Assembly (NCBI GenBank): GCA_019359725.1
Contig: JAHHGR010000042.1
Coordinates: 1 to 40,402, forward strand
DNA length: 40,402 bases
Direction: 5' to 3'
Source: Aphanocapsa lilacina HA4352-LM1
GTDB taxonomy: Bacteria > Cyanobacteriota > Cyanobacteriia > Gloeobacterales > Gloeobacteraceae
Position numbers and translations under genes: made by a program. Under the pieces are notes generated by a model. That model was not told where the DNA came from, did not search any database, and worked only from the letters and a program-made list of their open reading frames with translations. Positions 1 through 40,402 of this stretch are shown here, piece after piece (position 1 is the first letter of the stretch; each line of letters starts with the position of its first letter).

Positions 1-32
1 CGCTCTAGTAGGGTAAGCTGGCTGAAGCTCAT
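1..32 (-). CDS. IS30-like transposase, N-terminal fragment cut by the window edge
   Basis: Reverse-strand ATG at 30-32, preceded by AGGA with a six-base gap. Only about ten residues are visible (MSFSQLTLLER). They parallel the right-hand copy at 40375 (MSYSQLTLP) and resemble the MxYxQLTxxxR opening common in IS30-family DDE transposases. Function is inferred from this start and from the repeated element end; the catalytic part lies outside the window. Confidence 0.5.
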   Translation of the reverse strand, partial: MSFSQLTLLE

Positions 33-127
33 AGGGGTTCCTGTTTGTCGTAGTAAACGTCAGGATACCTCTATGAGTCCCTCAGCGGAAGGCTCTCAAG
101 CGTTGCACTTCATTTTTGAATCGGCGA
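1..127. mobile_element. End of an IS30-like insertion sequence (left copy, continues out of the window)
   Basis: The first 127 bases match, with about two mismatches after the first few bases, the reverse complement of the last 123 bases of the window. Similarity stops sharply after base 127 here and at 40280 on the right, so that is the likely element boundary. The conserved block holds a non-coding end, a Shine-Dalgarno-like AGGA and the start of a reverse-strand gene beginning MSFSQLTL, which resembles the start of IS30-family transposases. The family assignment rests on those few residues and the terminus. Confidence 0.65.
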
Positions 128-208
128 TTGCGCTTAAATTGGGGCCAAAATTTCTAATCAAAGCCCACAAAGGCCAACAGTTCCGCGAGAGGGCCGAAGG
201 TCTCAAAG

Positions 209-224
209 CGGGTTGTAGAACCCG
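209..224 (-). terminator. Possible terminator hairpin after tRNA-Gly
   Basis: CGGGTT (209-214) and AACCCG (219-224) form a six-pair stem with a four-base loop, about ten bases past the 3' end of the reverse-strand tRNA. Read on the reverse strand it is followed by CTTTG, so the U-tract is weak. The rest of 128-234 shows no gene. Confidence 0.35.
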
Positions 225-234
225 AAAGGCTTGA

Positions 235-305
235 AGCGGGTGGTGGGAATCGAACCCACAACTACAGTTTGGAAGACTGTGGTTTTACCACTAAACTACA
301 CCCGC
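235..305 (-). tRNA. tRNA-Gly (anticodon TCC)
   Basis: The reverse strand folds as a full cloverleaf. The acceptor stem is GCGGGTG/CACCCGC, the D-arm GTTT...AAAC, the anticodon stem ACAGT/ACTGT with loop CTTCCAA (anticodon TCC, reads GGA), and the T-arm GTGGG-TTCGATT-CCCAC. The discriminator base is T and CCA is not encoded. A TATAAT box lies 12 bases upstream in the palindrome at 316-348. The IS30-like end stops about 107 bases beyond its 3' end. Confidence 0.95.
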
Positions 306-315
306 GGCGCCTGGA

Positions 316-348
316 CATTATAGCCCGCGCATGCGCTGGGCTATAATG
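316..348. promoter_or_regulatory. Palindromic divergent promoter between tRNA-Gly and the Zn-PLC-like gene
   Basis: CATTATAGCCC (316-326) and GGGCTATAATG (338-348) are perfect reverse complements, and the centre GCGCATGCGC is itself palindromic. Each arm holds a consensus TATAAT: at 342-347 for the forward gene, and the complement at 317-322 for tRNA-Gly, with correct spacing to the tRNA start. No good -35 box is visible for either direction. It could alternatively act as a hairpin or operator. Confidence 0.55.
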
Positions 349-436
349 CCCAAACTTTGCGGTCCTGCCGACGGGGATTGGTCGTAATTGAAACAGGACC
401 ACACCGGGTCCGCGCACCCCCCGAAAGGACACAGCC

Positions 437-1606
437 ATGGACCAAAAAGAAGGCGCAGGACACCACAAGATCACCGAGGAAGCGACCCGCAAGCTGTTTG
501 AGACGCGCGACACCATCGACGGCATGGGCCAGCAGGAGTACTTCCAGCAACTCGACGAAGGCCAGGAGTTCGCCGATCGCAGCCCCATCAGCAGCCCGCT
601 CGACTGGGGGGAGACCTGGAAGCCGCACTGGATGGCCGAGGGCGCCCAGCGCGAACACAGTATGGCGGACCCGAACCTGAGCCCCGAGCAGAACCTGCAG
701 GCCATGCGCAGTTTCGTAGGTGGACAGCTCAATAACGCCCACGCCGCCCACAGCGCCTCGCGCGATTTTTCTGCCCTGGACGGCGACGGCGACGGCCATT
801 TGACCGGTTCTGAGATCAAAAGCGGCATGGGCAACGAGAAACTCGCCCAATCGGCAGCCTACCTGAGCCGCGAACTGGGCACGCTCGAAGAGCTGAGCAA
901 CGACGAATTGGGCGACGAGAACGACGGGCTCACCCGCAAAGACCTCCAAAAAGCGGAAATGCGCAGCCTCGGGGCCGCCACCCACGCCCTCGAAGACAGC
1001 TACAGCAGTGCCCACATGTTCCGCGACACCACCGACCCGTCCGATCCCCACGCCAGGGTCGAAGGCCTCAACGTCTTCAATCCGCTCGATGAGGAGACGA
1101 CGACAGGGGTGGCAGGCGGGGCCGCCGTTGGAGCGCTGTTTGGTGGACTGGCAGGGGCGCTCGTCGGCGCGGTTGCAGGCGGGATCATCGGGGTCGGCCA
1201 GGATGAAGATATGGGCACCCACGATCACCGCTTCGACGAAATGCCGGTGGACGAGGAAGGCCGTCTGGCGCGCGCCTCGGACCTGGCCGCGGCGGAGGCG
1301 TCCGCCGAGATGCTCTCCACGTACTACGAACACCGCGACGACGAAGACGCTGCGGCCCACCAGGCGTTCGCGGATAATGTCGCTTCTTTCTATCGGGCGA
1401 GCGACCAGGGTGTGAGCGTCTTCGAAGACAACGACGATCCGGCCTGGCAGCAGGAGCGCGACGAGCGGCTCAACGCCACCAACAATGTCGCCGACTACGA
1501 CGGGGTGGGCGGGACGTGCGAAGAGGAGGCGAGCCCAACGGCTTCTGAAGTGCCAGACTCAGGCCAGTACGAGTCCTGGGAACCCGAGCAGGAAATTTGC
1601 GAATAA
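437..1606 (+). CDS. Zn-dependent phospholipase C/P1-nuclease-like protein with EF-hand and glycine zipper
   Basis: A 389-residue acidic protein with no signal peptide. The metal-ligand pattern of Bacillus zinc phospholipase C is present in order: H9 (HxxIxxxA, like His14), D47 and H64 (like Asp55/His69), H183-x3-D187-x5-H193 (spacing identical to His118/Asp122/His128), and H264-x3-E268 (like His142/Glu146). The N-terminal Trp ligand is absent. A canonical EF-hand loop spans D115-E126, with a degenerate second loop near 160. About 70 residues, including a glycine zipper at 224-254, separate the last two ligand pairs, where the classical enzyme has about 13. Glycine zippers often insert into or assemble in membranes. 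A membrane-active lipase or toxin-like effector is an inference. The ATG follows GAAAGGA. The gene stands alone downstream of the palindromic promoter. Confidence 0.7.
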   Translation: MDQKEGAGHHKITEEATRKLFETRDTIDGMGQQEYFQQLDEGQEFADRSPISSPLDWGETWKPHWMAEGAQREHSMADPNLSPEQNLQAMRSFVGGQLNNAHAAHSASRDFSALDGDGDGHLTGSEIKSGMGNEKLAQSAAYLSRELGTLEELSNDELGDENDGLTRKDLQKAEMRSLGAATHALEDSYSSAHMFRDTTDPSDPHARVEGLNVFNPLDEETTTGVAGGAAVGALFGGLAGALVGAVAGGIIGVGQDEDMGTHDHRFDEMPVDEEGRLARASDLAAAEASAEMLSTYYEHRDDEDAAAHQAFADNVASFYRASDQGVSVFEDNDDPAWQQERDERLNATNNVADYDGVGGTCEEEASPTASEVPDSGQYESWEPEQEICE

Positions 1607-1642
1607 TCGGTAGGTACTGTGCCCTACCCCCCGGCACTCCCA

Positions 1643-2326
1643 TCAGGGCCGGTCTTTGAGCTTGAGTTCCTGGAGCCGGGCGCGCAGGCGGGCCATAAAA
1701 CCGGCCCCAGGATCGCTCTTGCCGGTGAAATACCCCGCCTGCCGCTCGCGCCAGAGGGGACTGCCGCGAAAGCGGCCGTACTCGTGGTGACCAATCAAAT
1801 AGTCGATCGGGTGGCGGGCGGCCAGATCCCGCACCAGCCAGGCGTTGGCCGCCAGTTGAGCGTCGGTGAGCGCCCGGCGGGGGCCGCCGATATTTTCGAT
1901 GCCGATGGCCATCCAGTTGAGGCCAATCACGTGGCGGGCCAGGCGCTTTTCATCCATCAGCCGGTAAATCGTGCCGTCGCGATCCACCACGAAGTGGGCG
2001 GAGACGTTCAGGGCGCCGCCTTTTTGGATGTCGGCGCGGGCGGACGGCAGCCGGTCGGGAGTGAAGGTGGCAAAGGCGCTTGTCAAGTTTCCGTCGCCAG
2101 TCCAGTGCACCACCACCATCCGGGGGATAATGGCGATGTCCCTGGCTTCGGGATCGTAGTGCAGGCGGATGTAGTCGAGGGTAAGGGCGCGGCGGGCCGG
2201 ACCGAAGGGGATCGGCCTGTCGACCACCCGCGGCTCGGTGGCCCCGGCGGCGGTACAGAATAGGCCGAGCCCCAATAGCACGCTCAAGAAGGGTAGGCGC
2301 ATGGCAGTGCCAAATCTGACGGCCAT
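1643..2326 (-). CDS. Exported N-acetylmuramoyl-L-alanine amidase (Amidase_2/AmpD fold)
   Basis: Hydrolyses the amide bond between MurNAc and the stem peptide, in the periplasm or outside the cell. A hydrophobic signal segment (about residues 10-29, ending near TAAGA) leads into a zinc amidase domain. Visible motifs are VVVHWT (H74, first zinc ligand), HFVVDRDGTIYRL, the GIENIG glutamate, IGHHEYG and a KSDPGAGF tail carrying the usual Asp ligand. Met9 (base 2302) is an alternative start that gives a more typical signal peptide. It is divergent from the next gene with only 17 bases between the longest starts, so the two promoters must overlap. Confidence 0.88.
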   Translation of the reverse strand: MAVRFGTAMRLPFLSVLLGLGLFCTAAGATEPRVVDRPIPFGPARRALTLDYIRLHYDPEARDIAIIPRMVVVHWTGDGNLTSAFATFTPDRLPSARADIQKGGALNVSAHFVVDRDGTIYRLMDEKRLARHVIGLNWMAIGIENIGGPRRALTDAQLAANAWLVRDLAARHPIDYLIGHHEYGRFRGSPLWRERQAGYFTGKSDPGAGFMARLRARLQELKLKDRP

Positions 2327-2343
2327 TCTACCGGCCCGCTACG

Positions 2344-2766
2344 GTGCACAATGGAGGCATGTTCGGAACTTTTCAACAGTCAACTGTGCGCGTGCAGGTG
2401 GCGGCAAACGGTGCCATCCTCAAGCGCTGCCTCACCGAGTTTGCGCTTTTGCGCCGCTGGGCCTGGACCCAGCGCTATCCCGACAGTCTGCCAAAGGCGA
2501 TTGATGCGGGGCTCGAATTCGATTCCTATGCCGGTCCGGTTAAGCTCAGCCACAAAGTCGGCGCATTGACCGACAACCGCCTGGAGATGGTGCTGTGGAA
2601 CGGCGTCGACGGCTACAGCCGCTGGCTGTGGGGCGACGGCTGGGTACAAAGCACGATCGAAGGGGTCTCGCTGCTGCCGCTGGCGCTGGGTCAAACGATT
2701 CTGCTGGATAGCCTCGCGCGCTTCGCGACCGCACTCGAAACCGAGCAAACCCAACAACCCGCCTGA
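2344..2766 (+). CDS. Small SRPBCC-like conserved protein
   Basis: A 140-residue soluble protein. Its opening (MFGTFQQSTVRVQVAANGAI then LKRCLTEFALLRRW) and central LSHKVGALTDNRLEMVLWNGVDGYSRWLWGDGWVQSTIEGVSLLP resemble short cyanobacterial SRPBCC/polyketide-cyclase-like proteins, which bind hydrophobic ligands. The similarity is from memory and the ligand is unknown. Starts: GTG at 2344, or ATG at 2359; GGAGG lies only one base before the ATG, so the GTG is also plausible. It may share a promoter region with the amidase. Confidence 0.6.
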   Translation: MHNGGMFGTFQQSTVRVQVAANGAILKRCLTEFALLRRWAWTQRYPDSLPKAIDAGLEFDSYAGPVKLSHKVGALTDNRLEMVLWNGVDGYSRWLWGDGWVQSTIEGVSLLPLALGQTILLDSLARFATALETEQTQQPA

Positions 2767-2856
2767 ATCCGGCGGCCGAGTCGGGAATCGACCGGCATCC
2801 TTTAAACTAAGGACGGCCACGGATGGGCAAGACAGCCGCTGATACGGAGAACGCTA

Positions 2857-4371
2857 TTGCTGCTTCCTAGAGCGAGTGGAATCCTCCTGCACCCGACCAG
2901 CCTGCCGGGTCCCTACGGGATCGGCAGTTTGGGCAGCGAGGCCCGTGAATTTATCGATCTGATGGCGCTCACCGGCCAGCGCTTCTGGCAGATCCTGCCT
3001 CTGGCACCGACCGGCTACGGTAACTGCCCCTACATGTCCTGCTCGGCTTTCGCAGGAAACCCGCTGCTGGTGGACCCGGAGGATCTGGTGGCGCAGGGAC
3101 TCATCGACAAAGACGACCTGGCACCGGACGAGCTGAAGACGACCGCCGGCTGGCATCACCCGAAGATCAACTTCGAGGAGGCCATCGCCTACAAGACACG
3201 TTTGCTCGAGACCGCCTGCGAAAACTTTGCCGCCAAAAGCGACAACGACAAAAAACTTTTTTGGGCCTACTGCGAGCGCGAGGGCTGGTGGCTCGACGAT
3301 TACGCCCTGTTCATGGCCCTCAAAGAAGCGAACGACGCTCTGGCCTGGCAGGCGTGGGACCAGGGATTGGCCTTGCGCGAGGGGTCGGTCCTCAAGCAGC
3401 AGTCGCGCGAGTTGCGCGACCGGGTGTTCTATCACCAGTTCAGCCAGTATCTATTTTCCCGGCAGTGGAGTGCGCTCAAACAGTACGCCAACGGCCGCGG
3501 TGTGAGCATCCTGGGGGATCTGCCCATTTATGTCGCCGCCGACAGCGCCGATGTCTGGGCGCACCCGCACCTGTTTCAGCTCGACGAGAGCGGCAATCCG
3601 ACGGTGGTAGCCGGGGTACCGCCCGATTACTTCAGCGCCACCGGCCAGCTGTGGGGCAACCCGATTTACGACTGGGAGGCCATGGAGCGCAGCGGCTACG
3701 CCTGGTGGATCAACCGCATCAAGCGCATGCTGGACATGGTGGACCTGGTGCGCATCGACCACTTTCGCGGCTTCGAATCGTACTGGGAAGTGGAAGCGGG
3801 TCAGACGACGGCCATCGACGGCCGCTGGGTCAAAGGCCCCGGCCCACAACTGTTCGATGCGATCGAAAAGGCCCTGGGCAGCCTGCCGGTGGTGGCGGAG
3901 GATCTGGGGGTGCTCACCGACGAGGTCGAGACACTGCGCGATCGCTATGGACTATTCGGCATGAAGGTGCTGCAGTTTGCCTTCGACGGCATGGCCAACA
4001 ACATCCACCTGCCCCACAACCACGTGCGCAGCGCCATCGTCTACACCGGCACCCACGACAACGATACGACCGTGGGCTGGTACAACCACTCGCCGCGCTG
4101 GGTGCACGAGGCGACCGAGCGCTATCTCTACCTCAATACCGGCTGGGAAATCCACTGGGCGTTGGTGCGCTGCGCCCTCGCCTCGGTGTGCAATCTGTCG
4201 ATCGTGCCGATGCAGGATCTGCTGGGTCTGGGCAGCGAGGGGCGCATGAATATCCCCGGCGTGGCGGAGGGCAACTGGGACTGGCGGGTCGGCACCTTCG
4301 AGGCGGTTGAACCCTGGATGCGCGAGCGTCTGGCGGATTTGACGGCTCTTTACGGCCGTTGGCCGGGCTGA
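2857..4371 (+). CDS. malQ: 4-alpha-glucanotransferase (amylomaltase)
   Basis: GH77 enzyme that transfers alpha-1,4-glucan segments between maltooligosaccharides in glycogen breakdown. At 504 residues it has the usual bacterial length and opens with ASGILLHPTSLPGPYGIGSLG. Catalytic residues are visible: nucleophile D301 in VRIDHFRGFE, acid/base E348 in VAEDLG, and D401 in GTHDND. The C-terminus keeps MQDLLGLGSEGRMNIPG. The TTG start at 2857 follows GGAGA at a good distance and sits directly at the conserved N-terminus. It is probably transcribed alone or with the small gene before it. Confidence 0.97.
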   Translation: MLLPRASGILLHPTSLPGPYGIGSLGSEAREFIDLMALTGQRFWQILPLAPTGYGNCPYMSCSAFAGNPLLVDPEDLVAQGLIDKDDLAPDELKTTAGWHHPKINFEEAIAYKTRLLETACENFAAKSDNDKKLFWAYCEREGWWLDDYALFMALKEANDALAWQAWDQGLALREGSVLKQQSRELRDRVFYHQFSQYLFSRQWSALKQYANGRGVSILGDLPIYVAADSADVWAHPHLFQLDESGNPTVVAGVPPDYFSATGQLWGNPIYDWEAMERSGYAWWINRIKRMLDMVDLVRIDHFRGFESYWEVEAGQTTAIDGRWVKGPGPQLFDAIEKALGSLPVVAEDLGVLTDEVETLRDRYGLFGMKVLQFAFDGMANNIHLPHNHVRSAIVYTGTHDNDTTVGWYNHSPRWVHEATERYLYLNTGWEIHWALVRCALASVCNLSIVPMQDLLGLGSEGRMNIPGVAEGNWDWRVGTFEAVEPWMRERLADLTALYGRWPG

Positions 4372-4387
4372 TCCTGGCCGTGCTAGC

Positions 4388-5032
4388 TTGGTGTTTCTTT
4401 GGCCGAAGTCCTTGGTTGTTGTGGAAGCGATTGATCTGATTTATCCGGTAAAACTGCCGGTCGCCGAGAAGCGGCTGCCCGCTTTCGAGCGGCTGCAGGC
4501 GGCGTTGGTGATTGGCGGGCAGGCGCGGTTGGTGCCGCGGCTGGTAGTCACCGGGCTTGGACCGGGCGGCGAGCTGCTCGAAGCCCAGCCAATCTTCGGC
4601 CACGAACTATTCAACCTCGGCCTGACGCAGATGATTGGCGGCTACGGCGGGCATTGCCTGCTGATGGCAGTCGGAGTCCAGGCGAGCCTTGAGCCGATGG
4701 GTCTGTTGCTCGACAGTCTGGCGGTGCAGGCTTTTCACCTCGTGCAATCGCGGCGAGCGGGCGACGGCCGCGAGAAGCTGCTGGAGCAACTGCGAGCGGA
4801 GCTGTTTTTGAAGGTGCCCAACGCCGGTCCGCTGGACTTGTTGCGCACCGAAGAGGTGATAGGCCGCTGCTGGCGCGAGTTGCTCAACCACCGCGAAGCT
4901 TTTGGCCGGTTGCGCTCGGACCTGCAGCACGACCTGCAGCGGGCTTTGCAAAGCGGCCCGACACCGCAGTGGACTTGGCGGATCACGCTACTGAACGGCC
5001 GGCTGCGCGCCCGCCAGGTGGCGACGCGCTAG
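4388..5032 (+). CDS. Uncharacterised protein
   Basis: A 214-residue soluble, Leu/Arg-rich protein not recognised as a known family. The second half (about 115-190) is predicted helical and charged, and the first half is rich in beta-type residues (VVVEAIDLIYPVKLP, LVIGGQARLVPRLVVTG). It begins 16 bases after malQ, so co-transcription is likely. The start is uncertain: TTG 4388, GTG 4391 and GTG 4421 all fit, and no clear ribosome site decides between them. Codon pattern in this frame looks genuine, unlike the opposite strand. Confidence 0.55.
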   Translation: MVFLWPKSLVVVEAIDLIYPVKLPVAEKRLPAFERLQAALVIGGQARLVPRLVVTGLGPGGELLEAQPIFGHELFNLGLTQMIGGYGGHCLLMAVGVQASLEPMGLLLDSLAVQAFHLVQSRRAGDGREKLLEQLRAELFLKVPNAGPLDLLRTEEVIGRCWRELLNHREAFGRLRSDLQHDLQRALQSGPTPQWTWRITLLNGRLRARQVATR

Positions 5033-5141
5033 AGCGGTTGAATACCGAGCCAACCCGGCTCGGCAAGCAGCGATCTCCGCCCGGATGGTTGTTGGTAGGA
5101 TTGGGGGATCGCCCTGGTGGGGCGAGCCAGTCGGGAGGTTC

Positions 5142-5549
5142 ATGGCAGCTATGGGTTGGATGGTTCGAGTCGGGCTGGTCGCTACCCTGCTCGCCGCGGC
5201 TGGTTGCCGGGATCTGCAAATCGAGCCGGCAAAAATCGAAATCGCCGATCTGGCGGTGGCGCCCTGCGACACCAACATTTTGCTCAGCCTGCCCCCCAAC
5301 GAGCGCAAGGTCCATTGCTACGAGGTCCAGGGCACCGCCTTCAACCCGAGTCCCCGGGAACTGCGCAAGGTGAATCTCTACGGCGTCATCGAGGACGCCG
5401 AGGGCACCATCGTCCGCGAGGGCCGCATCGGCAGCCTGCCCGACCTGGGGCAGGGCAGGAAGATGCCTTTTTCGGTACGCGTGTTCTTTATCCAGGAACT
5501 GCGCGAACCGCTCAAACTAGACGCCTTTCGCGCCAAGGGGCTCACCTGA
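5142..5549 (+). CDS. Lipoprotein with FxLYD-like beta domain
   Basis: About 135 residues. A short signal segment ends in LLAAAGC, a lipobox whose Cys would be lipid-modified, placing the protein on a membrane face. The remainder (ELRKVNLYGVIEDAEGTIV, then LPDLGQGRKMPFSVRVFF) has the look of FxLYD-type domains that follow lipobox signals. The ligand is unknown. The ATG at 5142 is chosen because GGGAGG lies four bases upstream; an in-frame start at 5085 would bury the signal peptide. Its stop overlaps the end of the convergent permease gene by eight bases. Confidence 0.7.
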   Translation: MAAMGWMVRVGLVATLLAAAGCRDLQIEPAKIEIADLAVAPCDTNILLSLPPNERKVHCYEVQGTAFNPSPRELRKVNLYGVIEDAEGTIVREGRIGSLPDLGQGRKMPFSVRVFFIQELREPLKLDAFRAKGLT

Positions 5550-6444
5550 GGCCCACAGGCGGCGCTGGTTTTTCGGCATAGCCGGCTTTGCGGTCCTGCC
5601 AGAGACGGGTGAGCAGTCCCTGGCGGGGACTGAACAAAAAGGCCAGCACAAAGCAAGCGATCGAGACCACCACCACCGCTGGACCGGAGGCGATATCCAG
5701 GTAATAGCTCAAGTACAAGCCCACCAGGCTTGCGACGGCCCCGAGCAAGACCGCGAGGCCCATCATCGAGGGCAGGCGACGGGTGAGCAGATAGGCCGTA
5801 GCACCGGGAGCAATCATCAAGGCGATCACCAGCACCACCCCCACCGACTGCATCGAGGCGACGATGGTGAGGGCAATCAGGCTCATCAACACCAGGTGCA
5901 ACGCCTCGGTGGGCAGTCCTGCCGCCTTCGCCCCGAGCGGGTCGAAGCTGTGGAAGAGCAATTCTTTAAACAGCAGCAGGATGGTCGCCACCACGGCGGC
6001 GGAGATGACGGCCGTGGCGAGCAGGTCCGACTCGCTTACCCCCAGGATGTTGCCGAACAGAAAGTGCATCAAGTCGACTTTCGTCTCGCTCTGGATCTTG
6101 GTGATCAAGATGATGCCGGTGGCAAAAAAGCCCGAGAAGACCAGGCCCATCGCCGTGTCCTCTTTGATCTTCGAGTGGGTATGAATGTAACCAATCAGAG
6201 CGGTGGAGAGCACCCCGGCGATGAACGCCCCCACGAAGATGTTGCCGCCCACGATAAAGGCGATGGCAAGCCCCGGCATCACCGCCCGGCTCACCGCATC
6301 CCCCAACAGCGCCAGTCGCCGCACGATCAGGTAGCTGCCGGTAATGGCACAGATGGTACCCACCAGCAAGGCCGAGAGAAGCGCCCGCTGCATAAACGGG
6401 TAGCGCAGCGGCTCGGCGAGCCATTCAAGCCAGCCCATTTCCAC
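5542..6444 (-). CDS. Mn/Zn-type ABC transporter permease (ABC-3 family), left module
   Basis: A 300-residue integral membrane protein with about eight to nine hydrophobic helices, carrying ABC-3 hallmarks: RRLALLGDAVSRAVMPG, then FFATGIILITKIQ and ALMIAPGATAYLLTRRL. It forms the channel for a divalent metal delivered by the binding protein at 7197-8213. Its ATG shares one base with the upstream ATPase stop (6444), so translation is coupled. It is paralogous to the permease at 9163-10212, sharing IVGGNIFVG/LLYVNIFVG and a TKIQxExKVxLxxFLFGNILG block. Confidence 0.95.
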   Translation of the reverse strand: MEMGWLEWLAEPLRYPFMQRALLSALLVGTICAITGSYLIVRRLALLGDAVSRAVMPGLAIAFIVGGNIFVGAFIAGVLSTALIGYIHTHSKIKEDTAMGLVFSGFFATGIILITKIQSETKVDLMHFLFGNILGVSESDLLATAVISAAVVATILLLFKELLFHSFDPLGAKAAGLPTEALHLVLMSLIALTIVASMQSVGVVLVIALMIAPGATAYLLTRRLPSMMGLAVLLGAVASLVGLYLSYYLDIASGPAVVVVSIACFVLAFLFSPRQGLLTRLWQDRKAGYAEKPAPPVGLR

Positions 6445-7175
6445 TAGCGCCCGCCCCCCGAATAGACGAAGCGGCCCGGCAGACCGCCGTAGGCTGCCGC
6501 CAGGTTCGCTTCAGTAAAGACGTCTTTGCGGGGACCGAAGGCCACCACCCGGTTGCGCAACAGCAAAATGTCGTCGTAGTGATCCACCGCCTCGCCCAGG
6601 TCGTGGTTGACCACCAACAGCGTTTTGCCCTCGTCGCGCAGCTGCCGGAAAATCGCAAACAGCACCGCCTCGGTGGTCTGATCCACTCCCACAAACGGTT
6701 CATCGAGAAACAACCAGTCCGCCTGCTGCGCTAGGGCGCGGGCCAGAAACACCCGCTGCTGCTGACCACCGGACAGTTCGCCTATCTGGCAATCGGCGTA
6801 CTCGGTCATCCCCACCCGTTCGAGGGCCGATTTCACCGCTTCGCGGTCAGGCCGGCCGGGCCGACGCAGCCAGCCGATGTGGCGGCAGCGGCCCATCATC
6901 ACCACGTCCGCGACCGTCGCCGGGTAGTCCCAATCGACCGCCGTGCGCTGGGGCACATAAGCGACGCGGTGCAGCTGCTGCCTGAGCGGCCGGCCGTCCA
7001 GGGCGACCGTACCCCCGGCGGGGATCAGATCCAGTACCGCCTTGATGAGCGTCGATTTGCCGGCGCCGTTCGGACCGATGATCCCCACGATCCGCCGCGG
7101 CGCAACCGCAAGATCCACCTGGGTAAGCGCCAGATTCTGGCGGTAGCGGACAAAAAGATTGGCGATGGTGAGCAT
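6444..7175 (-). CDS. Mn/Zn-type ABC transporter ATP-binding protein, left module
   Basis: A 243-residue ATPase that powers metal import. Walker A is GPNGAGKST, the Q-loop is VPQRTAVDWDYPATV, the signature is LSGGQQQRVFLARAL, Walker B is WLFLDEPFVGVD, and the switch His is in VVNHDLG. The DWDYP and MGRCRHIGWLRRP elements are typical of the MntA/ZnuC/TroB group. It starts 21 bases after the binding-protein gene and overlaps the permease by one base, giving the operon order binding protein, ATPase, permease. Confidence 0.96.
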   Translation of the reverse strand: MLTIANLFVRYRQNLALTQVDLAVAPRRIVGIIGPNGAGKSTLIKAVLDLIPAGGTVALDGRPLRQQLHRVAYVPQRTAVDWDYPATVADVVMMGRCRHIGWLRRPGRPDREAVKSALERVGMTEYADCQIGELSGGQQQRVFLARALAQQADWLFLDEPFVGVDQTTEAVLFAIFRQLRDEGKTLLVVNHDLGEAVDHYDDILLLRNRVVAFGPRKDVFTEANLAAAYGGLPGRFVYSGGGR

Positions 7176-7196
7176 GGCGTTCGGGTGTCAGGAAAA

Positions 7197-8213
7197 TTAC
7201 TTGCCGGCGGAAGGGGGGACGAAGGCGGTGTAGGTGCCGCCCAGCGCTTCGACGATCGTGCGGGTATTGGCGGTGAGCATCTTGATGTAAGTATCCCCCG
7301 CCGTCCCTGACGCCCCGACCGAATCGGAGTAGAGAGTACCGCCGATTTTGACCCCCGCGTCGCGCGCAAGCGACTGCAACAGCTCGGGGGCGGTGGAAGT
7401 CTCGATGAACACGGCGCGCACCTGCTCTTTGCGAATCTTCTCGACCAGGTCGGCGATCTTGCGCGCACTTGGCTCCTCCTCAGTGGATACCCCAAGAATG
7501 GAGCCAGTCACCGGTAGGCCGTAGGCGCGGCCATAGTACTGAAAGGCGTCGTGGGAGCTGACCAGCTTGCGGTTGGCCTCGGGGATCGTGGCGATTTGCT
7601 CCCGGATCCAGCCGTCGAGGGCTTCGAGGTCCTTGCGGTAGCGCGCGGCGTTCGCTGCGAAGCGCTCCTTGTCTTTCGGAAAAGTTTCCACCAGACTCTT
7701 CTCGATCGCGCTCACGTACCGCACACCGTTCGCCGCCGAACCCCAGGCGTGCGGGTCCGCCGCCACGATGCCCGCCGTTTTCTCCAATTTGTATGGCTTG
7801 ATACCCCCCGCTTCGGCCACCGGAACCTTAGGAGCGGGGTTCTGGGTGGCCCCGATCAGCTTCACCAGTTGCGGCTCCAGGTTGAAGCCGTTGTAGAGCA
7901 CCAGGTCCGCCCGCGAGAGCACCCGCGAGTCGCCCGGCGAAGGCTCGTAGACGTGCGGGTCGGCGCCGGGCTTCAAAATACTGTATATGCTGTAGCCGTC
8001 TCCAGCGACCGTGCGGGTCATGTCCGCCAGGATGGTGCTGGTGGCAGCTACCTTCGGTTTGTCGCTACTGAGGAAGGCTTCGTACTGACTGCCGGTGCCC
8101 TGCTGGGCATCCTGGGCATCACCGCCGGGGGGCGGGCCGCCCGCGCAACCCGCAAACAGCAACCCAATTAACAGAGAAAGTAACCATAGTCCGCGCCTTT
8201 TGCCCCGCACCAC
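7197..8213 (-). CDS. Metal-binding lipoprotein of ABC transporter (ZnuA/TroA/MntC family)
   Basis: A 338-residue cluster A-I solute-binding protein. The signal segment ends in the lipobox LLFAGC (Cys23). Metal ligands by alignment to the family are H87 (DPHVYEP), H155 (DPHAWGS), H221 (SSHDAF) and D297 (YSDSVG). This His-His-His-Asp set is the ZnuA/TroA type; the MntC/PsaA type has Glu at the third place. The His-rich loop usual in ZnuA is missing, so Zn versus Mn cannot be settled. The start is GTG 8213, because GGGAGGG lies eight bases upstream; a frame extending to 8309 lacks such a site and would displace the signal peptide. This is the only binding protein near two transport modules. Confidence 0.93.
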   Translation of the reverse strand: MVRGKRRGLWLLSLLIGLLFAGCAGGPPPGGDAQDAQQGTGSQYEAFLSSDKPKVAATSTILADMTRTVAGDGYSIYSILKPGADPHVYEPSPGDSRVLSRADLVLYNGFNLEPQLVKLIGATQNPAPKVPVAEAGGIKPYKLEKTAGIVAADPHAWGSAANGVRYVSAIEKSLVETFPKDKERFAANAARYRKDLEALDGWIREQIATIPEANRKLVSSHDAFQYYGRAYGLPVTGSILGVSTEEEPSARKIADLVEKIRKEQVRAVFIETSTAPELLQSLARDAGVKIGGTLYSDSVGASGTAGDTYIKMLTANTRTIVEALGGTYTAFVPPSAGK

Positions 8214-8241
8214 CGCCTGTCCCTCCCGCAACGTCGGCAAA

Positions 8242-8261
8242 ATCATGAAAAGATCATGAAA
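8242..8261. promoter_or_regulatory. Tandem direct repeat, candidate regulator site
   Basis: ATCATGAAA occurs at 8242-8250 and again at 8253-8261, a period of 11 bases (about one helical turn). It lies 29 bases before the binding-protein start, in the region between the two divergent metal-transport operons. Such phased direct repeats suit a dimeric response regulator. No regulator is identified. Confidence 0.35.
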
Positions 8262-8295
8262 TCTCTCTCCATCAAACCTCGGCCACAGGCTGTGC

Positions 8296-8312
8296 GCAAT
8301 GGGTAACATTGC
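8296..8312. promoter_or_regulatory. Dyad GCAATG-N5-CATTGC, candidate metal-regulator operator
   Basis: Perfect six-base arms with a five-base centre, in the shared regulatory region of the divergent ABC operons. Its size fits operators of MntR/Fur-like dimers, but it does not match a consensus I can quote with certainty. Confidence 0.35.
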
Positions 8313-8336
8313 TCAATCTTTCGCAACGAGGCGATC

Positions 8337-8350
8337 CCCGATCGATCGGG
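8337..8350. promoter_or_regulatory. 14-bp perfect palindrome in the divergent control region
   Basis: CCCGATCGATCGGG, followed on the forward strand by a T-rich stretch (8353-8370). It lies about 87 bases before the forward ATPase start. It may be an operator or, less likely, a short terminator hairpin for a leader transcript. The rest of 8214-8436 has no gene. Confidence 0.35.
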
Positions 8351-8436
8351 CAATTGTTTTATTTTTGTTTCACTCTTTAGAAATCGCTGGTAACGTGGTA
8401 GTTGGCGATCCTTGCGTATTACTAATCTCAATTTTC

Positions 8437-9150
8437 ATGTTGTCAGTACGCGACCTCAACGTGAGCTACGGCCTGCGCCCGGCCCTGGAGCGGGTGAGTT
8501 TCGGTGTAGAGGCCGGGCGGCTGGTAGGGGTGGTAGGCCCGAACGGCGCGGGCAAATCGACACTGGTGAAGGCGATCATGGGTGTGGTGCCCCGCCGCTC
8601 AGGCGCGGTGCTGTTGGAGGGTGAACCCTTGGAGAAGGTGCGCGAGCGGGTTGCCTACATTCCCCAGCGCGCGGGTATCGATTGGGATTTTCCGGCCCTG
8701 GTGCGCGAGGTGGTGGCGATGGGCTGCGTGCCGCGCATGGGCTGGCTCGCTCGGCCGGCGCGCGCGGACCGCGCACGGGTGGAGGCGGCCATCGAGCGGG
8801 TGGGCCTTACGGATCTGGCCCATCGGCGCATCGGCGAACTCTCCGGTGGCCAGCAGCAGCGGGCCTTCATCGCCCGCGCCCTGGTGCAGCAGGCGCGGTT
8901 GTTTTTGTTCGACGAACCCTTCGCGGGCGTCGATCAGTACACCGAGCGGGCGATTTTGGGGATTTTCGAGCAACTGCGCGATGCGGGTTGTGCTCTGCTT
9001 ATCGTCAACCACGACCTGGGGGACGTGGTGCGCCGCTACGACGATCTGTTGATTTTGCGCGGCGAGGTGGTCGCCTACGGGCCGCGCGAGGACGTCTTTA
9101 CCCAGGCCAATCTCAACCGGGCCTACCTGGGTCCGGTGGCTGCCGTCTAG
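8437..9150 (+). CDS. Mn/Zn-type ABC transporter ATP-binding protein, right module
   Basis: A 237-residue ATPase closely paralogous to the one at 6444-7175. Walker A is GPNGAGKST, the Q-loop is IPQRAGIDWDFPALV, the signature is LSGGQQQRAFIARAL, Walker B is LFLFDEPFAGVD, and the His-switch is IVNHDLG. The two share the tail pattern YGPREDVFTxANLxxAY. ATG 8437 is chosen because the conserved MLSVRDLNVSYG opening begins there; upstream in-frame sequence is AT-rich and not protein-like. It is followed 12 bases later by its permease. No binding protein is encoded in this operon, so it probably shares the one from the left module or uses a distant partner. Confidence 0.93.
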   Translation: MLSVRDLNVSYGLRPALERVSFGVEAGRLVGVVGPNGAGKSTLVKAIMGVVPRRSGAVLLEGEPLEKVRERVAYIPQRAGIDWDFPALVREVVAMGCVPRMGWLARPARADRARVEAAIERVGLTDLAHRRIGELSGGQQQRAFIARALVQQARLFLFDEPFAGVDQYTERAILGIFEQLRDAGCALLIVNHDLGDVVRRYDDLLILRGEVVAYGPREDVFTQANLNRAYLGPVAAV

Positions 9151-9162
9151 GAGGGACAGGCT

Positions 9163-10212
9163 GTGCAGGAGCTGTGGCAGTCGCTGGTGGGCTTTGTAAA
9201 TCTGTGGGTCGAACCGCTCGGCTATGAGTTCATGGTCAGAGCCTTAATTTCGGCGGTCCTAGTCGGTTCGCTGTGCGCGGTGATGGGCAGCTATCTGGTG
9301 GTGCGGCGGCTCTCGCTGTTGGGCCTGGTGGTCTCCAACTCGGTGGTGCCGGGGATCGCGGTGGCCTTCTTGCTCTACGTCAACATCTTCGTAGGGGGCT
9401 TCATCTCGGGGATCCTAGCTACGGTGGGCCTCGGTTGGCTGCAGGGCAAGACGCGCATCAAAGAGGACGCGGCGATGGGCGTGGTGCTCTCGACTTTCTT
9501 TGGCCTGGGCATCTTGCTCATCACCAAAATCCAGGCCGAGCGCAAGGTCAACCTCAACAACTTTCTGTTCGGCAACATCCTGGGCATCAACGCCTCCGAC
9601 TTGATCACCAGCGCCGGGATCGCGGCGGTGGTGCTGCTGGCGGTCTGGGCGCTCTACAAAGAATTCTTGCTGCTGAGCTTCGACGCGCAGTGGGCGGCGG
9701 CGGCGGGGTTGCCCACCCGGGCGCTCCACTACGCGATGATGGCGCTCACGGCCCTCACGGTGGTCGCATCGATGCAGGCGGTCGGGGTGGCCCTCACCAT
9801 TGCCTTGATGGTGATCCCAGCGGCGACCGCCTCTCTGCTCACCAATCGACTGGCTACGATGATGGGCCTCTCCGTGGGCCTTGGGGTAACTTCCAGCGTC
9901 GTTGGTCTGTACTTGAGCTACTACCTCAACCTGTCCTCCGGCCCGACCATCACCCTGGTGAGTGCCCTGCTCTTTGCCGCCGTGGTGCTCGCAGGACCGC
10001 TGTTGCTCAAGGTGCCCACCGGCAGCTTTCTCGGCCGCCTCAAGGGAATGGTGGTGCTCGAAGGAGCCTCCGGCGCGGTGCCGCCCTCCGAACCGGCTAC
10101 CCCGGCACCGCAGCCCGCAGCCCCGGCGGGCAAACCGGCAATGCGCATTGTGCGCGACAGCGACGGCCGATTGAGTTTGCAACCCGACCAACCGAGCGGG
10201 GTGGAGCGATGA
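9163..10212 (+). CDS. Mn/Zn-type ABC transporter permease, right module, with long cytoplasmic tail
   Basis: A 349-residue ABC-3 permease with conserved RRLSLLGLVVSNSVVPG, FFGLGILLITKIQAERKV and IALMVIPAATASLLTNRL segments. It is about 50 residues longer than its left paralogue. After the last helix (about 280) comes a Pro/Ala-rich tail (about 300-330) ending in a charged stretch. The GTG start follows GGAGGG. Its stop overlaps the next gene's start as ATGA, so the cyclophilin is translationally coupled to it. Confidence 0.93.
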   Translation: MQELWQSLVGFVNLWVEPLGYEFMVRALISAVLVGSLCAVMGSYLVVRRLSLLGLVVSNSVVPGIAVAFLLYVNIFVGGFISGILATVGLGWLQGKTRIKEDAAMGVVLSTFFGLGILLITKIQAERKVNLNNFLFGNILGINASDLITSAGIAAVVLLAVWALYKEFLLLSFDAQWAAAAGLPTRALHYAMMALTALTVVASMQAVGVALTIALMVIPAATASLLTNRLATMMGLSVGLGVTSSVVGLYLSYYLNLSSGPTITLVSALLFAAVVLAGPLLLKVPTGSFLGRLKGMVVLEGASGAVPPSEPATPAPQPAAPAGKPAMRIVRDSDGRLSLQPDQPSGVER

Positions 10213-11777
10213 GCGCGGTAGAACAAAAAATCAACGAACTGGAGCAGCTCACCCAGACTGCCGAGTTTCAGGCCCTGCCCCCGGAGGAGCGCCGCCGGAT
10301 TCTTGACGACTATTACCGGCGGGAACTGGCCCCGGCCTCGGTCGACCGCGCCAGCTTCGACAGGATCTTCGCCGCCGCCTGGCAGGCTCCGCCACCTCCC
10401 AAAGCAGCCTCTGAGCGCAAGCAGCTTAACCTCACCCCGGTGTGGTTGACCCTGGGGCTGGTGGGTGTGACGGCCGTTGCGCTCACGGGCCTGGTGTTCT
10501 GGACGAATAATTTGCAGGATATCAGCACCCAGGACGATGCGACCCTGATCAAGAGCCTGCGCGGCGGCGACCCGGTGCGCGAAGACGAAGTGGCCCTGCG
10601 CCGCTCGCTACCGGATACCGGTCCAGAAGTCTGGGAGATTGAAAAGGCCCTGGAGCGGATCGCCGAACCGATCAAAGACGGCGGCTGGCTCGAGGCGAAG
10701 GAGCGCACCGCTCGGGTGGTCGATTTGCTCAACCGCTACGAACCGCAGATCCTCAGCCGTGTTCCGGCCGGTGCGCGCGCACCGGCCGTGCAGGCGATTG
10801 CCCAGGTGCGCAGCAACATCCGCACCCTCGAAGACAAGATTCAGGCAAAGGACATCACCGGTTCGACCCTCCAGGCGCGGCGGACTTTCTGGTATCTCGA
10901 CTTATTGGAACTGGCGCTCCTCGATGAGTTCCGGCCCGAGGTGCCCGCCGAGTACCGCAATTTGCCCAGACTGGAGGGCGGCTGGGCGATGGTGCGCTTC
11001 ACCACCGACCGCGGCCCCTTCGTGGCCCTGGTAGACGGCTTCAACGCCCCGGTGACCGCCGGCAACTTTCTAGATCTGGTGCAACGGGGCTTCTACAACG
11101 GCCTCAAGATCACCCGCGCCGAGCGGTTCAACCTGGTGCAGACGGGTGACCCCAGCGGCAAGGGCACCGGCGGCTTCACCGACCCGGCCACCGGCAAACT
11201 GCGCACCATCCCGATGGAGGTGCGCCCGGCGCGCAAAGAAGCCGAGATCACCGCTTCGCAGGTCATCCAGCGGCGCGTCGACTACGTCCAGGACCGCTTC
11301 GAACTCGACCCCATCAAGCTGCGCGCGGAGATGGGCAACCTGCATAAGCGCTATATTGCTGACGACTGGAAAGCTGTGCCCTACGGCAAGACCATCCAGA
11401 GCTACCCAGCGCTGTACTACGGCCCGCCGGGAGTGTTCTCGATGGCGCGCTACGAAAAAGACCCGAATTCCGCCTCCAGCCAGTTTTTTATCTCCTTTTC
11501 CGACCCCGAACTCAACCCGACCGGCAAGAACCTCTCCGACGGCAAGTACGCCAACTTCGGCTATATCACCCAGGGAATCCGCACCGTCCGCCAGCTCAAA
11601 GTGGGCGATACCATTCAAAAAGCCGAGATCTTGAACTGCAAAGCAGCGGCCTTTAACGAGTACCGCGAACTGCCCCCGGCGGGCTCTTCGATGTACGCCA
11701 CCCGCGAAGGCCCCGCCACCAATCTGGAGACCAGTTGCCTGCCCCTGCCCGCGCCTCGCCTGGTGAGCGGTCGCTAG
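10209..11777 (+). CDS. Membrane-anchored cyclophilin-type peptidyl-prolyl isomerase
   Basis: A 522-residue protein that catalyses cis-trans isomerisation of prolyl bonds. A cytoplasmic helical N-terminus (1-75) is followed by one membrane helix (about 77-99), a helical region (105-250) and a cyclophilin domain (about 255-477) with GFNAPVTAGNFLDLVQRGFYNG and SSQFFISFSD. It carries an insertion between those blocks. The architecture resembles the cyanobacterial/chloroplast TLP40-type isomerases, which act on the lumenal or periplasmic side. The ATG at 10209 overlaps the permease stop; upstream sequence in this frame is only the shadow of the permease. Confidence 0.9.
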   Translation: MSAVEQKINELEQLTQTAEFQALPPEERRRILDDYYRRELAPASVDRASFDRIFAAAWQAPPPPKAASERKQLNLTPVWLTLGLVGVTAVALTGLVFWTNNLQDISTQDDATLIKSLRGGDPVREDEVALRRSLPDTGPEVWEIEKALERIAEPIKDGGWLEAKERTARVVDLLNRYEPQILSRVPAGARAPAVQAIAQVRSNIRTLEDKIQAKDITGSTLQARRTFWYLDLLELALLDEFRPEVPAEYRNLPRLEGGWAMVRFTTDRGPFVALVDGFNAPVTAGNFLDLVQRGFYNGLKITRAERFNLVQTGDPSGKGTGGFTDPATGKLRTIPMEVRPARKEAEITASQVIQRRVDYVQDRFELDPIKLRAEMGNLHKRYIADDWKAVPYGKTIQSYPALYYGPPGVFSMARYEKDPNSASSQFFISFSDPELNPTGKNLSDGKYANFGYITQGIRTVRQLKVGDTIQKAEILNCKAAAFNEYRELPPAGSSMYATREGPATNLETSCLPLPAPRLVSGR

Positions 11778-12163
11778 GCCTGGGTATACTGGGCCTGTCC
11801 GGCCCCCAGGCGAGGTGTACGGCGGTGACCTTTATGCAGCCCGCTTACCCACTGCCGCCCAGGATAGACACCTGGCCCAAATTGGGCACAGTCCCGTTCA
11901 GAAGGCCAGGGTTCACCTGTGCCTCTCAATCGTGCTCTGTCTTCTGGACCCTGCACTGTATAGACAGTCCAATGCAAAGGCTTATCCCTTTTCCGGCAGG
12001 ATCATCACCCGCAGGAACGTCACTTCGGGTTCACCAAATTGCCCACATTGCTCTGAAAGAAACGGCAAGCTCCGCCAGGCGTCAGCATGGCTAGCTGCGC
12101 CTCGGCGGGGACTTTTTGGGATGGGTTCGAGCTTGTGGCCGTCGGGATCTTCTTGAAACTGCC
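11778..12163. other. Gene-free interval between the cyclophilin gene and valS
   Basis: A convergent interval of 386 bases. Open frames here read as low-quality shadows without ribosome sites. A strong two-part hairpin lies at 11778-11811: GCCTGG/CCAGGC outside and GGGCC/GGCCC inside. It has no T-run but may end or protect the cyclophilin transcript. Nothing else recognisable. Confidence 0.5.
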
Positions 12164-14860
12164 CTAATTTTCCAGCCGCGCCAACTGCTCCGCCAGGATC
12201 GCCGCTTGAGCCCTCTGCTCGGCGAGTTTGGCGCGGCTTTCGGTCACCAGTTCGGCCGGGGCATTCGCCAGGTAGCTCTCGTTCCCCAGCCGGGCGGCGA
12301 GCACGCCACTTTCTTTCTCCAGCTTTTCGAGGGAGCGCCTGATCTTCCCCGCCAGGGCCGCCACATCCACCAGCCCGCCCAAAGGCAGTATTACCTGCAC
12401 GGTACCGGCCACACCCACCGCCACCTGCTTGAGGTGCTCGTCGGCCACCTCTTCGAGGGACAATTGCTCGACGCGGCCCAGATAGGCAATGGCCTGGCGG
12501 GTCGCGTCGATGGCGGCGCGCTCCTCGGCATTGCGCGAAGCCAGGCGCACCGCGGGCAGGGTGCGCAAAGGCGGCACCTGGGCAAAGGCGCGCAGGTTGC
12601 GGATCGCGCGCACCACCTGCTGCATCAGCGCAAATTCGGGCGGGACTGTTTCGGGTAGACCCTCGCCCGTGGGAAAAGGCTGCAGGCAAATCGAAGCCAC
12701 CCCATCGGGCTGGTGGAGCAACTGCCAGATCTCTTCGCTCAGGTGCGGCATCCAGGGGTGCAGCAGGCGCAGGGTCTGATCGAGCACAGCCGCCAGCACC
12801 TGCTGGGCGCCCCTGCGCGTCTCAAGCGCTTCTAAACGGGGCTTGGCCAGCTCCACGTACCAGTCGCAAAAATCGTCCCAGATAAATTCGTACAGGACGC
12901 GCGCCGCCTCTCCGAGGGCGTAGCGCCCGAGCATCTGATCGATCTGGCGGGCCGTCTGCCCGAGCCGCCCTAAGATCCAGCGATCTTCGAGGGTGAGCGC
13001 ACCCGGCTCCGGCAGCCCCCCCAGTTGACCGGGAGTCCATTCGTCCAGATTCATCAGCACAAAGCGGCTGGCGTTCCAGATTTTGTTGGCGAAGCGCTTG
13101 CTCGCATCGACTGCCCCCGATTCGCCCGTCTTGCGGTTGTAGTCAAAGCGCACATCCTGTCCGGCCCCCGTCACCTCGCGCACGAGGGTGTAGCGCAGAG
13201 CGTCGGTGCCGTACTTGTCCATCATTTCGATGGGGTCGATGCCGTTGCCCTTGGTCTTCGACATCTTCTGGCCTTTTTCGTCGCGCACCAGGCCGTTGAT
13301 GTAGACGGTCTCAAAAGGAATCTGGCCCGTAAATTCGCCCGCCATCATCGCCATGCGCGCCACCCAGAAGAAGATGATGTCGAACCCGGTCGACATCAGC
13401 ACGTTCGGGTAAAAGACTCCCAGATCCTCGGTCTGGTCGGGCCAGCCCAGGGTGGTAAACGGCCACAGCGACGAGCTGAACCAGGTGTCGAGCACGTCTT
13501 GATCGCGCTGGAGCTGCACATCCGTCCCGTAGCGCTCACGGGCGACGGCGAACGCTTCCGCTTCGTCGTGGGCCACCACGTACTCGCCCTCGCTTCCGGC
13601 CACAAACCAGGCGGGAATCCGGTGCCCCCACCACAGTTGCCGGGAGATGTTCCAGGGACGGATGCGCACCAGCCAATCGCGGTAGACCTTGCCCCAGCGC
13701 TCGGGCACGAAGGCGGGCTGATTCCGGCTGTCGAAAGCTTCGAGCACCCGCGCGGCCATCCCCGACACATCGAGAAACCACTGATCCGACAGGTACGGTT
13801 CGATGGGCACGCCCCCCCGCTCGGAGTAAGGCACGTTGTGGACGTGATCTTCGATGCCCACCAGCCAGCCTTCGGCCGCGGCCCGTGCGACCACCTGTTT
13901 GCGCACCACGAAGCGATCGAGCCCTGCGTAGGGACCGGCGTTCTCGTTGTAAGTGCCGTTCGGGTTAAGCAGGTTGATCATCGGCAAACCATGGCGTTTG
14001 CCGATTTCAAAGTCGTTCGGGTCGTGGGCGGGGGTGACTTTGACCGCCCCGGTGCCAAATTCGCGATCCACCGCCTCGTCGCCCACGATCACAATGCGCC
14101 GCCCGAGGATCGGAAGTTCCGCTTCGCGGCCGATGAGGTGCTTGTAGCGCGGATCCTCCGGGTGCACGGCCACTCCCGTGTCCCCCAGCATCGTCTCGGG
14201 GCGGGTGGTTGCCACCACCAAAAATTCGTCGCTATCTGCCACCGGGTATCTGAGCTGCCACAGATGGCCTTTTTCTTCTTTATCGTCCACTTCCAGATCC
14301 GAGACTGCCGTCTGGGAAGCCGGGCACCAGTTGACCAGGGACTTGCCGCGGTAAATCAGGCCTTTGCGGTGTAGATCGATGAAGACTTTTACCACCGCCC
14401 GGTTGCGCTTTTCGTCGAGGGTAAAACTCTCGCGCGTCCAATCGAGCGAGAGCCCGAGACGTCGCAACTGGCCGCGGATGGTATCCTGAGACTGCTCTTT
14501 CCAGGCCCAGGCGCGCTCCAGGAAAGCCTCGCGCCCCAGATCGAAGCGGGTCTTGCCTTCTTGGCGCAGTTGTTTTTCAAGTACCGTGTGCACGGCGATG
14601 CTCGCGTGGTCGGTCCCCGGCAGCCAGAGGGTCTTGAAACCTTTCATGCGCCGGTAGCGCACCACCACGTCCGGTAGGGTGAAACAGAGGGCGTGGCCCA
14701 TGTGAAGCGAACCGGTGACGTTCGGGGGCGGCAGCACAAGGCTAAAAGGCTTCCCCGGGCCGTCGGCGGCGGGCGAAAAGAAGCGGTGCTCCTCCCAGAA
14801 GCGTTGCCAGCGAGGTTCGGCGTCAAATGGATCATATTGACTGGGTAGGGTGCGCGCCAT
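12164..14860 (-). CDS. valS: Valyl-tRNA synthetase
   Basis: An 898-residue class Ia synthetase that charges tRNA-Val and edits mischarged Thr. The class signature HMGH is at 53-56 (after PPPNVTGSL). The editing domain carries TTRPETMLGDTGVAV. The KMSKS loop appears as KMSKT (532-536). The anticodon-binding helical bundle and a C-terminal coiled coil (GKIRRSLEKLEKESGVLAARLGNE) complete the protein, which has normal length. The ATG start precedes MARTLPSQYDP. Transcribed alone, divergent from the PHP gene. Confidence 0.98.
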   Translation of the reverse strand: MARTLPSQYDPFDAEPRWQRFWEEHRFFSPAADGPGKPFSLVLPPPNVTGSLHMGHALCFTLPDVVVRYRRMKGFKTLWLPGTDHASIAVHTVLEKQLRQEGKTRFDLGREAFLERAWAWKEQSQDTIRGQLRRLGLSLDWTRESFTLDEKRNRAVVKVFIDLHRKGLIYRGKSLVNWCPASQTAVSDLEVDDKEEKGHLWQLRYPVADSDEFLVVATTRPETMLGDTGVAVHPEDPRYKHLIGREAELPILGRRIVIVGDEAVDREFGTGAVKVTPAHDPNDFEIGKRHGLPMINLLNPNGTYNENAGPYAGLDRFVVRKQVVARAAAEGWLVGIEDHVHNVPYSERGGVPIEPYLSDQWFLDVSGMAARVLEAFDSRNQPAFVPERWGKVYRDWLVRIRPWNISRQLWWGHRIPAWFVAGSEGEYVVAHDEAEAFAVARERYGTDVQLQRDQDVLDTWFSSSLWPFTTLGWPDQTEDLGVFYPNVLMSTGFDIIFFWVARMAMMAGEFTGQIPFETVYINGLVRDEKGQKMSKTKGNGIDPIEMMDKYGTDALRYTLVREVTGAGQDVRFDYNRKTGESGAVDASKRFANKIWNASRFVLMNLDEWTPGQLGGLPEPGALTLEDRWILGRLGQTARQIDQMLGRYALGEAARVLYEFIWDDFCDWYVELAKPRLEALETRRGAQQVLAAVLDQTLRLLHPWMPHLSEEIWQLLHQPDGVASICLQPFPTGEGLPETVPPEFALMQQVVRAIRNLRAFAQVPPLRTLPAVRLASRNAEERAAIDATRQAIAYLGRVEQLSLEEVADEHLKQVAVGVAGTVQVILPLGGLVDVAALAGKIRRSLEKLEKESGVLAARLGNESYLANAPAELVTESRAKLAEQRAQAAILAEQLARLEN

Positions 14861-14996
14861 GGCGGTGAATCAACAATCGGTGCACTCCATGGTAGCGTCC
14901 GGGTCCGAGTGGCCGAAAACGCAGGTATCGACGGCAACTTGCGATCGGGGGCCTGGCTGATTACCGTGGTGGCAGTGGCAGTTAAGGAATCGCAAC

Positions 14997-15788
14997 ATGC
15001 TTGTCGGCCTGCACAACCACACCTGCTTCTCGGACGGTCGCTATAGCCCCGCCGCCCTGGTCGCCCAGGCGGAGGCGCTGGGATATGAGCGGCTCGCCAT
15101 CACCGATCACAACTCGGTGGCGGGCTGGCAGAGCCTCGAATCGCTGCCCGCCTGGGTGGTGCCGGGAATTGAACTGAGTACCCTGAGCGACGGCGGCACC
15201 GAGGTGCACCTCCTGGGCCTGTGGCTGGAGCCCCAGGGCCGCCTGCTCGAACACACCCATACTTTTCAAGACGAATACAATCGCCTGTGGCGCGACGGCA
15301 TTCAAGATGCCACCGGCAACGCGGAACTGGCCACCCTCGCTTTTGACCCGACCACCCGCGATCAAGTCATCGATCACCTGGGTTCCACCGTCGGCGCCCT
15401 CAAAGCGCTGCACGCCTGGGCCGCCGCCCACAGCGACGCCTATCTGGAGCGGCTCAGGCCGCGCATTCCCCACTGGCGCGACGGCATCGCCTGGCTGCGC
15501 GAGTCGCAGGCGACCGTGGGCCTCGCCCATCCCCAGCGCTACCCGGATCTGCCTGAGATGGAAGAGTTGCTTGCAGCCGTCGATGCTATCGAAGTGATCC
15601 ACCCGGATCATCCCCTCGACCGGCAGCAGTACTGGCTGGAGCAAGCGCAAAAGCGGGGCAAAGCCTGCTGGGGCAGCCACGACTACCACGGCTGGTCGGG
15701 CTCCCAACGCGACGGCCTGCTCCCACCTATCGGCCTTGAAGACAGCTGGCTCAGTTCGAGTCGCTGCGCGAATACGCCTTTGTCTTAA
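14997..15788 (+). CDS. PHP-domain metal-dependent phosphoesterase
   Basis: A 263-residue protein of the PHP family (trinuclear metal phosphoesterases). Motifs in order are GLHNHTCFSDG (H6, H8, D13), AITDHNS (D37, H38), PGIELST (E59), VGLAHPQRYPD, and GSHDYHGWSG near the C-terminus. Relatives include nucleoside 3',5'-bisphosphate phosphatases and RNase AM-like enzymes. The long helical insert (about 85-150) is common to that group. The substrate is not provable here. The ATG follows AAGGA. Its last 38 bases overlap the convergent small gene at 15751. Confidence 0.88.
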   Translation: MLVGLHNHTCFSDGRYSPAALVAQAEALGYERLAITDHNSVAGWQSLESLPAWVVPGIELSTLSDGGTEVHLLGLWLEPQGRLLEHTHTFQDEYNRLWRDGIQDATGNAELATLAFDPTTRDQVIDHLGSTVGALKALHAWAAAHSDAYLERLRPRIPHWRDGIAWLRESQATVGLAHPQRYPDLPEMEELLAAVDAIEVIHPDHPLDRQQYWLEQAQKRGKACWGSHDYHGWSGSQRDGLLPPIGLEDSWLSSSRCANTPLS

Positions 15789-16059
15789 GGGCGCTGTCGT
15801 CGAAATAGTTGGTCTGGTAGACCTCGATGTGGCTGAAAAGCGTCGTCACGAACGCAAAGAGCAAAAACGGCAGCGAGACGACGATAATCAGCCCGATGGC
15901 TCCGAGGGCCAGTACCGGTGAACTCCCCATCAGCGACAGTGATAGCGCCAGGATGACGAAGATGCCGATGAGCCACACGACGACCTGGCCGTAGATATCC
16001 CCAAAGGTCAGCGTGCATACAAGTCGATACTTTTTGGTGAATTTGTCCAGGCCGTTCAT
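15751..16059 (-). CDS. Small membrane protein, two helices
   Basis: A 102-residue protein not recognised as a named family. Two strong hydrophobic segments (about 26-47 and 50-75) are flanked by a charged N-terminus (MNGLDKFTKKYR) and a polar C-terminus (ALKTKAYSRSDSN). The upstream sequence carries AAGGAGG a suitable distance from the ATG. Its 3' end overlaps the end of the PHP gene on the other strand. Confidence 0.65.
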   Translation of the reverse strand: MNGLDKFTKKYRLVCTLTFGDIYGQVVVWLIGIFVILALSLSLMGSSPVLALGAIGLIIVVSLPFLLFAFVTTLFSHIEVYQTNYFDDSALKTKAYSRSDSN

Positions 16060-16164
16060 ATTGCGTCCCTCCGCCTTCCTTCGAGGAATTCAACGAATAC
16101 ATAAATTGTAGTGAGCTTCTCGAAGGCGTTGAGAATTATTGCGATATATTTCAGCGGTCAGGCT

Positions 16165-16755
16165 CTAAAATGGCAGCCGCTTCGTCAGGTTGGCGTGGTT
16201 CTGGGCGCGCAGGTATTCGACGAAGCTGAGCAGTTCCTCGTCACTCAGTTCATTGCGGCTGCGCTTGCCGTAGGTCTGTACCAGATGGTTGCGGCCGGCC
16301 TTAGCGTCCATGTCGATAGCCGACATCAAGCTCAGGCTCTCAGTCATCAGCGCGTCGCGGTCGAACGGTTCGCCCGCCGCCTCCGGGGGTTCCTCCTCGA
16401 AAGGGGCGGCCGGCTCGATGTCGGGTTCCGGGTAGAGTGGGCCGCTGTTGTCGAACAGTCCCGGCCGAGCAGCCGGGGGAGGGGCGGGCGCCGGGGGAGC
16501 GGGCGCCGGTACGACTGCGAGCAGTCGGCCCGACTCCAGACCGGCGAAGGCGCAGGCGCGCAAAATCGCCTGCTCCTCGGCGCGCCCGACGTCCGCAATG
16601 TTTTCGCAAGGGGCGTGGGCGCTAAATTCCTGGTCTGCGAGCACCAGGGTCGCCCGCACCACCAACCTGTCACCCAGGGCCGCGACTTCGGTGCGCAGGG
16701 CGCGCAGGGCCGATTGGCGAGCTTTATCCAAAACCGTCTTTAGTGCCACATCCAT
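16165..16755 (-). CDS. Uncharacterised protein with Pro/Ala linker and conserved C-terminal helical motif
   Basis: A 196-residue protein. The N-terminal domain (1-80) contains RLVVRATLVLADQEFSAHAP and GRAEEQAILRACAFAG. A Pro/Ala-rich linker (82-100) and an acidic stretch (105-128) follow. The end (NHLVQTYGKRSRNELSDEELLSFVEYLR) recalls a motif I have seen at the C-terminus of cyanobacterial hypothetical proteins. The N-terminal half faintly resembles single-strand annealing proteins of the Rad52 type, but not convincingly. No function is claimed. Confidence 0.6.
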   Translation of the reverse strand: MDVALKTVLDKARQSALRALRTEVAALGDRLVVRATLVLADQEFSAHAPCENIADVGRAEEQAILRACAFAGLESGRLLAVVPAPAPPAPAPPPAARPGLFDNSGPLYPEPDIEPAAPFEEEPPEAAGEPFDRDALMTESLSLMSAIDMDAKAGRNHLVQTYGKRSRNELSDEELLSFVEYLRAQNHANLTKRLPF

Positions 16756-16802
16756 ACGATAGATCCCGACTTCGCGCTAGCCGTAGTTTAGAGCACCGGC
16801 CG

Positions 16803-17168
16803 CTAGGAAAGCCAGCGTGCAATCAGATTACGCATTTGATCGACCGGCGAGAGCGCGGGCAGGTCCGCCCGGCGCACCTCGGCAAGCACGCGATTGCCCA
16901 AGGGCGTCAGCCGAAAGCGATCGGTGATGCCCTGGCCATCTACTTCGCGGCGCACCACCCCGACTCGAAAAAGCCACATCAGTTCATCTTCGGCGGCACC
17001 CTCAGAAAGGGGCTGCCGGGTCAGGCCACCTTCATGGGCGCGCTCACCGGCAAACTCGGCCACCGCGAGGCTGCGCTTGGCCATCGAAGCAAGCCCCGCC
17101 GCTTCAATCGCCCCAAGGCGCACCGCTCGCACCGCCCGTTCGACTATCTGAAGGTCGAGATCCACCAA
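16803..17168 (-). CDS. Npun_F0494-like conserved cyanobacterial protein (winged-helix-like)
   Basis: A 121-residue protein. The core LTRQPLSEGAAEDELMWLFRVGVVRREVDGQGITDRFRLTPLGNRVL looks like a winged-helix end and resembles the cyanobacterial family called Npun_F0494; this is recalled and was not searched. A DNA-binding or adaptor role would be a guess. The start is TTG 17168 or GTG 17165. AGGAG lies eight bases before the GTG, which favours it. It is divergent from the small membrane ORF at 17218. Confidence 0.65.
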   Translation of the reverse strand: MVDLDLQIVERAVRAVRLGAIEAAGLASMAKRSLAVAEFAGERAHEGGLTRQPLSEGAAEDELMWLFRVGVVRREVDGQGITDRFRLTPLGNRVLAEVRRADLPALSPVDQMRNLIARWLS

Positions 17169-17217
17169 TCGCTCTCCTAACCCATCCGTCGTGCCGAATC
17201 TTTGTTAATGTAAAGTT

Positions 17218-17391
17218 ATGTTAACCACAGTGATTATAGCAGTGTTGTTGTTGGGGTGGGCCATCCACCTGGTCGAGCGGGGCTGGCGGCAGCGGGAGGA
17301 GGACCTGGTGCTCGCGGGCGGCCTGGTCGTTCTGACTGCCGGAGCCGTATTGCTGGTTTACTCATTGATCTCACGTTTGTTCGCCCTCTAG
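17218..17391 (+). CDS. Candidate 57-residue membrane protein upstream of the atp operon
   Basis: ATG at 17218 to TAG at 17391. The product begins MLTTVIIAVLLLGWAIHLV and has two hydrophobic helices (about 2-18 and 33-53) joined by a charged loop containing RGWRQREEDL, a hairpin topology. No close ribosome site is visible, so translation is uncertain. The inverted repeat CGGGCA/TGCCCG (17393-17413) begins two bases after the stop and could be its terminator. Not recognised as a known family. Confidence 0.45.
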   Translation: MLTTVIIAVLLLGWAIHLVERGWRQREEDLVLAGGLVVLTAGAVLLVYSLISRLFAL

Positions 17392-17486
17392 TCGGGCACC
17401 GAGCGAATGCCCGGCATTGGGAATGCACAACTTTTGTCGACTAAGCAAAAATTCCTACTGAATCTTAAGGTTTGTTGCGCAGCCTA

Positions 17487-17495
17487 TGGTATAGT
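17487..17495 (+). promoter_or_regulatory. Extended -10 promoter of the ATP synthase operon
   Basis: TGGTATAGT matches the extended -10 consensus (TG-n-TATAnT), 47 bases before the atpI start at 17543. No convincing -35 box lies at standard spacing, which is acceptable for extended -10 promoters. It is the only good candidate in 17414-17542. Confidence 0.5.
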
Positions 17496-17542
17496 GAAGC
17501 CGAAAACCTGTTTTCGCAGCCGATCTGGTTCAGCGGGGGAAG

Positions 17543-17947
17543 ATGTTGAGCGAATCGCCGGCCGAGGGATCCCAACCGACAGTGGTGGGTGATTCCATGG
17601 CAGACTACCACGCGCTGGGGCGGCGCATATACCTGACAGTTGTTGTCATAGCTGCTTTTGTCTTCGTGGTGGTGCTTTTCGCTTATTCATTGAATACGGC
17701 CTTGAGTTACCTTCTAGGTGCCGGCGGTGGTCTGCTGTACTTTCGGATGCTCGATCGCAGCATCCAGGGCATCGGCGCAGACAATCGCCGACTGGGGGGG
17801 CCGGCGCGCGTCGGGCTTTTCGCCGTCTTGATGGTGGTGGCAGTCAAGTCCGGAACTCTCGAAATTTTGCCGACTTTTTTTGGTTTTTTGACCATCAAGG
17901 CGGCGATCCTAGTCGATACTTTGCGGACGTTGTTCGGTGACGTTTAG
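17543..17947 (+). CDS. atpI: ATP synthase protein I (assembly factor)
   Basis: A 134-residue membrane protein of the AtpI/UncI family, which helps assemble the c-ring and may move Mg2+. It has four hydrophobic segments; the pattern SLNTALSYLLGAGGGLLYFRMLDRSIQGIG is typical of cyanobacterial AtpI. Two starts are possible: ATG 17543 next to a G-rich GGGGGA, and ATG 17597 (MADYHALGRR), which matches the usual N-terminal length better. First gene of the atp operon. Confidence 0.88.
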   Translation: MLSESPAEGSQPTVVGDSMADYHALGRRIYLTVVVIAAFVFVVVLFAYSLNTALSYLLGAGGGLLYFRMLDRSIQGIGADNRRLGGPARVGLFAVLMVVAVKSGTLEILPTFFGFLTIKAAILVDTLRTLFGDV

Positions 17948-17974
17948 ACGGGTTGGCACTTGGAGGACGGTTGG

Positions 17975-19014
<1,040 letters not shown>

Positions 19015-19036
19015 GCCGCTGGCGGAGGGGTTGATC

Positions 19037-19561
19037 GTGGATATGCTCTTTGAGCTGGGCTGGGCCGGTCACCTGTTGCTGTTGGCGGCTGAGGAAGCGT
19101 CGGCGGTGGAAGCTGAATCGGGCGGCTTGTTCGATTTCGGCGGCACCCTGGTGCTGCAGATTGTTAACTTCCTGTTGTTGATGACCATCTTGAGCGCGGT
19201 CTTCTATGGGCCGATCTCCAGGGTGATCGAGGAGCGCAGCGAGTACATCCGCTCGAACGCCGGTAGCGCCCAGCGCCGCTTCGACGAGGCCAAGGCCCTC
19301 GCCGATCAGTACGAGCAGGAGCTGCGCACCACCCGCCTGGAGGCGCAGCAGGTGATCACGGCGGCGGAAGCCGAGGCGCAGAAGATCCGCGCTCAGCAGC
19401 TTGCCGAAGCCCAAAGAGAAGCCCAGGAGCGCATCGCGCAGGCCCAGGCCGATCTGGACAGGCAGAAGCAGGTGGCTTTGGCCAGCCTGTCGGGGGAGGT
19501 GGAGGCGATCAGCCGCACCCTCAGTGAGAAGTTGTTGAGCGATTCGGCCAGGAGGTTCTGA
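19037..19561 (+). CDS. atpG: ATP synthase F0 subunit b' (peripheral stalk)
   Basis: About 174 residues with one N-terminal membrane helix (near 38-58, [19 protein letters not shown]) and a long charged coiled coil, the plant/cyanobacterial b' form. GTG 19037 is chosen because GGAGG lies eight bases upstream; ATG 19043 is also possible. An upstream in-frame ATG lies within atpE and is unlikely. The TGA shares its A with the atpF ATG (19561), which gives coupled translation and a 1:1 pair with subunit b. Confidence 0.95.
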
Positions 19562-20088
19562 TGGATTGGATGCCGCTGGTTCTAGCTGCCGAGGAGGCCG
19601 AAAGCCGTGGGTTCAGCCTCAATCTGAACCTGCTTGAGACCAACATCATCAACATCGCCATTGTGCTGGGGTTGCTCATCTTCCTGGCGCGCGGCTACTT
19701 TGGCCGCGTGCTGGGCGAGCGCAAGAGCGAGATCGAAAACGGCATCCGCGAGGTCGAAAACCGCGGCCGTCAGGCGGAGCAGGAACTGGCGACCGCCCGC
19801 CAGAACCTCTCCCAGGCCCAGGTTCAGGCCCAGCAGATCCTCGCTTCTGCCCGCACCAACGCCGAGCGGGTGCGTGCCCAGGTTCTCGATCAAGCCCAGA
19901 TCGATATTGCCCGGGTGCGCGAGACGGTCGATCAAGACCTGCGCAACGAGCAGCAGCGCATTCTCACCCAGGTGCGCCTCAAAGTGGTGGGCGACGCCCT
20001 CGCCCGCCTGCGCGAGCGCCTGCCCGGCGAACTCGACGAGGCCACCCAGCGCCGCCTGCTCGATCGCAGCATCCAATTACTGGACTAG
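19561..20088 (+). CDS. atpF: ATP synthase F0 subunit b (peripheral stalk)
   Basis: A 175-residue protein with a membrane helix at about 29-44 (NIINIAIVLGLLIFLA), then an Arg/Glu/Gln-rich coiled coil to the end. It pairs with b' to hold the alpha/beta head. GGAGG precedes the start. The b-type N-terminus (SLNLNLLETNIINIAIV) distinguishes it from b'. Confidence 0.96.
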   Translation: MDWMPLVLAAEEAESRGFSLNLNLLETNIINIAIVLGLLIFLARGYFGRVLGERKSEIENGIREVENRGRQAEQELATARQNLSQAQVQAQQILASARTNAERVRAQVLDQAQIDIARVRETVDQDLRNEQQRILTQVRLKVVGDALARLRERLPGELDEATQRRLLDRSIQLLD

Positions 20089-20091
20089 ACC

Positions 20092-20649
20092 ATGCAGCAA
20101 GGCAAAGACAGCGAACAGATAGCCCAGCGCTACGCCGAGGCACTCAAAGAACTCGCCCTTAGCGAGACGGGTCTATTAGAGCAATTCGGCAACGACACCG
20201 ACGGAATCCTCCAGGTGATGGAGGAGTTTCCCGATTTCGAGCGCTTCCTGGTAGTGCCCGTCATTGCGATGGTGGACAAGAAGCGCCTGCTGGTCGAAGC
20301 CTTCGGCGGCAAGGTGCATCCCTACATGCTCAACTTTTTGCAGTTGATGGTAGACCGGCGGCGGATTGCACTTTTGCGCCCCGTCTGCGCGAGCTACCAG
20401 CGCATCTTGCGCGAACTGCAGCAGACGACCCTGGCGGAGGTAATCTCGGCGGTGCCCCTGAGTGAAGAGCAGGCGAGCGCTCTCATCGAGCGCATTCGTC
20501 GGCGCACCGCAGCGGTGCGCGTCGAGTTGCGCCGGCGCGTCGATCCAGAACTCCTGGGCGGCATGATCATCAAGATTGGCGACGAGGTGATCGACGCCAG
20601 TCTGCGCGGCCAGCTGCGCAAGCTTACCTTGCAGCTCACGCTTTCTTGA
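20092..20649 (+). CDS. atpH: ATP synthase F1 subunit delta
   Basis: A 185-residue OSCP/delta subunit linking the peripheral stalk to alpha. The N-terminal six-helix domain includes [14 protein letters not shown], and the C-terminal signature is [36 protein letters not shown]. Starts three bases after atpF. Confidence 0.97.
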
Positions 20650-20665
20650 AAATCCAGAGGTAGCC

Positions 20666-22207
20666 ATGTTCACGATTCGCCCCGACGAAATCAGCTCCGT
20701 CATCCGCGATCAAATACAGAAGTACAATACCGAACTACAGGTGACCAACGTCGGCACGGTGCTGCAGGTTGGCGACGGCATCGCCCGCGTCTACGGTCTT
20801 GAAAAGTGCATGGCCTCCGAACTGCTCGAATTCGAGGACGGCACGATCGGCATCGCCCTCAACCTCGAAGAGGACAACGTCGGCGCGGTGCTGATGGGCG
20901 CGGGCCGCACGATCGAAGAAGGCTCCACCGTGCGCGCCACCGGCCGCATCGCTTCGATTCCGGTGGGACCGGCCTTCCTGGGCCGGGTCGTCAATGCCCT
21001 GGCCATCCCCATCGACGGCAAGGGTGACATCGTCGGCAGCGAAACCCGCCTGCTCGAATCGCCTGCCCCCGGCATCATCAAGCGCAAATCGGTCTATGAG
21101 CCCCTGGCGACGGGCATCACCGCCATCGACGCGATGATTCCGATTGGCCGCGGCCAGCGCGAGCTGATTATCGGCGACCGCCAGACCGGCAAGACGACGA
21201 TCGCCATCGACACTATCCTCAACCAGAAGGGTAAAGGCGTCGTCTGCGTCTACGTCGCCATCGGCCAAAAAGCTTCTACCGTGGCCCAGATCGTCGAGGT
21301 GCTGCGCGCGCGCGGCGCCCTCGAGTACACGATCATCGTCGCCGCCAACGCCAACGAACCTGCCGCCCTGCAGTACCTGGCGCCTTATACCGGTTGCACC
21401 CTGGGCGAGTACGTTATGTACAACGGCCTCACCCTGCCGGGCTCGGACAAAAAGATCAACGCCGCTCTGCTGGTCTACGACGATCTCTCCAAGCAGGCGG
21501 TGGCCTACCGCCAGATGTCGCTGCTGTTGCGTCGGCCGCCGGGCCGCGAAGCTTATCCGGGCGATGTATTCTATTTGCACTCGCGCTTGCTTGAGCGCGC
21601 CGCCAAACTGAGCCCCGATCTGGGCGAAGGTTCGCTCACCGCCCTGCCGATCATCGAGACCCAGGCGGGCGATGTCTCGGCCTACATCCCCACCAATGTC
21701 ATCTCGATCACCGACGGCCAGATCTTTCTTGATTCGGGTCTGTTCAACTCGGGACTGCGACCGGCTATCGACGCGGGCATCTCGGTCTCGCGGGTGGGTG
21801 GTGCCGCCCAGACCAAGGCGATGAAAAAAGTAGCCGGCAAACTGCGCCTCGATCTGGCCCAGTTCAGCGAACTGGAGGCCTTTTCGCAGTTTGCCTCCGA
21901 CCTCGATAAGGCCACCCAGGCCCAGCTTGCCCGCGGTCTGCGACTGCGCGAAATCCTCAAGCAGCCGCAGTACTCGCCCCTGTCGGTCGCCCAGCAGGTG
22001 GCGATTATCTATGCCGCTACCAACGGCTACCTCGACGACATCGACGTCAAAGGCGTCCAGTCCTTCAAGCAGCAGTTCCTCAACTATCTCGATTCCAGCG
22101 TGTCTGAGTACGGCCAGGAAATCGAGACCACCAAAGCCCTCACCGACAAAGCGGTGGACCTGCTCAAAAAGGCGCTCAACGACTTCAAGACGACCATCAA
22201 GAAGTAG
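20666..22207 (+). CDS. atpA: ATP synthase F1 subunit alpha
   Basis: A 513-residue non-catalytic nucleotide-binding subunit. The Walker A sequence GDRQTGKT is at 170-177. The family signature [17 protein letters not shown] and the conserved tail around [20 protein letters not shown] are present. GAGG precedes the ATG. It is the last gene of the operon here. In most cyanobacteria the gamma gene follows at once, but here a terminator follows instead. Confidence 0.98.
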
Positions 22208-22232
22208 GCGCAGATTTCGTTCAACCTCATTG

Positions 22233-22260
22233 GGCGCGCGCTTCGGCTGCGCGCCTTTTT
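22233..22260 (+). terminator. Intrinsic terminator of the atp operon
   Basis: GGCGCGC (22233-22239) pairs with GCGCGCC (22249-22255) around a TTCGG-containing loop, followed by TTTTT. It lies 25 bases after the atpA stop and closes the operon. Confidence 0.9.
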
Positions 22261-22271
22261 CTTAGGAACGA

Positions 22272-24007
22272 TTGTGCGCGGGGATCAGCAAAAGGTATGG
22301 TTCCTATGCCGCCCGAAAAAAGAACTTTGTGGAAATTTTGCACAGACGCAATCGTCAAACTCGTCATCCGTTTCTATCGCCTCCGGGTGCACTGTGGCTG
22401 GGTGCTGCAGTGGTGGCCGTCTGCCTCGGAGGGCCGCAGCAGGCGGTTGCTCGGGGAGTGGCAACCGAGCGCCGTCCGGTCGAAACCCGTCGGGTTGCTC
22501 CCTACACCGCCGCAGTGGGCGAGCCTGTCAGCCGGCCGATGTTGCGGCCGACGCCAGTCAAGCGTTTTTTGACCCCGCTGGAGGAGCGCGCCTTCGCCAA
22601 GTACAAGCAACGGGTCCGCTCGGCCGCGGGGGCCCCCGCGGCCGATGAAATCCTCTCGCCCGAGCCGCTTGCAGCTTTGGGAACCTCCTTCGTCGGCCTC
22701 GACAAACCCGGCTCGGTCAACAACGATCTGGCCCTCGACCCACCCGACCCGATCGGTGCCAAAAGCGGCGACACGGTCCTGGAGGCGACCAACAGCGCCA
22801 TCGCCCTCTACACCGAGAGCGGCAACCTTTTTCAAAGTAAGGACTTGAATTCCTTTTTCGGGGCGCCCTACGCGGGCGGTTCCCTGGAGGGAGTGCTCTT
22901 TGATCCGAAAGTGTATTACGACCGCAACTCGGCCAACCCGCGCTACTACGCGGTGGCATTGCAGACGGACTTTTTGCGGTTTTCGACGATTTGGCTTGCT
23001 GTCTCCCGCAGCCCGGAGCCGGTCACTCTGGAGGCTGCCGACTGGTGCTTCTACCCGCTTGAGGGCGAATACAAAAACGCCTGGGCGGATTATCCGGGCC
23101 TTGGGGCAGGAGCGGACAGCCTGGTGTTGAGTGCCAATCAATTTACTTACTCGGGGGGATTATTCTCCTACGCCGTGGTGCGCGTCCTCGATAAACTGGC
23201 AGCGGCAAACAACGCTGCGGCTTGTCCGAGTGTTCCTGTCTCCACTTTTCAAGCCTCCGATACCTTTGACGATTTCAATGCCTTTACGTTGCAGCCCGCC
23301 CAGCACTATACCAGCCCCAGCAGCCAGACGGGCTTCACCAATCCGGCGTACTTGCTGAGCACCGTCTACGGCTTCTCGGACACCTACTATGTGTGGCAGG
23401 TAATGTGGCAAGCGGTTCTCCGACCCTGCGCTCGCTGGCCATAGGCGGCGCTGTGCCCTTCGACATTCCCCCCGACGCCCCGCAACCCGGGGGCGGCACA
23501 TTGCTCAGCACCGGCGACAACCGCCTGCTGCAGACCGCCGCCCAAGGCGACGTGCTGTGGGGGACCCACGCTACCCTCTGCACCGTGGGCAGCGTCACCC
23601 AGTCGTGCGCGCGCGTCGTGCGGGTGGGGGTGGGCCAGACCACCGCGGGCGAACTGACAGCCTCGCTCACCCAGCAGAGCACCCTGGCCGGGCGCAGCGG
23701 CAGCTACCTGCACCATCCGGGCATCGCCGTCACGTCCTCCGAGGCACTGGTGGTGCCGGTTTTACAAAGCAGCCCGACCAGTTTCTTGAGCACTTTCGTC
23801 GCCACGCGTAGCCCCGGTGCCCAGCGCTTCCGCGGCCTGTCGCTCACCGCCGGCACCTGCAACCAGGCGAGCAACCGCACCGGCGACTATCTGGGCGCCC
23901 AGACGGCCCCGGATCTGGCCAGTGTCTGGGTCGTGGGCGAGCGGGCCACCACGATCGCCGGTGAGTGCCAGTGGGAAACCCAGGTAGGGCAGATCACTCT
24001 GCCTTGA
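22272..24007 (+). pseudogene. Frameshifted gene for a large exported protein of unknown family
   Basis: Two frames read as one protein of about 578 residues if one base is restored near 23400. The first part (22272-23444) has a signal segment (ALWLGAAVVAVCLGG, then AVA) and a beta-rich domain with VYYDRNSANPRYYAVALQ and WADYPGLGAGADSLVLSANQF, suggesting a propeller-like fold. It runs out after YYVWQV. The other frame continues NVASGSPTLRSLAIGG and ends with paired Cys (CTVGSVTQSC, AGTCNQ, GECQW). The total length is 3n+2, as expected for a single deletion. The start is uncertain: TTG 22272 or GTG near 22329. It may be a dead gene, a variable gene or a sequence error. The function is not recognised. 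Confidence 0.7.
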
Positions 24008-24645
24008 GGCGGTTCTTTCGAATCTTGGTTCGAGATACATCACCTTGATCTGTCACATTGGGGCTTCCCAACGAAAGCACCACCTTTCAGCCCACGAAAA
24101 AATCAACGTCTCACCCGTGTTTGACAGATTAGGAATAATGTACAGCTGTCGCCTAGAGCCTTAGGACACATGAATCAAGTGCCTATGAACTTGGCCACCG
24201 TCAAAAAGTCCTAGCCTAAGTGGCGACAGCTATACAGTCCCGCCCGCCTCCACGACTCACTCAATGCACACACCGCCATCCCACCCGATGCAGGATCCGG
24301 AAAAGACCTTGGCAGAGGTATAGTAGAATACATACCATAGATGGCTGGGTCACATATAGTGATTCCCGCAGAGAGTAGCGATACTAAAACGACTATGACA
24401 GGCAGCAATGCCAGGTTGTAGTCGTGGAGGAGTTCTCTATACTCGATGTCTTGGCAGAACTGAGTCTGGGTCGGTAAGGGCAATGATGCTTGGGCAGATT
24501 TGCCTTCTGCGCCAAGTCCACCAACTTGGCTTTCCGGGAAATGAAGCTGCTATTGCCTTAACCAACTCGTTCCAACATTTTTTGAACATCGACGACATGG
24601 TGCTGCTTTCAGCCTCACTTCAACGTTTCGCGGAGTACAAAGCCC
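24008..24645. other. Gene-poor, AT-richer interval between two exported-protein genes
   Basis: 638 bases with visibly lower GC than the flanks. It holds the inverted repeat at 24139-24236. A short reverse-strand frame (24211-24483) contains a hydrophobic stretch (LALLPVIVVLVSLLSAGI) but has no other support. Presumably it contains the promoter of the following gene. Confidence 0.5.
24139..24236. repeat. Inverted repeat, 15-base arms
   Basis: TGTACAGCTGTCGCC (24139-24153) and GGCGACAGCTATACA (24222-24236) are reverse complements at 14 of 15 places. A second matching pair sits just inside: TAGGAC near 24162 and GTCCTA near 24208. The 98-base span could be a MITE-like remnant or a transcript hairpin. 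Confidence 0.5.
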
Positions 24646-27335
24646 ATGCGGTTCAATTGTCTTTCCACCCTTCGAGCGGTATTGTTTCTGTTGTGTATTG
24701 GATGTTCCGTAGTCCTTGCCCAACCTTATGACCTAAGCAGACCGAGAAATCCTTATGAGAGGCCCGAGCAGGTCAACGACAAAATGCCGCCGAGTGTGCT
24801 GCTGGCACCGACCGGCAGATACTACGAGTGTTACGACGTGCCCACGTCTTACCCGGAGGCAGTGCCGACACCGGATGACATGATGGAGTGCCCACCGGGT
24901 AAATTTCCCCAGAAGCTGCTCTTTCAGCCACCAATGCTAGCACCTAGGCTCGTTCCATCGGTCCGGCTCCCAAACAGAATGAGCAGGACGAGAAGGATCT
25001 GCGGCCAGAACTATCCCAAGATTCTGGTGCTGCGACAGACGCACCTGTTTACGATCCTGATGAAAAAGTGTACCGATACTATGTAGGAACTACTATCTCT
25101 GGTGTGGCCAATACCGGCGTCCAATCCAGCATCACTATCGGAAAATCAAATTTTGACGTAGCAAAAAAAGACGCTTCTATTGCACAAATCGCGGCAGTAT
25201 CGTCAGATGGGCAGAACATTGTTGAAATTGGCTGGCGGGTCGACCCTAATTTTTACAATGATAAGGAAATCCATCTTTACGCAGCGCGTTATTTCAAAGG
25301 AGCGTTTCTTCCTGCCAGTGCTTCCAACTCTGGTTATAAGACAACTTCGGGAGCAACAGTCACTCTTAGCCAAAAGCTCTCACCAGGAGGAACTGCTTCT
25401 TTTGCAGTCGCCCACAAAGCCGCTTCGGGAAACTTACCCGCCCGTTGGGCTCTTTCTTACAACGGCATAGAATTTGGCCACTTTCCCGACAGCGTGTGGT
25501 TCGATAGTTTCATCCAAGGTGGTCAGGTGAATGCCCAGGGTGAGATCATTTCCGCACGAGGCAAAGGTACGTGCACGGACATGGGAAATGGGGCGTTGGG
25601 CAGCTCAGCCTCGCCCGCTAAACTTATTAATATGGCTTACTTGAAAGTCGGCGGCGGTACCGCACCGTACCCCAATGTCGTTATCGTTCCGAGCGAACCC
25701 AGTCAGTACAACGTCGGAAATCAGTCGAGCGGTTCGCTGTCCCAGTTCGGTTTTGGGGGACCGGGAATTGGCAAGTGCGCCAAGCCCGGGCAAAAGCCCC
25801 TCAGCTTTGACAACACCTGCAATGCCGACTTGCTCGCCTACTTGAACGGCAGCCAACGCGCCACATACAACGCTTCCGGCTCTCAAACCACCCTTCCCAA
25901 CTTCGGTACAACCGGCGACATCGCCATGCCCGGCAATTACCTCGGCTCCGGCTTCGCCAACCTCACTGTCTTTCGCCCCTCCACCGGGCAGTGGTATGCC
26001 AACCCCACCAACACCGGCACCACCGCCCCACTGCTGGTCTCGGGCCTCGGCTACATTGGCGACGTGCCCCTGGCCGGCGACTTCAACGGCGACGGACTCA
26101 CCGATGCCGCTTACTGGCGCAAGTACGACAACCACTGGCTCTACTACTCCAAACCCGACAATGCCATCGTTGATCTGGGGGCTTACGGAGACGACTCCCC
26201 CCAAGACGTGTTCATCGTCGGCGACGCCAACGCCGACGGCCTTGCCGACCGTATCGTCTACCGCTACAGCAACTCCACCTGGTACTTCGCCTACACCGGC
26301 AGCGGCACCAACAACCTGGTGGCCGCTTTCCCCGGGGTGGACGGCTACTGGCTGCCGCAGGCGTACGACTTCAACGGCGACGGTGCGGTGGACGAGGGCA
26401 TGTACGACACCCTCACCGGCCACTGGCTGGTGAGAGACCACTACAACCGCCAGATCTACGACTACGGCTACTACGGCGGCTCGGTGTTCACCCCGGTTGT
26501 GGACGATTTCAACTGCGACGGGCGGGTGGACCTGGGGGTGTACAACAACGGCACCACCGACTTCGCCCACTGGTTCATTCTGATGACCAACAACGGCCAG
26601 CAGTTTGACCAGGGTTACCTGTACCGGGAACAGCGAACCCAATTGACCTACCAGTTCTACCCGCCCAACTACGTGCAACCCACCACCCCCATCCTCATCG
26701 ACACTGCAGGCGACGGCTTCGATCTCAGCGACGAGTTCGGCGGGGTGGACTTCGACATCACCGCCACGGAGGCGCCGATGCACCTGGCATGGACGGAAGC
26801 GGACACCGACGATGCCTGGTTGGTGCTCGACCGCGACGGCAACGGCCGCATCGACAATGGCAAGGAACTGTTCGGCAACTTCACGCCCCAACCCAGTTTG
26901 GCCCTGGCGGAGTTCGATAAGCCGGGTGGCGGCGGCAACGGCGACGGGCGCATCGATGCCAATGACGCGGTGTTCGCAAAATTGCGGCTCTGGAAAGACA
27001 CCAATCACGACGGCGTCTCGGCCACCGGCGAAGTGCATACCCTCCGGGCAATGGGGGTGGCGGGGCTGGGGTTGAACTACGCCGAGTCGCGGCGGACGGA
27101 CGCGTACGGCAACCAGTTCCGGTACCGGGGTTTGGTGCAGAGCGTGCCGGGTGCGCCGGTGGGCCGGGTGGCGTATGACGTGCTGCTGCGATTCGAGACG
27201 AAGGAGACGGCAGGATTGCGGGCGGCGGGTCCGGAGTCGGCGGCACAGGTGGAGCCGCGGTTCGAGTTGCCGCCGGGGGGCTTTCCGATCACCGAAGCGG
27301 CAATCGTGCATGACCTGGCGACTCTGCAGCGCTAG
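24646..27335 (+). pseudogene. Frameshifted neprosin-type glutamic peptidase with FG-GAP/EF-hand repeats
   Basis: Two frames join into about 896 residues if one base is restored between 24948 and 24985; the total length is 3n+2. The first frame gives a signal segment (AVLFLLCIGCSVVLA) and a Pro-rich stretch. The second frame picks up GPAPKQNEQDEKDLRPELSQ and continues to 27335. The neprosin domain (about 25080-25650) shows VEIGWRVDPNFYND, with a Glu at 25224 matching the first catalytic Glu, then FGHFPDSVW, AQGEI with the second Glu at 25542, and CTDMGNG. Next come FG-GAP-type repeats with DFNGDGLTDAAYW loops (about 25900-26580) and EF-hand-like DRDGNGRIDNGKELFGN and DTNHDGV. The intact product would be an exported, Ca-stabilised proline-specific endopeptidase. 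Confidence 0.72.
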
Positions 27336-27366
27336 GTGACAGACGTCCACTACAGCACGCTTGATG

Positions 27367-27398
27367 GTCCCCGGCTTCCTCCAAGCCGGGGACTTTTT
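27367..27398 (+). terminator. Strong intrinsic terminator
   Basis: GTCCCCGGCTT (27367-27377) pairs perfectly with AAGCCGGGGAC (27383-27393) over a five-base loop, then TTTTT. It ends the peptidase transcript 31 bases after its stop, facing the convergent channel gene. Confidence 0.93.
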
Positions 27399-27483
27399 GC
27401 GTCGTGGAGGTGGTCCAGGCAAGACAGACGCTATGGTGCCGCATGGTCTTGCTGTTCTCAAATCTGAATCATTAAATTCCGTT

Positions 27484-29415
27484 TCATGCCCCCTTGACCG
27501 GTTGGCTCCCGGTCGCGGCGCTGCTGTTGCCGTTGGGTATGGGTACCGCCCCTTTGTAGAGCAATGCCTGCTGGGGGGTGCCGATGTCGATGTGGTTTTG
27601 CTCCAGGGCGAGGCGCACGCGCAGGCGAAATTCGCGCCCGACTGCCCACTGCTGCCCCGGCTGGGTGCGCAGCCATACCCGAATGAGCGCCCCGGTCGAA
27701 GAAAGCGCGTCGACTCCCAGCACCTGCGGCGCTTCGAGCATCTGGGCGTGCCACTCGGGCTCGTCGTACATCGTGCGGGCGATGTCGCCAATCACTGCCA
27801 GGGCGCGGCGGATATCGGTGTCGTAGGCGACCTCGACGGCAAAATCCACCCGCGACCAGGTGCGCGTCAGGTTCTCGACCTGGGCGATGGCGCTGTTGGG
27901 AATTGTAATCAGCCGCCCTTCGCTGTTGCGCAGTTGGGTGACCCGCAGGCTCAGGTTCTCGACCGCTCCTGAGACCGCGCCGATCGCCACCACATCGCCG
28001 ATCGCAAACTGATCCTCCCAGAGAATCAGGCAGCCGTTGACCAGGTCTTTGACCAGGTTTTGCAGACTAAAAGAAATCGCAAAGGCCACCAGACCGCCGA
28101 TGGCGAGCACCGAACCGAGGGGTAATCCGAGAAACGAGAGCGCCGAGCCGATCGCCACCAGGTAGATCACAAACGTCTTGAGGCCCTTGAGCGCCTGGAT
28201 GGTGGTGGCGATGCGCAGGGACTTGCGCTGCACATCCTCCAGGTCGAACAGGTCGTTTTCTTCCCACACCTTCGAGAAGCGTTCGATCACCGCGTCGCCG
28301 ATCCGGTTGGCCAGGCCTGCCACAAACCAGATCCCCAACAGCACGACGGGGATGCGCAGCACCTGAATGGCATAAGCCCGTGTCCAGGGGAAAATATATA
28401 GCACCACGGTGGCCCCGACGACCCAGGCGACCGCCTGTGCCCAGTTGAGCAAAAAACTGAGAATGGCAATCACGCTGCGACGGCGCTGGAGGCTGAACTG
28501 CTGTCGCAAAGCCTCCAAAAATTGCCTCCGGTGAAAATCGAAGTTCTCGGCGGGGGCATTTTCGGCGGGAGCAGGGGCTTGGCTGGCGGCCCGCTCCGCC
28601 TGCTGTGCCTGTTCTGCGGCCAGCTGGCTGTCGCGGCTTTTGATGAGCTTTTGCAGTATCCAAATGAGCAGACCGATCCCGGCGACAGCGCCTACGGCGA
28701 GGGCGGCCCAGCGAAATTGCCCGCCGACTTCGACGGGCTGACGTTCCCGCAGGGCGTTGCCCAGCAAGTGTTCGAGTAGGGAACGCCAGCGCTCCGCCAG
28801 ATCGTCCTGGGTCAGGCTGTAGTAGTCGGCGTCGGCGGCGGTGACCGTGGCGATTTTGAGCGGGTTGGTATGGTAGTCGTCGATGGCGAAGATAACATTC
28901 GCCCCGTTCAGCTTGGAGATATAGATATAAGTTGATTTCGGGTCGTAGTTGGTGAAATAGTCCCGCGCCCGGTCATTGTCCGTGGGGGGCAAAGTTGGAG
29001 CTGCCGGGTCGGCTTTCTGCCCGTCGTCGCCCACGACGACCTTGAGACGGACATCGGGAGCGACGATGCGCTCGAGGCTTGCCTCGATCAGTTCGGCCCG
29101 CACTTCGACGGGGATCAGCTTACCGGGGGAGGCACGGTTTCTGACCGTCGAGGAAGCGACATCAAAAATCCGCATCCCCTCGAATTTAACCGGGGCGATT
29201 TCGATTTCGCCAAGTCGTTGCACCCCTTCGGGCAGGCTGCCGTTGGCTTGTTCGCTCAAACCGGATAGGCTGAGTTGAGCCTGGGTAGGCAGTGCCCACC
29301 CAGCGATAAGCCAGGCGCTCAGCAGTGCCGCTCCCAACCAGATCCCGAGGGTGCGACGGGGCCGGGTGCGCCTGTCGCCGCTCTGTCGTTGGTTGTTCGT
29401 CCTCAGCAATGGCAT
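27484..29415 (-). CDS. MscS-type mechanosensitive ion channel with large periplasmic N-terminal domain
   Basis: A 643-residue protein. A signal/anchor helix (about 20-43) precedes a roughly 190-residue extracytoplasmic domain. Then come a helix near 235-252, a charged coiled coil, and the MscS core: pore helix GSVLAIGGLVAFAISFSLQN, followed by the beta domain with GDVVAIGAVSGAVENLSLRVTQLRNSEGRLITIPNSAI and a C-terminal alpha/beta domain. Such channels release solutes under osmotic shock. The extra N-terminal domain may bind ligand or cell wall. ATG 29415 gives a proper signal segment; an in-frame extension to 29514 adds an unlikely leader. Confidence 0.92.
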   Translation of the reverse strand: MPLLRTNNQRQSGDRRTRPRRTLGIWLGAALLSAWLIAGWALPTQAQLSLSGLSEQANGSLPEGVQRLGEIEIAPVKFEGMRIFDVASSTVRNRASPGKLIPVEVRAELIEASLERIVAPDVRLKVVVGDDGQKADPAAPTLPPTDNDRARDYFTNYDPKSTYIYISKLNGANVIFAIDDYHTNPLKIATVTAADADYYSLTQDDLAERWRSLLEHLLGNALRERQPVEVGGQFRWAALAVGAVAGIGLLIWILQKLIKSRDSQLAAEQAQQAERAASQAPAPAENAPAENFDFHRRQFLEALRQQFSLQRRRSVIAILSFLLNWAQAVAWVVGATVVLYIFPWTRAYAIQVLRIPVVLLGIWFVAGLANRIGDAVIERFSKVWEENDLFDLEDVQRKSLRIATTIQALKGLKTFVIYLVAIGSALSFLGLPLGSVLAIGGLVAFAISFSLQNLVKDLVNGCLILWEDQFAIGDVVAIGAVSGAVENLSLRVTQLRNSEGRLITIPNSAIAQVENLTRTWSRVDFAVEVAYDTDIRRALAVIGDIARTMYDEPEWHAQMLEAPQVLGVDALSSTGALIRVWLRTQPGQQWAVGREFRLRVRLALEQNHIDIGTPQQALLYKGAVPIPNGNSSAATGSQPVKGA

Positions 29416-29594
29416 ATTCTCAACGATAAAGCTGCAATCCGTCTTTGTCTTTCGGAAAATGGGGAGTTCGAACGCTGCCGGTCCCACTGTGCCAACCCTG
29501 CGACCCATCTGCAAATCTTATCGCTGCAGCGGTTTTCGGTGACCGTGTCGATGGTAACCCGGCCGCGGGGGTAGAGGTGTGCTAGGGTGTCCAT

Positions 29595-29831
29595 ATGCCT
29601 TTTCAGCGATCCCGTTCCGAGGCTCGGCCGCCGAAACTGCGGCTGCCCATCGTCTTCAACCGCGAGGAGTGCGAAGCGCTCACCCGCGCCCTGCAAACGG
29701 CCATCGACGCGGCCCCTCCCGGCAGCGACGAGCTGGCTTTGCTGTATACTCTGCTTCGAAAAGCCGAGCGCATCGAGCGGAAGCTGGCCCGTGAAACTCC
29801 AACCGACTGGGATACTCTCGACGACGATTAG
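29595..29831 (+). CDS. Small uncharacterised protein overlapping mltA
   Basis: 78 residues, basic at the start and acidic at the end. The central helices (FNREECEALTRALQTAIDAA and ELALLYTLLRKAERIERKLA) suggest a helical hairpin. It overlaps the start of mltA by 41 bases in another frame, which suggests coupled expression. Not recognised as a known family. Confidence 0.6.
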   Translation: MPFQRSRSEARPPKLRLPIVFNREECEALTRALQTAIDAAPPGSDELALLYTLLRKAERIERKLARETPTDWDTLDDD

Positions 29832-30933
29832 CGCCGCGCTGCTGGCCGGCTGGCTGGTCTGCGCTCCGCCCGCGTGGGTCGAGGGGCCGCTTTTGGTCAG
29901 TGCCGACTTCGAGGAGGTGGACCTTGCGGGCGGCTGGCACGACCGCTGGACGCTGATCAAAAGCGTGGATACGAGCCTGCGCTATCTATCCACCCCGGCG
30001 GCGACGCGCGCTTACCCGCGCCATGGGATCACGCGCGAACGGCTTGCCGCGAGCCTCAGGCGCTTTCGGGCCATCTTGAAGGCCTCGCCGAGCGCCGAGG
30101 AGTTCAGCGTGCGGGTGGGGCGCGAATTTGACCTCTATCGGGTCAATCCCGAACCCGACAGCCCCGAGGTGCTCATCACCGGCTACTTCGCGCCGCTCTA
30201 CCGGGCGAGCCGCAAACCCACTGCAACCTACCGCTATCCGCTCTACAAAACCCCCAGCGACCTGGTCACCGACGGCGTGCGCGGTCTGGGGCAGCGCACC
30301 GCCGTCGGGGTGCGGCCCTATCCCGCCCGCGCGCAGATCGAAAAGCAGAATTTGCTCGCGGGCGGCGAAATCGTCTGGCTGGCCGACCCGCTCGAACGCT
30401 TTTTGGTGCATGTGCAGGGGTCGGCCAAGCTGGTGCTCACCGACGGTACGACCCGCTCGGTGGGGTTTTCAGCCAAGACCGACCGGCCCTACCAGAGCAT
30501 CGGCAAGGCGCTGGTGGCCGACGGCAAGATCCTTGAGCAGGATCTGACGCTGCAGGCGGTCAAAGCGTATTTTCGTGCCCATCCCGAGAAGCTTGAATCC
30601 TACCTGCACAAAAACGAGTCCTACGTTTTTTTTCGCTGGACCGACGACGGCGGTCCCTACGGCAGCCTCGGCTTTCCGGTGACGGCGATGCACTCGGCGG
30701 CGATGGACAAGAGCGTCTTTCCGCCGGGGGCGCTGTTGTTCATCCAGGCCCAGACCCGCGCCGGGATGCTCCGGCAGTTCGTGCTCGACCACGACACGGG
30801 GGCGGCCATTCGCGGGCGCGGTCGGTTGGATCTGTTCGTAGGCACGGGACCTGAAGCGGAGGACCGGGCCGGGCAGATCAATGCCCCGGCGCGGCTCTAC
30901 TATCTGTTGCTCAAAATGCCCGCCAGTATTTGA
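29791..30933 (+). CDS. mltA: Membrane-bound lytic murein transglycosylase A
   Basis: A 380-residue enzyme that cleaves MurNAc-GlcNAc bonds, forming 1,6-anhydro products. It has a signal segment (STTISAALLAGWLVCAPPAW), the MltA domain with LITGYFAPLYRASR and ADPLERFLVHVQGSAKL, and the 3D domain near the C-terminus with DHDTGAAIRGRGRLDLFVG, whose Asp residues form the active site. It starts at GTG 29791 because the signal peptide begins there. No lipobox Cys is evident, unlike the E. coli lipoprotein. It works alongside the amidase at 1643 in wall turnover. Confidence 0.93.
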   Translation: MKLQPTGILSTTISAALLAGWLVCAPPAWVEGPLLVSADFEEVDLAGGWHDRWTLIKSVDTSLRYLSTPAATRAYPRHGITRERLAASLRRFRAILKASPSAEEFSVRVGREFDLYRVNPEPDSPEVLITGYFAPLYRASRKPTATYRYPLYKTPSDLVTDGVRGLGQRTAVGVRPYPARAQIEKQNLLAGGEIVWLADPLERFLVHVQGSAKLVLTDGTTRSVGFSAKTDRPYQSIGKALVADGKILEQDLTLQAVKAYFRAHPEKLESYLHKNESYVFFRWTDDGGPYGSLGFPVTAMHSAAMDKSVFPPGALLFIQAQTRAGMLRQFVLDHDTGAAIRGRGRLDLFVGTGPEAEDRAGQINAPARLYYLLLKMPASI

Positions 30934-30980
30934 TAAGCTAGGTACGCTGTTTTTGGCCCTGGGCCTGACTGGAGAGGCAT

Positions 30981-31487
30981 TTGACGCGCGCCACCGAATT
31001 GCCGCCTGCACTGGATACATTTTTGCTAGAGCTGATGACCATCCAGCAGACGGCTTCCAAGCAAATTGCCATCCTGGGTTCCCGCCATGTTCCCCTTGGC
31101 CATCAGCAGCTCATCGAAATCTTGAGCTACGCGCTGGCGCTTACCGGCAACCGCATCCTCACCAGCGGCGCCACCGGCACCAACCAGGCGGTGATCCGGG
31201 GAGTAGTGCGCGCTGATCCCAACGCGCTGACGGTCATCTTGCCCCAGAGCCTGGATCGCCAACCGCGCGAATCGCGCGACCAGCTTGAAAATATTATTCA
31301 CCTGGTCGAACATCCAGAAAACAACCATATGCCCCTGGGGGAGGCGAGCATCGTCTGTAACCGCGAAATCATCGAAAAGGCCCAGCAGTTGATTTGTTTT
31401 GCCTTTCACGATTCGCGAGTACTGCTTGAAGGGTGCGAATTCGCCGAGGAGTTGCGCAAGGTGGTGACCCTTTTTTACTTCGATTGA
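30981..31487 (+). CDS. DprA-like DNA recombination-mediator protein (cyanobacterial short form)
   Basis: A 168-residue Rossmann-type protein. IAILGSRHVPLGHQQLIE and LTSGATGTNQAVIRG match the DprA/LOG nucleotide-binding fold (GSR and SGGA-like loops). The family is common in cyanobacteria, where it is labelled DNA recombination-mediator protein A, but it lacks the extra domains of true DprA, so a role in DNA uptake is unproven. The TTG start follows GAGAGG. It ends with KVVTLFYFD, a family hallmark as recalled. Confidence 0.8.
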   Translation: MTRATELPPALDTFLLELMTIQQTASKQIAILGSRHVPLGHQQLIEILSYALALTGNRILTSGATGTNQAVIRGVVRADPNALTVILPQSLDRQPRESRDQLENIIHLVEHPENNHMPLGEASIVCNREIIEKAQQLICFAFHDSRVLLEGCEFAEELRKVVTLFYFD

Positions 31488-31587
31488 GGCCGACTGGCGC
31501 ATACCTGGTGAGTCTTCTGCGCGAACACACCGGGGTGGCAAGTTGCCCAGGCCGATCCGCTAAAGTCCAAAGGGCAATAATTGCCTA

Positions 31588-31668
31588 TGCCGGTGGTCAG
31601 AGTCGAACTGACATGCCTTTCGGCGAACGATTTTGAGTCGTTTGCGTCTACCATTTCGCCACACCGGC
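31588..31668 (-). tRNA. tRNA-Leu (anticodon CAA)
   Basis: An 81-base class II tRNA on the reverse strand. The acceptor is GCCGGTG/CACCGGC, the anticodon stem AACGA/TCGTT with loop CTCAAAA (anticodon CAA, reads TTG), and the long variable arm TCGCCGAAAGGCA. The T-arm contains TTCGACT. The discriminator is A and CCA is not encoded. Confidence 0.95.
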
Positions 31669-31682
31669 GGGTGTGCCGAACT

Positions 31683-31688
31683 ATTATA
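31683..31688 (-). promoter_or_regulatory. -10 box of tRNA-Leu
   Basis: On the reverse strand a consensus TATAAT lies 14 bases before the tRNA 5' end. No strong -35 box is seen in the GC-rich sequence above it. Confidence 0.6.
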
Positions 31689-31704
31689 AGCGCCGGGGCG
31701 GCCT

Positions 31705-32577
31705 TCAGCCAGCGCCGGCAACCGGACGGGGATTCTCGCGCTCGAGTGGGCGATAGTGCTCGCCTCCCATCATCAGGCGGCGGTAGTTCTCCGAGCGCGT
31801 CCAGCGGTCGATCTCCTTGGCCCGCAGCACCGGCACCGGGTGGGATTTTTCGGCGGTGGCAGCAATTTTGAGCGCTAGGCTCAATTCGTCCTCATCGACC
31901 GCTTCGTAGGCGCGGGCCTGCTCCAAAAACGCTTCAGCGTCCAGCTTGTGCACCAGCGAGGGCGAACCGCCGCACAGCTTCATCATCAGCGACACGAGCA
32001 CCTGCACATCCTGGGTGACCAGCAGGGCGGCCCGGTCGCAGCTGAATTCCGCCGCCCTCAGCCAGCCCAGCATCGCCTGGCGCAGAGGCTGGGCAAGCAA
32101 GGGACCGTACTGGGGGATCTGGGCGGTGGCCAGCACGAACAAATTGGCCAAAGTCAGATAGACACCGTGATCGCACTTGAGATGCCCCAGTTCGTGGGCG
32201 ATCACCGCCTGAATTTCGGCATCGGTGAGCAGTTCGAGCAGCGAGGTGTGCACGACGATAAAGGCGCGCTCGTCGGGCACAGCAAAAGTGTAGGCGTTTG
32301 GGACCGGGTGCTGCTTGATATAGAGCTGCGGCTCGGCGATATCGAGCACCGCGCAGGCTTCGCGCAAAAGGGCGTACAGGTGGGGAAGCTGCTTTTCGCC
32401 TACCCGGATGCTCGCCGAAATGTTTTCCAGATAAAACAACCGTCCCGCCGCCGGTGCTAGGCCGTAGCGGATAAGCCAGTCGAGGCCCGGCAAAGCGGCA
32501 AGCGAACGGGTCGCTTGGGTGTCGAGGGGATGGCGGAAGCTGTCGGGATGGAGACCGCTGAAATGCTTTCTGGACAT
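31705..32577 (-). CDS. M48-family zinc metallopeptidase
   Basis: A 290-residue HtpX/Ste24-like peptidase. The zinc motif HELGH is at 128-132 and the third ligand E176 lies in AAEFSCDRAAL. A hydrophobic segment (LTLANLFVLATAQI) follows the active site. The N-terminal RHPLDTQATRSLAALPGLD and the YIKQHPVPNAYTFAVPDERAFIVVHT block are typical of the family. A role in membrane protein quality control is inferred. The ATG at 32577 begins MSRKHF; upstream in-frame sequence is not protein-like. Confidence 0.93.
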   Translation of the reverse strand: MSRKHFSGLHPDSFRHPLDTQATRSLAALPGLDWLIRYGLAPAAGRLFYLENISASIRVGEKQLPHLYALLREACAVLDIAEPQLYIKQHPVPNAYTFAVPDERAFIVVHTSLLELLTDAEIQAVIAHELGHLKCDHGVYLTLANLFVLATAQIPQYGPLLAQPLRQAMLGWLRAAEFSCDRAALLVTQDVQVLVSLMMKLCGGSPSLVHKLDAEAFLEQARAYEAVDEDELSLALKIAATAEKSHPVPVLRAKEIDRWTRSENYRRLMMGGEHYRPLERENPRPVAGAG

Positions 32578-32709
32578 GGGCCTGACCGAATGGGTTCTCT
32601 CCAGAGTAACCGAGCGCCCCCGTCTGCAAGTGTCTCCCTCCGCCGCTGGGTAGAGGGGCTGGCCCCAGCAAAGACCTAGACTGCGGGTGGCAGCGACTGG
32701 ATACTTACT

Positions 32710-32964
32710 GTGGCCGCACCGGCACCGCTCAAAGGCAGCGAACTGATCGATTGCGCCAAAGCCAACGCCGGATTGGGGATGGCCGTCGCCTGTACGCGCA
32801 GCGGCTACGGGCGGGACGAGGCACTTTTTTTGAGCGAATTGCGCAAAGCCTGCGGCGCCATCGGCATCGACCTGACGAGCTTCGACCAACTGGCCTCCGA
32901 CAGCGGCGCGAACCCCGCTATTGAGGGGGCTGTGGTGGCCCCCGAATCCCAGGACGAGCTGTAA
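32710..32964 (+). CDS. Small conserved cyanobacterial protein
   Basis: 84 residues from GTG 32710. The core GSELIDCAKANAGLGMAV, GYGRDEALFLSELRKACGAIGI and DLTSFDQLASD resembles short cyanobacterial proteins of unknown role (recalled). Acidic, soluble and helical. It ends 15 bases before the cupin gene, so the two are likely co-transcribed. Confidence 0.7.
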   Translation: MAAPAPLKGSELIDCAKANAGLGMAVACTRSGYGRDEALFLSELRKACGAIGIDLTSFDQLASDSGANPAIEGAVVAPESQDEL

Positions 32965-32979
32965 CTACCGAGAAGAACG

Positions 32980-33321
32980 ATGGCGGATACTTCCGTGACC
33001 AAGATCAGTTCCCAGGCTTCCCCCAAAGGCAAGCAGGGCCAGAAGTACCTGGCCTCGGGTATTCACGTCTCGATGCGCCTTTGGGAGAACGAGCCGCCCG
33101 CCGAAGCCAAACCCGCCACCAGCCGTGCCTACGAGACGGTGGGCTACGTGATTGCAGGCCGGGCGGAGTTGCGCATCGAAGGGCAGATGGTGCTCCTCGA
33201 AGCGGGCGATTCGTGGGTAGTACCCAAAGGCTCGGATCATACCTACAAGATCCTCGAAGCGTTCAGCGCCGTCGAAGCAACCTGTCCCCCTGCCCAGGTG
33301 CATGGTCGCGACGAAGATTGA
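32980..33321 (+). CDS. Cupin-domain protein
   Basis: A 113-residue single-domain cupin. The barrel strands are visible as SRAYETVGYVIAGRAELRIEG, then MVLLEAGDSWVVPKGSDHTYKI. The usual metal ligands are partly replaced: the first motif lacks its paired His residues (RAYETVGYVIAG), while one His remains in GSDHTY. Catalysis is therefore uncertain and a binding role is possible. AGAAGA precedes the ATG. It is followed 61 bases later by leuB. Confidence 0.85.
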   Translation: MADTSVTKISSQASPKGKQGQKYLASGIHVSMRLWENEPPAEAKPATSRAYETVGYVIAGRAELRIEGQMVLLEAGDSWVVPKGSDHTYKILEAFSAVEATCPPAQVHGRDED

Positions 33322-33382
33322 CTCGCCGATTGCAGGTGGGCGATGATGGCTTGCTCCCGTTAAGCAGCAAAGGGTCAGAGCG

Positions 33383-34468
33383 TTGGGCGGAAGATACAAA
33401 ATCGCGGTGCTACCAGGCGACGGCATCGGCACTGAAATTGTCCAGGTGGGCGTGGCGATGCTGGAGGCCGCCGCTCGCCGGTTCGATTTCGCATTTGACT
33501 TTGAAGAAGCGCCGATCGGGGGGGCGGCCATCGGTGCTACCGGCGAACCGCTCCCGGCTGCGACCCTCGAACTGTGCAAAGCGAGCGACGCGGTATTTTT
33601 AGGGGCGGTGGGCGGCCCGCAGTGGGACACCCTCCCGTCGGACAAACGCCCCGAGAAGGCTCTGCTCGGCCTGCGCGCCGGTCTGGGGCTATTTGCCAAT
33701 TTGCGCCCGGCGCGCATCCTGCCGCAACTGATCGGTGCCTCGGCCCTCAAGCCGGAGGTGGTCGAAGGGGTGGACATTCTGGTGGTGCGCGAACTGACGG
33801 GCGGCCTGTACTTCGGCATCCCGAAGGGCATCTTCCCGGAGAAAAAAGGCGGGCGCCGGGGGGTGAACACGATGAGCTACAGCACCTTTGAGATCGAGCG
33901 CATCGGCCGGGTGGCTTTTGAAGCGGCCCGGGGACGGCGGGGCAAACTGTGTTCGGTCGATAAAGCCAACGTGCTCGAAGTCTCGCAACTGTGGCGCGAA
34001 GTGATCGTGGGCCTTGCCCCCGAGTACCCGGACGTCGAACTGACGCACATGTACGTGGATAACTGTGCGATGCAGCTGGTGCGCCAGCCCCGCCAGTTCG
34101 ACACGATCGTCACCGAGAACATGTTCGGCGACATTCTTTCGGACGAAGCGGCGATGCTCACGGGCTCCATCGGCATGCTCCCCTCGGCGTCGCTGGGCAG
34201 CGGCGGCCCGGGGCTTTACGAGCCGGTGCACGGCTCCGCCCCGGACATTGCGGGCCAGGACAAGGCCAACCCACTAGCCCAGGTGCTCTCGGGGGCGATG
34301 CTGCTGCGCCACAGCCTCCGGCAGTCCGAGGCCGCCCAGGCTGTCGAGAAGGCGGTGCAGACGGTCCTGGAGCAAGGTTGCCGCACGGGCGATATTGCCG
34401 CCCCCGGCGCCCATATCGTCGGTTGCCGGGCGATGGGCGAGCGGTTGCTCGCCGCCTTCGAAGGCTAG
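33383..34468 (+). CDS. leuB: 3-isopropylmalate dehydrogenase
   Basis: A 361-residue NAD-dependent oxidative decarboxylase that forms 2-oxoisocaproate in leucine synthesis. The sequence shows [51 protein letters not shown], and the metal/substrate signature [25 protein letters not shown]. The TTG start at 33383 places the protein beginning ([14 protein letters not shown]) at the family norm. Full length. Confidence 0.97.
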
Positions 34469-34487
34469 TAGGCCGCCTGGTCCGATT

Positions 34488-34516
34488 GGAACGATGATTG
34501 CCAAGGTGATCGTTCC
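34488..34516. repeat. Hairpin between leuB and the stress-protein gene
   Basis: GGAACGAT (34488-34495) and ATCGTTCC (34509-34516) form a perfect eight-pair stem with a 13-base loop. No T-run follows on the forward strand. It may stabilise the leuB 3' end or act as an operator. Confidence 0.45.
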
Positions 34517-34663
34517 TAGAGCGGTCTTGCTAAGATTTCAAAGCCCGAGCGTGCAGGGCGAGCATCGGAGTGGACCATGTTTACAAGGCGCAAGCTGCGC
34601 AGTTCCAGCCCAAAAACCATCGAGCAGAGCGCTCCCCTCTTCGGACGGGAACAGGAAACTTCT

Positions 34664-35089
34664 ATGCTGAAAAACGTTCTGGTCGCCGTGGACAGCTCCG
34701 AGTTCGCCTGGCGGGTGATCGAGGCGCTCGCGCACCTGCAACTGGCGCCCAACTGCCTGGTAGTGCTTGCCCACATCGTGCCGCCGCCGACCTCCGAAGA
34801 TTTTGTTGAAGCCGACGTGCCTCACACCCAACAAGAAGGGGTGCCGATGGCCGTCGAGGCCGAAAGCTGGCTCGATACGCTGAGTGTAGAGATCGACTAT
34901 CCCACCGCCCAGGAAATCGTCACCGGCGACGCCGCCGAGGAGATCGTGCGCCTCGCGGGGATTCATCGCTGCGAACTGATTTTGATCGGCTCGCGCGGCC
35001 TGAAGGGTCTCACCCGCATCATCCAGGGCTCCGTCAGCTCCCAGGTGGTGGCCGATGCCCCCTGCTCCGTGTACGTCGTGCGCTCGTAG
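34664..35089 (+). CDS. Universal stress protein (UspA family)
   Basis: About 141 residues with the Usp alpha/beta fold: KNVLVAVDSSEFAWRVIEAL at the start, and the ATP-binding type signature GSRGLKGLTRIIQGSVSSQVV near the end (G-2x-G-9x-G-S/T pattern). Start at ATG 34664, preceded by AGGAAA. An in-frame ATG at 34577 would add a 29-residue basic leader without an obvious role. Expressed alone, after the hairpin at 34488. Confidence 0.9.
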   Translation: MLKNVLVAVDSSEFAWRVIEALAHLQLAPNCLVVLAHIVPPPTSEDFVEADVPHTQQEGVPMAVEAESWLDTLSVEIDYPTAQEIVTGDAAEEIVRLAGIHRCELILIGSRGLKGLTRIIQGSVSSQVVADAPCSVYVVRS

Positions 35090-35138
35090 CAAAAGGTTTC
35101 AGGTGTCGGGATTGCAACTGACAACCACTCCCAGAGCG

Positions 35139-35492
35139 CTACTCCGACGCTTCGTAGTAGCGGCAACCGTCGCAGGGGCCGCCGGGGTTTTGGGCGCAGC
35201 GGATCAGCGGCGAGCGGGCATTGAAGCGGCAGGTCGGATCGCCAATCACCCAGGCGCCCTGGTGGAGTTTGCGCTCGCCCAGGGTGCCCTGGGCCGGTTG
35301 CACATAGAGCACGATATGGTCGAGCCGGTAGCGGCCAGAGCGCAGGCTGTAGCGGTGGCGGCGTTCGAGCACCGCGTAGATTGCCCCTTCGACCTCGACA
35401 AAACTGCCGGGCTGCTGCGTGGGAGGAACCATCACCTCGCCCACACACTGGGCGGTGTCGGTGCGGTAAATCTGGGTCGGCAACAGATTCAT
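35139..35492 (-). CDS. DUF6464-like conserved cyanobacterial protein
   Basis: A 117-residue protein. The core YAVLERRHRYSLRSGRYRL, then HIVLYVQ and GDPTCRFNARSPLIRCAQNPGGPCDGCRYY resembles the cyanobacterial family DUF6464 (recalled). Four Cys residues in the final third (C-x10-C-x8-C-x2-C) suggest a metal site or disulfides. Divergent from rpe. The function is unknown. Confidence 0.75.
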   Translation of the reverse strand: MNLLPTQIYRTDTAQCVGEVMVPPTQQPGSFVEVEGAIYAVLERRHRYSLRSGRYRLDHIVLYVQPAQGTLGERKLHQGAWVIGDPTCRFNARSPLIRCAQNPGGPCDGCRYYEASE

Positions 35493-35603
35493 ATCGCAAT
35501 ATGTTAGCTGATTGTTTACTTCGCCATAACCTGGCGCAGGACCCGGTCCCCTTAATTAAAAGTAGTAAACTGGGGGGCAGACGCACCAGGAGGTTCTCGA
35601 CCC

Positions 35604-36302
35604 ATGGCCAAGCCCGTTGTTGTCGCCCCGTCGATTTTGTCGGCCGACTTCGCCCGCCTCGGCGAGGAGATTCATGCCATTGATGAAGCCGGAGCAGACT
35701 GGATCCACGTCGATGTTATGGACGGGCGCTTCGTGCCCAACATCACGATTGGGCCGCTCATCGTCAAGGCGATCCGGCCGGTGACCCAGAAAGTGCTCGA
35801 TGTGCACCTGATGATTGTCGAGCCCGAGAAGTACATCGCCGATTTTGCTAAAGCGGGTGCCGACATCATCACCGTCCACTGCGAGCACAACTCGACGGTC
35901 CACCTGCACCGGGCGCTCTCGCAGATCAAAGAACTCGGTAAGCAGGCGGGCGTGTCGCTCAACCCGTCCACGCCCTTGAGCCTGATCGAGTATGTCCTCG
36001 ACCTGTGCGATCTGGTGCTGGTCATGAGCGTCAACCCCGGCTTCGGCGGCCAGAGTTTCATTCCGCAGGTGCTGCCCAAAATTGCCCGGCTCAAGGCGAT
36101 GTGCGAGGAGCGCGGCCTCGACCCGTGGATCGAAGTGGACGGCGGTCTGAAGCCTTCCAACACCTGGCAGGTACTCGAGGTGGGCGCCAACGCCATCGTC
36201 TCGGGCTCGGGGGTGTTTGGCGTCGGCCCGGCCCGCTACGCCGAGGCGATCGAAGGGGTGCGCACCAGCCGCCCGGCGGTGGAAGTGGCCGCCCAGGTTT
36301 AG
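35604..36302 (+). CDS. rpe: Ribulose-phosphate 3-epimerase
   Basis: A 232-residue TIM-barrel enzyme that interconverts ribulose-5-P and xylulose-5-P in the Calvin cycle and pentose-phosphate pathway. Motifs: [63 protein letters not shown] and GSGVFG. AGGAGG lies ten bases before the ATG. Full length. Confidence 0.98.
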
Positions 36303-36304
36303 GC

Positions 36305-36775
36305 CTATTCTTCGAGCAGCACCACCGCGTGGCAGGCCATGGCGAGGCCCTCGCCCACGGGGCCGAGGCCCTCGTTCGTCGTGGCCTTGACGCTCAATCG
36401 GTCGAGGGGTAAACCCAGTGCGCCCGCCAGGCTCTGGCGGATGGCCAGGATATGGGGAGCGAGCTTCGGCCGCTCCGCCACCACCACCGCATCGACGTTC
36501 GACAGCCGCAGACCGCGCCCGCCCACCAGTTCGAGCACTTTTGAAAGCAGCAGCAGGCTCGAGACGTCCTGCCACTGGGGATTGCCCGGTGGGAAGTGCT
36601 GACCGATATCGCCCAGGCAGGCGGCCCCCAAAAGAGCGTCGGTGATCGCGTGGGTGAGCAGATCCGCGTCGCTGTGGCCGAGCAGACCCAGATGGTAAGG
36701 AATTTCGACACCCCCCAAAATCAAGCGCCGTCCTGCGACCAGGCGGTGAAAGTCATAGCCGTTGCCGATGCGCAT
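36305..36775 (-). CDS. ispF: 2-C-methyl-D-erythritol 2,4-cyclodiphosphate synthase
   Basis: A 156-residue MEP-pathway enzyme for isoprenoids. The zinc ligands D8 and H10 (GNGYDFH) and H42 ([11 protein letters not shown]) are in place, as are the [12 protein letters not shown] and KATTNEGLG motifs. ATG 36775 gives the normal length; a longer reading frame upstream is the shadow of the hydrolase gene. It starts one base after the hydrolase stop, so the two form an operon. Confidence 0.97.
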
Positions 36776-36776
36776 T

Positions 36777-37646
36777 TCAGACCCTCCCACTGCCATCCAT
36801 TCTGGGGCGAAACACCTCCGCAAAGGGCAGCAATTCGTGGTGAAAAGCGTCCGGGCACTCCAGTTGGGGCAGGTGCCCGCAGTCGGGGAGAACGGCGAGC
36901 TTGTGCAGCGGCAGGGAGCGGGCGAACTTTTCTGCCCAACTGACCGGCAAAATGCGGTCCTCTGTGCCCCAGGCGATGAGCACCGGGCAGCGCACCCGGG
37001 CGAGGGCCGCGCTGTCGAGCAATCCCTGGGGGCTGAGCCGCAATAGGGCGGGGGCGATGACGCCGCGCCAGAAACTGCCGCGCACCTCCTCAGAAAGAGC
37101 CTCGGGCCGATAGAAGGCGGTGGCGAGCAGACCACCCACCAGGTCCACGCCGCTGGGGCCAAGGGTCAGCTTTTCTGGGCGGGTGGGCATGCCCTCCAGA
37201 CCGGCAGCCGCCACCAGACAAATGCCGAGCACCATTTGCGGGCGTTCGAGGTAGGCGCGCAGAGCTACCCAACCCCCGAGGCTGTTGCCCACCAGGAGGG
37301 TCGGCTGCTGTAAAGACCTCGCGAGGGCAGCCCCCATCCAGCGGGGGCTGAGTTCCCCGGCAGGAATCCCCGAGGCGCCGTGGCCCGGCAGATCGAGGGC
37401 GGTCGCTTCAAAGCCTTGCTGCGCCAGAAACGGCATTGTAAAGCGCCAGTGCTCGGAGGTGCCCCCAAGGCTGTGAACAAGCAACACCGGTGGGCCGTTG
37501 CCGGCCGTGCGACTATAGATACTGGCATCGTCCCAATTTTGGGTTCGCTCGACAAAGGCGTAAACCAGGGTGTGCGCTCCAGCTGCGATCTGTTCGTGCT
37601 TCCAGCCTAGCGCGGCGGTAGTCTGCAACACAGAACCCATTGACAA
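36777..37646 (-). CDS. Alpha/beta-hydrolase
   Basis: A 289-residue hydrolase. Oxyanion HSLGG at 58-62, nucleophile S122 in GNSLGG, the acid Asp in WGTEDRILP, and the catalytic His in [11 protein letters not shown] lid region lies at about 140-195. The opening motif and [15 protein letters not shown] resemble pigment-related or esterase-like cyanobacterial hydrolases; the substrate is not known. The start is TTG 37646 or ATG 37640. Leads the operon with ispF. Confidence 0.9.
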
Positions 37647-37700
37647 GATCTTGCACTATGCCTGCATTGGGTCCATGCGCCTCCCCACCCAAGCTAATAA

Positions 37701-37747
37701 TGAGTGGTCCGGTTTACGCCAGGCCACTTTTTTGTTTCTACCACTCA
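37701..37747 (+). promoter_or_regulatory. Leader with mutually exclusive hairpins before the HU gene
   Basis: GTGGTC (37704-37709) can pair with GGCCAC (37722-37727), followed by TTTTTT, a terminator form. The overlapping arm TGAGTGGT (37701-37708) is a perfect complement of ACCACTCA (37740-37747), which covers the first base of the ATG. The two folds cannot coexist. An exact TTGACA lies upstream at 37640-37645, but its -10 partner is weak. No Shine-Dalgarno sequence is seen. Confidence 0.5.
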
Positions 37748-38064
37748 TGAACTATCTAGAACCGCTCAACCGGCAGCAACTGCTCCAGCAGATGGCCTCA
37801 CGGGTCGACGGGTTGACCCAGAAGACCGCCGGCGCCGCCCTCGACGCGGCCCTCGAGGTGCTCGCCGATGCCCTCGCCCAGGGCCGCCCCGTCAAACTGT
37901 CCGGGTTCGGCAGTTTTCAAGTGCGCCGCCGCCCCGCCCGCACCAACATCCACCCGCGCACCGGCCAGCCGGTGGTGGTTCCTGCTGCCTGGAACGCCGT
38001 CTTTTCGCCCGCCCAGGCGCTGCGCGAGCGGCTGCGCGCCTTGCCGCACCCGCCTGAGGCGTGA
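37747..38064 (+). CDS. HU-family DNA-binding protein
   Basis: 105 residues. The HU fold is clear: helical N-terminus, then the signature GRPVKLSGFGSFQVRRRPARTNIHPRTGQPVVVPA, containing the DNA-binding arm, and a final helix. The arm tip reads TNIHPRTG rather than the usual GRNPxTG, and the C-terminus is extended by a short Pro-rich tail. HU bends and compacts DNA. ATG 37747 fits the family N-terminus; sequence upstream in frame is not protein-like. Confidence 0.92.
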   Translation: MNYLEPLNRQQLLQQMASRVDGLTQKTAGAALDAALEVLADALAQGRPVKLSGFGSFQVRRRPARTNIHPRTGQPVVVPAAWNAVFSPAQALRERLRALPHPPEA

Positions 38065-38125
38065 GCCCGCCCGGCAATCGGCCTGTTGCTGCTAGCTTGA
38101 AATTATTACCTGATTACGTATAACG

Positions 38126-38362
38126 ATGCCGATCAAAAAAGGTTCACTCGTGCGCGCCGTGCGCGACAAGCTCGACAACAGCCTGGAGGCACTCGCCAAC
38201 GACACCCGCTGGCCGTCCTATCTGTTTGAGACCGACGGCGAGGTGCTCGATATGCGTGGGGACTACGCGCTAATCAAGTTCGGTGCGGTGCCGACGCCGC
38301 CCGTCTGGCTGCGCCAGGACCAGCTTGCCGAAAGCGGTGCCGCCGCCGAGAGCACTTCGTAG
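38126..38362 (+). CDS. ndhO: NDH-1 complex subunit O
   Basis: A 78-residue soluble accessory subunit of the cyanobacterial/plastid NDH-1 complex, which drives cyclic electron flow and respiration. The sequence carries the family core [40 protein letters not shown] and [18 protein letters not shown]. It is oxygenic-phototroph specific and anchors the taxonomic call. A short Ala/Ser tail extends beyond the usual end. Confidence 0.95.
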
Positions 38363-38420
38363 TGCTTCGGCCGCCGGATTTGCTAGCCTAAGGAAGATTT
38401 TTGGGCAGCGGGGCAGGGCG

Positions 38421-39575
38421 ATGGCGCAGCGAACGATGGCGCGACTGGTGCTGGAGGACGGCACGGCTTTTGAGGGCTGGTCGTTCGGGGCGCCGGGTAC
38501 CAGCGTGGGCGAGGTGGTCTTCAACACTGGCATGACCGGCTATCAGGAGGTGCTGACCGACCCCAGCTACTGCGGGCAGATCGTTGCCTTCACATACCCT
38601 GAACTGGGCAACACCGGCGTCAACCTTGAAGATGCCGAATCGGACCGGCCCCAGGTGCGCGGGGTGATCGCCCACAACGTCGCTGGGCGTCCCAGTTCCT
38701 GGCGTGCCACCCAGAGTCTTGGGGACTATCTGAAGGACCACGCCATCGTCGCCATCGCCGGCATCGACACCCGCGCCCTCACCCGCCACCTGCGCAGCCG
38801 CGGGGCGATGAACGGCGCCATCTCCACAGAACTCTTTACCGAGGCGTTGCTCGCCCGTCTGCAGGAGGCTCCCTCGATGCAGGGGCTCGACCTGGTGCCC
38901 CGGGTGACCACCGCCGCTCCCTACACGTGGTCGGAAAGTACCCCTGCCGACTGGCTTGCCACGCGGGCCGCCGCAGCGGAACGGCCCCTGCGGGTGGTGG
39001 CCATCGACTTCGGCATCAAGCACAATATCCTGCGCCGCCTGGCTAGCTACGGTTGCGAAGTGATCGTCGTACCGGCCGATACCGGTGTCGAAGCGATCCT
39101 TGCCTACCGGCCGGACGGCATTTTCCTTTCCAATGGCCCGGGCGACCCGGCGGCGGTGCGCTACGGCATCGAGACCGTACAGGAATTGCTCAAAAGCCGC
39201 AAGCCGATGTTCGGCATCTGCCTGGGCCACCAGATTCTGGCCCTGGCCCTGGGCGGCGAGACCTACAAACTCAAGTTCGGCCACCGCGGCCTCAACCAGC
39301 CGGCCAGCTTCAACAACCGCGTCGAAATCACCAGCCAGAACCACGGTTTCGCGGTCGATGACGCCTCGCTGGCCGGGGCAAATATCGAAATCACCCACCT
39401 CAACCTCAACGATCGGACCGTAGAGGGTCTATGCCACCGCGAACTGCCGGTCTTCTCAGTGCAGTACCATCCCGAGGCCAGCCCCGGCCCCCACGACGCC
39501 GATTACCTGTTTGCCCGATTCGTCGATCTGATGCGCGAAAAGCCGGCGGATGCCACCAGCCTAGTCGAGCTATAG
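38421..39575 (+). CDS. carA: Carbamoyl-phosphate synthase small subunit
   Basis: A 384-residue glutaminase subunit that feeds ammonia to CarB for arginine and pyrimidine synthesis. The N-terminal domain shows [18 protein letters not shown] and [19 protein letters not shown]. The class I amidotransferase triad is C267 (GICLGHQ), H350 and E352 (YHPEASPGP). ATG 38421 fits the family; upstream in-frame codons overlap ndhO in another frame. carB is not nearby, which is common in cyanobacteria. Confidence 0.97.
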
Positions 39576-39695
39576 ATGTTTTCCAGAAGTGTTGAATTAA
39601 TGGACACTCGCACACAATTTGAGTGACCAGATCCCACACCTCTGGCTACCGAGTAATTTTCCCAGCCAAGGCACATAACTGAACGTGAGTTCGGG
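39576..39695. other. Non-coding stretch between carA and the IS remnants
   Basis: No gene is visible. The last bases (about 39675-39695, ACTGAACGTGAGTTCGGGT) look like the terminal inverted repeat of an IS982-family element, directly beyond the stop of the remnant on the reverse strand. Confidence 0.45.
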
Positions 39696-39889
39696 TTAAG
39701 CCAGGAGCAGCTCAGCATCCGCTGCCACCGAAGGCTTTTTCAGTTGGTGGCAGTAGGCGATCCGCCCACTCACCCAGTTCACCACAAAGGGCGTTGGGCT
39801 GCGATGTGACGGGTGTGCTCTATCTGCGCAATGTTCTTCAGCTGGTCATTGACTGCCTCCAGCAGGTGGAGTGGACCCATGGCCTGAGA
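39696..39889 (-). pseudogene. IS982-family transposase, frameshifted C-terminal remnant
   Basis: On the reverse strand one frame reads LEAVNDQLKNIAQIEHTRH and the next continues PFVVNWVSGRIAYCHQLKKP, ending at TAA 39696-39698. Together they match the IS982 family end (NDQLKNIxQIEHxRH...NFxVNxxxGxIAYxxQxKKPS) as recalled. One base is missing between the two halves. Everything before LEAVNDQ is lost, and the adjacent IS3 fragment abuts it. It cannot encode an active enzyme. Confidence 0.7.
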
Positions 39890-39896
39890 CAGATAG

Positions 39897-40334
39897 TTAA
39901 GCAGGGTCTGGCATCATCAACATCTGCTCGAACTCGGCTGGTGGCAGATAGCCAATCGCCGAATGCAACCTTTTCTGATTGTACAACTCTTCAAGAAACT
40001 CGCTGATTCTCTCTCGCGCCTCCGTCATATTCTCGTATTCAAACATATAAACCTCCTCCTGCTTCAGCGTCTTTATGAAACTCTCCGCTTTCGCATTGTC
40101 GTAGGGATTCGCCTTGCGACTCATACTGATCTCAATCTCATGCTCCTTCAACAGTCCCGTATACTCCCGCGAGGCATACTGCACTCCTCGGTCCGAATGA
40201 TGCACCAGACCAGGACGCAACGTCCGGCTCGAAAGCGCCATCCGCAACGCCTGCACCGCTAATCCGGCATCCAGGTAACTCGCCGATTCAAAAATGAAGT
40301 GCAACGCTTGAGAGCCTTCCGCTGAGGGACTCAT
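39897..40334 (-). pseudogene. IS3-family transposase OrfB, truncated by an IS30-like insertion
   Basis: The reverse-strand frame keeps the C-terminal half of the DDE integrase: second Asp in LVHHSDRGVQYAS and catalytic Glu in NPYDNAKAESFIKTLKQEEV, then the family tail RLHSAIGYLPPAEFE. The IS3 sequence begins at SYLDAGLAVQAL (base 40279). The ATG at 40334 and its first 18 codons belong to the IS30-like end, and an in-frame stop lies before them. The first Asp and the helix-turn-helix part are gone, so it is inactive. Confidence 0.85.
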
Positions 40335-40402
40335 AGAGGTATCCTGACGTTTACTACGACAACCAGGAACCCCTATGAGCTACAGCCAGCTTACCCTACC
40401 AG
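40280..40402. mobile_element. End of an IS30-like insertion sequence (right copy)
   Basis: Inverted copy of bases 1-127, inserted into the IS3 OrfB remnant at 40279/40280. It runs out of the window on the right. The terminus carries TTCAAAAATGAAGTGCAACG, followed by the leader and the transposase start at 40375. Confidence 0.65.
40375..40402 (+). CDS. IS30-like transposase, N-terminal fragment cut by the window edge
   Basis: ATG 40375 after AGGA with a suitable gap. Nine residues are visible (MSYSQLTLP), nearly the same as the left copy's MSFSQLTLL. The reading continues beyond the window. Confidence 0.5.

Follow-up and report, generated by a model that had tools for sequence, protein, structure and literature searches.

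This locus raises the question of what kind of protein combines metal-binding residues like those of a zinc-dependent phospholipase C (PLC) with an EF-hand and a glycine zipper, and where in the cell such a protein would act. The gene lies near the start of a contig of Aphanocapsa lilacina HA4352-LM1 (JAHHGR010000042.1), which was analysed over 40,402 nucleotides and is termed here the window. The preferred answer, to which we give an even chance of being correct as a whole, is a cytoplasmic and genus-specific protein of the Zn-PLC fold, predicted to act as an internal, calcium-tuned membrane hydrolase. The fold and the metal site are the stronger part of this reading, and the regulation and the role the weaker part. 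The features of the gene are the following:

437..1606, plus strand: open reading frame, 389 aa, of the PLC-fold protein that carries the EF-hand lobe and the glycine zipper; begins with ATG, M1 in 4/4 homologues
437..739, plus strand: N-terminal PLC-like part, residues 1-101, with the proposed ligands H9, D47 and H74, from the alignment; predicted helices at 7-21 and 32-48
743..961, plus strand: residues 103-175, probably a pair of EF-hands; the canonical loop lies at 115-126 (window 779-814) and, by reading, a degenerate second loop at about 156-170
953..1099, plus strand: candidate metal-site block, residues 173-221, with H183, D187, H193, H205 and E209, from conservation; residues 192-277 have pLDDT below 50
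1100..1198, plus strand: glycine zipper, residues 222-254, a possible membrane helix or hairpin, with eight Gly at 4-residue steps
1220..1240, plus strand: residues 262-268, carrying H264 and E268; H262 and E268 are invariant in 4/4, H264 is not
1253..1333, plus strand: long helix in the predicted structure, residues 273-299, near the end of the PLC structural match (residue 301)
1394..1603, plus strand: C-terminal tail, residues 320-389, pLDDT below 50

The reading frame first assigned to the gene stands, since its ATG is preceded by a Shine-Dalgarno-like AAAGGA (424-429, 7 nt before the start) and M1 is kept in the four aligned sequences. A promoter scan of window positions 300-1700 found no sigma-70-like site. 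The gene is flanked upstream by a tRNA-Gly gene on the opposite strand (235-305) and downstream by a convergent Amidase_2 gene (1643-2326). The protein is acidic (pI 4.3). It lacks a signal peptide, as had been claimed: the N-terminus (MDQKEG) is non-hydrophobic and the only 19-residue windows above 1.2 on the Kyte-Doolittle scale start at residues 221-238.

Homologues occur in 4 of 59 related genomes, the window's own included, and these are the four genomes of a single genus; the three other copies are 95%, 94% and 56% identical. Among the three close copies the whole-gene dN is 0.023-0.027 against a dS of 0.15-0.19, which indicates a maintained gene. For residues 258-389 the synonymous changes are too scarce to call that part alone maintained. 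When window positions 1-14000 were used as query, two other genomes of the genus matched over 10-11 kb, whereas only three stretches, all inside the gene, matched in the 56% relative, where the gene has different neighbours. An ORF that reads like an IS-element transposase lies immediately upstream of the gene in G003 (L002:357-1100).

Beyond the genus, 16 and 62 pattern-matching stretches in genome contigs, and 92 and 48 in viral contigs, gave no homologue confirmed (by tblastn for the genome contigs), and plasmids and phages gave no tblastn match at E 1. A profile of the whole protein (A1) matched 17 of 292 genomes drawn from the phylum at E 0.01. The match was full-length in the window's own genome only, and the other 16 were confined to the EF or zipper part and its surroundings. 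With residues 1-100 (A3), three of the 292 genomes matched at E 0.05, namely the own genome and two foreign ones at 0.016 and 0.049. With residues 173-221 (A2), 61 matched at E 1, own included, the best foreign value being 0.0016. In the preferred reading the protein is genus-specific and made in the cytoplasm.

The Zn-PLC-like fold proposed by the first-pass annotation was recovered in prediction: PLCs are the top matches in VIA structure searches from two models, both of low confidence. On the other hand, Foldseek returned no significant match for the predicted models, with all rows above E 0.6. The family profile did not bear out the assignment either, since the protein had no PF00882 row at a maximum E of 10, with most matches weaker than about 0.1 being lost to the search filters; genome G000 had no PF00882 match at E 0.01. 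The PC-PLC of B. cereus (1ah7/2fgn; PF00882) has the same predicted fold and the same order of the proposed ligands, at 14-16% identity on structural alignments. Unlike PC-PLC, the window protein has no PF00882 profile match, signal peptide or N-terminal Trp ligand, and carries an extra EF-hand lobe, zipper and tail. S1/P1 nucleases belong to the same superfamily as PLC and have a trinuclear Zn site; in P1 nuclease the last ligand pair is HxxxD, after a longer gap than in PLC. They were not among the matches listed in the VIA searches of either model. A common fold of S1/P1 nucleases and PLC is described in PMC3482391. No PLC, HET-C or VWA7 profile claims the protein, which is consequently classed as a PLC-fold relative outside both PF00882 and HET-C.

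Prediction and conservation together point to a helical PLC-type domain with an invariant His/Asp series in PLC order. The candidate metal-site block is the best conserved part of the protein, with 42 of 49 residues identical to the distant homologue, and H9, D47, H74, H183, D187, H193 and H205 are invariant in 4/4 homologues. The HxxxDxxxxxH block first pointed out is HALEDSYSSAH (residues 183-193), and its H, D and H are kept in all four sequences. Eight ligands had been named at that stage, in a series of which a relaxed form turns up in 247 of 20,000 shuffles. Six of them (H9, D47, H183, D187, H193 and E268) are conserved in 4/4, and two fail the refuting condition set at the outset, H64 and H264 being replaced by Y and K, respectively, in the 56% homologue. 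Judged from the alignment, the third His ligand would be H74, put forward in place of H64, and the last pair is probably H205/E209, rated well above H264/E268 though short of certainty. In both models H74, H193, H205 and E209 fall within stretches with pLDDT below 50 or border on them, H74 being inside such a stretch in the first. Codon 45 (window 569-571), two before the proposed ligand D47, encodes F in the window and H in the other three homologues.

His14 is a further metal ligand of PC-PLC. In this enzyme Zn1 is held by Asp55, His69, His118 and Asp122, Zn2 by His128, His142 and Glu146, and Zn3 by Trp1 with Asp122 (PMC10420013). The tighter series H183-x3-D187-x5-H193-x11-H205-x3-E209, present in the window protein and its two close copies, gives a spacing of x3, x5, x11, x3 against x3, x5, x13, x3 in PC-PLC. 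The 56% homologue (L004) has Q at 209, so the compact pattern is unmatched there. Shuffling produced this pattern, at a gap of 11-13, in 152 of 200,000 sequences, compared with 925 of 200,000 for the wide gap of 60-80 read at first. The loci gathered contain 604 distinct stop-to-stop frames with a length of 150 aa or more; four of these have the compact pattern and five the wide one. The four are the three copies of the PLC-like protein and L076, which entered the locus set through a PF00882 search and is related to PF00882 at E 5.3e-5.

The choice of the last pair decides where the zipper stands. The first-pass annotation had placed it in a stretch of about 70 residues between ligand blocks, against about 13 in the classical enzyme. 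If H205 and E209 are the ligands, the zipper is no insertion between ligand blocks and that claim is probably wrong. The zipper itself was correctly described, with Gly at 224, 228, 232, 236, 240, 244, 248 and 252 in exact 4-residue steps. Its GxxxG repeats lie in a hydrophobic stretch, matched by Pfam PF13441 at E 6.6e-4, under the curated cut-off, and form a helical hairpin in the second model, at very low confidence. Matches to prion, SMK toxin and PdsO/OmpA-type proteins fall on this zipper and were discarded, as were those to XopAW and lanmodulin, which fall on the EF stretch. The canonical EF-hand first noted occupies residues 115-126, with a loop pattern that arises in 37 of 20,000 shuffles; it is probably one of two hands that make up a lobe. 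Literature searches for a Zn-dependent phospholipase C with an EF-hand or glycine zipper, and for an S1-P1 nuclease or phospholipase C with an inserted calcium-binding domain, did not find either combination.

In the mechanism that we infer, H9, D47, H74, H183, D187, H193, H205 and E209 would coordinate two or perhaps three metal ions, and the site would cleave phosphate esters, lipid head groups being the most likely substrate. The EF-hand lobe appears to sit as an insertion in the hairpin that directly precedes the H183/D187 helix; calcium binding could therefore move this helix and tune the metal site. The glycine zipper, placed after the ligands and roughly at the later helices of PLC, may hold the enzyme at the membrane or insert it there. 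The enzyme would probably carry out a calcium-triggered hydrolysis of membrane lipids from inside, in remodelling, damage response or self-lysis. A more specific version, which we consider quite unlikely, unites a calcium sensor with a zinc phospholipase and a zipper hairpin in one polypeptide; calcium entering via a damaged membrane would activate it by moving the ligand-bearing helix, and the zipper would insert in the inner leaflet, leading to self-lysis or membrane remodelling. If the preferred reading is right, a cyanobacterium uses the Zn-PLC fold as an internal, calcium-coupled enzyme and not as a secreted lipase, and an EF-hand lobe directly continuous with the metal-site helix would give a testable model of how calcium controls lipid hydrolysis in bacteria.

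Several other explanations were weighed against this one. Should the last pair be H264/E268, the zipper would truly lie within the metal site, which would then be put together or disrupted by insertion into the membrane. H264-x3-E268 is present in the window protein and two close copies, with H262 and E268 invariant in 4/4, and the E209 to Q exchange leaves neither last pair fully conserved. However, K replaces H264 in the 56% homologue and the closer H205-x3-E209 fits the PLC spacing. Moreover, HxxxD/E occurs eight times in the protein, so that the HxxxE at 264-268 is weak evidence; where such pairs abound, a reading from motifs only can misplace ligands. This arrangement is regarded as unlikely. 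The protein may instead have been an enzyme once and now be a membrane protein that binds metal or calcium, with the fold kept and catalysis lost. Q209 in the distant homologue, the missing N-terminal Trp ligand and the missing family profile match speak for such a loss, to which the invariance of D47 and D187 and of the His residues proposed as ligands, and the strong conservation of the metal block, are opposed; we consider it improbable. Finally, the PLC likeness could be a chance match of helical bundles, with the His and Asp residues doing something else. The models have low confidence, the tool warns about helical bundles, the Foldseek search had no significant match, and HxxxDxxxxxH alone arises in 850 of 20,000 shuffles. 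On the other hand, the two models agree, PLCs stand out, their matches span almost the whole domain, and a separate sequence hint leads to HET-C-like proteins. We regard a chance likeness as very doubtful.

That hint comes from the 49-residue metal block, which in a profile search gives weak matches to cyanobacterial proteins that carry GAALHTLQDSFSKAH or GEALHLIQDSYSSAH; the one bearing GEALHLIQDSYSSAH has a weak VWA7_N match, below cut-off. Against three HET-C-like proteins hhalign gave a probability of 44% over 24 columns only, and against another pair of PLC-like proteins (A6) 0.5%, which is no support. HET-C, VWA7_N and Tox-HET-C domains (PF07217, PF25107), for which a relation to PLC/S1-P1 has been proposed, may share the HxxxD block with the window protein, the likeness being confined to about 24 residues. 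Neither PF07217 nor PF25107 matches the protein, and the window's genome has no match to VWA7_N (PF25107) at E 0.1 or to Het-C (PF07217) at E 0.01. Elsewhere, the cyanobacterial protein at L050:1-2445 has VWA7_N, Het-C and VWD matches over cut-off. Proteins with a G[YF]GLHSIQDAFAHGH block occur in other lineages of the phylum, at L055:1366-2667 (Zn_dep_PLPC match below cut-off) and L063:331-1734 (DUF6765 below cut-off).

The toxin/effector and membrane-inserting character first suggested for the protein could correspond to a delivered toxin of the HET-C or polymorphic type, for example the cargo of a contractile injection system whose zipper crosses the target membrane as in Tde1. A cyanobacterial system of this kind is said to be anchored in thylakoids; the genus of the window genome is early-branching and has none. 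Linkage of cargo to injection genes is common but not required. A literature search for Gloeobacter with such a system gave nothing beyond a toxin-database paper. HET-C domains have been proposed to be relatives of PLC/S1-P1 and to serve bacteria and fungi as toxins, in some cases within systems whose delivery is of the PVC type (PMC3482391). Delivery of the T6SS effector Tde1 needs a GxxxG motif (PMC10240207). Tde1 and the window protein both have a run of GxxxG repeats; the zipper of Tde1 is N-terminal (PMC10240207) and that of the window protein internal. Tde1 is a DNase. No secretion gene was seen beside the window gene. A contractile injection system may exist in the genus, as each of its four genomes (G000, G001, G002 and G003) has one tail sheath match, accompanied in G001 (L048:12338-15458) by Pvc16_N and gp19 tube genes by Pfam and further tube-like ORFs by reading. 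However, the PLC-like gene is not linked to these genes in G001, G002 or G003. The gene and the sheath lie at about 3,517 and 4,299 kb in G001, 3,879 and 3,517 kb in G002, and 3,041 and 530 kb in G003, which puts about 780 kb, 360 kb and 2,500 kb, respectively, between them. The presence of the gene in the whole genus with a low overall dN/dS, and the different neighbours in the distant species, also argue against delivery, which seems unlikely. The flanks, by reading, showed no partner, immunity or secretion gene. Further along the window, 5542-8309 and 8299-10212 hold two adjacent sets of genes for what look like ABC transporters of the metal type; the two copies cross-match at about 70-74% DNA identity.
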